A stretch of 64,000 bases of DNA, taken from an uncultured Litoreibacter sp. (GTDB lineage Bacteria; Pseudomonadota; Alphaproteobacteria; Rhodobacterales; Rhodobacteraceae). A model generated the notes under the pieces. It did not search any database, was not told where the DNA came from, and saw nothing but the letters and a program-made list of their open reading frames with translations. Every line of letters begins with the position of its first letter. The stretch's first letter is position 1. A program made the translations under genes and the position numbers. This document shows positions 1 through 64,000 of this stretch, in pieces. The stretch covers positions 310,001-374,000 of the forward strand of contig CANLQL010000001.1 in assembly GCA_947493265.1 (NCBI GenBank). Reading direction: 5' to 3'.

Positions 1-138
1 CCAATCCTGCCCCGCCTCATCGTCTTCAGCAATCGCAAGACAGGACGCTTCCAGCTCAGACGGATCGATGGGCTTCCCGTGTTCAGAAAGCTGGGCTTGA
101 TAGAGACGGGTTACGAAGAGGGAGGATATCTTGGACAT
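1..138 (-). CDS. Putative 2OG-Fe(II) oxygenase family protein (TIGR02466-like), N-terminal part
   Basis: The frame runs off the left edge; 46 codons are visible. It opens with ATG (complement of 136-138) and reads MSKISSLFVTRLYQAQLSEH, continuing with a ...GELEASC-type stretch and an acidic EDDEAGQDW run. This resembles the N-terminus of the TIGR02466 group of putative Fe(II)/2-oxoglutarate oxygenases common in Rhodobacteraceae. The catalytic HxD...H residues lie outside the window, so activity cannot be confirmed. It is divergent from the next gene. The family call is from remembered similarity of the N-terminus only. Confidence 0.55.
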   Translation of the reverse strand, partial: MSKISSLFVTRLYQAQLSEHGKPIDPSELEASCLAIAEDDEAGQDW

Positions 139-283
139 TGTTGGGTCACACCGTTTGTTTGTGAAGACACAGTAAAGGTCTTGAATCAGCAGCATAAGCG
201 CGAATTTCAAGCGGTTGCCAGATTTAGGTCAGAATATCGGTTTATCTAACACGAGTTCAGGAATTAGAAATTGGAATTCGATC

Positions 284-601
284 ATGAAGATTCAAAAACA
301 GCCGGACTCGTTCGATACACTTTCAGATGCAGCGAAGGTTCCCAGTCTGGAAAACCAAATCAAAATGATGGATCAGCTAGATGGCGTTTTCAGTGGGTTG
401 CACGAGCGGTTCCCGACCAATGTGAAATTCAAGCAATACTCAAAGGTTATTCGAACGTCCCGCACGATCCTCTACGATTTGTCGTCTAATCATGACAAAC
501 TTTCGCGGGAAGAGTTTGATGCCGGGATGACGAAGATCAAAGACTTGTTCACCAGCGCTGGCGCGAAGAAACAAGATTTAGTCGAATGGGGCCTCCTTTA
601 A
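284..601 (+). CDS. Hypothetical protein, 105 aa
   Basis: I do not recognise this protein. I chose the ATG at 284 because GGAA lies seven bases upstream; a TTG at 215 would add 23 residues but has no clear ribosome site. The product is soluble, mostly helical in appearance, mixed in charge (many K, D, S), with no signal peptide, membrane segment or cysteine. It sits alone between a divergent oxygenase-like gene and the ribosomal block. Its place, where L16 and other S10-operon genes would be expected, suggests an insertion, but nothing in it shows a ribosomal role. Confidence 0.6.
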   Translation: MKIQKQPDSFDTLSDAAKVPSLENQIKMMDQLDGVFSGLHERFPTNVKFKQYSKVIRTSRTILYDLSSNHDKLSREEFDAGMTKIKDLFTSAGAKKQDLVEWGLL

Positions 602-793
602 TTCCAGATCTAGCTTTGTTCATGTCGTCTCCGAAGGCTCTGCCGCACCAGCCAAGAAAAACGCCAGCTTTCCCATAAACTAAGGGTTGCAATGCTACCC
701 GCTCGGGTCTAAACGAGCCGTTCATCATGAACTCCACTGGAATCAGGGTGACCGTTCGCGGGCTCTCCAGTGTATGAAATAAAGGAAATGGCT

Positions 794-1003
794 ATGAACG
801 CCGGTGAACTTCGCGATAAGACCGCGGATCAGCTCAACGAGGAGCTGGCAAACCTGAAGAAAGAGGCATTCAACCTCCGCTTTCAGCAGGCCACAGGTCA
901 ACTTGAAAACACAGCACGTATGCGCAGCGTCAAACGCGATGCAGCCCGTGTGAAAACTATTCTGAACGAAAAGGCCCGTGCGGCTGCTGGGGAGGCGAAC
1001 TAA
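794..1003 (+). CDS. rpmC: 50S ribosomal protein L29
   Basis: L29 sits at the polypeptide exit of the 50S subunit. The 69-aa product has the family signature [21 protein letters not shown] in its middle and the normal N-terminus [10 protein letters not shown]. The ATG at 794 is used, six bases after AAAGGAA; upstream GTG (770) and ATG (788) are in frame but add non-family residues. It is the first gene of the ribosomal block here; genes S10 to L16, which normally precede it, are absent from the 200 bases upstream. The stop overlaps the start of rpsQ by one base. Confidence 0.95.
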
Positions 1004-1233
1004 TGCCAAAAAGAATTCTCTCAGGAACCGTCACAAGCAACCAGAACGAGCAGACAGTTACTGTCTCCGTAGAGCGTCGCTTCCGCCATCCCGTTCTGAA
1101 GAAGACCATTCGTAAGTCCAAGAAATACCGGGCGCACGATGAGAAGAACACATTCAATGTCGGCGATGCAGTTCGCATTCAAGAATGTGCACCAAAGTCG
1201 AAAACCAAACGCTGGGAAGTGATCGCCGAATAG
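1003..1233 (+). CDS. rpsQ: 30S ribosomal protein S17
   Basis: S17 is an early-assembly protein that binds 16S rRNA. The 76-aa product has the usual small OB-fold layout: [10 protein letters not shown] start, conserved [22 protein letters not shown] in the centre, and [18 protein letters not shown] near the end. Its ATG shares a base with the rpmC stop (TAATG), so the two are translationally coupled. A 69-base gap separates it from rplN. Confidence 0.95.
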
Positions 1234-1302
1234 ATCGCTTTCCGGTTTCATCGAAACCCTGGGGCTTTCAAATGAAGGTCCCCAAAGGTCGGGAGACATC
1301 AC

Positions 1303-1671
1303 ATGATCCAGATGCAGACCAATCTTGATGTTGCTGACAACAGCGGCGCACGCCGTGTTCAGTGCATTAAGGTTCTGGGTGGCTCCAAGCGTAAATACGC
1401 ATCCGTCGGCGACATTATTGTCGTGTCGGTCAAGGAAGCCATTCCACGCGGTCGCGTAAAGAAAGGTGACGTGCGTAAAGCCGTCGTCGTACGCACTGCC
1501 AAAGAAGTACGCCGTGAAGATGGCACAGCGATCCGCTTTGATCGCAATGCCGCTGTCATTCTCAACAACAACAACGAGCCGATCGGTACACGTATCTTTG
1601 GCCCAGTTGTTCGCGAGCTGCGCAGCAAGAACTTCATGAAGATCATCTCACTTGCCCCGGAGGTTCTGTGA
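1303..1671 (+). CDS. rplN: 50S ribosomal protein L14
   Basis: L14 lies at the subunit interface of the 50S particle. The 122-aa product is the standard length and shows the family start [16 protein letters not shown], the [16 protein letters not shown] motif (about residues 46-62) and the end [12 protein letters not shown]. It starts after GGGAGACATC. The next gene, rplX, begins two bases past the stop. Confidence 0.96.
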
Positions 1672-1672
1672 T

Positions 1673-1978
1673 ATGGCTGCTAAGTTGAAAAAAGACGACA
1701 AAGTTGTCGTGTTGACCGGCAAGGACAAAGGCAAAGAGGGCACAATTCTTTCTGTCGATCCAAAAGCCGGTAAAGCCGTTGTGGACGGGATCAACATCGC
1801 GATCCGTCACGTTAAGCAAAGCCAGAACGACCAAGGTGGTCGTCAGCCAAAAGCGATGCCTATTCAGTTGTCGAACCTTGCGTTGCTCGACAGCAATGGC
1901 AAAGCAACACGCGTTGGCTTCAAAATGGATGGCGACAAGAAAGTGCGCTACGCCAAAACAACAGGGGATGTGATCTGA
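1673..1978 (+). CDS. rplX: 50S ribosomal protein L24
   Basis: L24 starts 50S assembly by binding the 5' end of 23S rRNA. The 101-aa product has a KOW motif near the N-terminus ([19 protein letters not shown]) and the [14 protein letters not shown] segment typical of alphaproteobacteria. I used ATG 1673 (MAAKLKKDD), just after the rplN stop; a longer in-frame start at 1652 would lie inside rplN and add seven unrelated residues. Its stop overlaps the rplE ATG by one base. Confidence 0.95.
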
Positions 1979-2541
1979 TGCTTGATGAAGCAAATTATAC
2001 ACCTCGTTTGAAGGCGCTTTATGCCAGCACGATCCGTGCTGCCATGAAGGAAGAGTTCGGCTACAAGAACGACATGCAAATTCCATCCCTGGAAAAAATC
2101 GTTCTAAACATTGGCGCAGGCAAAGCGGCTGTCAAGGACAGCAAGAAGCCAGCCGGTGCAGCAGCTGATCTGACAGCAATTGCGGGCCAGAAAGCATTGG
2201 TCACACGCGCCAAGAAATCCATCGCGGGTTTCCGGGTTCGTGAAGACATGCCGCTGGGTGCGAAAGTAACGTTGCGTGGCGACCGGATGTTCGAATTTCT
2301 CGATCGTCTGATCACAATCGCTATGCCGCGTATCCGTGACTTCCGTGGTGTTTCTGGCAAAAGTTTTGACGGTCGTGGCAACTACGCCATGGGCCTGAAA
2401 GAGCACCTCGTTTTCCCAGAGATCGACTTCGACAAGATCGACGAGAACTGGGGCATGGACATCGTAATCTGCACCACCGCATCTACCGACGCGGAAGCGA
2501 AGAGCCTGTTGAAAGCTTTCAACATGCCCTTCAACAGCTGA
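1978..2541 (+). CDS. rplE: 50S ribosomal protein L5
   Basis: L5 binds 5S rRNA and contacts P-site tRNA. The 187-aa product has the expected length and blocks: YTPRLKALY start, [11 protein letters not shown] (about residue 40), [16 protein letters not shown]-like segment and the C-terminal [19 protein letters not shown]. The ATG overlaps the rplX stop (TGATG), giving coupling. Confidence 0.96.
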
Positions 2542-2562
2542 TCCGCGGGAAGGACCTAAGAC

Positions 2563-2868
2563 ATGGCTAAAAAAGCAATGATCGAACGCGAAAAGAAGCG
2601 GGAACGTCTGGTAAAGAAATACGCTGCCAAACGTGCTGCACTGCTCGCAATCGCAAATGACAAAGACAAACCAGCGGAAGAGCGTTTTAAAGCGCGCCTG
2701 AAACTGGCTGAACTGCCGCGGAACTCTTCGGCAACTCGTCTTCACAACCGTTGTCAGCTGACCGGTCGTCCTCACGCTTACTACCGTAAGCTGAAGATCT
2801 CCCGGATCGCGCTGCGGGAACTGGGCTCAAACGGCCAGATCCCCGGTATGGTTAAATCAAGCTGGTAA
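2563..2868 (+). CDS. rpsN: 30S ribosomal protein S14
   Basis: S14 is a head protein of the 30S subunit. The 101-aa length and lack of CxxC pairs mark the zinc-free (C-minus) form. The conserved end [16 protein letters not shown]-like segment appears here as [16 protein letters not shown] followed by [11 protein letters not shown]. It starts 21 bases after rplE behind GGGAAGGACC. Confidence 0.96.
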
Positions 2869-2880
2869 GGAGGGCATAAA

Positions 2881-3273
2881 ATGAACGATCCAATCGCAGA
2901 TATGCTCACACGTATCCGGAACTCTCAAATGCGCGGCAAATCGACAGTGGAAACACCTGCGTCGAAACTGCGTGCCTGGGTTCTCGATGTGCTGGCAGAC
3001 GAGGGCTACATTCGTGGCTACGAGAAAACCACTGGCAAAGACGGTCACCCGGCTTTGAACATTGAGCTGAAATACTACGAAGGCACGCCTGTTATTCGTG
3101 AAGTGAAGCGGGTTTCCAAACCCGGTCGTCGCGTTTACGTCGGTGCCAAAGACATCCCAACGGTTCGTCAGGGCCTGGGTGTGTCGATTGTCAGCACACC
3201 ACAAGGTGTGATGTCGGATGCAAACGCTCGCGCCAAAAACGTTGGTGGCGAAGTGCTTTGCACAGTCTTCTAA
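2881..3273 (+). CDS. rpsH: 30S ribosomal protein S8
   Basis: S8 binds helix 21 of 16S rRNA and in many bacteria represses its own spc operon. The 130-aa product begins [17 protein letters not shown] and ends [22 protein letters not shown], with the core [13 protein letters not shown] segment; all match the family. It starts 12 bases after rpsN with AAGGAGGGC just upstream, a strong ribosome site. Whether S8 regulates this shortened operon cannot be judged from sequence. Confidence 0.96.
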
Positions 3274-3284
3274 GGAGCGCTTAG

Positions 3285-3818
3285 ATGTCTCGTATTGGTA
3301 AAAAACCGGTCGATCTTCCATCCGGCGTCACCGCGACTGTGTCCGGCCAAAGCATCGAAATCAAAGGCCCAAAAGGAACACGTTCCTTCACGGCAACTGA
3401 TGATGTGACAATGACTGTGGAAGACAATGCAGTCTCTATCATGCCGCGCGGTATGTCGAAGCGTGCACGCCAGCAGTGGGGCATGAGCCGCACTATGGTT
3501 GCAAACCTCGTCACCGGCGTCACCGATGGTTTCAAGAAAGAGCTTGAGATCAACGGCGTTGGTTACCGGGCTCAGATGACAGGCAACGTCCTGAAACTGA
3601 ACCTTGGTCTGTCCCATGACGTGAATTTCGACGTGCCGGAGGGTGTCACAGTGACTGCCCCGAAGCAGACTGAAATCATCGTTGAAGGCATTGATGAACA
3701 ACTCGTCGGTCAAGTTGCGGCAAACATCCGCGCTTGGCGTAAGCCAGAGCCCTACAAAGGCAAAGGCATCAAGTACAAAGACGAGTACATCTTCCGCAAA
3801 GAAGGGAAGAAGAAGTAA
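3285..3818 (+). CDS. rplF: 50S ribosomal protein L6
   Basis: L6 lies near the sarcin-ricin loop. The 177-aa product is full length, starting [15 protein letters not shown] and carrying the C-terminal RNA-binding signature [15 protein letters not shown]. Two tandem L6 folds are expected at about residues 10-80 and 90-165. The stop shares a base with the rplR ATG (TAATG). Confidence 0.96.
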
Positions 3819-4177
3819 TGGCCAATAGCAAACGTGATCTGTTCATCAAACGCCGTCTGCGCGTTCGGAACAAACTTCGCAAAGTGAACGCGGGGCGCAT
3901 GCGTCTTTCTGTTCACCGCTCAAACAAGAACATCTCAGTTCAGCTGATTGATGATGTTGCTGGCACAACAGTCGCGTCTGCCTCCACTTTGGAGAAGGCG
4001 CTGGGCGTTGTTGGCAAAAACAACATCGAAGCGGCGACAAAAGTCGGTGCTGAGATCGCGAAGCGCGCCAAAAAAGCTGGCGTGACGGAAGCGTATTTTG
4101 ACCGTGGCGGTTTCCTGTTTCATGGGAAAGTCAAAGCGGTTGCTGAAGCTGCCCGCGAAGGTGGTTTGAAAATCTAA
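3818..4177 (+). CDS. rplR: 50S ribosomal protein L18
   Basis: L18 binds 5S rRNA with L5. The 119-aa product begins [20 protein letters not shown] and ends [20 protein letters not shown], the usual family blocks. It is coupled to rplF by a one-base overlap. A 108-base gap with two weak GC hairpins follows before rpsE, the largest gap inside the block. Confidence 0.96.
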
Positions 4178-4285
4178 GCGTAAGGGGCGTGGCTTTTGTC
4201 GCGCCCTTTCGATGATCGGGGGGTGTTTCGCACCCACTGCGATTGAAGAAACCGGCGTTCGCGCCACGACATAAAGGACTGCCAA

Positions 4286-4864
4286 ATGGCAAGAGAACCA
4301 GGACGGGGCCGCCGCGATCGCGACGAAACTCCAGAATTTCAGGATCGCTTGGTTGCAATCAACCGCGTATCCAAAACAGTTAAAGGCGGTAAGCGCTTTG
4401 GCTTCGCAGCCCTTGTGGTTGTTGGCGACCAAAAGGGCCGCGTCGGCTTTGGCAAAGGTAAAGCGAAAGAGGTCCCAGAGGCCATCCGCAAAGCCACAGA
4501 ACAAGCCAAGCGCCAGATGGTCCGCGTACCACTGCGTGAAGGTCGTACGTTGCACCACGATACAGCTGGCCGTCACGGCGCTGGTAAAGTCGTTATGCGC
4601 ACAGCACCGCAAGGTACTGGTATCATCGCAGGTGGTCCAATGCGGGCCGTATTCGAAATGCTCGGTGTACAGGACGTTGTTGCGAAGTCTATCGGCTCGC
4701 AGAACCCTTACAACATGATCCGTGCCACGCTGGACGGCCTCGTGAACGAAGCCTCCCCACGTATGGTTGCGCAACGTCGCGGCAAGAAAGTTGCCGACAT
4801 CCTGCGCACGCAGGACGGTCCAAAAGTAGACGGTGATCAAGCGCCCGTCGTTGAGGAGGCCTGA
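4286..4864 (+). CDS. rpsE: 30S ribosomal protein S5
   Basis: S5 takes part in decoding accuracy and mRNA entry. The 192-aa product has the double-stranded RNA-binding N-terminal domain ([20 protein letters not shown], about residues 27-46; [15 protein letters not shown]) and the C-terminal domain with [20 protein letters not shown]. The charged N-terminal tail ([12 protein letters not shown]) is normal for alphaproteobacteria. The start follows AAAGGACTGCCAA. rpmD follows five bases after the stop. Confidence 0.96.
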
Positions 4865-4869
4865 GTCAC

Positions 4870-5061
4870 ATGGCTAAGAAAACAATCGTCGTTAAGCAGA
4901 TCGGGTCTCCGATCCGTCGTCCGGCCAAACAGCGCGCAACGCTTGTTGGTTTGGGCTTGAACAAGATGCACCGCACTCGCGAGTTGGAAGACACACCTTC
5001 CGTGCGCGGCATGGTCGCTTCAATTTCTCACATGGTTGAGATCGTCGAAGAAAAAGGCTGA
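4870..5061 (+). CDS. rpmD: 50S ribosomal protein L30
   Basis: The 63-aa product has the L30 core: [19 protein letters not shown] at the start, then [18 protein letters not shown]. It is the last gene of the ribosomal block. In most bacteria rplO (L15) and secY follow directly; here a strong terminator follows within 24 bases and then an unrelated gene. Those partners must be elsewhere in the genome. Confidence 0.95.
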
Positions 5062-5084
5062 TGCTTGCATCATATGATTTCAAG

Positions 5085-5120
5085 AGCGCCCCGCGGGAAA
5101 CTGCGGGGCGCTTTTTGTTT
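5085..5120 (+). terminator. Rho-independent terminator after rpmD
   Basis: Perfect 10-bp stem AGCGCCCCGC (5085-5094) and GCGGGGCGCT (5103-5112) around an 8-base loop, followed by TTTTGTTT. It ends the ribosomal operon here and isolates it from the downstream transporter gene. Confidence 0.9.
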
Positions 5121-5236
5121 GGTGACAGGGTAAGTAAGGCCAAGAAGTTCTATTGGTCGCGCTTACGAACCTTGCCAGAAATATCAAAGCGTGAAACCTA
5201 CGAGTAAGCTTTGCGATCTAGACCTTCAGAAGCCGG

Positions 5237-6259
5237 ATGTTCATGATCCATATCGGTTCAACTTTTGCAATTTCGCTACTTGGCGTTTGGGCCTTCCATT
5301 GGCTTTCGCTCCCCTTGCCATGGTTGCTTGGGCCAATTTCGGCATGCCTGGTGGCCGCATTGCTGGGCGTCCCACTTGCTGGAATACGACCCCTTAACGA
5401 AAGTATGCGGACTATTCTGGGTGTGGCTGTCGGGGCTACATTCACCCCAGCTTTGCTTCTATCGATGGTGGGTATGTGGCCAACCTTGCTGCTTATCCCT
5501 GTGATGACAGTCTGTATCGGGTTGCTTGGGGTGCCCTATTTCCACCGGCTCTGGAAATATGATTTCCCGACAAGTTACTACGCAGCCATGCCCGGTGGAC
5601 TGCAAGATATGCTCGTCTTTGGGGAAGAGGCCGGGGCGAATGTCCGCACCCTATCTTTGATCCATGCAACCCGGGTTTTGGTCGTCGTTGTCGCGCTGCC
5701 TGTATTGTTGCATTTGATCTGGGACGCGGATCTCAGCAACCCGCCAGGCGTTCCGGCGTCTCAGATTTCCATAGCTCAGCTTTTGATTATGGTGGCGTGT
5801 GCATTTGTGGGCTGGCGCGTGGCGAAACGTGTGGGGATGTTTGGGGCGTCGATCCTCGGACCCCTCATTCTTGCAGCGGTCGCAGCCCTTGCAGGCATCC
5901 TGCAGCATCGTCCCCCGGTTGAGGCGATCTGGGCCGCACAGTTCTTCATCGGCATGTCGGTAGGCGTCAAATATGCTGGGATCACCATGGCCGAGGTGCG
6001 CCGCGATCTGGTCGCAGGCGCAGGGTTCTGCGGCATTCTGATCTTATTGACGCTGGTTTTCGTTGAGGTGATTTATGCGTTCGGTCTCGCACCGGGGCGG
6101 GAAGCGTTGCTTGCTTTTGCGCCGGGTGGTCAGGCCGAGCTGACTGTTCTGGCGTTAATCGTTGGCGCAGATATGGCCTTTGTGATAGCGCATCATGTTC
6201 TGCGAATTTTCGTCGTGATCTTTGGCGCACCGATCTTCGCCAAATTGTTCAAGCACTAG
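5237..6259 (+). CDS. AbrB/PF05145-type integral membrane protein
   Basis: The 340-aa product is almost wholly hydrophobic, with about ten predicted membrane spans arranged as two similar halves, as in the AbrB-duplication membrane family (often mislabelled ammonia monooxygenase or regulator). The motifs PLPWLLGPISACLVAALLG and AAMPGGLQDMLVFGEEAGA, echoed near the end by AFAPGGQAELTVLAL, are family features. Substrate is unknown. The start may be 5237 or the ATG at 5243. It stands alone and is convergent with the cysteine synthase gene. Confidence 0.8.
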   Translation: MFMIHIGSTFAISLLGVWAFHWLSLPLPWLLGPISACLVAALLGVPLAGIRPLNESMRTILGVAVGATFTPALLLSMVGMWPTLLLIPVMTVCIGLLGVPYFHRLWKYDFPTSYYAAMPGGLQDMLVFGEEAGANVRTLSLIHATRVLVVVVALPVLLHLIWDADLSNPPGVPASQISIAQLLIMVACAFVGWRVAKRVGMFGASILGPLILAAVAALAGILQHRPPVEAIWAAQFFIGMSVGVKYAGITMAEVRRDLVAGAGFCGILILLTLVFVEVIYAFGLAPGREALLAFAPGGQAELTVLALIVGADMAFVIAHHVLRIFVVIFGAPIFAKLFKH

Positions 6260-6283
6260 CAACGAAAACGGACCAGCGAAGAA

Positions 6284-6306
6284 GGGCCACCCTTTATAGG
6301 TGGCCC
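6284..6306. terminator. Stem-loop between convergent genes
   Basis: GGGCCACC (6284-6291) pairs with GGTGGCCC (6299-6306) around a 7-base loop. It lies between the ends of the AbrB-type gene and the cysteine synthase gene and could serve both strands. The U-run is poor on both strands, so terminator strength is uncertain. Confidence 0.5.
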
Positions 6307-6340
6307 GAAAAGCGGTGTGAATGTCTTCCGCCTTGGCTGC

Positions 6341-7423
6341 CTATGACATCTGATATCCCGGTGTCGATTTTGAGATTTCTATTTCGGCGTCGTCCATATC
6401 TTCGACAATCTCGTCAAAAAGCGGCGTGGACAAATACCGTTCTCCGGTATCTGGCAGCATGCACAAAATCGTTGCGCCTTCTGGCGCAGTCTTGGCGATC
6501 TCTTGCGAAACCGCGAAGGTCGATCCGCCTGAAATGCCCGTCAGGATACCTTCTTGCGCGGCAAGTTTTCGCGCCCAGGCAATGCCGTCCGGACCAGCAA
6601 CGGGAAGCAACTGATCATAGTATTTTTGGTCAAGCCCTTCCTGCAGAACTGCCGGGATGAAGTCAGGTGTCCAACCTTGGATCGGATGAGGTTCAAACGC
6701 GCTATGGCTTTCGGCAGGCGCACCGGTTTCCGTGCGCGATTGCGCAACACCACTTCCAACCAGTTGGGCATTTGCGGGCTCTGTCAGGATAATTTTTGTG
6801 TCTGGGCGTTCCTTGCGGATGACGCGACCAAGCCCTGTCACTGTTCCACCTGTGCCGTAGCCTGTAATAATGTAGTCTAGCCGTTTGTCTTTGAAATCAC
6901 TCAGAATTTCTTGTGCGGTAGTGGCTTCGTGAATATCGGCATTCGCGGTCGTTTCAAACTGAGACGCCAGGAACCAACCATTGGATTCGGCCAGCTCAAC
7001 CGCCTTCTGATACATCCCGAAGCCTTTTTGGGCCCGCGGGGTCAGCACAACTTTTGCACCGAACATCCGCATTAATTTACGCCGTTCCACCGAGAAACTG
7101 TCTGCCATGGTGACAACAAGCGGGTAGCCCTTTTGTGCGCAAACCATTGCCAGCCCGATACCAGTATTTCCAGATGTGGCTTCAACCACGGTCTGACCAG
7201 GTTTCAGCGTTCCTGCTCGCTCCGCGGCTTCGATGATATTCAGCGCAAGACGGTCTTTGACCGATGCCGCTGGATTGAAGAATTCTGCTTTCACGAAAAG
7301 GTCGATGCCCTTTGGTGCAAGATTGTTGATGCGGATCGTGGGAGTGTCGCCAACCGTATCAAGAACAGAATTAAAGATTTTTCCACGTCCGGTTGTGCGC
7401 CGGATCGATTTTTCAGATGCCAT
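6341..7423 (-). CDS. cysK: Cysteine synthase (O-acetylserine sulfhydrylase), PLP-dependent
   Basis: Replaces the acetyl group of O-acetylserine by sulfide to make cysteine. The 360-aa product has the PLP lysine in NPAASVKDR (about residue 55), the substrate loop EATSGNTGIGLA and the phosphate-binding GYGTGGTVTGLG. The start at ATG 7423 follows GAAAGGAC; a longer frame to 7510 adds 29 residues of no family character. It is longer than the usual 310-320 residues, with an acidic tail (FDEIVEDMDDAEIE). Monocistronic by context; paralogues acting on other nucleophiles are possible. Confidence 0.9.
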   Translation of the reverse strand: MASEKSIRRTTGRGKIFNSVLDTVGDTPTIRINNLAPKGIDLFVKAEFFNPAASVKDRLALNIIEAAERAGTLKPGQTVVEATSGNTGIGLAMVCAQKGYPLVVTMADSFSVERRKLMRMFGAKVVLTPRAQKGFGMYQKAVELAESNGWFLASQFETTANADIHEATTAQEILSDFKDKRLDYIITGYGTGGTVTGLGRVIRKERPDTKIILTEPANAQLVGSGVAQSRTETGAPAESHSAFEPHPIQGWTPDFIPAVLQEGLDQKYYDQLLPVAGPDGIAWARKLAAQEGILTGISGGSTFAVSQEIAKTAPEGATILCMLPDTGERYLSTPLFDEIVEDMDDAEIEISKSTPGYQMS

Positions 7424-7567
7424 CGGAAAGTCCTTTCGGAGTCTGGTTTGCCAGAGATCAAGGAGCTGAGTCCCCAACGCCATTGTTTTATGTTTTGCCG
7501 AATTGCTCAAGCGCTTTACGAGTGCGCGGACGGATCGCGACCCAATGCGCCAAGACGTTGCGTGGCG

Positions 7568-8326
7568 CTATCCTTGCATCACCGCACCGGGTTCACCCCA
7601 ACCCAGATCAACCGAAAGGCGTTCCGCAAGTTTTGCGATCTTCGGACCGATTTCGGACCGAAATTGATCCGTAAAGACCCGCATCGACCCGGTTGCCCCG
7701 ATCGACATCGTCGCACCGGGGCCAGTGGGTGAAAGCGGCGCGGCGACCGAACACATGCCACGCTCAATCTCTTCGACGCATTCGGCATAACCTCGAACGC
7801 GGATCGTTTCGAACTCCGCCTCCAGATCCTCAACCTTTGTCAGCGTAAATTCAGTATAGGCCTTCAAGCGACCTTCCATATCCTTCGACGTCAACAGTTC
7901 TGGTGAAAAGGCAGCGACAGCTTTGGAACAGGAACAGGCATGAAGCGGACGTTTCCCGACGCCTGGATGAAGGAAAGAGACCCCAGTATCTGGCGTCTCG
8001 ACGTGGATGATTTCAACCGATTGGCCACGCAAGCGGGACAGAAAAAACGCGACACCATGCGCGTTGGCAGCTTGCTTGAGTTTCGGCGCGATTACCTCAA
8101 GCAACACCTGGTCCGTGTTTTCGCTTTGGGTAATTCGCCTGAGGCGGGTGCCAATCGCGAACTCGCCCCGTGCAACTGGGTCTAGTAGTCCAGCCCCGAC
8201 AAGGTCCTGCACCAATCGATAGGCGGACGGCTTTGGCAGGTCGGAATGCGCACAGATATCTGCGACCGTCGCAGTTCCTTTCTGCCCAACCACTTCCAGA
8301 ATAAGCGTCAACCGTTCGAGATGCAT
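7568..8326 (-). CDS. IclR-family transcriptional regulator
   Basis: The 252-aa product has an N-terminal winged helix-turn-helix (about residues 4-60; GTATVADICAHSDLPKPSAY) and a C-terminal IclR effector domain (about 75-240; PLHACSCSKAVAAF, GYAECVEEIERGMCSVAAPL). IclR proteins bind small acids and often control the divergent operon. Here it is divergent from the methanethiol-oxidase-like operon, with a short gap containing an inverted repeat, so that operon is its likely target. The ligand is unknown. Confidence 0.88.
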   Translation of the reverse strand: MHLERLTLILEVVGQKGTATVADICAHSDLPKPSAYRLVQDLVGAGLLDPVARGEFAIGTRLRRITQSENTDQVLLEVIAPKLKQAANAHGVAFFLSRLRGQSVEIIHVETPDTGVSFLHPGVGKRPLHACSCSKAVAAFSPELLTSKDMEGRLKAYTEFTLTKVEDLEAEFETIRVRGYAECVEEIERGMCSVAAPLSPTGPGATMSIGATGSMRVFTDQFRSEIGPKIAKLAERLSVDLGWGEPGAVMQG

Positions 8327-8332
8327 GTTTCA

Positions 8333-8384
8333 CCTTGCGAGACTACAATTATCGATATACGAGAAAGAGAACGTTGTCGCAAGG
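8333..8384. promoter_or_regulatory. Intergenic inverted repeat between iclR-type gene and mtoX-like operon
   Basis: CCTTGCGA (8333-8340) and TCGCAAGG (8377-8384) form perfect 8-bp arms 36 bases apart; between them lies a self-complementary TATCGATA core. The right arm overlaps the ribosome site of the downstream gene (AAGGGAGGAA). A candidate operator for the neighbouring IclR regulator; this assignment is inference. Confidence 0.4.
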
Positions 8385-8397
8385 GAGGAACTTGAGG

Positions 8398-9753
8398 ATG
8401 GACGGAACATGTTGCGGCCCAGGATATGCCAGCCCCGCGGAAGCCATCAAAGCGCCCCGCGAAAAGCTGTTATACACAATTGCCATCTACACTGGGACGG
8501 GCATTCAAAAGCCTGACTATCTGGCGACCGTAGATGCTGATCCGGACAGTCCCACTTACAGTCAGGTCATCCACCGGTTGGAAATGCCGGGGATCGGCGA
8601 CGAGCTTCACCACATGGGTTGGAATGCCTGCTCGTCTTGTCATGATGACGCTGGAATGAGCCGGAAGTACCTGTTGGTTCCGGGCGTTCGGTCGAACAAC
8701 ATCCACGTCATTGATACTGCCACTGACCCGTTTGCACCGCGTCTGCACAAAGTGATTGATGGGGCGGAGATCAAATCGAAGACCAACCTCAGTGGGCCGC
8801 ATACAGTCCATTGTCTGGGTTCAGAGATTATCATCTCGTTTCTTGGAGACGCCCAAGGGGAAGCGCCCGGCGGCTACCTGCATCTCAACAAGGAGTTTGA
8901 GATTGTGGGTCGTTGGGAAAACTCCATGGGTGATATCCCGTTTGGCTATGATTTCTGGTATCAACCCCGCCACAATGTGATGGTTAGTTCCGAATGGGCG
9001 GCCCCGAACACGTTCATGCCGGGATTTGATTTGGAAGAGGTTGGGCATCTGAAATATGGTCGCCGTTTGCACATCTGGGATTTCGAAAAGCGCGAACCAG
9101 TTGAGACGATGTATTTGGGTGAAGATGGCTTGATCCCGCTTGAGGTGAAGTTCCTTCATGATCCGGACAGCACACACGGGTTCTGCGGGGCCGCGCTAAG
9201 CTCCAACGTGATCCACTTCTGGAAGTCCAATGAGGGCAAATGGGAGTGGGAAAAGATCATCGATGTCGAGAATGAACCGCATCCTGAATGGCCGATTCCG
9301 GTGCCGGGTGTGATGTCGGCGATCCTGGTATCGATGGATGACAAATACCTATATCTGAACAACTGGCTGCACGGTGATATGCGCCAATACGATATCTCTG
9401 ATCCTCACAACCCGGTGCTGACAGGCCAGGTGTGGATGGGTGGGCTGCTTGGCAAAGCCCCCGAGGTGAACGGTGTCAAAGTGGCCGGTGGGCCGCAGAT
9501 GTACCAGCTGAGCCTCGATGGCAAACGGCTCTATGTCACAACCTCGCTTTTCTCAACCTGGGACAACCAGTTCTACCCGGACATCCGGACGCAAGGTGGT
9601 GTCATGCTGATGATCGACTGCGACGTGGAAAACGGCGGCATGAAAATCAACGAGGATTTCATCGTTGATTTTGGCAAGGAACCTAATGGGCCTAGTCGCT
9701 GCCACGAGACACGCTACCCGGGTGGCGATTGTACAAGCGATATCTGGTTGTGA
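8398..9753 (+). CDS. mtoX: Selenium-binding protein 56 / methanethiol oxidase family (SELENBP1-like)
   Basis: The family oxidises methanethiol to formaldehyde, H2S and H2O2 with bound copper. The 451-aa product matches SBP56 along its length: CCGPGYASPAEA start, DELHHMGWNACSSCHDD (about residues 69-85), GYDFWYQPRHNVMVSSEWAAPN, YLNNWLHGDMRQYDISDP, and the end YPGGDCTSDIWL, which is nearly the human SELENBP1 ending. ATG 8398 is used, with AAGGGAGGAA upstream; a longer TTG start at 8335 reads through the operator. No signal peptide is seen, unlike periplasmic bacterial MtoX. The stop overlaps the ferredoxin start by four bases. Confidence 0.85.
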   Translation: MDGTCCGPGYASPAEAIKAPREKLLYTIAIYTGTGIQKPDYLATVDADPDSPTYSQVIHRLEMPGIGDELHHMGWNACSSCHDDAGMSRKYLLVPGVRSNNIHVIDTATDPFAPRLHKVIDGAEIKSKTNLSGPHTVHCLGSEIIISFLGDAQGEAPGGYLHLNKEFEIVGRWENSMGDIPFGYDFWYQPRHNVMVSSEWAAPNTFMPGFDLEEVGHLKYGRRLHIWDFEKREPVETMYLGEDGLIPLEVKFLHDPDSTHGFCGAALSSNVIHFWKSNEGKWEWEKIIDVENEPHPEWPIPVPGVMSAILVSMDDKYLYLNNWLHGDMRQYDISDPHNPVLTGQVWMGGLLGKAPEVNGVKVAGGPQMYQLSLDGKRLYVTTSLFSTWDNQFYPDIRTQGGVMLMIDCDVENGGMKINEDFIVDFGKEPNGPSRCHETRYPGGDCTSDIWL

Positions 9754-10118
9754 GCAAACAGCACACCATAACCATCGCAAACCGTGATGACATGGCGGTT
9801 CAGGTAGATCCCCGTCGTCCGCTGTTGGACACGCTGCGCGAGCATGGGTTTGACCTGCCCTATGGCTGCAAATACGGCGGCTGCATTACCTGTGCCGCAA
9901 AACTGACTGCGGGCGAGGTTGACCAACGCCGACAAGTTGCCTTGAACAATCGTCAGATCAACAACGGATATGTTTTGCTCTGCGTTGCGCGCCCAACATC
10001 TGATTGCACGCTGGAGATTGGCGTCGAAAGCCACGACAAGCTTTATCGCAATCCGTTTCTTGATCCCCTGGAGCCGCACGAACTAAAGGCGGATATTGCC
10101 ACACCGAAGGAGGCGTAA
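9750..10118 (+). CDS. 2Fe-2S ferredoxin (plant type)
   Basis: The 122-aa product has the cysteine pattern C40-X4-C45-X2-C48-X29-C78 within PYGCKYGGCITCAAKL and YVLLCVARPT, which binds a plant-type 2Fe-2S cluster. It starts at GTG 9750, overlapping the end of the mtoX-like gene (GTGA), so the two are coupled. A C-terminal extension of about 40 residues follows the cluster domain. Likely an electron carrier for the neighbouring enzyme, though known methanethiol oxidases use oxygen and do not need a ferredoxin; that link is inference. Confidence 0.85.
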   Translation: MSKQHTITIANRDDMAVQVDPRRPLLDTLREHGFDLPYGCKYGGCITCAAKLTAGEVDQRRQVALNNRQINNGYVLLCVARPTSDCTLEIGVESHDKLYRNPFLDPLEPHELKADIATPKEA

Positions 10119-10583
10119 ATGCCTGACGCTGATATTGATCACCTGTATGACTATGATCCCGACTATCTTGCAGAGATCCTGCGCTCCGTCAAAACAATTG
10201 CCATGGTTGGGGCAAGCGGGGACAAGACGAAGTTCAGCTATGGTGTGCTGAGGGTTTTGCATGAAACGGGGTACGACATGATCCCGGTCAACCCGAACCC
10301 CAAGCTGACCGAAATTCGCGGTCTCCCGGTGTTTCATTCGCTGGAAGAGATCGACCGCCCCGTGGATATGGTGGAGGTCTTTCGCCCGAAGGAAGAACTG
10401 TACGCGATTACCGAGCAGGCCATCGCCATCGGGGCCAAGGTCCTCTGGGGCCAAATCGGGGTCTATGATGATCGCGCAGCGAAGCTGGCTGAAGAGGCTG
10501 GTTTGAAAGTCGTCATGAACCGTTGCCCCAAGATTGAACTGTTTCGTCCCTTCTGGAAGCCCAGACTTGATCTGGCAATCTAG
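10119..10583 (+). CDS. CoA-binding (YccU-type) protein
   Basis: The 154-aa product is a single Rossmann CoA-binding domain: TIAMVGASGDKTKFSYGVLRVL (about residues 27-48), YDMIPVNPNPKLTEIRGLPVF, DMVEVFRPKE, and the end VVMNRCPKIE. These features match the CoA_binding_2 family. It follows the ferredoxin stop with no gap and GAAGGAGGC upstream, so it is the third gene of the same operon. Molecular role is not known. Confidence 0.85.
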   Translation: MPDADIDHLYDYDPDYLAEILRSVKTIAMVGASGDKTKFSYGVLRVLHETGYDMIPVNPNPKLTEIRGLPVFHSLEEIDRPVDMVEVFRPKEELYAITEQAIAIGAKVLWGQIGVYDDRAAKLAEEAGLKVVMNRCPKIELFRPFWKPRLDLAI

Positions 10584-10656
10584 TAGGTTTTCGGCAAATT
10601 AGGAACGGGCTTTGTTCGAGGTTTGAACCAACCGACCCGGAACATATTTTGATCAA

Positions 10657-11379
10657 TCAGAGGTTTGCCTCAAAGTCAGCCGCAAGCGTTGCAACCGCTT
10701 CGGGGTCAGAACCGCCGATCAGAAGATAAGCAAACTCACCGTCGCTCCAATGGGCGGCACGCATGCCTTCCAGCTCGGTTTCTTTGATCGATTGGGCTTT
10801 GTTGTCTGAGCGGATGATGCATAGGGCCAACGGTTCACCTTCTGGCGACAGGTACGCCAGTTGCACCAATGGACGACCCCTAAAGCCCAAAACCTGCCCA
10901 CGCTTGAAAGCGACGCCAGAAACCTCTGCTGCGTTTGTGACATCCCGCCCCAAGACTTCCGATAGGGCCTGCAATTGTGCGTCTTGCTGTACCTTTGGCA
11001 CGTCGACCGTGTCCAAGGTCGCGGTCACATAAAGTGCCTGATAGCTTGCGACGTAATCTATCCAACCCGGTGCATCCGGGGTGGGGCGCAGCATCAAGGA
11101 CGCGCCTAGCGCGACACCGACAATCAAGCTTGCGGCCAGAGGCAACAACCGCAGGGCAGGCTTCGGTTTCGGCGCAAGTTCGACATTCGGGGCATTTTGC
11201 AGCATGCCGTCAAACGCAGTGCGCATGGCGTCTATTGGCAACCGCAGCTGATCAAGCCGGGACGCTAAGGCAGTATCTACGGAAAGCTGGGCCTCCAAAG
11301 CTGCAACATTCGCGGCATCAGCCTCCCCGTCTAGGTAGGCCGTTAGCTCTTCGTCACTGAATTCACGCTTGGCGTTCAT
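10657..11379 (-). CDS. Anti-sigma factor, membrane-anchored
   Basis: The 240-aa product has a short cytoplasmic N-terminal region (EELTAYLDGEADAANV), one membrane span (about residues 77-95, LLPLAASLIVGVALGASLML) and a periplasmic C-terminal domain. The zinc HxxxCxxC motif of ZAS anti-sigmas is absent. It overlaps the ECF sigma gene by 17 bases, the standard arrangement for a sigma and its anti-sigma. The signal it senses is unknown. Confidence 0.8.
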   Translation of the reverse strand: MNAKREFSDEELTAYLDGEADAANVAALEAQLSVDTALASRLDQLRLPIDAMRTAFDGMLQNAPNVELAPKPKPALRLLPLAASLIVGVALGASLMLRPTPDAPGWIDYVASYQALYVTATLDTVDVPKVQQDAQLQALSEVLGRDVTNAAEVSGVAFKRGQVLGFRGRPLVQLAYLSPEGEPLALCIIRSDNKAQSIKETELEGMRAAHWSDGEFAYLLIGGSDPEAVATLAADFEANL

Positions 11380-11848
11380 TGGGTCCCTCTTCGACCAGTT
11401 GTTTGGCCAGCTTGCTACGGGCAGCGGACAATCTGCTCATTACGGTTCCGATCGGGATGCCGAGGATTTCTGCCGCCTCCTTATAGGCAAACCCTTCGAT
11501 ATACACGAGCATAACGGCCTCTCTCTGCGCTTCTGGCAGGTCTGCTACTATTGACAACACTTGGGCAGCGAAAATATTTGATTCCGCATCTGGGCTTGCA
11601 TCAATTAGTTCGAAGTCATCAACCGAAACGACACCGTTTCCGCGTCGGACAGCTGCTGCACGTCGGTCATTCAACCAAAGGCGCTGGGCAATTCTAAAGA
11701 CCCACGCGCGCAGGTTGCTATCTGGCTGGAACTGTTCTGATTTTTCCAAAGCGCGGGCGCATGCTGCCTGGGCAAGATCATCGGCCTGATCACGACTTCC
11801 TGTGAGCACCACACAGTACCGCCACAATCGCGGCGAGACCTCTGCCAA
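11363..11848 (-). CDS. ECF-type RNA polymerase sigma factor
   Basis: The 161-aa product has region 2 (RDQADDLAQAACARALEKSEQF, then LRAWVFRIAQRLWLNDRRA) and region 4 (LPEAQREAVMLVYIEGFAYKEAAEILGIPIGTVMSRLSAARSKL). The given start is TTG 11848; no in-frame ATG or GTG is seen upstream, although the frame stays open, so the true start is uncertain. Coupled to the anti-sigma gene and divergent from a DUF4399 secreted-protein gene, which is a candidate target. Confidence 0.88.
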   Translation of the reverse strand: MAEVSPRLWRYCVVLTGSRDQADDLAQAACARALEKSEQFQPDSNLRAWVFRIAQRLWLNDRRAAAVRRGNGVVSVDDFELIDASPDAESNIFAAQVLSIVADLPEAQREAVMLVYIEGFAYKEAAEILGIPIGTVMSRLSAARSKLAKQLVEEGPNERQA

Positions 11849-11972
11849 GCCGTTGCGGACCTGGATGTGCGACTTATCTTTCCCAAACCGTCGAATAATT
11901 TGCGTCCGTTCCGTGTTTCTTTCTCAGGCGCGTCTGAAACGCGTCCCAAAAACCTAACGGAGATGACAGACA

Positions 11973-12419
11973 ATGAGAAATACACATTTGAGTGTCGTGA
12001 GCTTCGCGCTTGCCCTAATGGCCGGCCCAGTTCTTGCGGGCGATACCCCTTCTGCGCCAGATGCGCGGGCCTATTTCATCAATCTTTCTGATGGCGACAC
12101 GGTCAAAGGACCGATCACAGTTCAGATGGGTTTGTCTGGGATGGGGATCGCTCCGGCAGGGACCGAGAAGGAAAACACGGGCCATCATCATCTGTTGTCG
12201 AACCGTGTCGCATTTGGTGAGGGCGCAGATGATGCAGAAATGACCGAAACCGGCATCTTCGCTGATGACAACCACCGTCATTTTGGTGGCGGTCAAACGG
12301 AAGTAACGCTTGATCTGCCTGCTGGCGAACACACGCTTCAGCTGGTTCTTGGCGATCTCTACCATGTCCCACACAACCCACCGGTCGTGTCTGAACGGAT
12401 CACGATCATCGTGGAGTAA
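11973..12419 (+). CDS. DUF4399-family exported protein
   Basis: The 148-aa product begins with a signal peptide (LSVVSFALALMAGPVLAGD, cleavage likely after about residue 22). The mature part has FINLSDGDTVKGPITVQMGLSGMGIAPAG, TGHHHLL, NHRHFGGGQTEVTLDLPAGEHTLQLVLGD and is rich in histidine, all features of DUF4399. It is predicted periplasmic; function unknown, with metal binding suggested by the histidines. Divergent from the ECF sigma gene. Confidence 0.8.
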   Translation: MRNTHLSVVSFALALMAGPVLAGDTPSAPDARAYFINLSDGDTVKGPITVQMGLSGMGIAPAGTEKENTGHHHLLSNRVAFGEGADDAEMTETGIFADDNHRHFGGGQTEVTLDLPAGEHTLQLVLGDLYHVPHNPPVVSERITIIVE

Positions 12420-12496
12420 TTCGTTTGGTAACCAGTGTTTTGTTTCTGCCAGCGCGGGCCCCGCGCTGGCTTTCGCAATCAAACCTCCAGGTGTCC

Positions 12497-13186
12497 CTAG
12501 GGCTTAGGAAAGGGATATCTGGTGCTGCGCCAAACACGGAACAGCCAATAAACCATTGCAAGAACGATGACTGCTTCCGGCACAGACAAAAGACCAGTTT
12601 CTTGGATTGATTCTGGAAAGGCTTGCGCACCGGGTCCGGTGAAAGCTGACCCCGCTGCGATGAAAAAACCGCAACACATTCGCCAAAGATGCGCCATCAA
12701 ACAACGACGGGGCGACACTGATTTGTGTTTGAAGATCGATAGCTCGCCCATGAAAGCGACGCCTGCAAGGCCTGCAAGAAATCCATAGTCCGTTGCATGA
12801 AAATCCAGAAACACACCGTTAGGCTGCTGAGCCGCGTAACCAGTGACGTAAATCAATCCTGCAGTGTTCAGCCCCGAAAGGGTGATCAGTGCCGGTGATA
12901 TCCGTATCCTATCGCCGGTGGTCACTTTGATAATCTGCCAACTTGTCAAGAGAAGCGTCACAGCAAGGACACCCGCGTGCGTCGTTATGTAAAGCGTACG
13001 AAACGCCAGCGCCCCAGCGACGCTACCGAGTAACGATGACACGATCATTGCTACCACGAAGAAGCGTCCGGTGCGTTTGTGAACCTCGCTACCTTTTCTC
13101 GAACAAAGTGCGATGGTGCCAAATATGACCGCCAGTATCCCGCTGAACACATGGATCGTCATAACGGCGGTACCGAGATCAGGCAT
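12497..13186 (-). CDS. DUF2306-like membrane protein
   Basis: The 229-aa product has about six membrane spans. The N-terminal HVFSGILAVIFGTIALCSRKGSEVHKRTGRFFVVAM resembles the DUF2306 family, with two conserved histidines (near residues 12 and 36) that could bind haem or metal. It lies 9 bases from the hydrolase gene on the same strand and is probably its operon partner. Function unknown. Confidence 0.7.
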   Translation of the reverse strand: MPDLGTAVMTIHVFSGILAVIFGTIALCSRKGSEVHKRTGRFFVVAMIVSSLLGSVAGALAFRTLYITTHAGVLAVTLLLTSWQIIKVTTGDRIRISPALITLSGLNTAGLIYVTGYAAQQPNGVFLDFHATDYGFLAGLAGVAFMGELSIFKHKSVSPRRCLMAHLWRMCCGFFIAAGSAFTGPGAQAFPESIQETGLLSVPEAVIVLAMVYWLFRVWRSTRYPFPKP

Positions 13187-13195
13187 GGCTACCCA

Positions 13196-14263
13196 TCAGT
13201 CATCGAGCGTTTGAAGAAAGCCGCCATAGATCTCCGCAACAGCGGCGGGGCGGTCAAGCATGGGAACATGACCGCAATCTTCCAGGATTACCCGCTTGGA
13301 GTCTGGTAGGACTTGTTCCAGCAATGCAGCCCCGCTGACGTGAAAAATACGGTCAGGGGCGCACCAAAGGATCAGAGACGGTATTTTCAATGTCGGCGCA
13401 AGATCGACGACGGTCGGCAGGTCCGAATGGTTGTGCACCACATCCCATACCTGCTTGTTGTGTGTGGCCGTTGCCACCTCATTTTGCATCCAGCTTTGAA
13501 GGATCGGCCCCGGGACATAAGGGATGTCAGGGGACAGCCATGTGTTGCGGGCGAAAAAATCAGCTTCTGTTTGAACGACAAGTGGCGTTTTCTCTTCGCC
13601 AAGTGCTTTGTCCATGTCGCTTTGTAGGGGTGTCGGCACGCCCAGTGGGCTTCCGATGAATGCGATGCTGGCGACGAATTCAGGATCAGCTGCCGCGAGT
13701 AGCGTGGCAACGTAGGCGCCCATCGAATTGGCACCAATATGAACCCGCTCAAGGCCAAGCGATTGAAAAACGATCCGTAGATTGTCCCGTTGTTTTGACA
13801 GTTCATATTCCGCTGGGGGCAAACGAGTGTTGTCGCCAAACCCCGGCAGATCGAGGATCACAACATGATGCGTGTCCACCAAACGTCGCGCAACGTCGAC
13901 CCAATGCTCTTTCCGGGCATAGATACCGTGGATCAGAACGACACGCGGCCCTTGTCCCCCTTCCAGGTAGTTGATCTCGCCAATTTCGGTTGAAATGCTC
14001 TTTGCAGTGAGGCCAGCAGACGCGTTGTTCAAAGTGATCAAGACACGCGCAGTGGTGTGTGGTGCGGCGTGCCAGACCGCAAAAAGAACAGCAGACACCA
14101 CTCCGACGCAGATCACAAAAATCCGGAAGGCAGATTTGAATTTTCGAATAGGCAGCTGTTGACCCTCCAGTTGCATTGGCAATTGCTGCCAAGTTTTTTG
14201 TGTCGGATCAGGTCTTTGCCAGATGCGAATTGAACTTGGCTTGGCTACAGCAACCGCGGCCAT
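13196..14263 (-). CDS. Alpha/beta hydrolase, membrane-anchored
   Basis: The 355-aa product has one membrane span near residues 45-65 and then an alpha/beta hydrolase domain: oxyanion VVLIHGIYARKEHW, nucleophile elbow GANSMGAYVA, acid WCAPDRIF and histidine DCGHVPMLDRP. The elbow has alanine instead of the usual first glycine of GxSxG. The N-terminal 30 residues are poorly family-like, so an internal ATG could be the start. Substrate unknown. Confidence 0.78.
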   Translation of the reverse strand: MAAVAVAKPSSIRIWQRPDPTQKTWQQLPMQLEGQQLPIRKFKSAFRIFVICVGVVSAVLFAVWHAAPHTTARVLITLNNASAGLTAKSISTEIGEINYLEGGQGPRVVLIHGIYARKEHWVDVARRLVDTHHVVILDLPGFGDNTRLPPAEYELSKQRDNLRIVFQSLGLERVHIGANSMGAYVATLLAAADPEFVASIAFIGSPLGVPTPLQSDMDKALGEEKTPLVVQTEADFFARNTWLSPDIPYVPGPILQSWMQNEVATATHNKQVWDVVHNHSDLPTVVDLAPTLKIPSLILWCAPDRIFHVSGAALLEQVLPDSKRVILEDCGHVPMLDRPAAVAEIYGGFLQTLDD

Positions 14264-14377
14264 TCATTCTTGAATAAACGTGCAACTTATCGGGGCTTGG
14301 ACTTCCCCTTTTCCTGCGCCTGAGGCACGGTCCCGGCAGAGAAAAATGACAGGCCAGGTTTGAAGAAAGTCATTCAA

Positions 14378-15079
14378 ATGCCAATGAACCGCTGCGGGTT
14401 CCGTAATCATCTATTCGCGTTCGATGAAGGGTCTCTCGCCTTGCATGAAAACCTCATGCCTTGTGTGATCGTAGGGCTGCAAAACCAGGTTGTGGTTTCG
14501 GGCACACATGATTGGGTAACAGCGGATGTCGTTGCAATCAGACCAGGTGTGCCCCATGGCGTAACCGTCGGGGTCGGTGGGGCTGCGATTGTCTATTTTG
14601 ACGGTGTTCAATTAATCAATGATCGGCGTTCGTTCTGGTCGCTTCCGCCGGACTGGCGGGATATGCCCCGTTGTTTTGACGGAACCGACCTTGATGGGTT
14701 GGCGCATTTTCGAAAACGCATTGACCAGTCGGTCAGTCCACCGGATCACAGCGTACTTAAAATCGTGCAGCAACTCTACGACGATCCGTTCCAACGCCTG
14801 ACACAAACTGACCTTGCGCGCAGTCTTGGATTGGAGCGCACGCAGGCCTTGCGGCATTTCAAAGCAACGACAGGTCTTACGTTTCGGAAGTTCAAGATTT
14901 GGGCTGGCATTGTCGCGGCCACCCATGCGGCAGCTGCGGGTGACGCAATCGGATCTGCAGCAATATCTGCTGGTTTTTCCGATGCCGCACATTTGGCAAG
15001 AACCGCCAACACCGTATTTGGGATCACGCCGACAATGGGCTTGTCAGGTCTTGGTCAGATCGTTTCCCTACCAAGCTAA
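14378..15079 (+). CDS. AraC/XylS-family transcriptional regulator
   Basis: The 233-aa product has a cupin-like N-terminal sensor domain (about residues 10-95) and a C-terminal AraC helix-turn-helix pair: TQTDLARSLGLERTQALRHFKATTGLTFRKFKIWAGI and AAISAGFSDAAHLARTANTVFGITPT. I used ATG 14378; an in-frame TTG lies six codons upstream. It stands alone between a hydrolase gene and the SRPBCC gene; no operator is evident. Confidence 0.82.
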   Translation: MPMNRCGFRNHLFAFDEGSLALHENLMPCVIVGLQNQVVVSGTHDWVTADVVAIRPGVPHGVTVGVGGAAIVYFDGVQLINDRRSFWSLPPDWRDMPRCFDGTDLDGLAHFRKRIDQSVSPPDHSVLKIVQQLYDDPFQRLTQTDLARSLGLERTQALRHFKATTGLTFRKFKIWAGIVAATHAAAAGDAIGSAAISAGFSDAAHLARTANTVFGITPTMGLSGLGQIVSLPS

Positions 15080-15111
15080 TCCTGACAAGCACAATGTGAC
15101 TGCATCAACGG

Positions 15112-15540
15112 CTATTGCGCGTGATGCTGTTCAAGGGATGCAAGACCGTTTTCGTACATTCCGAGGACCATGCCGGAAAAGTGCTCGGCCGATGCTGGAT
15201 CAAGAACCATATCAGCGGCCCAAGATACATGGCTGCGACCATCGCCAAGATCGTCAATCCGGATGGTCCCAACAACGTTTTCTGCCGGCAGTGGATGGCT
15301 GTCGATGGCGTATGTGAAAGTGCGCGTCGCGTCATCACGAAGCAAGATACGCTCTTTCAGCTCACCGCCGTCCCGCATCACACAATTGCGTCTGGGTTGG
15401 GCGCTGTCGGCATCAATGACCTCGCTCTGGCGTATCAGGTCGGGATACCAGGTTTCCATGCCTGTCATCTGGCTGATTGTTTTCCATAGACGATCTGCTG
15501 ATACCGGAATTTCTCGGGTCGCTTTGATATGATGGGTCAT
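15112..15540 (-). CDS. SRPBCC (polyketide cyclase/START-like) family protein
   Basis: The 142-aa product begins MTHHIKATREIPVSADRLWKTI and has the helix-grip layout typical of SRPBCC proteins (MTGMETWYPDLI, ending HFSGMVLGMYENGLASLEQH). Such proteins hold hydrophobic ligands. It is 61 bases upstream of the MAPEG gene's end on the same strand as the NmrA and MAPEG genes and may be the last gene of that operon. Confidence 0.75.
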   Translation of the reverse strand: MTHHIKATREIPVSADRLWKTISQMTGMETWYPDLIRQSEVIDADSAQPRRNCVMRDGGELKERILLRDDATRTFTYAIDSHPLPAENVVGTIRIDDLGDGRSHVSWAADMVLDPASAEHFSGMVLGMYENGLASLEQHHAQ

Positions 15541-15601
15541 TTTTAGATCCTTTCATTTGATAAATTTAGCTGTCGGGTTTGGTTGCGATTTAGAACGCTG
15601 G

Positions 15602-16009
15602 TCAACTCGGAAACGTGCTGAGGACGATCCAAGTAAGGTATGCCCATGCCCCGAAACCAACGGTCCAAGCGCCCGACCGCGCAAGCGGGATTCCAGCGAG
15701 GGAGACGGCCACATAAGCCAAGCGCGCGATCAGAAATACCATCGCGATCGTGCCGAGATGCGGATGCGCGAGATCAGACATGACGATTGCTGCGACAAGA
15801 ACGATTGGCACCCAAAGCGCCAGCGCTTCGATCTGATTTGACCGAACCATTGCCAGCCGTCGGGCGAAGACGCCTTCATCCACGCGGTTGTCGAAATTGG
15901 AAATGGTGTATTTGAAACCCACCTTGATGTCGCGCACTAGCGGTTGAAGCAAGAGCAGAACGCCCAGCAAAACGACGTTCCAAAGTGAAATTGAAATTAG
16001 TGAGTCCAT
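15602..16009 (-). CDS. MAPEG-family membrane protein
   Basis: The 135-aa product has four predicted membrane spans and a loop NFDNRVDEGVFARRLAMVRSNQIEALALW that carries the R/N...E pattern of the MAPEG family (eicosanoid and glutathione metabolism in eukaryotes). Bacterial members are of unclear function. It lies 38 bases after the NmrA-like gene on the same strand. Confidence 0.75.
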   Translation of the reverse strand: MDSLISISLWNVVLLGVLLLLQPLVRDIKVGFKYTISNFDNRVDEGVFARRLAMVRSNQIEALALWVPIVLVAAIVMSDLAHPHLGTIAMVFLIARLAYVAVSLAGIPLARSGAWTVGFGAWAYLTWIVLSTFPS

Positions 16010-16047
16010 TGTGTTTCCTTGTGTTGTTTTCGATTTTCAGAGGGTTG

Positions 16048-17046
16048 TCATTGCGCGTCGGACCAATTCTGATCGAGGTATTCAGCAAGTGTGGTTTGAC
16101 GGGGGAGGTCGAATTCTTCGATGACCGAAGGGTTCTCCCAGTGTGGCTGATGACTGGTGACAAGATTGACGAGCGCGAGGATGTTTGCCGCAGGGGGTGA
16201 GAATGGTTGCACAAACAACTGCCCTGAGCGGGCGAACCATCCGGGCATGGACACGACGCGGATTTTGCGCCCGGCTTTCCTTGAAAGAAGCTTCGCCACA
16301 TCTGACCAAGTCAGCCATTCCGGACCACCTGCTTCGAGCGTGCGATTGAAGCTGGCCTGTTTGCCAACCACGCCGGCCATCATGTGTGCGACGTCGATTG
16401 TCGCGACAAGAGGTGCGCCATGGCTCTTACCACCCGGGGCAAGCAGTATGCCGCGCTTTGCGACCAGGTTACCGACCATGCCTTGCCACATCTTCATAAA
16501 GCCATAAGGGCGTTTCGTCGTCGCATGGGGATGATGCGCGGTTGCCTGTTTCGCGCCCGCCATTACCATCCAGACATCCATGAAGGCCGGATTTCGAACG
16601 ATGGTTGCTGCAATCGAAGACCGTTCCAGCCGTTCTTCTATTAACCGTTTGCCAGCCAGTTCCGGCACAGTGCTTTCTTTGTCCCAAGTGGGCACCGAGG
16701 ATTGCACCCAATGGCGCACGCCAGCTTCTTCAGCGGCGGAGATAAAGTTCTCATAGCCACCAGCGGCCATCGACGTGACCGACATTGTTTTGCCGGCGGG
16801 AATAACCCCGTTCGCCGAAGACACGACGGTGTCGATCTCTTCCAACGCCGCCACAAGGCTTGCGCGATCCTCCAAGGATCCAACTGCATATTCCAGTGTG
16901 CCGCCTGCTCCCTCTAGCCCGAGGATTTTTTGGTCAGGTTTGCGCACCAGCGCACGTACGAAATGACCCTTATCCAATAAAATTCGGACGACCTGTGCGC
17001 CGACTTGACCTGTCGCGCCTGCAACTAGGATGCGGTTTTGTGTCAT
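16048..17046 (-). CDS. NmrA-like NAD(P)-binding protein
   Basis: The 332-aa product has an N-terminal Rossmann motif ILVAGATGQVGAQVVRILLDKG (residues 6-27) followed by VRALVRKPDQ, the pattern of NmrA/HSCARG proteins that bind NAD(P) as redox sensors or atypical dehydrogenases. It lies downstream of the TetR gene on the same strand; a TetR-like half-site palindrome lies in the gap upstream, suggesting control by that regulator. Confidence 0.78.
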   Translation of the reverse strand: MTQNRILVAGATGQVGAQVVRILLDKGHFVRALVRKPDQKILGLEGAGGTLEYAVGSLEDRASLVAALEEIDTVVSSANGVIPAGKTMSVTSMAAGGYENFISAAEEAGVRHWVQSSVPTWDKESTVPELAGKRLIEERLERSSIAATIVRNPAFMDVWMVMAGAKQATAHHPHATTKRPYGFMKMWQGMVGNLVAKRGILLAPGGKSHGAPLVATIDVAHMMAGVVGKQASFNRTLEAGGPEWLTWSDVAKLLSRKAGRKIRVVSMPGWFARSGQLFVQPFSPPAANILALVNLVTSHQPHWENPSVIEEFDLPRQTTLAEYLDQNWSDAQ

Positions 17047-17120
17047 GGATGAACGTCCTTTCTTACTCCTGGCGGCGGTTGATCGCGATAGACCGCAACC
17101 ACAGTGATATTTTCCTTTTC

Positions 17121-17140
17121 GAGAACGAGTGTTCCCGTAT
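17121..17140. promoter_or_regulatory. Candidate TetR operator upstream of the NmrA-like gene
   Basis: GAGAACGAGTGTTCCCGTAT matches the tetR-upstream palindrome at 17731-17754 at most positions (shared GAGAA, TTCCC and TAT parts). It lies 75 bases before the NmrA-like start. Inference from similarity of the two sites. Confidence 0.45.
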
Positions 17141-17153
17141 TTCTCAAATTTTT

Positions 17154-17720
17154 TTAATCGAGCGCGGTCATAGCCTCTGAAATGAAGGGATCAATAATCT
17201 CAGCACTGGTGCGTGCGTGAGCTAGTGTGAACAAGCCTTGCATCACCCCGACCAGAAATGGGCCAAGTCTCTTCGCACGCGCGGGCGCATATCCGGCAGT
17301 GAGTAGCGCTTTCTGAAGACGGTTGTTTACGTCCTGAAAATGCGCCTCAATAATCGTGTGAATTTCCAATTCATTTATCGCGTCGTCAGCAGAGGTGCGC
17401 ACTAGAAAGCAACCCCGACGTCCAGCTGTCGTGACAGCCAATCGCGCGAGCCCGAAAAAAAGTGTTCGAATATTCTCGCGGGTCACATCATTCGAGTCCA
17501 AGCTCGCCAATAAGGTCGGAACAACGGTCGTGCGGTAATTCTTCAAGGCGGCCAAGAAAAGTTGATGTTTGTCCCCGAAGGCGGAGTAGAGCCCCTTTCG
17601 GCTTACCCCTGTTCCCGCCACAAGGTCTTCATAGCTCGTCTCGTTATAGCCTTTTTCCCAAAAGACATGCATCGCAGCACTCAGGGCTTCTTCAGGATCG
17701 AATTCGCGGGTCCGGGGCAT
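17154..17720 (-). CDS. TetR/AcrR-family transcriptional regulator
   Basis: The 188-aa product has an N-terminal helix-turn-helix (FDPEEALSAAMHVFWEKGYN, then SYEDLVAGTGVSRKGLYSAFGDK, about residues 7-50) and a helical ligand domain. The RKGLYSAFGDKHQLF form is typical of the YxaF/AcrR-type repressors. A near-perfect palindrome lies 10 bases upstream of its ATG, indicating autoregulation, and a relative of that site lies before the next gene, so the downstream NmrA/MAPEG/SRPBCC genes are likely targets. Confidence 0.88.
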   Translation of the reverse strand: MPRTREFDPEEALSAAMHVFWEKGYNETSYEDLVAGTGVSRKGLYSAFGDKHQLFLAALKNYRTTVVPTLLASLDSNDVTRENIRTLFFGLARLAVTTAGRRGCFLVRTSADDAINELEIHTIIEAHFQDVNNRLQKALLTAGYAPARAKRLGPFLVGVMQGLFTLAHARTSAEIIDPFISEAMTALD

Positions 17721-17730
17721 CTAGTAGCCT

Positions 17731-17754
17731 ATAAGAGAATGACCATTCCCTTAT
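17731..17754. promoter_or_regulatory. Palindromic operator upstream of tetR-type gene
   Basis: ATAAGAGAATG (17731-17741) and CATTCCCTTAT (17744-17754) are inverted repeats matching at 10 of 11 positions around AC. The GAATGACCATTC core is of the form bound by TetR-family repressors. It starts 10 bases before the regulator's ATG. Confidence 0.7.
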
Positions 17755-17886
17755 GCGTAGCTTCCGCGGACTTGTCAACTCTGGCAAGCATCGAGCAAGA
17801 GCACATTTTTTTTGAGGTGGGAAATAGGAAGGCGTATCGCCCAGTGTTTTCACGAAGGCATCACATCGAAGTCACGAAAGGGATTT

Positions 17887-17973
17887 TGGTGCCCAGGAGA
17901 GGACTCGAACCTCCACGTCCATACAGACACTAGCACCTGAAGCTAGCGCGTCTACCAATTCCGCCACCTGGGC
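17887..17973 (-). tRNA. tRNA-Leu (CAG anticodon)
   Basis: On the minus strand the acceptor stem GCCCAGG pairs with CCTGGGC and is followed by A and an encoded CCA. The anticodon stem CTAGC/GCTAG holds the loop TTCAGGT, giving anticodon CAG. A long variable arm and the GGTTCGAGTCC T-arm are present, as expected for a class II leucine tRNA. Length is 87 with CCA. Confidence 0.95.
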
Positions 17974-18135
17974 AGGTGTCGTAAGCGCGGTGATTAAGGC
18001 CACGTCGCATAACTGTCAACGGGATTCCGTTGAAATTACGAACTTCCGTTTCGTCGCTGAAGCGCGGCGAAATGCAGCTTGAAGGGCGCTGCGTGTCTGG
18101 GCTAGGTAAAGGAAGCCAATTTGAAGGGAAAACAG

Positions 18136-19119
18136 ATGTCAAAGCTCGTGACCATTTACGGTGGCTCTGGTTTTGTAGGACGCTATATCGCCCGCCGAAT
18201 GGCGAAGGCTGGATGGCGTGTCCGTGTTGCTGTTCGCCGACCGAATGAAGCTATTTTTGTCAAACCCTATGGCGTGGTCGGTCAGGTTGAGCCTGTGCTG
18301 TGCAATATCCGTGACGACGCGAGCGTTCAGGCCACCATGAACGGTGCAGATGCGGTCGTAAACTGCGTCGGTATCCTCGCGCCTAATGGCAAAAACAAGT
18401 TTGACGCTGTTCAGCATGAAGGCGCAGAACGGGTTGCGCGTTTGGCCGCGGCGGAAGGTGTTTCCAAGCTGGTCCATATCTCGGCGATTGGGGCCGATAA
18501 GGACAGTGACAGTGATTATTCTGCCTCAAAAGCGCTGGGCGAAGAAGGCATTCTGGAGCATTTCCCAGCCGCTGTAATCCTTCGCCCGTCGATCGTGTTC
18601 GGTCCAGAAGACGAGTTCTTCAACCGCTTTGCCTCCATGTCCCGGCTTGGGCCAATCCTACCGGTTGTGGGCGCGGATACGAAGTTCCAGCCCGTCTATG
18701 TCGACGATGTTGCCAAGGTTGCGGAAACAGCGTTGGACGGATCGATCGATGCTGGCATCTACGAGCTTGGCGGCCCGGATGTGATGAGCTTCCGCGACTT
18801 GATGGCCCTAATGCTGGAGACGATCAATCGACGCAAATTGGTCGTGAATATTCCCTTCCCGATCGCCCGGATGATGGCAACCAGCTTTGACATTCTTAGT
18901 GCGATTTCCGGTGGCTTGATCAAAGCCCCGATGACCCGTGATCAGGTCCGCAATCTGGCAAAAGACAATGTCGTTTCTGAAGACGCGAAAGGCTTCGCGG
19001 ATCTTGGGATTACACCCGTTGATATGGCGTCTGTGCTGCCAGAGTATTTGTGGCGCTTCCGTCCGTCTGGGCAATATGATGCGATCAAGCAATCGGCACA
19101 AAACCTGAAAGCTGATTAG
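18136..19119 (+). CDS. NAD(P)-binding protein related to complex I subunit NDUFA9
   Basis: The 327-aa product is an atypical short-chain dehydrogenase: VTIYGGSGFVGRYIARRMAKAGWRVRVAVRRP (Rossmann, residues 5-36), VHISAIGAD, SASKALGEEGIL and RPSIVFGPEDEFFNRFA. These are the marks of the NDUFA9-like family, which in alphaproteobacteria can be a supernumerary complex I subunit. I used ATG 18136 (MSKLVTIYGG) rather than the TTG at 18121. It is convergent with uppP, the two meeting at their ends. Confidence 0.85.
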   Translation: MSKLVTIYGGSGFVGRYIARRMAKAGWRVRVAVRRPNEAIFVKPYGVVGQVEPVLCNIRDDASVQATMNGADAVVNCVGILAPNGKNKFDAVQHEGAERVARLAAAEGVSKLVHISAIGADKDSDSDYSASKALGEEGILEHFPAAVILRPSIVFGPEDEFFNRFASMSRLGPILPVVGADTKFQPVYVDDVAKVAETALDGSIDAGIYELGGPDVMSFRDLMALMLETINRRKLVVNIPFPIARMMATSFDILSAISGGLIKAPMTRDQVRNLAKDNVVSEDAKGFADLGITPVDMASVLPEYLWRFRPSGQYDAIKQSAQNLKAD

Positions 19120-19919
19120 CTGTAGGCGTAGACCAGCAGGACAATTCCAAGGATAACCCGGTAGATCACGTAAGGTGTGAAGCTGACGGTTTTCAGCAGC
19201 CGCATCATGAAGCTAAGTGCTGCCAATGCTGCAAAAAATGACAGTATCGCTGCGATCAATCCATCGCGCGCCAGTGCCGTATCTGCGGTGGCTGCGACTT
19301 CCAATCCCAGTATTGCGCCGGAGGCGATGATCGTCGGGATCGACATCAACATCGCAAGCTTCGCGGCGTCCTCGCGCTTGTATCCCAAAGCCCGTGCGCC
19401 CGAGATCGTTGCCCCGGACCGCGACGTGCCGGGGATTAGCGCCAGCGCCTGCCATAACCCAAGAATTGCCGCGTCTTTCAAGGACCATTTTGGGGCTGTT
19501 TTCGTGTCTGCGCTGTTCTGATCGGTCCAATAAAGGACCAGCCCGAAGATCAGCATGGTCCACCCAATGACCGCAACGGACCGCAGCAAATCGTTCAAAC
19601 CGGTCACTACAAGGATCAGCCCGATCACGATGACCGGTACGGTCGCGATTGCGAGGCATAGGGCAAGCCATGCGCCTTGCGTGTCGATTTTCCCTCGCAA
19701 GACGCGCGGGATACCGGCTGTTGCAATCTTCACGTCCTCCCAGAAATACAGGATCACAGCAAGGAGGGTGCCAACATGCACGGCGACATCGATCACTTGC
19801 CCCTGATCGTCTAGCCCAGTGATCGCAGGCAGCAAAACCAGGTGGCCAGAAGAAGAAACTGGCAAAAACTCAGTAAGCCCCTGAATAAGTGCAACAAGAA
19901 TGAGATGAAACAGGGACAT
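19116..19919 (-). CDS. uppP: Undecaprenyl-diphosphate phosphatase
   Basis: Dephosphorylates undecaprenyl diphosphate to recycle the cell-wall lipid carrier. The 267-aa membrane protein has both BacA/UppP signatures: EFLPVSSSGHLVLLP (residues 17-31) and PGTSRSGATISGARALG (about 163-179), with about seven to eight spans. The 3' end overlaps the end of the NDUFA9-like gene by four bases on the opposite strand. A 213-base AT-rich gap separates it from gltD; promoters for both are expected there. Confidence 0.93.
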   Translation of the reverse strand: MSLFHLILVALIQGLTEFLPVSSSGHLVLLPAITGLDDQGQVIDVAVHVGTLLAVILYFWEDVKIATAGIPRVLRGKIDTQGAWLALCLAIATVPVIVIGLILVVTGLNDLLRSVAVIGWTMLIFGLVLYWTDQNSADTKTAPKWSLKDAAILGLWQALALIPGTSRSGATISGARALGYKREDAAKLAMLMSIPTIIASGAILGLEVAATADTALARDGLIAAILSFFAALAALSFMMRLLKTVSFTPYVIYRVILGIVLLVYAYS

Positions 19920-20132
19920 GGTGCCGGGGCCTCGAATCGACTTTGCATCAACCTAGACGACTGAAAAATATTGAGAAGTCTGTATATAGGTAACTTGTTA
20001 TGACATAAATTATTCGATTGATCGGCGAAGAAGCGCAAAATTCGGAAAATAAAGTCAATATAGGTCATACTATCTGACTTTTCTTCCGATGCGTTCCCGA
20101 TTATTCAACTCTTTCGGACTGTGGAGGGCAAA

Positions 20133-21566
20133 ATGGCCAAGCAACCTATGTTGAAATTTGTGGACGTAGAGCGGGATATGCCGGAAAAGCGGCCTCCGAA
20201 CTTGCGGGCGTCTGATTTCCACGAGATTTACGCGGAGTACGCACGCGAAAAAGCCGCGGAGCAAGCCAGCCGGTGTAGCCAATGTGGTGTGCCCTATTGC
20301 CAATCACATTGCCCGTTGCACAACAACATTCCTGATTGGTTGCGGATGACGGCTGAAGGGCGCTTGCAGGAAGCTTATGAGCTGTCTCAGGCCACCAATA
20401 CATTCCCCGAAATCTGCGGCCGCATTTGCCCACAGGATCGCCTTTGCGAAGGCAACTGCGTCATCGAACAGTCGGGCCACGGCACTGTCACCATCGGGTC
20501 CGTTGAAAAGTATATCACCGACACTGCTTGGGAAAACGGTTGGGTCAAGCCGGCTGCCCCCAGCCAGGAGCGGCCCGAAAGCGTCGGCATCATTGGGGCG
20601 GGTCCCGGAGGCTTAGCCGCCGCGGATGTGCTGCGCCGCAATGGCGTTCAAGTAACGGTTTATGAGCGCGCTGACCGGGCGGGCGGATTGCTGACCTACG
20701 GCATCCCAGGCTTCAAGCTGGAGAAAGATGTCGTGATGAAGCGGATCGACCAGCTGGAGCAAGGCGGGGTCACGTTCAAAATGAATTGCGCGGTTGGCGA
20801 GGACGTCTCTTTCGCTGACCTACAGGCGAGCCACGATGCGATCTTGATTGCCACAGGCGTCTATAAATCAAGGGAATTGCCAGCACCGGGTGTTGGGGCG
20901 GGGGGTATCGTCAAGGCGATTGACTATCTGACCGCATCGAACCGAAAAAGCTTTGGCGACACTGTGCCAGAGTTCGATTCCGGGGAGCTGAACGCCGAAG
21001 GAAAACGCGTCGTCGTCATTGGTGGTGGCGACACGGCCATGGATTGCGTGCGGACTGCGGTGCGGCAGGGTGCGACCTCTGTGAAGTGTCTGTATCGGCG
21101 GGACAAGAACAACATGCCCGGCTCCCAACGGGAGGTCGCCAATGCCGAAGAAGAGGGTGTCGACTTCGTCTGGCTGTCCGCGCCAAAAGGCTTCACAGGC
21201 GAAACTGTCGACGGCGTGATCGTTGAGAAAATGCGCCTTGGTGCCCCTGATGCGACGGGTCGTCAGGCCCCGGAACTGATCGAGGGATCGGACTATACTG
21301 AAGGCGCTGATCTTGTGATCAAAGCCCTTGGTTTTGAGCCGGAAGATCTGCCCGCGCTATGGGACGTCCCCGAGCTTGCAGTGACCCGCTGGGGGACCGT
21401 GAAGGCAGATTTCCAAACGCATGAAACGAACATGCCGGGCGTCTACGCTTGTGGGGATATCCAGCGCGGCGCAAGCCTTGTTGTCTGGGCCATTCGCGAT
21501 GGGCGCGAAGCAGCAGACGCGATGTTGGAAACTTTCAACACGAAAACGCAGATCGCTGCGGAATAA
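20133..21566 (+). CDS. gltD: Glutamate synthase small (beta) subunit
   Basis: Transfers electrons from NADPH to the large subunit for glutamate formation. The 477-aa product has two cysteine clusters for 4Fe-4S centres (C48/C51/C56/C60 in CSQCGVPYCQSHC; C95/C99/C105/C109 in CGRICPQDRLCEGNC), an FAD motif VGIIGAGPGGLAAADVLRR and an NADPH motif VVVIGGGDTAMDCVRTA. ATG 20133 follows GTGGAGGGCAAA. Unlike the common gltBD order, gltD comes first here, and a 149-base gap with repeats lies before gltB. Confidence 0.95.
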   Translation: MAKQPMLKFVDVERDMPEKRPPNLRASDFHEIYAEYAREKAAEQASRCSQCGVPYCQSHCPLHNNIPDWLRMTAEGRLQEAYELSQATNTFPEICGRICPQDRLCEGNCVIEQSGHGTVTIGSVEKYITDTAWENGWVKPAAPSQERPESVGIIGAGPGGLAAADVLRRNGVQVTVYERADRAGGLLTYGIPGFKLEKDVVMKRIDQLEQGGVTFKMNCAVGEDVSFADLQASHDAILIATGVYKSRELPAPGVGAGGIVKAIDYLTASNRKSFGDTVPEFDSGELNAEGKRVVVIGGGDTAMDCVRTAVRQGATSVKCLYRRDKNNMPGSQREVANAEEEGVDFVWLSAPKGFTGETVDGVIVEKMRLGAPDATGRQAPELIEGSDYTEGADLVIKALGFEPEDLPALWDVPELAVTRWGTVKADFQTHETNMPGVYACGDIQRGASLVVWAIRDGREAADAMLETFNTKTQIAAE

Positions 21567-21579
21567 CGAATTTCAAGGT

Positions 21580-21618
21580 GTCGGATACCTGTCGGACTTC
21601 CGTCGGACAAGTGTCGGA
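21580..21618 (+). repeat. Four GTCGGA direct repeats with 11-bp period
   Basis: GTCGGA starts at 21580, 21591, 21602 and 21613, exactly 11 bases apart, with variable 5-base spacers. The array begins 14 bases after the gltD stop. Such helix-phased repeats are typical of tandem regulator binding sites. No known regulator is identified. Confidence 0.75.
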
Positions 21619-21634
21619 CCCCTGCGAACGGTGC

Positions 21635-21655
21635 TAGGTCACAAAGTGTGACCTA
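21635..21655. promoter_or_regulatory. Perfect palindrome upstream of gltB
   Basis: TAGGTCACA and TGTGACCTA are perfect 9-bp inverted repeats around AAG. It lies 17 bases after the GTCGGA array and 60 bases before the gltB ATG, so it is placed as an operator. The regulator is unknown. Confidence 0.65.
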
Positions 21656-21715
21656 AAGCGTTCCCAAGAAGTTAATGCCGATTTGTCCTCAGGACACGGT
21701 TCAAGGAGAGAATTG

Positions 21716-24700
21716 ATGACCAAATATGATGCTGACTGGGTCGCCAAGGAAGAGGCCAAACGCAACTGGCTGGCTGAAAACGGTTTGTATGCCCACGAGG
21801 ATGAACACGCGTCTTGCGGTGTTGGATTGGTCGTTTCTGTCGACGGAAAGAAGTCACGCAAGGTCGTTGAAAACGGGATCGATGCGCTGAAAGCGGTTTG
21901 GCACCGCGGGGCTGTCGACGCGGATGGCAAGACCGGCGATGGCGCAGGCATTCATGTGCAAATCCCCGTGCCGTTCTTCTACAACCAGATCGAACGCACG
22001 GGCCATAAGCCCAATACCGACGAAATGATCGCCGTTGGTCAGGTGTTCCTGCCACGCACAGATTTTGGCGCACAGGAAACCTGCCGGACCATCGTCGAAA
22101 GCGAAGTCCTGCGGATGGGCTACTACATTTATGGCTGGCGGCACGTCCCGGTGAACATCGATTGTCTTGGCGACAAGGCCAACGCGACACGGCCCGAGAT
22201 TGAACAGATTCTGATCTCAAACTCCAAGGGTGTGGACGAAGAAACGTTTGAGCGGGAACTTTATGTGATCCGCCGCCGGATTGAAAAAGCTGCCGCCGCC
22301 GCGCAGGTTCCGGGGCTTTATATCTGCTCTCTGTCCTGCCGGTCGATCATCTACAAAGGCATGATGCTGGCGGAGCAGGTGGCGGAGTTCTATCCCGACC
22401 TGATGGACGAGCGGTTTGAGTCTGCGTTTGCGATCTATCACCAGCGCTATTCGACAAACACATTCCCGCAATGGTGGCTTGCCCAGCCGTTTCGCATGTT
22501 GGCCCATAATGGGGAAATCAACACGCTGAAAGGCAACATCAATTGGATGAAAAGCCATGAAATTCGCATGGCCTCCAACACGTTTGGCGACATGGCGGAA
22601 GATATTAAGCCTATCGTTGCGGCTGGGTCCTCGGACTCGGCAGCGCTTGATTCCGTGTTCGAGGTGTTGGTGCGTGCGGGGCGGTCAGCGCCGATGGCGA
22701 AAACCATGTTGGTGCCGGAAAGCTGGTCCAAGCAGGCAACAGAACTGCCGAAGCCTTGGCAGGACATGTATTCCTACTGCAATTCCGTGATGGAGCCGTG
22801 GGATGGCCCGGCCGCTTTGGCGATGACCGATGGGCGTTGGGTATGCGCGGGGCTTGATCGTAATGGCCTGCGTCCGATGCGCTACGTAATCACTGGTGAC
22901 GGCTTGCTGATCGCAGGCTCCGAGACCGGGATGGTGCCAACAGACGAATCTACCGTGCGCGAAAAAGGCGCACTTGGTCCGGGTCAGATGATCGGCGTTC
23001 ATATGGGCAAGGGGCAGCTGTTCCACGACGAGGAGTTGAAAGACAAAATGTCGGCGGCTCTGCCATTTGGCGAATGGGTCGGCAGGATCACCGATCTTGA
23101 AGAGCTGACCGCGAATGAGTCCGAATTCGCGATGTTCTCCGGGGCGGAGCTGCGTCAGCGTCAGATTGCGGCCGGGTATTCCATCGAAGAGCTAGAGCAG
23201 ATTTTGGCTCCGATGGCGGAAGATGGCAAAGAAACCCTGGCTTCGATGGGCGATGACACACCGTCGGCGGTTTTGTCCAAACAGTACCGCCCGCTCAGCC
23301 ATTTCTTCCGGCAGAATTTCAGTCAGGTGACGAACCCGCCGATTGACAGCTTGCGTGAGTTCCGGGTGATGAGCCTGAAAACCCGCTTTGGGAACCTGAA
23401 AAACGTGCTGGATGAAGACAGCAGCCAGACCGAAATTCTGGTGCTGGATTCGCCGTTCGTGGGCAATGCACAGTTCGAAAAGGTCTGCGAACAATTCAAC
23501 GCGGATATGGTGACAATTGATTGCACCTTCCCGGTCGATGGCGGCGCGGGTGCGTTGCGCGCGGGCTTGGAACGCATTCGGGCGGAAGCGGAAGAAGCGG
23601 TCCGGTCCGGGTCCGGCCACATCGTGCTGACAGATCAAATGCAAAGCGGCGAGCGTGTCGGCATGCCGATGATCATCGCAACATCAGCCGTGCATAGCTG
23701 GCTGACGCGACAAGGATTGCGGACGTTCTGTTCGCTGAATGTGCGGTCTGCGGAATGTATCGACCCGCATTATTTCGCGGTGTTGATCGGGTGCGGGGCG
23801 ACGACAGTGAACGCCTATCTTGCCGAGGACTCGCTGGCGGATCGGATCGAGCGTGGATTGTTGGAGGGCACTTTGACGGAAGCCGTCAAGCGCTACCGCG
23901 ACGCGATTGATCAGGGTCTGTTGAAGATCATGGCGAAGATGGGGATCTCGGTAATCTCATCCTACCGCGGCGGTTTGAATTTTGAAGCTGTGGGCCTGAG
24001 CCGCGCGATGGTTGCGGAATTCTTCCCCGGTATGCAGTCGCGCATTTCCGGCATTGGTGTCAGCGGTATCCAAACCAAGATCCAAGAAGTTCATGCGAAA
24101 GGCTTCCTTGGGGGTCAAGATGTACTGCCGATTGGTGGCTTCTATAAAGCGCGCCGGTCTGGTGAAAAACACGCCTGGGAAGCGCAAACCATGCACATGC
24201 TGCAAGCGGCTTGTGCGCGGGCCAGCTATGACATGTGGAAGCAGTTTTCGCAGACGATGCGGGCCAATCCTCCGATCCATTTGCGGGACCTTCTGGATAT
24301 TAAGCCCTTGGGCGAGCCAGTGGCGATTGAAGAGGTGGAAAGCATCACTTCCATCCGCAAACGCTTTGTAACACCGGGTATGTCGCTTGGCGCATTGAGT
24401 CCTGAGGCCCATAAGACGTTGAACGTCGCAATGAACCGGATCGGTGCGAAATCGGATTCCGGCGAGGGCGGAGAAGACCCGGCGCATTTTGTGCCAGAAC
24501 CCAATGGCGACAACCCGTCGGCGAAGATCAAACAGGTGGCGTCTGGGCGTTTTGGTGTGACGGCAGAATACCTCAACCACTGCGATGAGCTTGAGATCAA
24601 GGTCGCGCAAGGGGCCAAGCCCGGTGAGGGTGGCCAGCTTCCGGGGATGAAGGTTACAGACTTGATCGCGCGATTGCGGCATTCGACCAAGGGCGTGACG

Positions 24701-26254
24701 CTGATCAGCCCACCGCCGCATCACGATATCTATTCGATCGAGGATTTGGCGCAGTTGATCTATGACCTCAAGCAGATCAACCCGCGCTGCAAGGTGACGG
24801 TGAAGCTGGTGGCGTCTTCGGGCGTTGGTACGATTGCCGCCGGTGTGGCGAAAGCGAAGGCGGACGTGATCCTGATCTCTGGGCATAACGGTGGGACGGG
24901 CGCGTCGCCTGCGACGTCGATCAAATACGCGGGGCTGCCGTGGGAAATGGGCCTTACAGAGGCGCATCAGGTTCTGGCCATGAACAACCTGCGCGACCGG
25001 ATCACCTTGCGTACCGATGGCGGTTTGCGCACAGGGCGCGACATCGTCATGGCAGCGATGATGGGGGCTGAGGAATACGGCATCGGCACAGCCGCGTTGA
25101 TCGCGATGGGCTGCATCATGGTGCGCCAGTGCCAGTCCAACACCTGCCCTGTCGGCGTCTGTACGCAGGATGACGAGCTGCGGGCGAAGTTCACAGGCAG
25201 CGCGGACAAAGTGGTCAATCTGATCACGTTCTATGCGCAAGAAGTTCGCGAAATCCTGGCCGAAATCGGGGCGCGGTCCCTGGATGACGTGATCGGGCGT
25301 GCCGATCTGTTAACACAGGTCAGCCGTGGGTCCGCGCATCTTGATGATCTGGACCTGAACCCACTTCTGATCCGCGTCGATGGCGCTGACAAGATCGTCT
25401 ACGACCGAAACCGGGAGCGGAATTCTGTACCCGATACGCTTGATGCGGAGATCGTCAAAGACGCGCAACCGTTCTTCAAGGATGGCGAGAAGATGCAATT
25501 GTCTTACGCGGTGCAAAACACGTTGCGCACCATCGGAACGCGGGCATCGTCGCATATCGTGCAACGCTTCGGGATGCGCAATGACTTGCAGCCGGATCAT
25601 CTGACAGTGAAGCTGACCGGGTCTGCCGGGCAGTCGCTTGGGGCGTTCGCGGCACCTGGTTTGAAGCTGGAAGTGTTTGGTGATGCCAATGACTATGTCG
25701 GTAAAGGTTTGTCGGGTGGTCGGATCATTGTGCGTCCTGCGCAGGAAAGCCCTCTGACTGCAGAAGACAATACGATTATCGGCAACACAGTGCTTTATGG
25801 GGCAACGGACGGGCATCTGTTTGCTGCTGGCCGCGCCGGAGAACGGTTTGCGGTGCGCAATTCCGGGGCCAAGGTTGTGATTGAGGGTTGCGGGTCCAAC
25901 GGGTGTGAATACATGACCGGCGGCGTTGCGGTGATCCTTGGATCAATCGGGGCGAATTTCGGGGCCGGTATGACCGGTGGTATGGCGTATCTTTACGATC
26001 CGGACGGGCTCATTGGCGACTTGTTGAACATGGAGACATTGGTCAAATGTCCGGTCACCGTGGATCATTGGGAGTCCCAGTTGAAATCCTTGATCGAGGA
26101 ACATGCGTCCGAGACAGGCAGTCTCAAAGCGCAGGGGATTTTGCAGCATTGGGAAACGGAGCGCGCACATTTCGTGCAAATCTGCCCGAAGGAAATGCTG
26201 GATCATCTTGCGGCACCATTGGGCATCGAAGAACAGGCGATCCCGGCGGAATAG
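21716..26254 (+). CDS. gltB: Glutamate synthase large (alpha) subunit
   Basis: Makes two glutamates from glutamine and 2-oxoglutarate. The 1512-aa product has the class II amidotransferase domain with the N-terminal nucleophile cysteine in HASCGVGLV (C34, after a 33-residue propeptide), the central and FMN-binding synthase domains (SGHNGGTGASPATSIKYAG, TDGGLRTGRDIV), a 3Fe-4S cysteine set in CIMVRQCQSNTCPVGVC, and the C-terminal GXGXG beta-helix. ATG 21716 follows AAGGAGAG. It is separated from gltD by a control-like gap. Confidence 0.96.
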   Translation: MTKYDADWVAKEEAKRNWLAENGLYAHEDEHASCGVGLVVSVDGKKSRKVVENGIDALKAVWHRGAVDADGKTGDGAGIHVQIPVPFFYNQIERTGHKPNTDEMIAVGQVFLPRTDFGAQETCRTIVESEVLRMGYYIYGWRHVPVNIDCLGDKANATRPEIEQILISNSKGVDEETFERELYVIRRRIEKAAAAAQVPGLYICSLSCRSIIYKGMMLAEQVAEFYPDLMDERFESAFAIYHQRYSTNTFPQWWLAQPFRMLAHNGEINTLKGNINWMKSHEIRMASNTFGDMAEDIKPIVAAGSSDSAALDSVFEVLVRAGRSAPMAKTMLVPESWSKQATELPKPWQDMYSYCNSVMEPWDGPAALAMTDGRWVCAGLDRNGLRPMRYVITGDGLLIAGSETGMVPTDESTVREKGALGPGQMIGVHMGKGQLFHDEELKDKMSAALPFGEWVGRITDLEELTANESEFAMFSGAELRQRQIAAGYSIEELEQILAPMAEDGKETLASMGDDTPSAVLSKQYRPLSHFFRQNFSQVTNPPIDSLREFRVMSLKTRFGNLKNVLDEDSSQTEILVLDSPFVGNAQFEKVCEQFNADMVTIDCTFPVDGGAGALRAGLERIRAEAEEAVRSGSGHIVLTDQMQSGERVGMPMIIATSAVHSWLTRQGLRTFCSLNVRSAECIDPHYFAVLIGCGATTVNAYLAEDSLADRIERGLLEGTLTEAVKRYRDAIDQGLLKIMAKMGISVISSYRGGLNFEAVGLSRAMVAEFFPGMQSRISGIGVSGIQTKIQEVHAKGFLGGQDVLPIGGFYKARRSGEKHAWEAQTMHMLQAACARASYDMWKQFSQTMRANPPIHLRDLLDIKPLGEPVAIEEVESITSIRKRFVTPGMSLGALSPEAHKTLNVAMNRIGAKSDSGEGGEDPAHFVPEPNGDNPSAKIKQVASGRFGVTAEYLNHCDELEIKVAQGAKPGEGGQLPGMKVTDLIARLRHSTKGVTLISPPPHHDIYSIEDLAQLIYDLKQINPRCKVTVKLVASSGVGTIAAGVAKAKADVILISGHNGGTGASPATSIKYAGLPWEMGLTEAHQVLAMNNLRDRITLRTDGGLRTGRDIVMAAMMGAEEYGIGTAALIAMGCIMVRQCQSNTCPVGVCTQDDELRAKFTGSADKVVNLITFYAQEVREILAEIGARSLDDVIGRADLLTQVSRGSAHLDDLDLNPLLIRVDGADKIVYDRNRERNSVPDTLDAEIVKDAQPFFKDGEKMQLSYAVQNTLRTIGTRASSHIVQRFGMRNDLQPDHLTVKLTGSAGQSLGAFAAPGLKLEVFGDANDYVGKGLSGGRIIVRPAQESPLTAEDNTIIGNTVLYGATDGHLFAAGRAGERFAVRNSGAKVVIEGCGSNGCEYMTGGVAVILGSIGANFGAGMTGGMAYLYDPDGLIGDLLNMETLVKCPVTVDHWESQLKSLIEEHASETGSLKAQGILQHWETERAHFVQICPKEMLDHLAAPLGIEEQAIPAE

Positions 26255-26271
26255 TCAGGCCATCAGAGTGT

Positions 26272-26287
26272 CGCCCCGCGCGGGGCG
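26272..26287. terminator. GC stem between gltB and rppH
   Basis: CGCCCCG (26272-26278) and CGGGGCG (26281-26287) form a tight stem between the convergent ends of gltB and rppH. The loop of two bases and the lack of a T-run on the plus strand make it a weak terminator candidate. Confidence 0.45.
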
Positions 26288-26291
26288 GCGG

Positions 26292-26777
26292 TCATTTTAG
26301 ATGGGCCTGAAACGCTTGTAGCACGCCCTCATAGACGTGGCGTTTGAACGGCACGATATTGTCAGCCAAGTCGCTTGGGGCCATCCATTGCCATTCGGAA
26401 AATTCCGCATGATCGAGGGCGATGTTGACGTCCTTGTCGGTGCCATGAAAGCGCAGAAGGAACCATTTCTGCTCTTGGCCGCGATACTTGCCTTTCCAAA
26501 GCTTCGGGATCAGCTCGGTCGGTAATTCGTATTTCAGCCAGTCTTCGGTCTCGGCTTCGATCGTGACCAGATGCGCGGGAATGCCGGTTTCTTCTTCCAA
26601 TTCCCGAAGGGCCGCCGCTTGCGGGTCTTCGCCCTTATCGATACCGCCTTGGGGCATCTGCCAAGCCTTCGCATCGCTGTCGATGCGCTGGCCCACGAAG
26701 ATGCCGCCGGACGCGTTCACAACCATCACCCCGACATTCTGCCGGTAGGGGAGTTTTTCGATATCGCTTGGGGTCAT
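26292..26777 (-). CDS. rppH: RNA 5'-pyrophosphohydrolase (Nudix)
   Basis: Removes pyrophosphate from mRNA 5' ends to start decay. The 161-aa product has the Nudix box GGIDKGEDPQAAALRELEEETGI (about residues 44-66, GX5EX7REUXEEXGU pattern) and the RppH features YRQNVGVMVVN at the start and W(K)GKYRGQEQKWFLLRF later. It is downstream of ctpA but separated from it by a terminator. Confidence 0.93.
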   Translation of the reverse strand: MTPSDIEKLPYRQNVGVMVVNASGGIFVGQRIDSDAKAWQMPQGGIDKGEDPQAAALRELEEETGIPAHLVTIEAETEDWLKYELPTELIPKLWKGKYRGQEQKWFLLRFHGTDKDVNIALDHAEFSEWQWMAPSDLADNIVPFKRHVYEGVLQAFQAHLK

Positions 26778-26780
26778 TTG

Positions 26781-26804
26781 AAAAGGCGGGGTCTGTGCCC
26801 CGCC
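26781..26804 (-). terminator. Terminator after ctpA
   Basis: On the minus strand GGCGGGG and CCCCGCC (26785-26791 and 26798-26804) form a 7-bp stem with a 6-base loop, followed by TTTTC. It lies between the ctpA stop and the rppH start. Confidence 0.8.
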
Positions 26805-26812
26805 CCTTTATC

Positions 26813-28153
26813 CTAGTTTGCCGGACCCAGCGCGTTCAGTCCTTTCAGGACATCCAGCGCATAGGCAAGTTGGTAATCTTCCTCACGCAGCTTCGCAACG
26901 GCGAGGGCTTTTTCGCGCTCGGCTTCGATCACTTTGCGCTCGTCCTCAGATACGTCGTCATTGTTCAGTGATCCTCGCAGATCGGCCTCCGAGCGGTTTC
27001 TGCGAGCGGTGTTTTCTTCTTCAGCTTCCGCGTCCGCGGGTTTGCTTGGCGGTTGCACAACGATGATATCGGGGGCCACACCCAATGCCTGAATGGACCG
27101 TCCTGATGGCGTGTAATAACGCGATGTCGTCAGGCGCATCGCCCCGTCGCCACGCACTGGCACGATTGTCTGGACGGAGCCTTTGCCGAAGCTCTTTTCG
27201 CCGATCACAACGGCACGGCGATGATCTTGCAACGCACCGGCGACGATTTCAGACGCAGAGGCTGAGCCGCCATTGATCAGGACAACGATTGGCTTGCCTT
27301 GGGCAAGATCGCCTGAAGAGGCATTATAGCGTTCACTGTCGCGGGGGTTGCGGCCACGGGTCGACACGATTTCACCCTTTTCAAGGAAGGCGTCGCTGAC
27401 AGCGATGGCTTGTTGCAACAGACCGCCCGGGTTGTTGCGCAAGTCCAGAACGATGCCGTTGATATTGTCGATCCCGCCAGCTTCTTCGATCTGCTTGGCC
27501 AACCCGTCTTCAAGGTTTGGATAGGTTTGGCGGTTGAAGGTCGTGACCCGCAGAATGACGCTCTCACCTTCAGAGCGGGACCGCACGGCGGTTAGCTTGA
27601 TTGTGTCGCGCACGATGGAGACGTCAAACGGCTCGTCGATGCCTTCGCGCACAACGGTGAGGATGATTTCCGACCCGACCGGGCCGCGCATCAGTTCAAC
27701 CGCTTCTTCGAGGGTCAGGCCAATGATGCTGCTGCCATCGACCCCAGTGATGAAATCGCCAGACTCCATTCCGGCTTCGTCTGCGGGCGTCCCGTCCATC
27801 GGAGAAACAACTTTGACGTAGCCTTCTTCCTGCGTCACTTCGATGCCGAGACCGCCAAATTCGCCGCTGGTCTGCGTGCGCATGTTGTCGAAATCTTTTG
27901 GCGGCAGATAGGAAGAGTGTGGATCAAGCGAGGTCAGCATGCCGTTGATTGCGGCCTCGATCAGCTCGGATTCTTCGACCTCTTCAACATATTGGGCGCG
28001 GATGCGCTCGAAAATATCGCCAAACAGATCAAGTTGTTCATAAACGGAGGACTTCTTTTCGGTTTCCTGCGCGACGAGTGGCCCGGTGATCTGGGTCGTG
28101 ACAAGCACGCTTGTTGCCGTCCCGACCAATGCTGCCATCAATAGTTTCTTCAT
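26813..28153 (-). CDS. ctpA: C-terminal processing peptidase (S41)
   Basis: A periplasmic serine protease that trims envelope proteins. The 446-aa product has an N-terminal signal/anchor segment (LLMAALVGTATSVLVTTQITG), a PDZ domain (about residues 90-170; GLGIEVTQEEGYVKVVSPMDGTPADEAG) and the S41 catalytic domain with serine in NGGSASASEIVAGAL and lysine in GEKSFGKGSVQ. It is six bases downstream of the EnvC-like gene, a usual pairing in alphaproteobacteria. Confidence 0.93.
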   Translation of the reverse strand: MKKLLMAALVGTATSVLVTTQITGPLVAQETEKKSSVYEQLDLFGDIFERIRAQYVEEVEESELIEAAINGMLTSLDPHSSYLPPKDFDNMRTQTSGEFGGLGIEVTQEEGYVKVVSPMDGTPADEAGMESGDFITGVDGSSIIGLTLEEAVELMRGPVGSEIILTVVREGIDEPFDVSIVRDTIKLTAVRSRSEGESVILRVTTFNRQTYPNLEDGLAKQIEEAGGIDNINGIVLDLRNNPGGLLQQAIAVSDAFLEKGEIVSTRGRNPRDSERYNASSGDLAQGKPIVVLINGGSASASEIVAGALQDHRRAVVIGEKSFGKGSVQTIVPVRGDGAMRLTTSRYYTPSGRSIQALGVAPDIIVVQPPSKPADAEAEEENTARRNRSEADLRGSLNNDDVSEDERKVIEAEREKALAVAKLREEDYQLAYALDVLKGLNALGPAN

Positions 28154-28159
28154 ATTCTG

Positions 28160-29287
28160 CTATTCCCTATTCAGATCGAACCACGGTGCCGGGTCCACAG
28201 GCGTGCCGCCTAGTCTTACCTCTATATAAAGCGACTCTTGACGATTTCCGCCACTCCCTTTGGTCGCGTTGATCAAAAAAGCGTCAGATGATTGCTGATT
28301 TCCCCCCATTAACCCTAAAGGCGCGCCCTTTTCGACGATTTCTCCCACAGTTGGGAAGGTTTCGGCCAAACCTTCAAGAATGATCAATGCATTGGCCCCC
28401 GGTTCGAGAATCACGACATTTCCGCTTTCCAGCAATGGGCCCGCATAGCGGACCGTGCTGGTGATCGGGGCCGTAACCAACGCGCGCGACGGTGTGGCAA
28501 GAACCAGACCGGGGCGTTCTATCCCGGCTGCGTCCGCTTCGTTGAAACCATGCAAAGCGCGCCCGGAAACTGGCAGTTCCAATGCGCCTTTCATTTGGTC
28601 AAAGTCGAGATTTGGCAGCGTTTCTTCTGTGCTTAACCGGGTCAGATTGTCCGCAAAGCTGCTGAGCGTATCGCTATTTTGGACCAAGGCGGACAACTGG
28701 TCAGGATCAGATGTGAATTTCAGCGGCAGCTCGGTACGATCCGCGACGGCCTTGGCCAAGGCTACGCGGGCGGTCTGTACTTCCTGCAACGCAGTTTCCA
28801 GTGTTTTCGCGGCGTCTTCCTGCAGGAGACGCAGGAGCGACAGTTCTTCAAGCTGAGCCCGCAATGCGTTTGCCTCCGCCGCGAGGGCAGGTGCCACGTC
28901 TGATACGATCAGGCCGGAGCGCACAGCCCCCATTGGCCCCGACGGGTGCATCATCAAGAGAGGTGCCGGCGCGTTTCCAATGGTTTGCAGAATACCCAGA
29001 AGCTGTGCCAACCGGTCGCGTTCGGCCTCGAACGTCAATTGAATGGCGCGTTCGCGAATGACCACGCGGCGCAAACCTTCGCGCATCGCTGACAGGCCTT
29101 CCTCATAGGCACGAATTGTATCGCTAAGCGCGCTGATCCGGTCAGAGGAGGATTGCGCAGCTTCCAAGGCATCACCCGCTTGAAACAGCATTTGGCCTGC
29201 GCGTTTTGCGGTGGTGATCGGGTCTGTTTGTGCATGCAAAGGTGCCAGCGACAGGCCGAGAAGAAAGATGGCTGCGCGAAAAATCAT
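28160..29287 (-). CDS. EnvC-like murein hydrolase activator with degenerate LytM domain
   Basis: The 375-aa product has a signal peptide (FRAAIFLLGLSLAPLHAQ), a coiled-coil middle (about residues 25-230) and a C-terminal M23/LytM-like domain (about 250-370). The catalytic histidines and aspartate of active M23 enzymes are missing: the DHG position reads EPG and the YAHL position reads ILEGL. This is the EnvC situation, in which the domain activates amidases. It sits between gpmI and ctpA, with ATGA overlap to gpmI. Confidence 0.85.
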   Translation of the reverse strand: MIFRAAIFLLGLSLAPLHAQTDPITTAKRAGQMLFQAGDALEAAQSSSDRISALSDTIRAYEEGLSAMREGLRRVVIRERAIQLTFEAERDRLAQLLGILQTIGNAPAPLLMMHPSGPMGAVRSGLIVSDVAPALAAEANALRAQLEELSLLRLLQEDAAKTLETALQEVQTARVALAKAVADRTELPLKFTSDPDQLSALVQNSDTLSSFADNLTRLSTEETLPNLDFDQMKGALELPVSGRALHGFNEADAAGIERPGLVLATPSRALVTAPITSTVRYAGPLLESGNVVILEPGANALIILEGLAETFPTVGEIVEKGAPLGLMGGNQQSSDAFLINATKGSGGNRQESLYIEVRLGGTPVDPAPWFDLNRE

Positions 29288-30807
29288 GCAGGCACGATCA
29301 GCGACGTGCCGGTCATTTCATCCGGCAGGTCGATACCCATCAGGTCAAGAACCGTTGGCGCTAGATCGGCGAGCTTGCCGGATCTGAGCGTGGCATTTTT
29401 TGGCCCGCCGACAACGATTACAGGAACAGGGTTCAGTGTGTGCGCGGTATGTGCGCCCCTTGTTTCGGGATCGATCATCGTTTCGCAATTGCCGTGATCA
29501 GCGGTGACAATAATCGCGCCGCCTGCGGCCTCCAACGCCGTCAACGCACGGCCAAGACCTTGATCAACTGCTTCACAAGCCGCCATCGCGGCCGAAAGAT
29601 CGCCGGTGTGACCGACCATGTCGGGGTTCGCAAAATTCACAACGATCAGGTCGTATTGCGCGTCAATCGCGTCGACCAGTTTGTCGCTTACCTCGGCTGC
29701 GGACATCTCCGGTTGCAGATCATAGGTCGCGACATTCGGGCTTTTTGGCATGAAGCGATCTTCGCCGGGCTCCGGCGTTTCCTTTCCGCCATTTAGGAAA
29801 AAGGTCACGTGGGGGTATTTCTCGGTCTCGGCCAATCTGAACTGGCGCAGGCCTTTCTGAGCCACCCAGGCACCCAGCGTGTTGACGACCTGTTTTTTCG
29901 GAAAAATCGCGTCCATAAATTCCGCGTGGCGGGTGGAATAGTCGACCATTCCAAGCTTGCCGGTCAGATCCGGGCGGGATGAGATATCGAACGCGTCAAA
30001 TTCCGGGTCACAGATCGCCGAAAGGATCTCACGCGCGCGGTCTGCGCGGAAGTTCAGGCACAAAATTCCGTCTTTTTCGGTCATGCCCGTGTAGTCGCCG
30101 ATCACGGTTGGCGGGATAAATTCGTCTGTTGTTCCGGCATCATAGGCAGCTGAAATTGCCTTTTCTGCTGTTGCAGCAGTGGACCCTTCCGCCAACACCA
30201 TCGCGCGCCAGGCTTTTTCGACGCGGTCCCAACGGGTGTCACGGTCCATTGCAAAATAGCGCCCGATCACTGTGGCGATGGTTGTTGTTTCGGGAAGTTT
30301 GCTGCGCAGTTCTGCCAGATACTCAGCCGCGGAGCTTGGGGCCACGTCACGTCCATCCGTGATGGCGTGCAGGGCAACAGGCACGCCTTGATCTTCGAAG
30401 ACCTGCGCCGCGGCAACGGTGTGATCCAAATGGCCGTGCACACCGCCGTCTGAAATCACGCCCATCAGATGCGCTGTCCCACCGGAGGCCTTCAGTTTCG
30501 TCGCAAAGCCAAGCAAAACGTCATGTTTGAAAAACGATCCGTCCTCGATCGCCAGATCGATCTGTCCGAGGTCCATCGCGACCACGCGGCCTGCGCCGAT
30601 ATTTGTGTGACCAACCTCCGAGTTGCCCATTTGACCTTTTGGCAAGCCCGCATCGGGGCCATGCGTGATCAGGGTCGCGTTCGGGAAGCTTCCCATGATC
30701 CTGTCGAAATTCGGCGTGTTTGCCAGGTGCGGCGCATTCCCGGTTCTCGTGTCTGACAGGCCCCAGCCATCGAGGATGCACAAGACAACAGGTTTTGGAA
30801 CTGACAT
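29284..30807 (-). CDS. gpmI: 2,3-bisphosphoglycerate-independent phosphoglycerate mutase
   Basis: Interconverts 3- and 2-phosphoglycerate in glycolysis and gluconeogenesis. The 507-aa product has the alkaline-phosphatase fold with metal sites: CILDGWGLSD (Asp near residue 13), catalytic serine in MGNSEVGHTNIG (about residue 63), NFANPDMVGHTGD and VTADHGNCE. Standard length. It heads a gpmI-envC-ctpA operon, an arrangement common in Rhodobacteraceae. Confidence 0.95.
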   Translation of the reverse strand: MSVPKPVVLCILDGWGLSDTRTGNAPHLANTPNFDRIMGSFPNATLITHGPDAGLPKGQMGNSEVGHTNIGAGRVVAMDLGQIDLAIEDGSFFKHDVLLGFATKLKASGGTAHLMGVISDGGVHGHLDHTVAAAQVFEDQGVPVALHAITDGRDVAPSSAAEYLAELRSKLPETTTIATVIGRYFAMDRDTRWDRVEKAWRAMVLAEGSTAATAEKAISAAYDAGTTDEFIPPTVIGDYTGMTEKDGILCLNFRADRAREILSAICDPEFDAFDISSRPDLTGKLGMVDYSTRHAEFMDAIFPKKQVVNTLGAWVAQKGLRQFRLAETEKYPHVTFFLNGGKETPEPGEDRFMPKSPNVATYDLQPEMSAAEVSDKLVDAIDAQYDLIVVNFANPDMVGHTGDLSAAMAACEAVDQGLGRALTALEAAGGAIIVTADHGNCETMIDPETRGAHTAHTLNPVPVIVVGGPKNATLRSGKLADLAPTVLDLMGIDLPDEMTGTSLIVPA

Positions 30808-30867
30808 CGGGTTCGCCTTTCGTTTGGGCGGACCCTACTGCGCGGCGAAACCAGCTTCAACATCCCA

Positions 30868-31668
30868 TCATGGTTGGTCGGGAAACCGGCAATTATTGAG
30901 CACGACACCAAGGCTTTGCGTGCGCTCGGCCACCATGCGTTCCGCCAGATCGGTTTGGGCGACGGTTGTGTGATCGGCGCGAACAACAATCAACACGGCG
31001 TCCAAAGCGTCCAGCAGGGCCATACCTTCGTCATTTTCCAGCAGGGGCGGCATATCGAACAGCATGATGTCGGGGTCAAAGTCGGTTTGCAGCGTATCGA
31101 TAAATTGACGGGTCTTGCGGGAGGCCAGCATCTCTGCCGTGCCTTCATAGGGGGTCGAATGAACACTCAATCCGACGTTTTCGCCGATGCGCATGCAGTT
31201 GGTGTCAAAGTTTCTGCGGGAATATTCCAATGCAGAGAATTTCGGACCCCTATCTTCAAGCCCGAAACTGCGGATCAGGTCCGGTTTCGATAGATCGAAA
31301 TCGAACACGAGGCTGCGGATGTCAAACCTGCGCGTCAGGCTAAGCGTCAGGTTTCCGGCCACCATCGTTTTCCCGCATTGCCGCGTTGGTGAGGTCAGGC
31401 CAATTCGGCGGATTTGCTTGTCCGCGGCATGAAGCATCAAGCGCGTGCGAAGCTGGTCGATGGGTTGCAGAGCGGTCTCATAGCTTAGCCCGGACAACCC
31501 GTTTTTCGCCAATGTAGTCTCGTCCAGAGTGACCTGAGACAGTCGCCCCCAGGCCGCGTCCGGGTCGTTGATGTGTTGTTCCGGCTTGCGCGTCGGGGGC
31601 AGAAAGTTTGCCTGACGTGTCTTCTCGGCAGCTTTGAGCAATTCGCGTGGGTTGGTCAGCTGTTCCAT
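30868..31668 (-). CDS. CpsD/ExoP-like exopolysaccharide ATPase (BY-kinase-like)
   Basis: The 266-aa product has a P-loop ATPase fold: Walker A-like TSPTRQCGKTMVAGNLTL (about residues 90-107), Walker A' VFDFDLSKPDLIRSFG and Walker B DIMLFDMPPLLEND. These are features of the bacterial tyrosine kinase/CpsD group that governs polysaccharide chain length with a Wzz partner, encoded just upstream. The Walker A is unusual (CGKT instead of GKS/T after the normal glycines) and the C-terminal tyrosine cluster is missing, so kinase activity is doubtful. Confidence 0.75.
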   Translation of the reverse strand: MEQLTNPRELLKAAEKTRQANFLPPTRKPEQHINDPDAAWGRLSQVTLDETTLAKNGLSGLSYETALQPIDQLRTRLMLHAADKQIRRIGLTSPTRQCGKTMVAGNLTLSLTRRFDIRSLVFDFDLSKPDLIRSFGLEDRGPKFSALEYSRRNFDTNCMRIGENVGLSVHSTPYEGTAEMLASRKTRQFIDTLQTDFDPDIMLFDMPPLLENDEGMALLDALDAVLIVVRADHTTVAQTDLAERMVAERTQSLGVVLNNCRFPDQP

Positions 31669-31680
31669 ATCAGCTCCTTT

Positions 31681-32946
31681 CTAGGGTCCGGATGACACCG
31701 AAATCGGGGTGAGTTTTGGCAATGTCGCAAATGGTGTAATGCCCAAGCGGCGTTCCAGATCACGGGGGCGCCTGATCTTCTGATCCGCAAGATTGAGCAG
31801 GAACACAGCAATCGCTGCCAGAACCATTGAAGCCAGAATGCCCAACCCGGTAAGCACGAGTTTCTTCTGGTTCGGACGCACTTCCGGCGGTGTCGCATGG
31901 GAGATGATCGTCAAGCGCTGGCCTTGTTCCACATCCTCGACCTGCCGCCGAATGCGGGCATCCGACAGGCGTTCAACGGCGGCTAAATGTTGCTTCTCGG
32001 CAAACTCATAGTCGTAGCGCAATGCTTCCAGAATAACGGCTTTGCCAGGAATATCGGCGATCCAGTTCTCAATCTCTGCCAGCTCGGTTTTCAATCCCTG
32101 TGCTTGCGACGGTTGCGTTTTCAATTGGTCAGCCATCGCCCAGTGTTTGTTGAGGCGATCCAGTTCGCCTTCAAGCCGCAAAACATCGGGATGCTGATCT
32201 GACAGCCGGGATTTTGCCGCGACAAGGTCAGTTTCCAGTCGCACAATTTCGCGAGTTTTGAGGGCCTGAACCGCGGGTCGGAAGGATGGGGTGTCCAAGG
32301 CAAGCAACCGCTCTTCGATCCGCGCTTTGCGTTCCAGTAACATGTTCAGACGTTCCGGCATCGTGTTCGAATTTGCGGTCTGAAAACTGCTGAGCGTTTT
32401 GCGGGCCGCGTCAAGCAGCGCCTGTTTTGCAGTCACATCGGCTTGGAAAAATGTGAGGCTACCGCCGGTATCAAGCTGACGCATTTCCCGGTTCTTTTCG
32501 ACCGCGATGGCGGCAAAGGCATTCGCAATGTTTGCCGCAAGTTCGGCGTTTGCGTGGCGGAACGACAGGGTGATAATTTTCAAGGAGTCCTTGCGCGGGA
32601 CAGTTCGGAATTTCAGGCGGCTTTGCATCTGGCGAATGCGGTCCTGACGCTCAAAGCCTGCAAAAAGATCAAACGTGTCGGCGACTGTGATTAGCGTTTC
32701 TGCCCGCTGCAGATCAAATCGAATAATCTCCAAACGTTCGGCCTGACGGGTCGCGGCGCTTTGGTTCTGGGTCTGTTTTTCCAGCTCAGCCGATTCGAAA
32801 AGCAGCCGCGCGCTGGCAGTTTGATCTGATGGAACGCGCGACATCACAAAGATCACAGCCAGCCCGAACAGCAGTGCAATGGCGATGAAAGGCAGCGCGT
32901 ATTTCCGAGTCTTCCAAGCGTAGTACCGTGTGTTGGGTTTCATCAT
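31681..32946 (-). CDS. Wzz/GumC-type polysaccharide chain-length determinant
   Basis: The 421-aa inner-membrane protein has spans near residues 17-36 and 365-388 with a long helical periplasmic region between them rich in A, L, R and E. The second-span region LVLTGLGILASMVLAAIAVFLLNLADQKIRRPRDLERRLGI is typical of GumC/ExoP proteins. It works with the ATPase gene 12 bases downstream. A short 65-codon frame overlaps its start by ATGA. Confidence 0.82.
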   Translation of the reverse strand: MMKPNTRYYAWKTRKYALPFIAIALLFGLAVIFVMSRVPSDQTASARLLFESAELEKQTQNQSAATRQAERLEIIRFDLQRAETLITVADTFDLFAGFERQDRIRQMQSRLKFRTVPRKDSLKIITLSFRHANAELAANIANAFAAIAVEKNREMRQLDTGGSLTFFQADVTAKQALLDAARKTLSSFQTANSNTMPERLNMLLERKARIEERLLALDTPSFRPAVQALKTREIVRLETDLVAAKSRLSDQHPDVLRLEGELDRLNKHWAMADQLKTQPSQAQGLKTELAEIENWIADIPGKAVILEALRYDYEFAEKQHLAAVERLSDARIRRQVEDVEQGQRLTIISHATPPEVRPNQKKLVLTGLGILASMVLAAIAVFLLNLADQKIRRPRDLERRLGITPFATLPKLTPISVSSGP

Positions 32947-33140
32947 GCACCTAGTTCAGGGTTAAGAAAACGAAGCAAATAAAGGACAAATTGGTCAGAT
33001 GCGGCCGGCGCAGGCTTTTGATTCGCGGGAATTTGCGGGACGTGCATTGCATCGGTCAGACCTTCGGTTCGGTTTTGGAAACGATCAACCGCACCACACC
33101 CTATTGGATGCAGAAGCGGAAATATTCCCCTACAAAACAA
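32943..33140 (-). CDS. Possible small protein upstream of the Wzz gene, 65 codons
   Basis: This frame starts at a TTG and its TGA stop overlaps the Wzz ATG (ATGATG), as coupled genes do. The sequence has no match that I recognise; it contains a cysteine near residue 15 and the proline-rich VPQIPANQKPAPAA. AGGGGA lies inside the frame rather than before the TTG, so the start is doubtful. It may be a lipoprotein-like peptide or chance. The remainder of the 32947-33273 gap is AT-rich promoter-like DNA. Confidence 0.25.
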   Translation of the reverse strand: MFCRGIFPLLHPIGCGAVDRFQNRTEGLTDAMHVPQIPANQKPAPAASDQFVLYLLRFLNPELGA

Positions 33141-33273
33141 ACCTTTGAAAACTTAAAACATAATTAAGTTGTCTTGTTCCATGTTGCATCCGTGCTATGC
33201 GAGAGGGGTTGGAACGAGGTGTTTTTATGTGTCCAACGTGTGTGACTGACCGCGTAACGAGGAAAATTGTTTT
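33141..33273. promoter_or_regulatory. AT-rich divergent promoter region of the exopolysaccharide genes
   Basis: The stretch between the Wzz side and the sugar transferase is AT-rich, including AAACATAATTAAG and runs of A and T, unlike the flanking genes. The transferase gene needs a promoter here. I see no clear operator or terminator; specific -10 and -35 boxes cannot be assigned with confidence. Confidence 0.4.
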
Positions 33274-33957
33274 ATGAATGCTCCCGTAAAATTTGGTGAA
33301 TCCCTGCCTGTGTATTCAGGTCAGAAACAAGCTGTGCGGATGCACAAGCCAAGCCTTTATCAACGGAGCTTCAAACGTATTTTCGAAACCGCACTGATCA
33401 TTCTGGCCTTGCCGATTGTGGCGATGGTTGTTGCTGTCATGTGTGTTCTTGTGATGCGCGACGGACATTCACCGTTCTTTTTTCAACCTCGGGTCGGTCG
33501 CAATGGCATTCCGTTCCGGATGATGAAAATGCGGACGATGCGCCCGAATGCAGAGGCCGTTCTGGATCAACATCTGGCAGAGAACCCGGATGCGGCGAAA
33601 GAATGGGCGCACTACCAGAAGCTGACAAAAGATCCGCGGATCACGAAAATCGGACATATCCTGCGGAAGACCTCGCTTGATGAGGTGCCGCAATTGTGGA
33701 ACGTGCTGCGCGGGGAAATGTCGCTGATTGGCCCTCGTCCGATGATGCCAAGCCAAACCAAGATGTACAAAGGCGCGGCCTATTTCCGTATTCGTCCCGG
33801 CATCACAGGTCTGTGGCAAGTGTCCGAGCGCAATGCCTCTAGCTTTGGAGAGCGGGCGAGTTTTGACGCGGAATATCTGCGGACAATCAGCCTGTCAGGT
33901 GACATCAAAATCATCGCGCAAACGCTGCAGGTGATGGCCAAAGGCACCGGCGTCTAA
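33274..33957 (+). CDS. Undecaprenyl-phosphate sugar phosphotransferase (bacterial sugar transferase)
   Basis: Starts exopolysaccharide repeat-unit synthesis by moving a sugar-1-phosphate to undecaprenyl phosphate. The 227-aa product is an ExoY-type enzyme: one N-terminal span (about residues 38-60, LIILALPIVAMVVAVMCVLVM), the KMRTMRPNAE segment, RKTSLDEVPQLWNVLRGEMSLIGPRP and RPGITGLWQVSERN. It is divergent from the Wzz/CpsD-like genes; together they form a small EPS locus. The acceptor sugar is unknown. Confidence 0.9.
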   Translation: MNAPVKFGESLPVYSGQKQAVRMHKPSLYQRSFKRIFETALIILALPIVAMVVAVMCVLVMRDGHSPFFFQPRVGRNGIPFRMMKMRTMRPNAEAVLDQHLAENPDAAKEWAHYQKLTKDPRITKIGHILRKTSLDEVPQLWNVLRGEMSLIGPRPMMPSQTKMYKGAAYFRIRPGITGLWQVSERNASSFGERASFDAEYLRTISLSGDIKIIAQTLQVMAKGTGV

Positions 33958-33967
33958 CGTTAGACTT

Positions 33968-34438
33968 CTAATTTCTGTGGTAAGGCAGGCCCGCGTCTAT
34001 TGTGGCAGCCCGATAAAGCTGTTCACTCAGCATTACGCGCGCCAGCATGTGCGGCCAAACCATCGCACCAAAGGACAGCAGGAAATCAGCCTTGCTACGC
34101 ATCGCGTCGGTGAAGCCATCCGCACCACCGATCAGAAAGGCAATATCCTGACGCCCAGTGTCGCGCCAATTTGCCAATTGGCTGGAAAACTTTGGGGAAC
34201 TCAGGGTCTTTCCGCGTTCGTCCAGCAGACAGATAAGCGCGCCGTTTGGGACAGCTTTCAACAGCAGGTCCGCTTCCGCATCAGCGCCGCCGCCTTTCTT
34301 GTCCTCAACCTCGATCACGGTCGCAGGACCAAGGCCCAACGCACGACCTGTGCGATCAAATCTGGCAAGATAGTCGGTGATCAGATCCCGCTCAGGACTT
34401 GCCCTGAGCTTGCCGACCGCACAAATCTGAATGCGCAT
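33968..34438 (-). CDS. rlmH: 23S rRNA pseudouridine-1915 N3-methyltransferase
   Basis: A SPOUT methyltransferase acting on 70S ribosomes. The 156-aa product has MRIQICAVGKLRASPERDLITDYLARF at the start, the knot region FLIGGADGFTDAMRSKADFLLSFGAMVWPHMLARVMLSEQLYRA and the end TIDAGLPYHRN, all matching RlmH. Its start touches the rsfS stop (ATGA-type overlap), the common rsfS-rlmH pairing. Confidence 0.95.
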   Translation of the reverse strand: MRIQICAVGKLRASPERDLITDYLARFDRTGRALGLGPATVIEVEDKKGGGADAEADLLLKAVPNGALICLLDERGKTLSSPKFSSQLANWRDTGRQDIAFLIGGADGFTDAMRSKADFLLSFGAMVWPHMLARVMLSEQLYRAATIDAGLPYHRN

Positions 34439-34842
34439 CAGACGTTGGGCGTGTCAGACCCTGCGGGCAGCCACATTTTTTCCAACTGGTAGAATTCGCG
34501 TACTTCCGGGCGGAACACATGCACAACGACATCGCCGGTATCGATCAGCACCCAGTCGCCTTGGCCTTTGCCTTCGATCTTGGAGAGCCGCCCGAATTCC
34601 TGCTTCACGACATCGACGATTTTTTCGGCCAGGGCCGTTACCTGACGCGTCGAGCGGCCGGAGCAGATCACCATGTAGTCGGCAATCTCGGAGCGTCCGC
34701 GCAGGTCAATTTGCACGATCTCTTCGGCTTTTTCGTCATCAAGGGATTTCAGGATGCGCGCGAGAAGTTCTTCACTGGTGCCCGGTGACTTGCGCGTTGC
34801 GTGTGCGTCGGTCGTGCCGACCGCGTTTGCTTGTTGAGACAG
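34438..34842 (-). CDS. rsfS: Ribosomal silencing factor RsfS, with CTG start
   Basis: Binds L14 and blocks subunit joining in starvation. From the first standard start (GTG 34716) only 92 aa remain (QIDLRGRSEIADYMVICSGRST...), lacking the usual N-terminal helix. The frame is open upstream and reads a family-like TSEELLARILKSLDDEKAEE up to a CTG at 34840-34842, which has AGGAGG eight bases before it; an in-frame TGA is two codons further upstream. I therefore take CTG as the start, giving 134 aa. Confidence 0.85.
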   Translation of the reverse strand: MSQQANAVGTTDAHATRKSPGTSEELLARILKSLDDEKAEEIVQIDLRGRSEIADYMVICSGRSTRQVTALAEKIVDVVKQEFGRLSKIEGKGQGDWVLIDTGDVVVHVFRPEVREFYQLEKMWLPAGSDTPNV

Positions 34843-34933
34843 TGCTCAAACCTCCTGTAAGACGCGCCAAACCAAGCCCTGACGCTGGACTAATCCAATG
34901 TTAGCAGGGAATCAGGGTGATCTCAATGACCCC

Positions 34934-35791
34934 TCAGGTGCCAGTGCTGAGAAACTCTTTGATGGCTGTCGCAACCTGATCGGGGACTTCTTCATGCAGC
35001 AGGTGACCATAGCCGTCCCACCCCTGAAAGGTCGCGTCCTGCATTCTGCGCGCCCATTTTTCTGACGTCTCAGACGGCACGGCCATATCGCCTGTCCCGG
35101 CCATGAACAGGGTTTCCTGCGGGATTCGGGGCAAGTCGATCAGCAAACGATCAAGCGACCATTGCGCCATCATGGCCAGCGTTGCATCGACATGTTCGGG
35201 GTTGCTGATCAGTTGTTTGTATTGATCCAGGCCGTCTTTATCAATTTTGCTGCCGGTGCCGGAAATCAGTTTTTCGGCGTTTGCGGTCTTTGCAAACAGC
35301 CCGGGCACGAACGGCGCCTGGGCCAGCATTTTCGCCATAACCGGGAACAAGACACCGGCAAGACCTTTGAAGTGCCCCAACGCGCCATTGATGCTGACGA
35401 GCTTGGTTTCAGAGGACACGCCGCCCCAATCCAAAGCAAGTCGAAATGCCACTGCGGCACCGGCAGAATGTCCGATCAAAGCGTGAGGTTGGATGTTCAA
35501 TTTTGTAAGTAGATCGGTGAGATCAGCTGAAATAGAGTCTAATCCACATCGTTTCTTGTCGCCAAGGCTGGTAAATCCCTGACCTGGAAAATCAATTGTG
35601 ATCACATGATAGTCTTGCGCGAGAAGGGGCAGGATATCCCGCCAACTGTGGCTGGATCCGCCAGCGCCATGCAGAAGAATTAGGGTGGGACCTGTGCCCA
35701 TTTCCTGCACGAACCAATTGTGCGGCGGAACCGGGACAAAGCGGCTGTATTCCGCGTTTGGCCAGCGGTCTTTAGCGGCGTCCCAGTTCAT
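34934..35791 (-). CDS. bchO: BchO, alpha/beta-fold Mg-chelatase accessory protein
   Basis: The 285-aa product is an alpha/beta hydrolase (LILLHGAGGSSHSWRDILPLL; nucleophile elbow LIGHSAGAAVAF; late GYGHLLHEEVP) of the kind encoded after bchID in purple bacteria. Its exact part in magnesium insertion is not proven. The start overlaps the bchD stop (ATGA). It is the leftmost gene of the photosynthesis cluster, 91 bases from rsfS. Confidence 0.88.
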   Translation of the reverse strand: MNWDAAKDRWPNAEYSRFVPVPPHNWFVQEMGTGPTLILLHGAGGSSHSWRDILPLLAQDYHVITIDFPGQGFTSLGDKKRCGLDSISADLTDLLTKLNIQPHALIGHSAGAAVAFRLALDWGGVSSETKLVSINGALGHFKGLAGVLFPVMAKMLAQAPFVPGLFAKTANAEKLISGTGSKIDKDGLDQYKQLISNPEHVDATLAMMAQWSLDRLLIDLPRIPQETLFMAGTGDMAVPSETSEKWARRMQDATFQGWDGYGHLLHEEVPDQVATAIKEFLSTGT

Positions 35792-37476
35792 TCAAGAACG
35801 GCCTCGATTGCTTGGCTGACGGAATGCGCATCGGCCCTTGGCAGTGGAAGATACGGAGCCTGCAATTCCCCGGCGAGTTCTTTCAGTGCCGCTTGTGGGC
35901 GATTTCCGGTATCGATCACCAAGGCGGGCGTTTGCCGGGCGCGGATCAACCGCGCCACTGTCGACGCATCCTGCGCTGCCGTGATCCGTCCGGGGGTCCC
36001 ATCCAGCGCAATATTGGCCCGGCCATCGGTCAATAGCGCGATTGTCGGGGTCAGACCTTTGTTGCGGGTGGATTCGGCCAGTTTCAAAGCTGTTTGCAGC
36101 CCCATCGCCAAGGGCGTGCCGCCGCCGCCGACCAAACTTGCCAATCGGCGTTTGGTTTGCACGAGGGAGCGGGTCGGAGGGAGCAGAATATCCGCCGTTT
36201 CACCCCGAAATGCGATCAGAGCGACGTGGTCTCGGCGGGAATACGCCTCAGACAGCAGCAACTCCACCGCGCCCTTCGCTTCTGCCAGCCGCGCCAGTGC
36301 GGCGGAGCCTGACGCGTCCACAGCGAAAATCAGAAGACGGTCGCTTTTTTCCTCAAAACGCTTCAGGCGGATGTCTGCGGCACGGATGTGGATCGGGCGG
36401 GATGGCGCGAAAGCTGCATTTCGCCGCATCGTTTGCCACGGCGCGGCGGCCCGCAGCGTCGCGATCAGATCGATCCTCGCCGCACCGCCTAAGCGCCCCC
36501 GCTGGGATGGTTTCGGCCGCCCGCGTCGGTTGCCTTTCTTGGCGTCGCCTGATCCGTTGGCCCCTTGTGCTATCCGACCAGCTTTCGCTTCGGCCAAGCT
36601 GTCCAAAAGGCCCTTCGGCAAAGCGGCGGCTATTGCGTCAACCAGCAGTTCATCCGGGGCCTTCAAGTTTTGCCCATCCTTTGGGCTTTGGTCTTCATCG
36701 TCAGATGGATTGGGCTGATCGGGGGCTTGATTTTGATCCTGTTGGTCGGTGGGGACCATTGTCGCCCGGGGGCCAAAGATCAAAGCAGCGGCCTGGGCTA
36801 GATCAGACGGATCTATCTGGTCTTTACGTTGCATTGCCGCCAATGCGCGCGCGGCGCGCAACACGAAACTGGGCGCTCTGAGGCTATTGATGCCGAACTG
36901 CAGCGCGATCTTGGCCACATCTGATATAAGTTCTGCTGGAATAGACACTGATTTCAGCTGGCGACGTGCGATTTCGATGCTGTCGCTATCCATTGAAATT
37001 TCGGGGCAATCCGCGTGGTGCAGGCCGTCCAGATCGATGTGAAACGCCAGTCGGTCGGCAAGCGTTTCGGGCAATTTTTCGTCCTCGACCCCTTCATCCA
37101 ACGCGATGACAACGTTGGACGGATTTGTGTCGATGGATTGAGCGAGTTTTGCGCAAAGGCTGGGTTCTGTCCGTTCGGCCATCGACAGCACAAGGGCATT
37201 GTCGGAGCCGTTCAATATGCCTTCGGTCAGGATGCTTCGCCCTTGATCCAGTGTCGCAGTCAGATCGAGACCGCCGAACAGTTGATCGTCGGTCATCGAA
37301 GGATGCAGTTTGCGGATTTTCAGTGCGGCGAGGGCAGGGCTTATCGCGGCGATAAAGCGGTCACGGGGCGGTCCACTGCGCGCACGCACCCAGATGCCGT
37401 TCAAACCTTCAGGGTCGACTGCCAAAAGGGTTAACGCGAGGGTCGCGTTTTGCCATTCTGGCGCAGGAAGTGTCAC
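35788..37476 (-). CDS. bchD: Magnesium chelatase subunit D
   Basis: Part of the BchHDI enzyme that inserts Mg into protoporphyrin IX. The 562-aa product has an N-terminal AAA-like region without intact Walker motifs, an acidic Pro/Gln-rich linker (about residues 240-275) and a C-terminal von Willebrand A domain with a MIDAS motif VDASGSAALARLAEAKGA. Standard for the family. ATGA overlaps link it to bchI and bchO. Confidence 0.94.
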   Translation of the reverse strand: MTLPAPEWQNATLALTLLAVDPEGLNGIWVRARSGPPRDRFIAAISPALAALKIRKLHPSMTDDQLFGGLDLTATLDQGRSILTEGILNGSDNALVLSMAERTEPSLCAKLAQSIDTNPSNVVIALDEGVEDEKLPETLADRLAFHIDLDGLHHADCPEISMDSDSIEIARRQLKSVSIPAELISDVAKIALQFGINSLRAPSFVLRAARALAAMQRKDQIDPSDLAQAAALIFGPRATMVPTDQQDQNQAPDQPNPSDDEDQSPKDGQNLKAPDELLVDAIAAALPKGLLDSLAEAKAGRIAQGANGSGDAKKGNRRGRPKPSQRGRLGGAARIDLIATLRAAAPWQTMRRNAAFAPSRPIHIRAADIRLKRFEEKSDRLLIFAVDASGSAALARLAEAKGAVELLLSEAYSRRDHVALIAFRGETADILLPPTRSLVQTKRRLASLVGGGGTPLAMGLQTALKLAESTRNKGLTPTIALLTDGRANIALDGTPGRITAAQDASTVARLIRARQTPALVIDTGNRPQAALKELAGELQAPYLPLPRADAHSVSQAIEAVLE

Positions 37477-38477
37477 GCAAGAACCTCGTTCACGACCCGT
37501 TCAACCCGTGTGGTTGACCCGGCTTCATCAAGTGGATCACGGCGCAATCTATGGCGCAACGCGGAGGGCGCGATTTCGCGAAGATGTGTGGTTGTGACCG
37601 ATGCTTCGCCGTTCAGCGCAGCCAACGCACGTGCCGCCCTTAGCAATGTCAATTCGCCCCGCAAACCGTCTGAGCCAAGCGTCACGCACAAGTTGGCGCA
37701 TTCGCCCAATATGGCGTCAGGGGTTTTGACTGACGGCAGGTGATCCCGGGCGGAAAGGATGCGTTTGCGCAGTTTAGTGTCTTGTGCACGCCATTTTTTC
37801 AGGAAGGCGGCAGTGTCATTTTCATAGGCATCGCGCCGTTTGATCACGTCGATCCTGGCGGCAATATCAGTTGGGGACGAGACTTCGACGGATAGCCCGA
37901 AACGATCCAGCAGCTGCGGGCGCAATTCCCCTTCTTCCGGATTGCCGGACCCAACCAAAACGAATTTTGCCGGATGCCGGATCGACAACCCTTCGCGTTC
38001 GACCACGTTTTCGCCAGAGACCGCCACGTCAAGAAGGAGGTCGACGATATGATCCTCAAGAAGGTTAACCTCGTCGATATAAAGGTATCCGCGATGGGCC
38101 CTTGCAAGCAGGCCCGGTTCAAACTGTTTTAGACCCTGTGTGAGGGCTTTTTCGATATCCAAAGCGCCGACAACCCGGTCTTCCGTCACGCCCAGCGGCA
38201 GATCGACCACCGGGGTTTGACGGTTTGTGATCTTCTTCGATTTGATCAGCGACGGGTCTGGGCAACTGGCAAGATCGGGGCTGTTATAAGGGCAGCCGTC
38301 GACGGCTTTGATGGGCGGAAGAAGGCCAGCCAAAGCCCGAACGGCGGTCGATTTCCCGGTACCGCGATCCCCGAAGACCAGCACGCCGCCGATGCTTGGG
38401 TCAATCGCTGTCAAGGTCATTGCGCGCTTCATTTCGGTCTGGCCGACGATGGCGGAAAACGGGAAGGGTTGGGTCAT
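37473..38477 (-). CDS. bchI: Magnesium chelatase ATPase subunit I
   Basis: The AAA+ motor of Mg chelatase. The 334-aa product has Walker A GDRGTGKSTAVRAL (about residues 36-49), Walker B YLYIDEVNLLEDH, and sensor-arginine regions (GNPEEGELRPQLLDRFGL). Its ATG overlaps the crtA stop by ATGA, so it is transcribed from the PpsR-controlled crtA promoter. Confidence 0.96.
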   Translation of the reverse strand: MTQPFPFSAIVGQTEMKRAMTLTAIDPSIGGVLVFGDRGTGKSTAVRALAGLLPPIKAVDGCPYNSPDLASCPDPSLIKSKKITNRQTPVVDLPLGVTEDRVVGALDIEKALTQGLKQFEPGLLARAHRGYLYIDEVNLLEDHIVDLLLDVAVSGENVVEREGLSIRHPAKFVLVGSGNPEEGELRPQLLDRFGLSVEVSSPTDIAARIDVIKRRDAYENDTAAFLKKWRAQDTKLRKRILSARDHLPSVKTPDAILGECANLCVTLGSDGLRGELTLLRAARALAALNGEASVTTTHLREIAPSALRHRLRRDPLDEAGSTTRVERVVNEVLA

Positions 38478-39190
38478 GGCGTGACCTCCTGATTGGGCAA
38501 ACGTGACAGCGGATCAGTGCCGCCCCAGGTCCCGTGACTGCCGAGTATCTTGAAGCGTGCGTATAGTTCTTCGGAGAACCATTCCCCCGCTCGAACAGCC
38601 TTGATGGCGCGGGCATGTGGGCCGTCTTTGCGTGCGAAATCCGCCATGGTCTTGGTGTCTGGCCAGATCGAAAACGTGACCTGATGAAACCACGGCACCT
38701 CACCGACGCCGATCTTGAAGACCACGTTTGGATCATCGCCGATAACCGAGCTGATCGCGGGTACTTTGCGCCAGAATTTCAAGGCAACTTTTGGTTTGAT
38801 CGTTGCGCGGGTCAGGGCTGCAAGCGCGCCACTGTTTTCGCCGGTCTGCGCAATGAACGGGTCTGTGTTTGACCAGTTCCCGCGGACCGAGGACGGCGTC
38901 AGAACAACTGTCCAATGCTCCACTGCGTGGGATTGATATTTCCGATAAGTCGGCGCGGTCTGCGTCTGCTTTTGCGCCTCTTCAAGGGAGCGCCACGTGG
39001 CCAAGATCGCGTAGACGGCTGTGTTTGGAATGGGGGTAAACCCTTCGCCGGTACCACTGCCCAAAAGCTTCCAGAAGCCAATGCCTTCGGTCTTTGGGAG
39101 CGTGAATCGCGCAGCGCCCATTTGAGCAAGTGCCCAGAGGCGTGCCAATGGGTTCGAAAAACGAAAGAAGCTGATGGTGACAGCTTGAAT
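38474..39190 (-). CDS. crtA: Spheroidene monooxygenase CrtA, probable ATT start
   Basis: Oxidises spheroidene to spheroidenone. The 238-aa product has IGFWKLLGSGTGEGFTPIPN, TRATIKPKVALKFWRKVP and FKIGVGEVPWFHQVTFS, all CrtA hallmarks. The first standard start is TTG 39148, but the family N-terminus (AVTISFFRFSNPLARLW) extends 14 codons further, to an ATT at 39188-39190 preceded by GGGAG seven bases away; no ATG, GTG or TTG exists in frame upstream. I take ATT as start. The stop overlaps bchI. Confidence 0.85.
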   Translation of the reverse strand: MQAVTISFFRFSNPLARLWALAQMGAARFTLPKTEGIGFWKLLGSGTGEGFTPIPNTAVYAILATWRSLEEAQKQTQTAPTYRKYQSHAVEHWTVVLTPSSVRGNWSNTDPFIAQTGENSGALAALTRATIKPKVALKFWRKVPAISSVIGDDPNVVFKIGVGEVPWFHQVTFSIWPDTKTMADFARKDGPHARAIKAVRAGEWFSEELYARFKILGSHGTWGGTDPLSRLPNQEVTP

Positions 39191-39212
39191 GGCGACTCTC
39201 CCGATTGCCGTA

Positions 39213-39230
39213 TGTAAACTAAAGATTACA
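39213..39230. promoter_or_regulatory. PpsR/CrtJ operator, crtA side
   Basis: TGTAAACTAAAGATTACA fits TGT-N12-ACA exactly and is near-palindromic. It lies 22 bases upstream of the probable crtA start, in the divergent crtA-crtI gap. PpsR represses photosynthesis genes under oxygen or light. Confidence 0.85.
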
Positions 39231-39295
39231 CAATTTTCGGAATTTGCAAAGCGTTTCAGCGCTCAAGCCCCAAATTTCAAAGCAATATGAACGAT

Positions 39296-39313
39296 TGTCA
39301 ACTTGAATAGACA
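39296..39313. promoter_or_regulatory. PpsR/CrtJ operator and promoter, crtI side
   Basis: TGTCAACTTGAATAGACA fits TGT-N12-ACA. It overlaps a TTGTCA -35-like box (39295-39300) with TAGGCT 17 bases later (39318-39323). Transcription would then begin at or beside the crtI ATG (39330). Confidence 0.8.
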
Positions 39314-39329
39314 CGAGTAGGCTCAAAGG

Positions 39330-40877
39330 ATGACCAGAGTCGATCCCAGCCTGCTTTCGCCTGACGGTTTTGCCAATCGTCCCACCGCAATTGTGATTGG
39401 GGCGGGTCTTGGCGGCCTGTCTGCGGCCATGCGATTGGGGGCGAAGGGCTACCGCGTCGAGGTTATCGACAAGCTGGATATGCCGGGTGGGCGCGGCTCG
39501 TCGATTACCGAAGGCGGGCACCGGTTTGATCTTGGTCCGACCATTGTCACGGTCCCGCAGGTTTTTCGCGAGTTATGGGACGCCTGCGGTCGTAACTTTG
39601 ATGATGATGTCGATCTACGTCCGCTTGATCCGTTCTATGAGATCAGGTTTCAAGACGGGTCCAGCTTCAAGGCAACCGGGTCTACGGAGCAGATGCGTGC
39701 GGAAGTTGCACGACTTTCGCCAGAGGATGTCGCGGGCTACGACAAGTTCCTGCAAGACAGCTACAAACGCTATGTGTTTGGGTTTGAGGATTTGGGCCGC
39801 AGACCGCTGCACAAGCTTTGGGATCTGGTAAAGGTTCTGCCGACCTTCGGGATGCTTCGGGCTGACCGATCTGTTTATGCCCACGCTGCGACGCGCGTGA
39901 AGGATGAGCGGTTGCGGATGGCATTGTCGTTTCACCCGCTGTTTATTGGTGGTGACCCGTTCAACGTCACGTCGATGTACATCCTGGTCAGCCATCTTGA
40001 GAAGGAATACGGCGTTCACTACGCAATGGGCGGTGTTGCCGCGATTGCCAAGGGTATGGCAGACGTGATCGAGGATCAGGGCGGCACGCTGACATTCCAT
40101 CAGGAAGTCAGCGAGGTTCTGGTCAAGAACGGTCGCGCGGCGGGTGTCAAGCTTGCCTCGGGTCGTGTGGTTCCTGCGGATATAGTTGTTTCCAACGCCG
40201 ATGCGGGCCACACCTATTCGCACCTGATCAAACAACCCAAGAAGCGCTGGACCCAAAAGCGTCTTGATAAATCCCGTTGGTCGATGGGCTTGTTCGTCTG
40301 GTATTTCGGGACCAAGGGCACGAAAGACATGTGGCCTGATCTGGGGCATCACACGATCCTGAATGGGCCACGCTACGAAGGTCTTGTCCGCGATATATTC
40401 ATTAACGGCACGTTGTCAGACGACATGAGCCTCTATGTTCACCGCCCGACGGTCACTGATCCAAGTGCTGCGCCTGAAGGCGATGATACGTTTTACGTGT
40501 TGTCCCCGGTGCCGCATCTTGGCGTCGACAATCCGGTCGATTGGGATGTTGAATGCGAACGCTATCGCAAGAAAGTCGCGGCTGAGCTTGAGAAGCATTT
40601 GATGCCGGGATTTGAGGACAAGATTACGGCCAGCAGAATCTTCACACCCTATGATTTCCGCGACAGATATCTGTCGCCCCATGGATCGGGGTTCTCGATC
40701 GAACCACGCATTTTGCAAAGCGCATGGTTCCGTCCGCATAATGTCTCGGAAGAATTGCCGGGATTGTATTTGGTCGGTGCGGGCACGCATCCGGGGGCAG
40801 GATTGCCGGGGGTCGTGTCTTCCGCCGAAGTGCTGGGCAAATTGGTGCCAGACGCTGTGAAGGTGCCTGCTGAATGA
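39330..40877 (+). CDS. crtI: Phytoene desaturase CrtI
   Basis: Desaturates phytoene, to neurosporene in spheroidene-type pathways. The 515-aa FAD enzyme has the dinucleotide motif AIVIGAGLGGLSAAMRLGAKGYRVEVIDK (about residues 19-47), GGRGSSITEGGHRFDLGPTIVT and the C-terminal signature YLVGAGTHPGAGLPGVVSSAEV. AAAGG directly abuts the ATG and GAGTAGG lies just before; a PpsR site ends 16 bases upstream. crtB overlaps by ATGA. Confidence 0.95.
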   Translation: MTRVDPSLLSPDGFANRPTAIVIGAGLGGLSAAMRLGAKGYRVEVIDKLDMPGGRGSSITEGGHRFDLGPTIVTVPQVFRELWDACGRNFDDDVDLRPLDPFYEIRFQDGSSFKATGSTEQMRAEVARLSPEDVAGYDKFLQDSYKRYVFGFEDLGRRPLHKLWDLVKVLPTFGMLRADRSVYAHAATRVKDERLRMALSFHPLFIGGDPFNVTSMYILVSHLEKEYGVHYAMGGVAAIAKGMADVIEDQGGTLTFHQEVSEVLVKNGRAAGVKLASGRVVPADIVVSNADAGHTYSHLIKQPKKRWTQKRLDKSRWSMGLFVWYFGTKGTKDMWPDLGHHTILNGPRYEGLVRDIFINGTLSDDMSLYVHRPTVTDPSAAPEGDDTFYVLSPVPHLGVDNPVDWDVECERYRKKVAAELEKHLMPGFEDKITASRIFTPYDFRDRYLSPHGSGFSIEPRILQSAWFRPHNVSEELPGLYLVGAGTHPGAGLPGVVSSAEVLGKLVPDAVKVPAE

Positions 40878-41881
40878 TTGACGCCAAGGACCTTGCCCAT
40901 TGCAAAGACGCGATCCGGACTGGATCGCGGTCGTTTTACGCTGCCTCCCATTTGCTGCCAGCGCGGGCGCGTGATCCTGCCTTGGCGCTTTATGCGTTTT
41001 GCCGTTTGGCCGATGACGCGGTTGATTTACATGCCGAAAAGGCAGCGGCGGTGTTGTCCCTGCGCGACCGGCTGGATCTGGTGTTCAGTGGTACCCCGCG
41101 CAATGCGCCAGCTGACAGAGCCTTCGCTGCAATGGTGCGCGATCACGATATGCCCCGCGAATTGCCGGAAGCCCTTCTGGAAGGGTTGGCTTGGGACGCG
41201 ATGGAAAAGCGGTATGAAACGCTGTCGGATATTCGGGCCTACTCGGCCCGGGTGGCGGCTGCTGTGGGGGCGATGATGACGGTCCTGATGGGTGTGCGGG
41301 ATGCCGACGCTTTGGCGCGGGCCTGCGATCTGGGCGTTGCCATGCAGCTTACGAATATCGCGCGCGATGTGGGTGAGGACGCGTTTGAAGGGCGGCTATA
41401 TCTGCCGCTTGAAATGATGGAAGACGAAGGTCTGGACCCAGACGCATTTCTGGCCGCCCCGAAGTTTTCCCCTGCCCTGGGACGGGTGACATCGCGCCTG
41501 CTGGCAGAGGCCAATAGGCTCTATTACCGATCCGAGCCCGGAATTGCTGCATTGCCATTGGACTGCCGCCCGGGCATTTTTGCGGCCCGTCACATCTATG
41601 ATGGGATCGGCAAGGAGATCCGCCGGAAAGGCTTCGACAATATCAACCAGCGCGCCCGCACAAATGGTCGTCAAAAACTTGGCTGGCTTGGCCTGTCAGT
41701 TTTACGGTCCGGCATTGTCAGTGTGATGCCGCGATCTGCTGTTTTATATGCAAATCCCTTGCCGGAGGTTCAGTTTCTGGTTGACGCCGCGGCGCAAGAC
41801 GCCCGCGCACCGTATTCTCGGACTGGGAAAATGATTGATGTTTTTGCCCAGCTAGAGGCGCGAGATCGTCAACGCGCCTGA
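40874..41881 (+). CDS. crtB: Phytoene synthase CrtB
   Basis: Joins two geranylgeranyl diphosphates to phytoene. The 335-aa product has GSRSFYAASHLLP, the first aspartate motif YAFCRLADDAVD, YCARVAAAVGAMM-like segment (YSARVAAAVGAMM) and the second motif MQLTNIARDVGEDAFEGRLYLP. Coupled to crtI by ATGA overlap. Confidence 0.95.
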   Translation: MIDAKDLAHCKDAIRTGSRSFYAASHLLPARARDPALALYAFCRLADDAVDLHAEKAAAVLSLRDRLDLVFSGTPRNAPADRAFAAMVRDHDMPRELPEALLEGLAWDAMEKRYETLSDIRAYSARVAAAVGAMMTVLMGVRDADALARACDLGVAMQLTNIARDVGEDAFEGRLYLPLEMMEDEGLDPDAFLAAPKFSPALGRVTSRLLAEANRLYYRSEPGIAALPLDCRPGIFAARHIYDGIGKEIRRKGFDNINQRARTNGRQKLGWLGLSVLRSGIVSVMPRSAVLYANPLPEVQFLVDAAAQDARAPYSRTGKMIDVFAQLEARDRQRA

Positions 41882-41921
41882 GCGGAGTTGAACCCGCGAA
41901 CAGACCTGATAGAAACATGTC

Positions 41922-42389
41922 ATGGATTGGTTTGTTTTCAGCATTTTCTTTACCGCTTGTGCAGCCGCTGCGACCACGGGTGCACTGTTTCAGCCGGGCG
42001 ATTGGTATGACAATCTCGACAAACCAAGCTGGACGCCACCCAATTGGGTTTTCCCGCTTACTTGGACGATCCTTTATGTGTTGATGGCTTATGCCGGTGT
42101 GCGGGTTGCTGTGTTGGACAACAACGCGGTCCCGGTCGCATTCTGGGCTTTGCAGATTGCAGTGAACACGCTTTGGACGCCGATGTTTTTCGGGCTGCGG
42201 CGGCTTCGCGTCGGATTTTATACCATCGTTTTGCTTTGGGTCGCTGTCGCGGGGTTCATGATCTCCGCCTACCAGATTGATGCAATTGCGGGGCTTTTGT
42301 TTGTGCCTTACCTGATCTGGGTCACGATTGCGTCTGCGTTGAATTTCTCGGTCTGGCGGCGGAACCCGGACGTGGAGCCGCTTAACTAA
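41922..42389 (+). CDS. tspO: TspO/MBR family tryptophan-rich sensory protein
   Basis: The 155-aa outer-membrane/translocator-type protein has five predicted spans and family residues KPSWTPPNWVFPLTWTILYVLMAYAGVRV. In Rhodobacter sphaeroides TspO dampens photosynthesis gene expression, linked to tetrapyrrole export or degradation. It lies 40 bases after crtB and convergently overlaps the end of crtC by eight bases. Confidence 0.93.
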   Translation: MDWFVFSIFFTACAAAATTGALFQPGDWYDNLDKPSWTPPNWVFPLTWTILYVLMAYAGVRVAVLDNNAVPVAFWALQIAVNTLWTPMFFGLRRLRVGFYTIVLLWVAVAGFMISAYQIDAIAGLLFVPYLIWVTIASALNFSVWRRNPDVEPLN

Positions 42390-43302
42390 ACGTCCAGTTT
42401 TTTCGGCGTGGGACTTTGACAGCCAACATCGGTTTGATCAGGCGAGAGCGAAACCGGTTCAGGTCGAGCGCTTCGTGCACGCCGTTTGAAATCTGTCCGT
42501 TGATTTTGGTTTGCACGCCCGCGCGACAATAAAACGGCGCATCCAGCATCATTTTTGTCTGCGTCGGACGGAAGCCAGTATCGGCCCGGGTTTCGCGGCG
42601 CACGGCCCAAAGTGAACGGTTAAACGTGGTCTTCGGGGGTGGCGCTTCGAAAGTCTGCACACCTCCTGAGGCGTCAAACATCAAAGCGACCGCCAAATCG
42701 TCGGTGCCGTCCCGGCGGGTGGCATCGTAAAAACACGCCGTGCCGTTTTCCAGCGGGTAGCGGCCCCATGTCCAATAGCTGAAATCATCTTCAAGTGCGG
42801 CGGTTCCAAAGTTCGCATCGAAATAGCCGTGGCCTGTCCACTGCCAACCGGACTTGTTCAGATTGACCTCTATGTCGGAGGCCGGGGCGAAAGGTCGCCA
42901 CACATGCCGGCCTGTGTCATGCAATGGGATTTCAACATCAGAGATCGAAGAGGGGTGAATTTTCACCTGGCCTCGGACGCGGTCACAATGGGGTGTTGCA
43001 ACCTCGTTGATGTCAATCGTCAGGCCGGTTCCGTCCCAATGAAATTGGCTGGGACCTACGGTGAACGTATCCTCGCTAAGCTTCAAGGCAGACGCGCCCC
43101 GGTCGGTCATCGTCCAGCGGCCACCACGGCCATAGGTCGCAACATTGATGCAACAATGGTTTTCAGGGTTCTTGCGACCCGACCAGCGATACCAAGGCGA
43201 AAAGACCGACCCTATGAAGCCGATGATCGAGATTGCACGGGTGCCGTCGTGGCTGACCCCATCGACATACCACCACGCGTAGCCGTTTTCGGGGACATCG
43301 AT
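42382..43302 (-). CDS. crtC: Hydroxyneurosporene dehydratase/hydratase CrtC, start unclear
   Basis: Adds water to neurosporene or its derivatives. Conserved CrtC sequence begins at NGYAWWYVDGVSHDG and runs through IGSVFSPWYRWSGRKNP and YWTWGRYPLENGTACFYDA. The frame is open far upstream inside crtD (to an ATG at 43602), but those 100 residues are unlike CrtC and no GTG/TTG/ATG exists between. I mark the ATC at 43302, giving 306 aa, near the family's usual 280-300. The gene lies in the -1 frame of crtD over 90 bases. Confidence 0.75.
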   Translation of the reverse strand: MDVPENGYAWWYVDGVSHDGTRAISIIGFIGSVFSPWYRWSGRKNPENHCCINVATYGRGGRWTMTDRGASALKLSEDTFTVGPSQFHWDGTGLTIDINEVATPHCDRVRGQVKIHPSSISDVEIPLHDTGRHVWRPFAPASDIEVNLNKSGWQWTGHGYFDANFGTAALEDDFSYWTWGRYPLENGTACFYDATRRDGTDDLAVALMFDASGGVQTFEAPPPKTTFNRSLWAVRRETRADTGFRPTQTKMMLDAPFYCRAGVQTKINGQISNGVHEALDLNRFRSRLIKPMLAVKVPRRKNWTFS

Positions 43303-44786
43303 GTTGAAGTTCGGTCCTGCAAGATCGCCTCGGCCGCGTGCTTGCCGGACAGGGTTGCCATTGGAATGCCCGCCCCCGGATGCGCCCCGCCGCCCGCCAG
43401 ATAGAGACCCGGTATCTTCGTTCTCGTGGTCGGGCGTTTCAAGCTTGCCGTCAGCCCATGTGGGCTGCGCCCGTAAAGGGATCCGGCTGATCCGGGAAAC
43501 AGATGATCGAACATCGCTGGTGTTGTCAGAGCGCTGCTTTGCGGTTCCGGATCGAAATGAAGTCCCATCGCCGAGAGCCTGCGGAATGTGCGTTGATGAC
43601 ATAGGTCGAACTCCTGATCGGGGGGGCTTTGCAGCGCGGGCGGGCCATTGACGATAATCTCAAACCGTTCCGGGTGGTCCGGCGTGGCAGCATCGTCGCC
43701 GCGATCCTGCGCGCACACATAGAGTGTTGGGTCCTTGGGCATCTGCCCTGCTTTGAGGGCGGAAAATTCTTCGTTCGGATCATCGCCGAAGAAGACATTG
43801 TGATGAACGAGTGGTTTGCCAGATGCTTTGGCCGCAAAGGACCAAACATAGGCTGACAGGGATCGCGGCTCGGTCGCATCGGTGTGGGTTGCGGCTTGCA
43901 GCGATGCGCCCATCAGACCTTTTGCCAACGCCCGCGGGTCGCCGTTGTAGACTACGGTGTTGGTTGCAAATCGTTGGCCGTCTTCGGTGATCACCGATGA
44001 AATTCCGCCGCCTTGAAACTCGACCCTCTTGCAGGCGGTGTTCAAGTGCACCTCCCCACCCAATTGAGCGATCAGATCGGCGATGGCAGTGGCCAGTTTG
44101 TGCATGCCGCCTTTGACCGTCCAGACGCCCATCGCCTCCGCCTGCCAGATCAGTTTGAGGAGGGCGGGCGTTTCATAAGGTGAGCCGCCGACATAGGTCG
44201 CATACCGCCCGAACAGCTGACGCAATCTTGGATCGGCGAAGCTATGTGACAGGTGTTTGGCCAGCGATTGAAGCGGCGACATCGCGTGCAGCAGGCGGGG
44301 ATTGCGCAAAACCTGCATCGTCAAAGCGGCTTGATCGGGTTGGGCCGCGTGCATCATCGGCGCTTCAAACGCATCAAACAGCTGTTTGGCTTGTGCGCTG
44401 AATCTGGCGAATGCAGCGGCATCTTTTGATCCGGACAAGGCGGCAACGGCGCTTTGGCTTCGGTCTGGATCAGCGAAAAGATCGAGGCTGGAGCCGTCAG
44501 ACCAATGGTGCCGTGCCAAGGTCATTTGCGGGGTAAGCGTGACGTGATCAGAAAGGTTCTGCCCGGCCGCGGCGAACAGGTCTTCGAAAACCGGACGCAT
44601 GGTCATAACGGTTGGGCCAGCATCGACGGGTCCGGCTGCGCTGGGAACTGTGCGTATCTTGCCGCCAACCTGGCCGTGTTGTTCCAGGACAATGACCTTG
44701 TGGCCCGCAGCGGTCAGGCGAAGTGCTGTCGCCAGCCCGCCAATGCCTGCGCCTATCACCACGATCTGGGCTTCTTTGCCCGTCAT
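43212..44786 (-). CDS. crtD: Methoxyneurosporene dehydrogenase CrtD
   Basis: Introduces the 3,4 double bond in the spheroidene pathway. The 524-aa FAD enzyme resembles CrtI: IVVIGAGIGGLATALRLTAAGHKVIVLEQ (residues 8-36), GGKIRTVP, FGRYATYVGGSPYETPALL and LYLAGGGAHPGAGIPMATLSGKHAAEAIL. It shares a gap with crtE holding three PpsR sites; TATTAT on the minus strand (44834-44839) with TTTGTG 17 bases upstream is a likely promoter. Confidence 0.93.
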   Translation of the reverse strand: MTGKEAQIVVIGAGIGGLATALRLTAAGHKVIVLEQHGQVGGKIRTVPSAAGPVDAGPTVMTMRPVFEDLFAAAGQNLSDHVTLTPQMTLARHHWSDGSSLDLFADPDRSQSAVAALSGSKDAAAFARFSAQAKQLFDAFEAPMMHAAQPDQAALTMQVLRNPRLLHAMSPLQSLAKHLSHSFADPRLRQLFGRYATYVGGSPYETPALLKLIWQAEAMGVWTVKGGMHKLATAIADLIAQLGGEVHLNTACKRVEFQGGGISSVITEDGQRFATNTVVYNGDPRALAKGLMGASLQAATHTDATEPRSLSAYVWSFAAKASGKPLVHHNVFFGDDPNEEFSALKAGQMPKDPTLYVCAQDRGDDAATPDHPERFEIIVNGPPALQSPPDQEFDLCHQRTFRRLSAMGLHFDPEPQSSALTTPAMFDHLFPGSAGSLYGRSPHGLTASLKRPTTRTKIPGLYLAGGGAHPGAGIPMATLSGKHAAEAILQDRTSTSMSPKTATRGGMSMGSATTAPVQSRSSAS

Positions 44787-44809
44787 TTCCCGAACCCTTT
44801 CAGACTAAC

Positions 44810-44827
44810 TGTCCTGAATTGTTGACA
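44810..44827. promoter_or_regulatory. PpsR/CrtJ operator 1 in crtD-crtE gap
   Basis: TGTCCTGAATTGTTGACA fits TGT-N12-ACA. It sits just downstream of the probable crtD -10 box, over the start of that transcript. Confidence 0.85.
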
Positions 44828-44840
44828 CAGGGGATAATAG

Positions 44841-44858
44841 TGTCCAGACTTATTTACA
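44841..44858. promoter_or_regulatory. PpsR/CrtJ operator 2 in crtD-crtE gap
   Basis: TGTCCAGACTTATTTACA fits TGT-N12-ACA. It lies between the candidate crtD -35 and -10 boxes, and contains TTTACA, a candidate crtE -35. Confidence 0.85.
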
Positions 44859-44865
44859 CAAATAG

Positions 44866-44883
44866 TGTCACTAAAGATAGACA
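44866..44883. promoter_or_regulatory. PpsR/CrtJ operator 3 in crtD-crtE gap
   Basis: TGTCACTAAAGATAGACA fits TGT-N12-ACA and overlaps GATAGA, a candidate crtE -10 box 17 bases after TTTACA. It ends 15 bases before the crtE ATG. Confidence 0.85.
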
Positions 44884-44898
44884 CATCGGGAGAATGCC

Positions 44899-45777
44899 AT
44901 GCCTTTCACGCGCCGAATTGAAGCTGCGATTCTGACCGCCATTCGGTCGGGTCAGGCCGGCGCTGCGCCGCCAAAACTTGCCGCGGCGCTGGAACATGCT
45001 GTGTTGCCCGGTGGGGCGCGAATCCGGCCCCAGATTTGCATGTCGGTTGCGCGGGCTTGCGGGGATGATCGACCCAGCCTGTCTGACGCAGCGGCGGCGT
45101 CGATCGAATTGATCCATTGCGCCAGCTTGGTGCATGACGACATGCCGTGCTTTGATGATGCAGATATTCGGCGCAACAAGCCGACCGTGCATAAGGCATT
45201 CAGCGAACCATTGGCGCTTTTGACTGGCGACAGCCTTATTGTCATGGGGTTTGAGACTTTGGCCAAGCAAGCCGTTGTCGATTGCCAGCGGAGTTCAGCC
45301 TTGGTTCTGGCGCTGGCGCAATCCACCGGGATGCCTAACGGCATTTGCGCGGGTCAAGCTTGGGAAAGCGAAGCAGAGGTTGATCTGCGCGCTTATCACA
45401 GGGCCAAAACCGGCGCTCTCTTTGTCGCTGCTTCGCGGATGGGCGCGATTGCGGCGGGCGCCGATCCAGAGCCTTGGACAGAACTTGGCGCGCGGATCGG
45501 GGAAGCCTTTCAGGTGGCCGATGATCTTCGCGATGCGCTTTATGACGAACAGACACTTGGCAAACCTGCGGGTCAGGATGAAATTCACGCCCGGCCCAGC
45601 GCTGTCGCATCCTACGGGGTGCAAGGTGCGATTCGGCATTTGAAGGACATTCTGGGCGGCGCGATTGCGTCGATCCCGGCTTGTGAGGGGGAAGCCGAAT
45701 TGGCGGAAGTTGTTCGCAAAACGGCTGAGCGTTTGACCCCCGTCGCGCCAAATATTGCCACCCATCAGACTGTCTAA
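44899..45777 (+). CDS. crtE: Geranylgeranyl diphosphate synthase CrtE
   Basis: Builds the C20 precursor for carotenoids and the bacteriochlorophyll tail. The 292-aa product has the first aspartate-rich motif DDMPCFDD (about residues 80-87), with GGARIRPQI and the second motif FQVADDLRDALYDE. ATG 44899 follows GGGAGAATGCC. crtF starts six bases after the stop. Confidence 0.94.
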   Translation: MPFTRRIEAAILTAIRSGQAGAAPPKLAAALEHAVLPGGARIRPQICMSVARACGDDRPSLSDAAAASIELIHCASLVHDDMPCFDDADIRRNKPTVHKAFSEPLALLTGDSLIVMGFETLAKQAVVDCQRSSALVLALAQSTGMPNGICAGQAWESEAEVDLRAYHRAKTGALFVAASRMGAIAAGADPEPWTELGARIGEAFQVADDLRDALYDEQTLGKPAGQDEIHARPSAVASYGVQGAIRHLKDILGGAIASIPACEGEAELAEVVRKTAERLTPVAPNIATHQTV

Positions 45778-45783
45778 ACGCGG

Positions 45784-46911
45784 ATGACTGCGGTCGATCA
45801 TCAGCTTCCGAAACCAAAGCGTCCGCGGCGGTTGGGAATGCATCACTGGTTGATGAACAAGATCGCCTCACCCGATTTTCAGGCATGGGCGGCAGCGTTT
45901 CCTCTGACGAAACGGGCTGCGCGCAAGGATGGGGAGCGGCTGTTTGATCTGGTGTCAGGCTTTGCCTATTCGCAGGTACTGCACGCGGCAGTTGAGCTAG
46001 GGTTGCTTCGTATTTTGCAAGAAGGCCCTGCGGGATCTTTTGCATTATCTGGCAAACTTGGGCTGAGCGAAGATCGCACGCGGGCGCTGTGTCAGGCGAC
46101 CAGCGCACTGGGCCTGACCGAACGGACACGCGATGGCACCTACCGCCTGGCGCGTCTGGGGGCTGCGACAATCGGGGTTCCGGGCCTGGAGGCGATGATC
46201 AAACACCATGCTGTTTTTTATCAGGATTTGCAGGATCCCGTGGCGTTGCTGCGGGATGAAACGGACCCGCAATTGGCAAAGTTCTGGCCCTATGTACGGG
46301 GCGAAACGGCCAAAGAGGTTCCAAGCGATACGGCGCAGACCTATTCAGACCTCATGGCGCAGACGCAAGGTTTGGTCGCACAGGAAACCCTTCGTGCGGT
46401 TGATCTGACGGGTGTTCGGCACTTGATGGATGTTGGTGGTGGGACCGGGGCCTTTCTGAAGGCTGTCCGGGCGCAATTTGGCGAACTGCAGCTGAGCCTG
46501 TTTGATCTGCCAGGTGTGGTCGCGAATGCTAGGCTAGACGGTCAGGCGATCGACGCAAAAAGCGGCAGCTTTCACGAGCCGTTGCCGCGGGGGCCGGATG
46601 CGATCAGTTTGGTTCGCGTTCTTTATGATCACAGCGACGATACTATCGATTCGCTTCTGAGTAAGGTCTATGACGCGCTTCCTGCCGGTGGCAGGTTGAT
46701 TGTGTCGGAACCGATGGCTGGAGGCGAGAATCCGACCCGCTCGGGCGATGTGTACTTTTCGCTTTACACTATGGCGATGACCACTGGACGGGCCAGATCA
46801 GCTGCTCAGATACAGAAGATGATCTTTATTAACGGGTTTGAAAACATTAAGTTTTTCCCCACGGATCGCCCTTTCATCACCAGCTGTATCACGGCCCAAA
46901 AGCCCGGTTAA
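45784..46911 (+). CDS. crtF: Hydroxyneurosporene O-methyltransferase CrtF
   Basis: Methylates the 1-hydroxyl of carotenoid intermediates using SAM. The 375-aa product has an N-terminal dimerisation helix-turn-helix region (LQEGPAGSFALSGKLGLSEDRTRAL) and a C-terminal methyltransferase domain with the SAM motif LMDVGGGTGAFLKAVRAQF (about residues 215-233) and SLVRVLYDHSDD. Starts six bases after crtE. The next 128 bases are the bchC control region. Confidence 0.93.
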   Translation: MTAVDHQLPKPKRPRRLGMHHWLMNKIASPDFQAWAAAFPLTKRAARKDGERLFDLVSGFAYSQVLHAAVELGLLRILQEGPAGSFALSGKLGLSEDRTRALCQATSALGLTERTRDGTYRLARLGAATIGVPGLEAMIKHHAVFYQDLQDPVALLRDETDPQLAKFWPYVRGETAKEVPSDTAQTYSDLMAQTQGLVAQETLRAVDLTGVRHLMDVGGGTGAFLKAVRAQFGELQLSLFDLPGVVANARLDGQAIDAKSGSFHEPLPRGPDAISLVRVLYDHSDDTIDSLLSKVYDALPAGGRLIVSEPMAGGENPTRSGDVYFSLYTMAMTTGRARSAAQIQKMIFINGFENIKFFPTDRPFITSCITAQKPG

Positions 46912-46928
46912 AATCAAGGCAAACTAAT

Positions 46929-46946
46929 TGTCCAAGATTATTGACA
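46929..46946. promoter_or_regulatory. PpsR/CrtJ operator 1 upstream of bchC
   Basis: TGTCCAAGATTATTGACA fits TGT-N12-ACA. Its right arm includes TTGACA (46941-46946), a consensus -35 box; TAAAGT 16 bases later is a candidate -10. Confidence 0.85.
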
Positions 46947-46954
46947 TTTTCTAC

Positions 46955-46972
46955 TGTAAATTTAAAGTTACA
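46955..46972. promoter_or_regulatory. PpsR/CrtJ operator 2 upstream of bchC
   Basis: TGTAAATTTAAAGTTACA fits TGT-N12-ACA and is close to a full palindrome. It starts 8 bases after operator 1, the paired layout known for bchC promoters, and covers the candidate -10 box. Confidence 0.88.
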
Positions 46973-47039
46973 CTAAGCGATAGAGAGACTCCGCGCGGGA
47001 AATGACGCGAAGCTCTGACTTCAGGAGAGAGGACAAAGC

Positions 47040-47981
47040 TTGGACACCACTGCAGTTTTACTTGCCGGACCGAAAGATCTTGGCCTGCAGAACTTGGCGC
47101 TCGATACGCCGGGCGATGGTGACTTGGTTATCGAAATCTCCCACTCAGGAATTTCAACAGGAACTGAAAAGCTGTTCTGGTCCGGCGAGATGCCGCCGTT
47201 CCCCGGTATGGGCTACCCGTTGGTGCCCGGCTATGAGGCCACGGGCGAAGTTGTCTCAGCGCACCGGTCCACCGGGTTTCGCGCGGGCGACCGGGTCTTT
47301 GTCCCTGGCGCAAGCTGCTACGGGGAAATCAAAGGCCTGTTCGGTGGTGCCGCGCGCCGGGTTGTGACGGCTGCTGACCGGGTCACCCGGATCGACGGCG
47401 GCATGGGGGCAGAAGGCGCATTGCTGGCGTTGGCTGCGACTGCGCGCCATTCAATGGCCGGGCTTGATAAGACACTTCCGGATTTGATTGTTGGCCACGG
47501 CGTGTTGGGCCGCTTGCTGGCGCGCTTGACGATTGCCGCCGGAGGGGCCGCACCCACCGTTTGGGAAATCGATCCTGATCGCTGTGACGGCGCGCAGGGT
47601 TATGAGGTGATTAACCCCGCTGACGATCCCCGCCGCGATTACGGCTGCATTTACGATGCATCCGGCAATGGCGGTTTACTCAATGACCTGATCACCCGGC
47701 TGACCAAGGGCGGAGAGATTGTGTTGGCTGGCTTTTATCCAGAACCGCTGAGCTTTGCGTTTCCGCCTGCCTTTATGAAAGAGGCCCGGTTCCGGGTCGC
47801 CGCGGAATGGACGAATGACGATTTGGTTGCCACACGGCAATTGATCGACTGTGGGGCGCTGTCCTTGTCGGGCTTGATTACCGACACGCGCAAGGCCGCA
47901 GACGCCCCAGCCGCTTATGAGCAAGCGTTCAACGATCCGACTTGCCTGAAAATGATCCTCGATTGGAGAGATGTCGCATGA
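47040..47981 (+). CDS. bchC: Bacteriochlorophyllide a dehydrogenase BchC, TTG start
   Basis: Oxidises the 3-hydroxyethyl group to acetyl. The 313-aa product is a zinc-less alcohol-dehydrogenase relative: [37 protein letters not shown] (about residues 35-72) and the Rossmann core [15 protein letters not shown]. The family N-terminus ([10 protein letters not shown]) begins at TTG 47040, preceded by GGAGAGAGGACA; no ATG is available. It heads the bchCXYZ-puf transcript; its stop overlaps bchX (ATGA). Confidence 0.93.
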
Positions 47982-48979
47982 AAGATGAAGTCCCAAACCT
48001 GAAAGATTTCGATCAGCGGCTCCGTGACGAAGCGCATGAGGATCTGGCAGACATCGTGGCCGAAGAGCCAACGTCAAAAACGCAGATCATCGCGATCTAT
48101 GGCAAGGGCGGCATCGGCAAGTCTTTCACGCTGGCGAACCTGTCCCACATGATGGCGGAGCAGGGCAAACGCGTGCTGTTGATCGGGTGCGATCCCAAAT
48201 CGGACACAACAAGCCTGCTGTTTGGCGGCAAAGCTTGCCCCACGATTATCGAGACATCGACCCGCAAGAAACTTGCAGGCGAAGAGGTTAAGATCGGGGA
48301 TGTGTGCTTCAAGCGCGGCGGTGTGTTCGCGATGGAGCTTGGCGGGCCGGAAGTGGGTCGCGGTTGTGGTGGTCGCGGGATCATCCACGGGTTTGAACTT
48401 CTTGAGAAGCTGGGCTTCCATGATTGGGATTTCGACTACGTCTTGCTTGATTTCCTAGGCGACGTGGTCTGCGGTGGGTTCGGGCTGCCGATTGCGCGCG
48501 ATATGGCGCAGAAGGTTATCTTGGTTGCCTCAAACGATCTTCAATCGCTTTACGTGGCCAATAATGTCTGCTCGGCGGTGGAATACTTCCGCAAGCTGGG
48601 TGGCAATGTCGGCGTCGCGGGTCTTGTGATCAACAAAGATGACGGATCCGGGGAGGCTGCTGCCTTCGCCGAGGCGGTTGATATCCCGATCCTAGCATCG
48701 ATTCCGCAGGATGATGACCTGCGCAAAAAATCTGCCAACTACCAGATCGTCGGCACGGCTGAGTCTGAATGGGGCGGCCTGTTTGCAGCGCTGGGCGACA
48801 ATGTCGCTGTTGCTCCACCTGTTCGTCCGGCACCGCTGGACCAGGACGGTTTGCTGGCTTTGTTCGACAGCAAAGATACCGGCGGCGACTACGTTTTGGT
48901 GCCGGCAACCGACATGGATATGCGCGGCAAGAACGCAGAACCCAAACCGTCATTGGAGGTTGTCTACGATGACGCGTGA
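47978..48979 (+). CDS. bchX: Chlorophyllide a reductase iron protein BchX
   Basis: The NifH-like ATP-driven electron donor of chlorophyllide a reductase. The 333-aa product has a P-loop [19 protein letters not shown] (about residues 41-59), switch region [21 protein letters not shown], and cluster cysteines in CFKRGG...[19 protein letters not shown] 47978 overlaps the bchC stop; an upstream ATT-type extension lies inside bchC. Its end overlaps a small frame by 11 bases. Confidence 0.95.
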
Positions 48980-49166
48980 GACCCGAACAATTGTTCGGCA
49001 AGGCCAGAAGGATATCGAACGTATGCGCCGGGAAGCTGAGACCGCATCGATCGGGGCGCAACGCCAAAAAGAGATCCTCGCTGAGAAAAAGCGGGAAATA
49101 GATCGCCAATACAAGAAAGCTGAAGAGCTTGTTGCGAAAACGAAAGGGAAATTGTCGGATGTTTGA
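48969..49166 (+). CDS. Small coiled-coil protein between bchX and bchY, 65 aa
   Basis: I recognise no family. ATG 48969 overlaps the last 11 bases of bchX and is preceded by GGAGG ten bases upstream. The 65-aa product is very charged (18 K/R and 12 D/E, with many Q) without cysteine or membrane segment, and reads as one long helix of heptad character (KDIERMRREAE, KEILAEKKREIDRQ). Its stop overlaps the next tiny frame by eight bases. The chain of overlaps suggests real, coupled expression with the reductase genes. Confidence 0.65.
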   Translation: MTRETRTIVRQGQKDIERMRREAETASIGAQRQKEILAEKKREIDRQYKKAEELVAKTKGKLSDV

Positions 49167-49269
49167 TTTTGAAGAACTCGCGCAATGGGATGATGGCCTG
49201 AAAGCCCTGGAGCCCGACCCTCAGACCGACGACACCGACCGGACTGTTGAGGACGGAAGCAGCGAATGA
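49159..49269 (+). CDS. Tiny acidic protein between bchX and bchY, 36 aa
   Basis: ATG 49159 overlaps the 65-aa frame by eight bases; AAGGGA lies about nine bases upstream. The product, starting MFDFEELAQWDD, has 13 acidic and 2 basic residues out of 36. Its TGA overlaps the bchY ATG (ATGA), so translation would feed straight into bchY. It is too short for the usual ORF lists. No family recognised. It may be a coupling leader for bchY or an acidic partner of the basic 65-aa protein. Confidence 0.55.
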   Translation: MFDFEELAQWDDGLKALEPDPQTDDTDRTVEDGSSE

Positions 49270-50831
49270 GCGATGAGGTCAAATATGACGCTACAGACGC
49301 GACGGTTGTGACAGAAGGTCATCCGAACGCGCCCGAAGGCTCCCCCGTTATTGAAGACGGGATGGGCTGTCATGCGGGTGCTGCGACGATGGAAGAAGCA
49401 GCGCGCGCAGCGGGCAAGTCAGACATTCTGGATCAATATGCAAAGGACTATCCGCAAGGACCCCATGACCAGCCACAATCCATGTGTCCGGCTTTTGGGT
49501 CTTTGCGCGTGGGCCTGCGTATGCGGCGCACAGCGACGATCCTGTCAGGATCAGCTTGTTGCGTTTACGGCCTGACATTTGTCAGCCATTTCTACGGTGC
49601 GCGGCGGTCGGTCGGCTATGTTCCGTTCAATTCTGAAAGCCTTGTGACCGGCAAGCTTTATGAAGATATTCGCGATTCCGTGCATGAGATGGCCGATCCC
49701 GATCGGTATGACGCGATTGTGGTGACGAACCTGTGCGTGCCAACCGCGTCGGGTGTGCCGCTGCGCCTTCTGCCCGATGAGATTAACGGCGTGCGGATCA
49801 TCGGCATTGATGTGCCGGGATTTGGAATTCCGACCCATGCAGAGGCCAAGGATGTTTTGGCCGGCGCGATGTTGAACTACGCGCGCAAGGAAGTTGAAGC
49901 GGGTCCGGTTGCGGCACCTGTCGGCGGTAAGTCTGATCGCCCGACGGTGACCATCCTGGGCGAGATGTTCCCGGCTGATCCAATGAGTATCGGTCAGCTG
50001 ATCGCGCCTTTGGGGCTTGCCACTGGGCCAACCGTTCCGTGCCGTGAGTGGCGCGAGCTTTATTCAGCATTGGATTGCGGGGCCGTGGCCGCAATTCATC
50101 CTTTCTACACGGCATCCATCCGCGAATTCGAAGCCGCCGGACGGCCCATTGTTGGGTCGGCTCCAGTGGGGAGAGACGGGACCGCGGCATGGCTTAGAGG
50201 TCTGGGAGACGCGTTCGGTCTTCCTGACAAAGGTGTGGCCGCCGCACAGAATGCGTCTCTCCCGGCGATTTCGTCTGCGCTTGCAGCCACACCAATCAAA
50301 GGAACGATCACATTGTCAGGCTATGAAGGCAGCGAATTGCTGGTGGCCCGCCTCTTGATCGAAAGCGGGGCGAACGTGCCCTATGTCGGAACTGCGTGCC
50401 CAAAAACACCGTGGTCCGCGGCCGATGCGGATTGGCTGGAAAGCAAGGGCGTAAAGGTTACGTATCGCGCTTCACTGGAAGATGATTGCGCGGCCATGGA
50501 AGCTGTGAAGCCTGATTTGGCAATTGGAACGACACCGGTTGTTCAGAAAGCCAAAGAGCTTGGTATTCCCGGTCTCTACTTTACCAACCTGATTTCGGCC
50601 CGCCCCTTGATGGGCGCTGCCGGGGCCGGATCTTTGGCACAGGTGGTGAATGCGGCGATCAGCAACAAGGACCGGATGGACACGATGCGGGAGTTCTTCG
50701 AAGGCGTCGGCTCTGGCGACACGGCGGGTGTCTGGGAAGGTGCGCCGAATGTACGGGAAGACTTCCGGGCGCTGAACCTCAAGAAGCTTGAAAAGCAAGC
50801 ACGCGCAGCCAAAGCGGCGGAGATGATCTAG
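49266..50831 (+). CDS. bchY: Chlorophyllide a reductase subunit BchY
   Basis: NifD/K-like subunit that, with BchZ, binds the substrate and an iron-sulfur cluster. The 521-aa product has cysteines near the N-terminus (GMGCHAGAATMEEAA; QSMCPAFGSLR; GSACCVYGLTF) and the substrate-fold blocks TNLCVPTASGVPL and LGEMFPADPMSIGQLI. ATG 49266 overlaps the 36-aa frame. A 148-base gap with a repeat element separates it from bchZ, unusual in this otherwise overlapping operon. Confidence 0.94.
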   Translation: MSDEVKYDATDATVVTEGHPNAPEGSPVIEDGMGCHAGAATMEEAARAAGKSDILDQYAKDYPQGPHDQPQSMCPAFGSLRVGLRMRRTATILSGSACCVYGLTFVSHFYGARRSVGYVPFNSESLVTGKLYEDIRDSVHEMADPDRYDAIVVTNLCVPTASGVPLRLLPDEINGVRIIGIDVPGFGIPTHAEAKDVLAGAMLNYARKEVEAGPVAAPVGGKSDRPTVTILGEMFPADPMSIGQLIAPLGLATGPTVPCREWRELYSALDCGAVAAIHPFYTASIREFEAAGRPIVGSAPVGRDGTAAWLRGLGDAFGLPDKGVAAAQNASLPAISSALAATPIKGTITLSGYEGSELLVARLLIESGANVPYVGTACPKTPWSAADADWLESKGVKVTYRASLEDDCAAMEAVKPDLAIGTTPVVQKAKELGIPGLYFTNLISARPLMGAAGAGSLAQVVNAAISNKDRMDTMREFFEGVGSGDTAGVWEGAPNVREDFRALNLKKLEKQARAAKAAEMI

Positions 50832-50912
50832 TGTGCGTTTATCTGGATAAACGCGCACGGCGCAGAGAAGCGATTTTCGTAGAAAATGGCGGCTGCGCGC
50901 TGGTTGATTTTG

Positions 50913-50962
50913 CAGCTGGGGGCCAGCCCCCAGACCCCTGGAGTATTTCCGGCAAGAAGAAG
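50913..50962. repeat. Intergenic repeat element copy 1 (bchY-bchZ gap)
   Basis: An 8-bp inverted repeat CTGGGGGC/GCCCCCAG (50916-50933) is followed by a conserved tail GGAGTATTTccGGCAAGAAGAA. The tail recurs at 58412-58433. Such GC-rich plus AAGAAGAA elements recur in many Rhodobacteraceae intergenic regions, from memory. Confidence 0.6.
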
Positions 50963-50979
50963 CCGCGAGGTCGCGGCTG

Positions 50980-52455
50980 ATGCTGGTGCAAGATCATGAC
51001 AGAGCTGGCGGGTATTGGGGCGCAGTCTATGCGTTTTGTGCAACGAAAGGCTTGCAGGTCGTGATTGATGGCCCGGTGGGGTGTGAAAACCTGCCGGTGA
51101 CGTCCGTTCTGCATTACACTGACGCATTGCCGCCGCATGAGTTGCCGATTGTGGTAACCGGTCTTGGCGAAGGCGAAATGGGCGCAGGCACCGAGGACGC
51201 GATGAAGCGCGCCTGGGGGACATTGGATCCGGCGCTGCCAGCTGTTGTGGTCACCGGTTCGATTGCCGAGATGATCGGCGGCGGTGTGACCCCTCAAGGA
51301 ACGAATATTCAACGGTTCTTGCCGCGCACCATTGATGAAGATCAGTGGGAAAGTGCGGACCGGGCGATGACCTGGATTTTCACCGAGTTTGGCATGACCA
51401 AAGGTCGGATGCCACGCGAAGCGAAACGCGAAGAGGGCGCGGCCCCGCGGGTTAATATCCTTGGGCCGATGTATGGCACGTTCAACATGCCTTCCGATTT
51501 GGCGGAGATCCGGCGTCTGGTCGAGGGGATCGGCGCGGATGTGAACATAGTGATGCCGCTGGGATCGCATATTGCCGAGATGCGCAATCTGGTGAATGCG
51601 GATGTAAACATCTGTATGTACCGGGAGTTTGGGCGCGGGCTTTGCGAAGTTCTTGGCAAGCCGTATCTGCAGGCCCCTGTCGGGATCGATTCAACGACAA
51701 AATTCCTCCGAAAGCTCGGTGAACTTCTGGATCTTGATCCGGAACCGTTCATTGAGCGGGAGAAGCATTCGACGATCAAGCCGGTTTGGGATTTGTGGCG
51801 CTCTGTCACGCAGGATTTCTTTGCGACGGCCAGCTTTGCGATTGTCGCCAATGAGACATACGCGCGTGGGATCCGGAATTTCCTGGAAAACGATATGGGC
51901 TTGCCGTGTGCATTCGCTGTGGCCCGGACGCGCGGCAAGAAAACCAACAATGAGGAAGTGCGCGCCTTATTGGGATCAAAGCGGCCTTTGGTGGTTTTCG
52001 GCTCGATCAACGAGAAGATGTATATGGCGGAGCTGAAAGCGGGCTTTGGCCCAAGCCCCGCCTTTATCCCGGCAAGTTTTCCGGGAGCCGCCATTCGGCG
52101 CGCAACCGGGACGCCGTTCATGGGCTATGCGGGCGCGACTTATTTGGTGCAGGAGGTTTGCAACAGCCTGTTTGATGCGCTGTTCCACATCCTGCCGCTG
52201 GGCAGCGAAATGGATGCGGCCGAGGCGACACCAACCAATCTACGCCGCGATTTCCCTTGGGACGAGGACGCGCAGCGTCTTTTGGACCGGATCGTAGAAG
52301 AGCACCCCGTTTTGACCCGTATCTCTGCCGCAAAGACACTGCGCGACAGGGCGGAAGCCACGGCGCTGAGCCAAGGCGACGAACGGGTCGTGAAAGAAAC
52401 CATCGCGGCCTTCGCGCCTGCGGGATTTGAGATGAAAGAGGGAGTACAGAAATGA
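50980..52455 (+). CDS. bchZ: Chlorophyllide a reductase subunit BchZ
   Basis: NifK-like partner of BchY. The 491-aa product begins [55 protein letters not shown], a family block with the cluster cysteine, and has [56 protein letters not shown] 50980 has only a weak CGAGG before it. The stop overlaps pufQ by ATGA. Confidence 0.94.
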
Positions 52456-52679
52456 GCGACCAAACATCCGGAGGGTTTGAATTTGAAGCCCCCGCGAAGA
52501 AAGCGCCGAAGACAGAGTTTGCGGTCTATTTCGCGATCATCTTTGTAGCGACCTTGCCATTGTCTTGCCTGACCTGGGCCTTGTCGGTTCTGAAAAACGG
52601 CAATGCATCACGAAAAGGCCCCATCAAACGGGCCTGGACTCAAGCTTCGATCATCACGCCGATGATTTTTTCTGCCTGA
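52452..52679 (+). CDS. pufQ: PufQ, photosynthetic complex assembly protein
   Basis: The 75-aa product has a polar N-terminus and one membrane span (about residues 24-44, [22 protein letters not shown]), the size and shape of PufQ, which is thought to carry or deliver bacteriochlorophyll intermediates. It overlaps bchZ and heads the puf genes. A 255-base leader without genes follows before pufB. Confidence 0.85.
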
Positions 52680-52934
52680 CGCAGACGGCGGATGGATCGC
52701 TAGCTTAGTCCAACCAAGGACGGTTTGAACGCCCGTCCGACATCGTTCTGTTGGGGAGACAACAGGATCAGCGAACCAGACCTGCCTTGGCAGGGCTGGG
52801 GACAATTCCCGGGGTAAAATCCGGGATACCTGATCTGTCGCTCCCCCCCGGGGTGACGGATTGTGATGGGGGATGAGCCCTCAACATAACCCGGCCGCGG
52901 GGGGCGCGGCGTCAGTCTAATTTCGGAGGAAACC
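52680..52934 (+). promoter_or_regulatory. Non-coding pufQ-pufB leader
   Basis: No gene is seen in these 255 bases. It holds several stems, including GGACGG/CCGTCC (52718-52738) and TCCCGG/CCGGGA near 52810. GC content rises strongly towards pufB. In Rhodobacter this region carries the pufB promoter/processing site; I find no TGT-N12-ACA operator here. Confidence 0.6.
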
Positions 52935-53081
52935 ATGGCTGATAATCTGTCCTTCACAGGACTTTCAGACGAACAGGCACAAGAGTTGCATGCCGTCTAT
53001 ATGAGCGGGCTTTGGCTATTCGTAGCTGTGGCCGTTGTTGCTCATATTGCGACATACATCTGGCGTCCCTGGTTCGGATAA
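52935..53081 (+). CDS. pufB: LH1 light-harvesting beta subunit
   Basis: The 48-aa protein forms, with PufA, the ring around the reaction centre. It has the beta pattern: [21 protein letters not shown], one span, and the bacteriochlorophyll-binding histidine in [14 protein letters not shown]. It is too short for usual ORF lists. ATG 52935 follows TTCGGAGGAAACC, a strong ribosome site. Confidence 0.95.
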
Positions 53082-53092
53082 AGGATTGAAAA

Positions 53093-53242
53093 ATGGCTAA
53101 ATTTTACAAGATCTGGCTCGTTTTTGATCCCCGCCGCGTGTTTGTCGCACAAGGCGTCTTCCTCTTCTTGTTGGCAGCGATGATTCATCTCGTCGTGCTG
53201 AGCTCGGGCCTGAACTGGTTCGAGATTGCCGCTGGCGGCTGA
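53093..53242 (+). CDS. pufA: LH1 light-harvesting alpha subunit
   Basis: The 49-aa protein has [41 protein letters not shown] before the span and the bacteriochlorophyll-ligand histidine in [11 protein letters not shown] 53093 lies 11 bases after pufB with AAGGATTG upstream. A stable hairpin follows before pufL. Confidence 0.95.
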
Positions 53243-53270
53243 GCGAAGTCTTAAACGACCAAAACAACAG

Positions 53271-53305
53271 TTGTGGGCGGAGGTCCCCGAAACCTTCGCC
53301 CGCAA
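53271..53305 (+). other. pufA-pufL intercistronic hairpin
   Basis: TTGTGGGCGGAGGT (53271-53284) and AACCTTCGCCCGCAA (53291-53305) form a long stem with a G-rich loop. In Rhodobacter a hairpin here protects the pufBA mRNA and sets the LH1:RC ratio; the same role is inferred. Confidence 0.75.
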
Positions 53306-53377
53306 CAAACCAAAAAATGTAGCGGGACGGCTAAGACCCAAAAGACGATCAAGGCCGCCAATTAGGGAGACAAAGGC

Positions 53378-54217
53378 ATGGCATTGCTGAGTTTCGAAAG
53401 AAAATATCGCGTTCGTGGCGGAACGCTGATCGGCGGCGATCTGTTCGATTTCTGGGTCGGCCCCTTTTTCGTAGGGTTCTTCGGCGTCACGACACTCTTT
53501 TTCGCGTCCTTGGGGACGCTTCTGATCTTCTGGGGGGCGTCGCAACAAGGCACGTTTAACCCATGGTTGATCAATATCGCGCCACCCGACCTGAAATATG
53601 GACTGGGGATGGCACCTTTGATGGAAGGCGGGCTGTGGCAGATCATAACGTTCTGCGCTGTTGGCGCTTTTGTCAGTTGGGCGCTGCGCGAAGTTGAAAT
53701 TTGCCGCAAGCTGGGGATGGGTTATCACGTGCCTGTTGCGTTCAGCTTTGCGATCTTTGCCTATGTCACGCTGGTGGTGTTCCGCCCACTGCTGATGGGG
53801 GCGTGGGGTCACGGCTTTCCGTATGGGATTTTCAGCCATCTCGATTGGGTCTCCAACACCGGCTACGCCTATCTGCATTTCCACTACAACCCGGCGCATA
53901 TGCTGGCGGTGACGTTGTTCTTTACGACAACGATGTTTCTGGCGCTGCACGGCGCGTTGATCTTGTCAGCCGCCAACCCGCCTAAAGGCCATGTCATGAA
54001 AACACCCGATCACGAGGATTCGTTCTTCCGGGATTTCATCGGCTATTCCGTTGGCACATTGGGTATTCACCGTGTCGGCCTGTTGCTGGCGCTGAACGCG
54101 GTCTTCTTCTCTGCCGTTTGTATCATCATCTCTGGGCCGGTCTGGACCAAAGGGTGGCCTGAATGGTGGAATTGGTGGCTCGAAATGCCGATCTGGCCAA
54201 GCCAAGTGGGGTTATAA
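53378..54217 (+). CDS. pufL: Reaction centre L subunit
   Basis: The 279-aa protein has five spans and binds the special pair and quinone with PufM. Family blocks include [20 protein letters not shown], the ligand region [16 protein letters not shown] and the quinone-site region [45 protein letters not shown]. Starts behind GGGAGACAAAGGC. pufM follows four bases after the stop. Confidence 0.97.
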
Positions 54218-54220
54218 GCT

Positions 54221-55192
54221 ATGATTGAGTATCAAAACATCTTCACGCAAGTTCAGGTACAGGGAAATCCCGATTGGGGGATGGACGACCAGGGCAACAA
54301 CATGATGGCAGAGCGGACGTTTCCGCCACGCTATTCAACACTGATCGGTTGGATCGGTAACGCCCAGCTTGGTCCGATTTACCTGGGCTATTTCGGGGTC
54401 ATTTCCTTGGCCACTGGGCTTCTTTGGTTCAACATTGTTGGCCTGAATATGCTGGCGCAGGTTGGCTGGGATATTCCAGAGTTTATCCGGCAGCTGTTCT
54501 GGTTGGCGCTTGAGCCGCCAAGCCCGGAATACGGATTGACAATGCCACCGCTGAATGATGGCGGCTGGTACATCATTTCCAGCTTCTTCCTGCTGATTTC
54601 TGTGCTGAGCTGGTGGCTCAGGACTTATCTGCTGGCAGAACAGCACAATATGGGCAAGCACGTGGCCTGGGCCTTCCTGGGCGCGATCTGGTTGTTCTTG
54701 GTGCTGGGCTTGTTCCGTCCGATCCTGATGGGATCTTGGTCGGAAGCGGTGCCTTACGGGATCTTCCCGCATCTTGATTGGACGACGGCGTTCTCCATTC
54801 GGTATGGCAACCTCTATTATAACCCATTCCACTGTCTTTCGATTGTTTTCCTTTATGGTTCGGTCCTGCTGTTTGCGATGCATGGGGCGACCATTCTGGC
54901 CGTGACCCGTCAGGGCGGCGACCGGGAGTTGGAGCAGATTATCGACCGCGGCACTGCGTCTGAACGGGCAGGTCTGTTCTGGCGCTGGACGATGGGGTTC
55001 AACGCAACAATGGAAGGTATTCACCGATGGGCCTGGTGGTTTGCGGTCCTGACCCCTGTGACGGGCGGGATAGGTATTCTGCTGACGGGGACAGTTGTCG
55101 ACAATTGGTTCATCTGGGCGCAGGAGCATCACTTCGCACCGGCCTATGACGGAAGCTACGGCTATGAAGCCTACAACGGCGGAGGTAACTGA
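54221..55192 (+). CDS. pufM: Reaction centre M subunit
   Basis: The 323-aa protein has five spans and binds bacteriochlorophyll, iron and QA. Diagnostic segments are [70 protein letters not shown]. Full length, as used in pufLM phylotyping. The C-terminal tail ([10 protein letters not shown]) is longer than in Rhodobacter with PufX. pufC begins two bases after the stop. Confidence 0.97.
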
Positions 55193-55194
55193 TC

Positions 55195-56313
55195 ATGTTT
55201 CCCAAATGGTTTGATGACTGGAACGCGAAAAACCCGACGAATATCTTCGGGCCAGCCATTCTGGTGGGGATCGTCGGCTCAGCCGTATTTGCGGCTGCCT
55301 TCTTTGTCTCTGTCGGGCAACCCTATGCTACGGCGTCGACGCAAACCGGGCCGCGAGGCACGGGGATGTCGATCCCGGAGTTCAAGTATGTCCTTGCCGA
55401 AGGTGATCCGACGATCGAGGATTACTATACAGACGATCCGATTGTCCCTTCAGCTGGCGATCCGCTGGCCAAGGATATCTATGAGAACGTGCAGGTTCTG
55501 GGCGATCTGACAGAAGACAACTTCAACCGGCTGATGAATGCGATGACAGCTTGGGTGTCGCCTGAACAGGGATGTGCCTATTGCCATGGCGACGGTGATC
55601 TTGAGACCTACGGAGAGGACAATCTTTACACGAAGGTTGTGTCGCGCCGGATGATCGAGATGACTCAAAACATCAATGAAAGCTGGGACGGGCATGTGAA
55701 TGCCAATGGTGAGGTTGGGGTGAATTGTTCCACCTGTCACCGCGGCCAAAACGTCCCGTCAGAGATCTGGTTCAAGAACACGCCGGTGCTAAACACAAAT
55801 ATGGCTGGATGGAGCGCCAATCAAAACCGCGCAACATCGACGTCTCAGGCGACTTCACTGCCATCTGATCAGCTGGAGAAATATCTGCTCGACTACGAAC
55901 AGATCACGGTTCACGATCTGGAAAGTCGTGTGGCAGGGTCCCCGGGTGATGGAGAAACCCGGACTATTCAGCACACCGAACGCACCTATTCGCTGATGAA
56001 CTACTTCTCAAATTCATTGGGGGTGAATTGTAACTTCTGTCACAATTCGCGGGCGTTCTACGACACGGAACAAGTCACGCCACAATGGGGCACAGCGAGC
56101 CTTGGGATCAGCATGGTTCAGGAGCTCAACAATGAGTATCTAGTCCCACTTGCCGAGGTCCTGCCGGAAGACCGTCTGGGCCCTGTGCATGGCGATGCAC
56201 CGAAGCTTGCGTGCAAGACTTGCCACAAAGGCTACCAGCAACCTTACCAGGGGCTCAACGTGATTGCCGATTGGCCGGAACTCGCGACGACCGAGACCCC
56301 GGAATACGAGTAG
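55195..56313 (+). CDS. pufC: Tetraheme reaction-centre cytochrome c subunit
   Basis: Feeds electrons to the special pair. The 372-aa product has an N-terminal membrane anchor (about residues 18-40) and four CxxCH haem motifs: CAYCH (127), CSTCH (178), CNFCH (about 279) and CKTCH (about 337). Methionine axial ligands lie in the following helices (MIEMTQNINESW). The presence of pufC and absence of pufX indicates the aerobic phototroph roseobacter type. Confidence 0.96.
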   Translation: MFPKWFDDWNAKNPTNIFGPAILVGIVGSAVFAAAFFVSVGQPYATASTQTGPRGTGMSIPEFKYVLAEGDPTIEDYYTDDPIVPSAGDPLAKDIYENVQVLGDLTEDNFNRLMNAMTAWVSPEQGCAYCHGDGDLETYGEDNLYTKVVSRRMIEMTQNINESWDGHVNANGEVGVNCSTCHRGQNVPSEIWFKNTPVLNTNMAGWSANQNRATSTSQATSLPSDQLEKYLLDYEQITVHDLESRVAGSPGDGETRTIQHTERTYSLMNYFSNSLGVNCNFCHNSRAFYDTEQVTPQWGTASLGISMVQELNNEYLVPLAEVLPEDRLGPVHGDAPKLACKTCHKGYQQPYQGLNVIADWPELATTETPEYE

Positions 56314-56373
56314 AGAGGTGGCGATCTTCGCCCCCTCCACCCCATTCGGGTTCTTTTCCTTGGACCCGATTGC

Positions 56374-56389
56374 CGGGGGACAACCCCCG
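56374..56389 (+). other. Stem-loop after pufC
   Basis: CGGGGG and CCCCCG around ACAA form a tight stem 60 bases after the pufC stop, ahead of the terminator. It may protect mRNA 3' ends. Confidence 0.4.
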
Positions 56390-56418
56390 ACAACCTTCCT
56401 GTTGGCTACAGGAGATTA

Positions 56419-56460
56419 AACGCCATGCGAGGGGTCAAATCCTCGCATGGCGTTTTGCAT
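56419..56460 (+). terminator. Terminator at end of puf operon
   Basis: AACGCCATGCGAGG (56419-56432) and CCTCGCATGGCGTT (56441-56454) form a perfect 14-bp stem with an 8-base loop, followed by TTGCATTT. It sits between pufC and dxs. Confidence 0.85.
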
Positions 56461-56476
56461 TTACGGGAGAGCTGCC

Positions 56477-58396
56477 ATGTCCAGACCTACCACCCCGACC
56501 CTTGACCATGTGGTGTGTCCCGCGGACCTCAAGGCGCTGAGTGATAGCGAACTTACCCAGCTTGCGGGAGAGCTGCGTGAAGAAGTAATTTCCGCGGTTT
56601 CCGAGACAGGCGGACATCTGGGATCATCACTGGGTGTGGTTGAGCTGAGCGTGGCTTTGCATGCAGTTTTCAAAACACCCCATGACAAGCTGGTCTGGGA
56701 TGTGGGTCACCAATGCTATCCCCACAAGATACTGACCGAACGCCGCGACCGTATCCGGACGTTGCGCCAAAAAGGCGGGCTGAGCGGTTTTACCAAACGC
56801 AGCGAGTCCGAGTATGACCCGTTTGGCGCTGCGCATTCATCGACCTCCATTTCGGCAGCATTGGGATTTGCCACTGCGCGTGATTTGGGGATGAACACAG
56901 GCGATGCGATTGCCGTAATCGGCGATGGCTCCATCAGTGCAGGCATGGCCTATGAAGCGCTAAACAATGCCGGGTCTGAAGGTCGGCGGCTGTTTGTGAT
57001 CCTCAATGACAACGAGATGTCAATCGCGCCGCCTGTCGGGGCGATGTCGACATATCTGTCGGGGCTATATGCGGATGGATCCCCATTTCCGTTGCTCAAA
57101 GATCTGGCGGAAGGGTTTGAAGCATCGTTGCCGGGGCCCTTGCGCGATGGTGCGCGGCGGGCGCGGTCTTTGGTGACAGCCCAACATCCGCAAGGCACGT
57201 TGTTTGAACAGTTGGGCTTTTCTTACATTGGCCCGATTGATGGCCATGACATGTCACAGCTCTTGCCGGTGCTGCGATCCGCCAAGGCCCGCGCCACTGG
57301 CCCGGTGTTGATCCATTGCTGCACGGTGAAAGGCAAAGGCTACGGCCCGGCAGAGACATCGGCAGACAAGTATCACGGGGTCGCGAAATTCGACGTCGTC
57401 TCCGGGGCGCAGAAGAAATCCAAGGGCAATGCGCCCAGCTACACATCTGTGTTTGGAAAGACGTTGGTCGCAGAGGCTGAGCGGGATGCAAAAGTTGTGG
57501 CCGTGACTGCTGCGATGCCCTCAGGTACCGGTGTGAACTTCATGGCCGACCGGTTTCCAGCGCGGACATTTGATGTGGGTATTGCCGAACAGCATGCCGT
57601 CACCTTTGCTGCTGGATTGGCGGCCACGGGCATGAAGCCGTTCTGCGCAATTTATTCGACCTTCCTGCAACGCGCCTATGACCAGATTGTTCATGATGTG
57701 GCGTTGCAAAACCTTCCGGTGCGCTTTGCGATTGATCGCGCGGGGCTTGTCGGAGCGGATGGGGCCACGCATGCTGGCGCATTTGATATTTCCTACCTGA
57801 CAGCCCTGCCGAATTTCACTGTGATGGCCGCCGCTGACGAGGCCGAACTGATGCATATGGTGGCCACTGCGGTGGAACATGATGCCGGGCCGATTGCGTT
57901 TCGGTTCCCGCGTGGCGAGGGCGTCGGCGTCGATCTACCCGAATACGGGGAACCCCTGGCAATCGGCAAAGGGCGCGTTGTGCGCGAAGGGTCTGACTTA
58001 GCAATCCTGTCTTTTGGGGCGCATTTGGAGCAGTCTTTGCTTGCCGCAGAAAAGCTGGAAGCCCGCGGGATCAAGGCGACTGTTGCGGATGCCAGATTTG
58101 CCAAGCCGTTTGACAAGATGCTGGTCAAGCAACTGATCCGTCACCACGGGGCGCTGGTCACCGTGGAGCAAGGCTCACGCGGTGGGTTCGGGGCGCATGT
58201 TTTGGAATGGTTGGCCGCTGAAGGTGGGTTTGATCGCGGGTTGAAAATCCGCACCATGACATTGCCCGACAGGTTCATTGATCAGGCAAGCCCTGCCGAC
58301 ATGTATGCCGATGCGACGATGACTGCGGATGATATCGTATCGACATGTCTGGAGACATTCGGAGTGGTCGACGGGCGGTTCGGATTGCGCGCCTGA
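56477..58396 (+). CDS. dxs: 1-deoxy-D-xylulose-5-phosphate synthase
   Basis: First enzyme of the MEP isoprenoid pathway; here probably supplies pigment precursors. The 639-aa thiamine-diphosphate enzyme has [42 protein letters not shown] (ThDP/Mg motif) and [16 protein letters not shown] used ATG 56477 (MSRPTTPT) because the earlier in-frame ATG (56447) is inside the terminator stem. Often a second, cluster-specific dxs copy in phototrophs. Confidence 0.94.
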
Positions 58397-58411
58397 GTAG
58401 CGCCTCCGGCG

Positions 58412-58433
58412 GGAGTATTTTTGGCAAGAAGAA
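58412..58433. repeat. Intergenic repeat element copy 2
   Basis: GGAGTATTTTTGGCAAGAAGAA, after CGCCTCCGGCG, in the convergent dxs-idi gap. It matches the tail of the element at 50913-50962 at all but a few positions. Confidence 0.6.
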
Positions 58434-58444
58434 AACCGGTATTG

Positions 58445-58987
58445 CTAGGCTTGAACGAGTGTGCCGAAGATGCGTTCAGTATGTTCGTTTAGATAGATTT
58501 GCAGCCACGCAGTGAATTTTTCGGGGTGGCGGGTGACCTCGGCGGCGAGGTCGTAGAAGCTGACCCACCGGGTGTCCATGACCTCATCGGGGTTCAGGTT
58601 GAGTTTGAGGTCGGGCGTCGCTTCTGCAAGGAAGATATCGACGACTTCATGTTCGATCATGCCACCGCCGACATCGGCGCGGTATTCAACCTGGTCGCGA
58701 AAAGAGGGATAAAGCCCTTTGATACCAAGTTCTTCATTCAGACGCCGGATCGCGCAAACCTCTGGGACTTCGTTCCAGAGCGGATGAGTGCAACAGGTGT
58801 TCGCCCAGAGACCGGGCGTATGGTATTTTGACAGCGCACGACGTTGGATCAGTACTTTGTCGCGGTGCATCACGAAGACGGAAACGGCCTTGTGGCGCAA
58901 CCCTTCGCGGTGAACTTTCATCTTTTCGACCGGCGTGAGTGTGCCATTGACCCAAGCCGGGATCATATTCAGTCGTTCCATATTCAT
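58445..58987 (-). CDS. idi: Isopentenyl-diphosphate delta-isomerase type 1
   Basis: Interconverts IPP and DMAPP. The 180-aa Nudix-fold enzyme has the cysteine motif NTCCTHP (catalytic Cys about residue 65), the Nudix-like LNEELGIKG, and HEVVDIFLAEA. Its start overlaps the bchP stop by ATGA. Confidence 0.94.
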   Translation of the reverse strand: MNMERLNMIPAWVNGTLTPVEKMKVHREGLRHKAVSVFVMHRDKVLIQRRALSKYHTPGLWANTCCTHPLWNEVPEVCAIRRLNEELGIKGLYPSFRDQVEYRADVGGGMIEHEVVDIFLAEATPDLKLNLNPDEVMDTRWVSFYDLAAEVTRHPEKFTAWLQIYLNEHTERIFGTLVQA

Positions 58988-60165
58988 GTGGAAACAGCCG
59001 GAACAAGGCGCAGCAGATGGGCCACGTTTTTGATCCCGATTTTCAGATGGGCCATCGGGCGTGCTTTGACGAGTTTCTTGTTCATATAGGCTTCAAAAGT
59101 CAGGCGTTGGACATCGACATCGTGACACAAGGACACGAACCGTTCGCGGCGTTCGTCGGACTTATAGTAAGCGTTTTGCATGGCGCCAAGAACGCGGAAA
59201 ACCTGGCCGTGTTCCTTGAGGAAGACCTTGCGCGCAAGCATCAGGTCTTTGACCTGTCCCGAGGCGAGGCATGCCATTGCAGCATTCGCGGCTTGTCTGC
59301 CACCCTCCATCGCATAGTAGATCCCTTCGCCGGAAGAGGGTGCGACAACACCTGCGGCATCGCCTGCAAGAACGACGTCGCGCCCATTGTCCCAACGATC
59401 CAGGGGTTTCAGCGGGATCGGTGCGCCTTCCTTGCGAATGGTTTTGCACCCAGTCAGACCGGAGCTTTCACGAAGGGCGCGGGTTGCTTCTTTCAGATCG
59501 ACGCCGTCGATGCCGGTGCCCATGCCGACGCTGGCAGATTTGCCATGCGGAAACACCCAGCCATAGAAGTCCGGAGAGATCGCACCGTCATAGATAACAT
59601 CGCAGCGGGACGGGTCGTATTTTGACGGGCCTTCCGGGGCTTCGATGATCTCGTGATACGCAATCACGTAGGGGATGGTGTCACCGCCGGGCACTTCAGC
59701 CCGTGCCACATCCGAGCGCGCGCCATCGGCGCCGATGATCAGTTTGGTTTCCAACTCCAGCTCATTGCGGGAAAGCTTGTCGCGATAGATGATTTTCGTG
59801 CTGCCCTCGCTGCGGTCGATGCGCAGGAAGGTTCCGGTGTAGCGGTGGGCGCCGGCTTTCTTGGCGCGGAGACGCAGAAATTCGTCGAAATGTTCACGAT
59901 CAACCATGCCGACATAGCCGTTCTCAATCGGGATATCGACGGCGCGGGAGGTCGGAGAGATCATTCGCGCGGTGTTGATCTTGGCCACGATCTGGTTGTC
60001 GGGAATGTCAAAATCCGCAACGGCGCGCGGTGGGATGGCACCGCCACATGGTTTGATCCTTCCGGCCCGGTCCAGCATCGCGACGCGGTGGCCTTTCTCG
60101 GCAAGGTCCTGGGCTGCGGTGGCCCCGGATGGGCCCCCTCCGACGACGACGACATCATATTGCAT
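58984..60165 (-). CDS. bchP: Geranylgeranyl reductase BchP
   Basis: Reduces the geranylgeranyl tail of bacteriochlorophyll to phytyl. The 393-aa FAD protein has VVVVGGGPSGATAAQDLAEKGHRVAMLDR (residues 5-33), CGGAIPP, and the family FAD site VVLAGDAAGVVAPSSGEGIYYAMEGG. Follows the PucC-like gene with a two-base gap. Confidence 0.95.
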   Translation of the reverse strand: MQYDVVVVGGGPSGATAAQDLAEKGHRVAMLDRAGRIKPCGGAIPPRAVADFDIPDNQIVAKINTARMISPTSRAVDIPIENGYVGMVDREHFDEFLRLRAKKAGAHRYTGTFLRIDRSEGSTKIIYRDKLSRNELELETKLIIGADGARSDVARAEVPGGDTIPYVIAYHEIIEAPEGPSKYDPSRCDVIYDGAISPDFYGWVFPHGKSASVGMGTGIDGVDLKEATRALRESSGLTGCKTIRKEGAPIPLKPLDRWDNGRDVVLAGDAAGVVAPSSGEGIYYAMEGGRQAANAAMACLASGQVKDLMLARKVFLKEHGQVFRVLGAMQNAYYKSDERRERFVSLCHDVDVQRLTFEAYMNKKLVKARPMAHLKIGIKNVAHLLRLVPAVST

Positions 60166-60167
60166 GG

Positions 60168-61460
60168 CTATTCCCCCGGAATGAGTGAAGAGGTGGCGGA
60201 CGGTTTGGTCCGGCCCTCGATGATTTGAAAAGCAAGATAGGCGGCGATCAGGAACAAGGCCCCCTCGGCCAGAAAGACATATCCGAACGCGTCTGTGTCC
60301 GTAAAAGTGCGGCGCAAAATATCAACTGCAGCGGCACCGAGAAGTCCGCCAAAGCCAGCGGCAACGGCTTGTGCCGCCCCCCAAAGGCCCATGCGCGTTC
60401 CAGTGCGGCGTTCGCGACCTTCGCCGGCCAATTGCATCATCGACCCGATAGCCGCGACAGCGAAGGCACCGTTTGCAAAGCCCAGAAAGATCGCCATTGG
60501 GGTCATCAAGTGGGCCATATCAGCCTGCCCGATTGCCCAGAGGCCCGTCAGGGCCAGCGCGCTGAGTACGCAGCCACCGGTAACCCAATGCTTCAACTCC
60601 CCGAGTTTGAGGCCAGTGGCGCAGATGCCTACTGTGACCATCCCAAGGAAAACACCGCCGTTTTGGGCCCCGGACAGGCTGGTGGATTGGCCCGGTGTGA
60701 AGTTGAAGACAAGGCCCGCATAGGGCTCAAGGATCAGCTCTTGCATGAAATAGGCGGTCATCGACAGGAACACGAAGATTGTGAAATTGCGGGCTTTCGG
60801 TTCGGACCAGACCTCAGCCAGGCCTTGGCGGAACGGTGTTGTGTCGGTGGTGTCTACAGTCGCCATAACTTTCGCTTCGATCCCTGCTACGGCGAGCGTT
60901 GTAAGGACAACGGCCCCGATGGTGACAATCGCAACGATCTTCAAAAGCAAGGCGGGTGAGTAAGGGTCGAGGAAGCTGCCCACTGTGCCTGCCGTGATTG
61001 CAATACCGGCAATCATCATCAGCCATGTGATGGTGGCAGCGGCTGCGCGCCGGTGCGGTGCCGTCGCTGTTGCCAGAAGCGCAAGCAAAGAGGTACCGGA
61101 AGCGCCCACGCCAAGCCCGATCAACCCATATGCCAAGATGGAGGTCAGCAGACCAAGGGTGAAGCTGCTTTCAAGCAGAACAACGCCGAAAGCTGCCCCA
61201 AACCCACCAAGAGCAAGGGCGATCATACCGCCGATGATCCAGCGTGTGCGGCTGCCGCCTGCGTCTGACATAAAGCCCCAATTGGGGCGCGTGATCTGGA
61301 TACCGTAGTGCAGGGCAACCAGAAGGCCGGGCAGAACGGCAGGCAGGGCCAATTCGACCACCATCAGCCGGTTCAGTGTCGAGGTTGTCAGAACAACCAC
61401 CGCACCCAGTGCCATTTGCACCAAGCCTAGTCGGACAATTGAAAGCCAGCTGAGTGTCAT
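60168..61460 (-). CDS. PucC/LhaA-like major facilitator protein (Bch2-type)
   Basis: The 430-aa product has about twelve spans and the family signatures RLGLVQMALGAVVVLTTSTLNRLMVVELALPA and YGIQITRPNWGFMSDAGGSRTRWIIGG. In purple bacteria this gene, between bchG and bchP, is called orf428 or bch2 and is linked to pigment or light-harvesting assembly. Its start overlaps the bchG stop by ATGA. Confidence 0.88.
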   Translation of the reverse strand: MTLSWLSIVRLGLVQMALGAVVVLTTSTLNRLMVVELALPAVLPGLLVALHYGIQITRPNWGFMSDAGGSRTRWIIGGMIALALGGFGAAFGVVLLESSFTLGLLTSILAYGLIGLGVGASGTSLLALLATATAPHRRAAAATITWLMMIAGIAITAGTVGSFLDPYSPALLLKIVAIVTIGAVVLTTLAVAGIEAKVMATVDTTDTTPFRQGLAEVWSEPKARNFTIFVFLSMTAYFMQELILEPYAGLVFNFTPGQSTSLSGAQNGGVFLGMVTVGICATGLKLGELKHWVTGGCVLSALALTGLWAIGQADMAHLMTPMAIFLGFANGAFAVAAIGSMMQLAGEGRERRTGTRMGLWGAAQAVAAGFGGLLGAAAVDILRRTFTDTDAFGYVFLAEGALFLIAAYLAFQIIEGRTKPSATSSLIPGE

Positions 61461-62356
61461 GAGAAGCCCCGCAATGCGAAGGCGGCAATCATCATTCCGG
61501 ACACGTAAAGTGCGACGCCGGTGCCGTTATACCAAGGGGCTTTGCCTTTTGGGTCTTTGAACAGAATAGTCATTGCCCAGAATTGCACGGCAAGAACTGC
61601 AGCAACCCCCAAAGCATGGATTGGTTTGTCCCAGGCAACCAGTAGTGCAATCACCAGGATTTGCGGAACGGCCATCACAGCGCAGGCCACTTGCGCAGCG
61701 CGGCGCGGACCTAGGGTGACGGGTAGGGAGTTCACGCCAGTTTGGCGATCCCCTTCCAAAGCCTTGAAGTCGTTGAGGGTCATGATGCCATGGGCCCCGA
61801 TTGCATAAAGCGCAGCAATTGCGACGATCTGCAGGCTGGGGGCACCCGCAGACAAGACAGCGGCACCGGTAAACCACGGCAGGCCTTCGTAGCAGAGGCC
61901 AACAAGCCCCGGACCCCACCAGCCGGATTTTTTCAGGCGAACAGGTTCTGCGGAATATGCCCAGGCGGCAGCAACACCGAGAACGGTTGCGCCAAAACCC
62001 CAAGGTCCCAACAGCCAGCCAATGGCCAGCGACAACACCGACATTGCCAATGCGATATACAACCCCCAACGACCGGGGATGCGGCCGGATGGGATCGGGC
62101 GGTAGGGTTCGTTGATTGCGTCAACATGGCGGTCGCACCAGTCATTGGCAGCTTGGCTCATCCCGCAAACAACGGGGCCAGCCAAAATGACGCCCAATAA
62201 GATCAGGCCCCATTGTCCAGTTGGGCTAACACCGCTGGATACTATCCCGCACAAATACGCCCACATCGGTGGGAACCATGTGATGGGTTTGAGCAATTGC
62301 AGCGCCGCTGCGGGCTCCGGGTAGGACCGAGTATGTAAGTTTTCGCTGACACTCAT
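61457..62356 (-). CDS. bchG: Bacteriochlorophyll synthase BchG
   Basis: Prenylates bacteriochlorophyllide a. The 299-aa UbiA-type membrane enzyme has NDWCDRHVDAINEPYRPIPSGRIP (about residues 80-103; aspartate-rich site), LKPITWFPPMWAYLCG and GAHGIMTLNDFKALEGDRQTGVNSLPV. The ATG is only two bases from a PpsR site and has no ribosome site, so it may be leaderless. First gene of bchG-bch2-bchP-idi. Confidence 0.94.
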   Translation of the reverse strand: MSVSENLHTRSYPEPAAALQLLKPITWFPPMWAYLCGIVSSGVSPTGQWGLILLGVILAGPVVCGMSQAANDWCDRHVDAINEPYRPIPSGRIPGRWGLYIALAMSVLSLAIGWLLGPWGFGATVLGVAAAWAYSAEPVRLKKSGWWGPGLVGLCYEGLPWFTGAAVLSAGAPSLQIVAIAALYAIGAHGIMTLNDFKALEGDRQTGVNSLPVTLGPRRAAQVACAVMAVPQILVIALLVAWDKPIHALGVAAVLAVQFWAMTILFKDPKGKAPWYNGTGVALYVSGMMIAAFALRGFS

Positions 62357-62357
62357 G

Positions 62358-62375
62358 TGTCAAGTAAACTATACA
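62358..62375. promoter_or_regulatory. PpsR/CrtJ operator at bchG start
   Basis: TGTCAAGTAAACTATACA fits TGT-N12-ACA and ends two bases from the bchG ATG. On the bchG strand it holds TATAGT, a possible -10 box, 11 bases before the ATG. Confidence 0.75.
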
Positions 62376-62465
62376 ATCGAGATTCCAGCAAGACTTATCC
62401 GGCGTCTGCTGGCGCGGAGTTCGGGTCTTGGTTGGCTATGGTCGGAATATCGCCGAAAAGCGGGT

Positions 62466-63872
62466 CTAGTTTTTGTCGATCAGGCCGTATTTGCGCAGCT
62501 TCACATACAGGCTTTGGCGACTCAGCCCCAGCATTTCGGCGGCGGCAACGCGATTGTTGTCGGTCAACTCAACTGCCGTTTCGATACAGATCTTTTCGAT
62601 CACGTCGGTGGTGGCGGACACGATGTCTTTCAATGGGGACGAGCCTACAAGCTCCACCACGTTTTTCATCTGGTCTTCATTGGATTTTGACGGCACCTCG
62701 CGCAGAACTTCGCTGCGGGACGAATCCCGAATGACGAAAGCAAAGCCAGGGTTGTTTTCAAGATAGGTCGTGGAGATGTCGACTGGGATTTCGGTCCCAT
62801 GCTTCGTGATCAGTTTGGTTGCAAACATCCGCATCCGCCCGGCGCGCGCAGCGTTTTCCAAAAGTACCCGAAGGTCGACCTGACCGCGTGCCAGATATTC
62901 GGCAAAACTGCGATTCTTGACGTCGGCGGTTCGTGCGGCATTGCACAGGTTGAGGAAGGCATCATTGACCGCGCGGATCACGCCTTTCTCATCGCTGAAA
63001 ATGACGCTGTCTGCGCCGTTATTGAACAACGCACCAAGATCGTCTGACAGATCGGCAGCGCCCTTGTCTGTGCTGAATTCTGTCGCCAACCGGCAAAGCA
63101 ATGTTCTGTCGCCCCCAGCCCGGAACAGGGTCGGGAAGATCGCAACGGGGCGGTCTGTTCGTGCAACGCTGAGCTTGATCGACGTTGATCCGTCGCTGCT
63201 TGCGGCTTCTGTCAGGCGATCCAGGAAATCCCCGGATTTGTCTTCGTTGAACTCCCCGACAAACGACCGTCCGGTCAGGCTGTTGGGATCAGTTCCCAGC
63301 AATTTGCCAGCCGGTGAGTTCAGGTCCACGATCCGCCCGGATGCGGCATCGACCAGCACAAGGCATTCATGGGTCGATTCCATCAAGACCCGGTAGCGGG
63401 TCTCAAAATCACGGTGGTTTTCGTAGTCTTTTTCCAGCGCCAGTTGCGCTTTCACAAGGCGTTGCTGCAATTCGGCGATCGGACGCAGATCACGCCCCAG
63501 CATCAGAATAGTTCCGTCACGCCCTGTCGCATGGAACGTGTAGCGGATCGGGAAATCCCAGTTGGTATTGTCGAAGTGATTGATCTCTACCGCGGATGTG
63601 AAGGTCGCCGTTCCTGCGCGGAAATCAGCGATCAGGTCGTTGAACCTGGATTGGCTGTCTTCGCCCAGAAAGTCTTTCAGATCGCGGTTGATCCAATGGT
63701 CAAGCTGACCAATCGTTTGGTTCAACGGATTGACGACAACTGTTTGCACGATACCGGCGTCGTCAATGACAATAGCAATGTCTGACGCCGTTGCGACGAT
63801 TTCATTGAAATGCTCCGGCGCAACCTGCGGTTGACCAGCCTTATTCCAGAAATCTATCTCTCTCGTGTTCAT
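62466..63872 (-). CDS. ppsR: PpsR/CrtJ photosynthesis repressor
   Basis: Represses bch, crt and puc genes under oxygen. The 468-aa product has an N-terminal domain, PAS domains (about residues 155-260 and 275-385) and a Fis-type helix-turn-helix at the end (CIETAVELTDNNRVAAAEMLGLSRQSLYVKL). The two redox-linked cysteines of Rhodobacter PpsR are kept, at about C260 (TLLCRLA) and C429 (EKICIETA). ATG 63872 is used; a TTG lies two codons upstream. Its operators lie in four gaps of this window. Confidence 0.95.
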   Translation of the reverse strand: MNTREIDFWNKAGQPQVAPEHFNEIVATASDIAIVIDDAGIVQTVVVNPLNQTIGQLDHWINRDLKDFLGEDSQSRFNDLIADFRAGTATFTSAVEINHFDNTNWDFPIRYTFHATGRDGTILMLGRDLRPIAELQQRLVKAQLALEKDYENHRDFETRYRVLMESTHECLVLVDAASGRIVDLNSPAGKLLGTDPNSLTGRSFVGEFNEDKSGDFLDRLTEAASSDGSTSIKLSVARTDRPVAIFPTLFRAGGDRTLLCRLATEFSTDKGAADLSDDLGALFNNGADSVIFSDEKGVIRAVNDAFLNLCNAARTADVKNRSFAEYLARGQVDLRVLLENAARAGRMRMFATKLITKHGTEIPVDISTTYLENNPGFAFVIRDSSRSEVLREVPSKSNEDQMKNVVELVGSSPLKDIVSATTDVIEKICIETAVELTDNNRVAAAEMLGLSRQSLYVKLRKYGLIDKN

Positions 63873-63897
63873 AAGCAATCACCATTACGGAGCATGT

Positions 63898-64000
63898 TTA
63901 AGATCCGTCATTACTTTCTAAAGCAGCAAGTGCGGTTTCGCCATAGGCTAGATCGCAAAACTCCAACGCAACCAAGGGGTCTGACGTTGCACAATCGGCC
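63898..64000 (-). CDS. C-terminal end of a probable AerR/PpaA B12-binding regulator
   Basis: A frame of 33 codons runs from the right edge to a TAA at 63898, 25 bases before ppsR on the same strand. It reads ...ADCATSDPLVALEFCDLAYGE. The ADxxxxDPxxALE ending resembles the end of B12-binding domains, and aerR/ppaA lies at exactly this place before crtJ/ppsR in Rhodobacter. The call rests mostly on position. Confidence 0.45.
   Translation of the reverse strand, partial: ADCATSDPLVALEFCDLAYGETALAALESNDGS

Follow-up and report, generated by a model that had tools for sequence, protein, structure and literature searches.

Gene arrangement of the bchC-bchX-bchY-bchZ region

The analysed stretch of DNA, referred to here as the window, comprises 64,000 nt of the genome of an uncultured Litoreibacter sp. 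It carries the genes of BchX, BchY and BchZ, which together form chlorophyllide a oxidoreductase (COR). Two small open reading frames, ORF A and ORF B, lie between bchX and bchY. The features are listed below, where candidate relays are short frames on which a ribosome would be handed from one bch gene to the next.

47978..48979, + strand: bchX (TIGR02016, 6.6e-130), stop codon TGA at 48977-48979; its last codons also hold the GGAGG site and the start of ORF A
48955..48959, + strand: ribosome-binding site GGAGG, located within bchX and 9 nt ahead of the ORF A start
48969..49166, + strand: ORF A, ATG at 48969, 65 aa, predicted single-helix peptide; candidate first relay
49144..49149, + strand: AAGGGA, possible weak ribosome-binding site, 9 nt before the start of ORF B
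49159..49269, + strand: ORF B, ATG at 49159, 36 aa, type F1 with an acidic tail; candidate second relay
49266..50831, + strand: bchY (TIGR02015, 8.6e-217), ATG at 49266
50831..50980, + strand: bchY-bchZ bridging frame, GTG start, 49 aa, without coding signature; candidate third relay
50831..50858, + strand: 12-bp RNA hairpin at the bchY stop, within the bridging frame (-19.6 kcal/mol, z -3.15 for 50826-50875)
50980..52455, + strand: bchZ, recognised by position and by a translation matching the bchZ loci of relatives

Read directly from the sequence, the overlaps are 11 nt between bchX and ORF A, 8 nt between ORF A and ORF B and 4 nt between ORF B and bchY. The original prediction of two overlapping mini-genes that link bchX to bchY was exact in coordinates, peptide lengths and overlaps, and the GGAGG and AAGGGA sites that it named are both in place. 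The bchC frame overlaps bchX by 4 nt, and bchZ overlaps the next frame, at the place of pufQ, by 4 nt; pufQ and the upstream methyltransferase (crtF position) were named by position. The gap between bchY and bchZ is 148 nt long, and the GTG frame shares one base with each neighbour (TAGTG and TGATG). Every step from bchC to the pufQ position is thus overlapped or bridged, so that a ribosome could travel along it without an untranslated gap. Gene pairs coupled by termination-reinitiation have their stop and start codons overlapping or at most about 10 nt apart, and this spacing was found in the window.

Passages of PMC4432870 describe bchY and bchZ as usually overlapping in phototrophs. Part of the bridging frame in the window is occupied by a GC-rich element, GGGGCCAGCCCCCAGACCCCTGGAGTATTT (50919-50948), of which a 19-base piece has one copy in the genome within 2 mismatches. 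A similar frame coding for PPDPR turns up at both junctions in relays from other genomes. The first base of the 12-bp hairpin is the last one of the bchY stop codon. Such a hairpin was found in 4 of 49 relatives and is not general.

Properties of ORF A and ORF B

The G + C contents at the three codon positions are 0.62/0.39/0.53 for ORF A and 0.75/0.41/0.66 for ORF B (overlaps excluded), which is a coding-type pattern. Rare codons account for 1 of 65 codons in ORF A and 0 of 36 in ORF B, and the codon scores of 0.71 and 0.77 compare with a mean of 0.75 for stretches of neighbouring genes. ORF A is predicted to form one helix (residues 3-64, mean pLDDT 90, single-sequence and single-chain model). 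For ORF B, the single-chain model predicts a helix at residues 4-17 and a low-confidence acidic tail (mean pLDDT 74).

Comparison of ORF B with the three same-genus loci L004, L007 and L008 resulted in pN/pS values of 0.24/0.89, 0.35/0.90 and 0.36/0.69, respectively. The ratios of 0.27-0.52 indicate purifying selection, as would be expected of a small accessory subunit. The constraint on ORF A is weaker (0.50/1.01, 0.56/0.66 and 0.57/0.84). Its homologues in L004 and L008 are recognisable over shuffled sequence, yet fast-evolving; 0, 0 and 2 of 500 shuffles equalled the alignment scores of the three pairs.

Neither ORF A and ORF B nor 34 F1 and 24 F2 members of the peptide types described below yielded a match above the curated cut-offs of Pfam and NCBIfam. 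When compared with the PDB, the F1 and F2 profiles gave no more than weak and scattered matches. A 16S rRNA methyltransferase model was matched weakly by 8 of the 24 F2 members, with a best value of 0.0042, far under its cut-off. ORF A has a single match in its own genome, and the F1 profile detected ORF B there and then nothing below E 0.07. A tblastn search with ORF A against plasmids gave no match. In a direct search of 394 family genomes, 80 matched ORF A at E ≤ 1; the best value besides ORF A itself was 0.0165, and the junctions were therefore read by position.

bchX-bchY junctions within the genus, the family and beyond

The BchX cut-off was passed by 12 of 21 same-genus genomes. Inserts are present in 11 of these 12 junctions, in each case with a frame that opens with MFD and ends 4 nt into bchY. 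In the remaining one, L003, bchX and bchY overlap directly. ORF A and ORF B occur together in three junctions (window, L004 and L008), while the other eight contain a single MFD-beginning frame, which is either short and acidic, as in L007 with its ORF B without ORF A, or longer-tailed. Frames of the B type are thus more common than those of the A type. The junction peptides of Litoreibacter roseus (L240) and of an uncultured Litoreibacter (L241) are the same as those of L004 and L007; judged by this identity at the junction, the window most likely comes from a roseobacter of the Litoreibacter type.

For the family, 30 loci were obtained from the 160 genomes with BchX and 80 more were added. 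The total of 240 loci corresponds to 199 distinct junctions, or 198 once L182, which belongs to another family, is dropped. These comprise 84 direct junctions (gap ≤ 15 nt; the bchY start of the direct rows L072 and L252 is misplaced, and L246 was relabelled as direct), 35 of type F1, 30 of type F2, 32 with other small frames and 17 without a clear frame; labels were given by regular expression, with L064, L108, L120, L209, L174 and L181 assigned by eye, and L111 has no junction. The gap measures at least 50 nt in 107 of the 198 distinct junctions. Type F1 is defined by the motif MFDLDxLxxxDxAL and type F2 by ARPEQIxRLLxDI; the remaining types are helical and change fast. Minimal forms of F1 have 21-26 residues, and F2 peptides have 38-93. 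In L153, which belongs to another genus, an A-like frame is followed by a B-like frame. Counted from the bchX stop, the start of the small frames lies at -14 or -8 in 94 of 99 tallied cases, and they end exactly 4 nt into bchY in 79 of 96.

On a BchY tree, a FastTree tree serving as guide only (192 family rows and 24 from outside, six short rows omitted), the presence of an insert changes at least 38 times, compared with a mean of 64.5 for shuffled labels, and the type changes 52 times (99.3 shuffled). Junction inserts are inherited, but their turnover is frequent.

Outside the family, BchX was found in 26 of 385 genomes of the class, and 24 loci were available. An ATG-started small frame coupled to both bchX and bchY was detected in none of the 24, and a gap of at least 50 nt is present in only four of them. 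The expectation that bchX leads directly into bchY therefore holds outside the family in so far as coupled small frames are concerned, but within the family it applies to only 84 of 198 junctions.

Some sequence features were noted besides. Eight F1 peptides (L066, L105, L109, L142, L154, L168, L179 and L243) have Cys-Pro tails (CPF, CPL, CPM or CPA), which we take to be reminiscent of heme-regulatory CP motifs. Three F2-type peptides (L108, L125 and L174) open with C-x-E-C, which may be a metal site; in two of the three, H-x-V-D-C comes after it. A long F2 tail with conserved TAQTRAG..ND...NVT.IN is shared by L079, L096, L260 and L278, three of which are in records named Sulfitobacter.

Of 11 plasmid records with bchX, four annotate the small junction gene as a hypothetical protein, namely those of R. 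ponti, R. litoralis, T. omphalii and Sulfitobacter sp. S190. In S. guttiformis and Thalassococcus sp. S3 the frame is present and absent from the gene tables, which are said to be incomplete. Among the matches listed for literature titles, abstract starts and passages, with subscription papers and preprints outside the scope, no mention of a gene between bchX and bchY was found.

Maintenance of open frames in the gaps

A single ATG-started frame overlapping both neighbours was observed in 90 of the 107 bchX-bchY gaps of at least 50 nt, while 35.3 (sd 4.1) were expected from shuffling conditional on gap length and flanks, a comparison in which related genomes are not independent and kinship is uncorrected. 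The gap length is divisible by three in 85 of the 107. The 17 gaps that are not bridged by one ATG frame include four chains of two ORFs and, judged by eye, about eight plain or repeat-filled gaps, which indicates that a relay is dispensable in some lineages.

With ATG, GTG and TTG allowed as starts, 47 of 53 bchX-bchY gaps were bridged in a set of 88 named loci and the window (expected 14.2, sd 2.9). In the same set, bchY-bchZ gaps of at least 50 nt occur in the window and 48 named relatives, and all 49 are bridged (expected 12.6, sd 2.5); their lengths fall into the three length classes as 46/2/1. With ATG alone, the numbers are 46 of 53 for bchX-bchY (12.5 expected) and 39 of 49 for bchY-bchZ (10.5 expected). 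As a control, the gap between the methyltransferase gene and bchC was bridged in 0 of 87 cases (0.5 expected), with lengths spread over the three classes. Between bchC and bchX no gap exceeds 8 nt. The background, taken from three annotated plasmid stretches of 50 kb each from Rhodobacterales, was 2 bridged gaps among 28 co-directional ones of 50-300 nt (1.2 expected). These values make a translation relay the best supported of the roles originally suggested for the two frames, which also included an accessory or assembly function. Related genomes that kept the DNA spacing and lost the frames would have spoken against the prediction; the opposite was observed, as in most relatives the frames persist and it is spacing and sequence that vary.

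Coding signature and constraint

The second codon position has the lowest G + C content in 34 of 34 F1, 25 of 25 F2 and 24 of 26 other relays, so that 83 of 85 scored relays of these types display the coding pattern, and in 3 of 6 repeat-like relays. The latter were set apart by eye for this tally, which excludes L174, a duplicate row, four rows resembling F2 and seven without a clean bridge. Glycine and proline together make up 9.2% of F1, 8.6% of F2, 4.7% of other and 23.5% of repeat-like relays. For the bchX-bchY relays of the named set, the second position is lowest in 39 of 47, with 7.6% glycine and proline. The bchY-bchZ frames lack such a signature, with the second position lowest in 21 of 49 and a glycine and proline content of 20.4%.

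Mismatches are most frequent at the third codon position, with values by position of 0.46/0.41/0.67 for F1 (duplicate row and L174 included) and 0.36/0.22/0.57 for F2, where the stretch was chosen by its motif and the contrast is inflated. The pN/pS ratio is ≤ 0.50 in 10 of 13 F1-F1 and F2-F2 pairs with at least 63% identity, a choice by peptide identity that biases the ratio downward. Pairs chosen by BchY similarity (BchY pS < 0.6) gave a pooled pN of 0.489 and pS of 0.649. Two pairs of Tateyamaria relays are 43% identical at a BchY pN of 0.012 and 16% identical at 0.033 (L094 and L275). Overall, the constraint on the junction peptides is weak. The F2 profile yielded nine strong matches in 149 genomes (E ≤ 3e-7), several of them members of the profile itself, all within 160 nt downstream of bchX; three weak matches were found elsewhere (E 0.0025-0.007). 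The coding signature suggests that the bchX-bchY peptide matters, whatever its job may be.

Ribosome-binding sites and RNA structure at the starts

One of the motifs GGAGG, GAGGT or AGGAG is present at the end of bchX in 53 of 58 F2 and other relays with the first ATG at -14 or -11. The same applies to 14 of 16 junctions in which bchY itself starts at -14 or -11, compared with 1 of 40 with a bchY start between -4 and +10. The ribosome-binding site thus accompanies a start at -14 or -11, be it that of a relay or of bchY. Among direct junctions with the bchY start at -8, 13 of 23 carry the site. F1 junctions are mostly devoid of the site, which is present in 14 of 35, and in 3 of 16 with the first ATG at -14.

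In every junction class, including the direct one, the average start region is less folded than the gene bodies. In the window, a hairpin covers the start of ORF A (z -2.42) and was considered as classical start masking. This was rejected as a general feature, since junction starts are less structured than gene bodies.

Discussion

Direct overlap or a short gap between bchX and bchY is the rule outside the family and applies to two fifths of the junctions within it. Based on the frames and their overlaps, we consider it probable that ORF A and ORF B are translated relays which keep the COR subunits coupled, and that at bchX-bchY such relays have also become small helical peptide genes. A ribosome ending bchX would restart at once on ORF A, given the 11-nt overlap and the GGAGG upstream. 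It would then reinitiate on ORF B across the 8-nt overlap and next on bchY at ATGA, and the gap between bchY and bchZ would be crossed on frame 50831-50980. BchX, BchY and BchZ would remain translationally coupled because the ribosome is handed on from frame to frame, despite the DNA inserted between genes that overlap directly elsewhere, and balanced synthesis of the subunits would be the benefit. At bchX-bchY, the relays appear to have become genuine small peptide genes under weak purifying selection. The most likely job of the peptides would be contact with BchX or BchY during assembly.

According to passages of PMC10666635, about 20 nt of gap almost abolish translational coupling, and the subunits of complexes show an enrichment of overlaps. 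Open inserts that overlap both neighbours would therefore preserve coupling, and this is the pattern found. Known termination-reinitiation pairs (-4 or -1 nt) share with the present case the kind of overlap and the affiliation of the genes to one multi-subunit enzyme. They differ in that coupling here would span gaps of 50 to about 290 nt via intermediate frames.

Two small elements may serve as precedents for a relay. MIRU repeats of mycobacteria, which insert at start codons, contain a small ORF that is coupled to the following gene by -4 nt, and a short upstream ORF may have no function other than driving the gene behind it (passages of PMC12548453). Such ribosome-delivering ORFs lie upstream, whereas the junction ORFs sit inside an operon between two enzyme genes. 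Unlike MIRUs, the junction inserts are not one repeated element; their sequences are diverse and unrelated, and some are true peptide genes. A MIRU-type many-copy repeat was rejected on the copy numbers of ORF A, ORF B and the bchY-bchZ element piece given above. The second precedent is pufK of Rhodobacter sphaeroides, a tiny ORF in the neighbouring puf operon, for which gating of ribosomes into pufBA is proposed in the part of PMC5725709 consulted. It is said to act by rare codons, and a gate of this type was rejected in view of the single rare codon in ORF A and none in ORF B.

The peptides themselves could be the point, with ORF B, F2 and the other helical types acting as small accessory or assembly subunits of COR and coupling merely setting their dose. 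The coding signature, the conservation of the F1 and F2 motifs across genera and the position of all nine strong F2-profile matches just downstream of bchX are in favour of this explanation. We regard it as possible but doubtful, since 84 of 198 family junctions have no insert, 24 of 24 outside have no coupled frame, and the Tateyamaria relays of L094 and L275 have diverged to 16% identity next to closely similar BchY proteins. The COR of denitrificans is moreover described as active in passages of PMC7242693; the two species concerned may carry a junction gene. A reconstruction of the pathway in E. coli, as described in passages of PMC10443036, used bchCXYZ as one R. sphaeroides fragment, and cloning as one fragment would bring any junction gene along, so that it does not settle whether a peptide is needed. 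Conversely, selection could act on the open overlapping frame alone, the peptides being by-products of pure spacers. This is just what bchY-bchZ displays, where 49 of 49 gaps are bridged by frames without coding signature and with 20.4% glycine and proline, and many bchX-bchY pairs chosen by BchY similarity have near-neutral pN/pS. A pure relay needs no coding signature, and a relay alone is therefore not the whole story at bchX-bchY, where codon position 2 is poorest in G + C in 83 of 85 relays and 10 of 13 pairs, picked by protein identity, have pN/pS ≤ 0.50. Pure spacers are rather unlikely.

Continuous translation might also protect the mRNA by averting Rho-dependent polarity or RNase cleavage, in which case exact reinitiation would matter less. 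Open frames at both junctions would be accounted for as well. Protection does not require a stop on the next start, yet 79 of 96 frames end exactly 4 nt into bchY, which renders this explanation unlikely. Pairing of ORF A and ORF B into a heterodimer by opposite charge, as originally suggested, fits the net charges of +6 and -11 in the window. It did not stand up to comparison, as the charges are +1/-15, -1/-13 and 0/+2 in the three other loci with A and B, and L007 has B without A; we consider such a pair very improbable. The short length of the frames would be in line with chance, an origin contradicted by the shuffle tests, the control gaps and the coding signature and hardly credible.

A further reading extends the relay proposal. 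The bchXYZ junctions could be a cradle for new genes, in which selection for the hand-over keeps inserts open and frames at bchX-bchY have repeatedly matured into lineage-specific helical peptides acting on COR. The bchY-bchZ junction, with its open frame lacking a coding signature, would then represent the raw stage. We put this forward tentatively, as a speculative possibility.

Should the relay explanation be true, the coupled synthesis of subunits in a nitrogenase-like enzyme would be selected strongly enough to force unrelated inserts to stay open. The analysis also brings to light small genes of phototrophic Rhodobacterales that the records examined leave unannotated or list as hypothetical. 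The junctions bchX-bchY and bchY-bchZ offer frames with and without selection on the peptide side by side, which makes relay and peptide function directly testable against each other.
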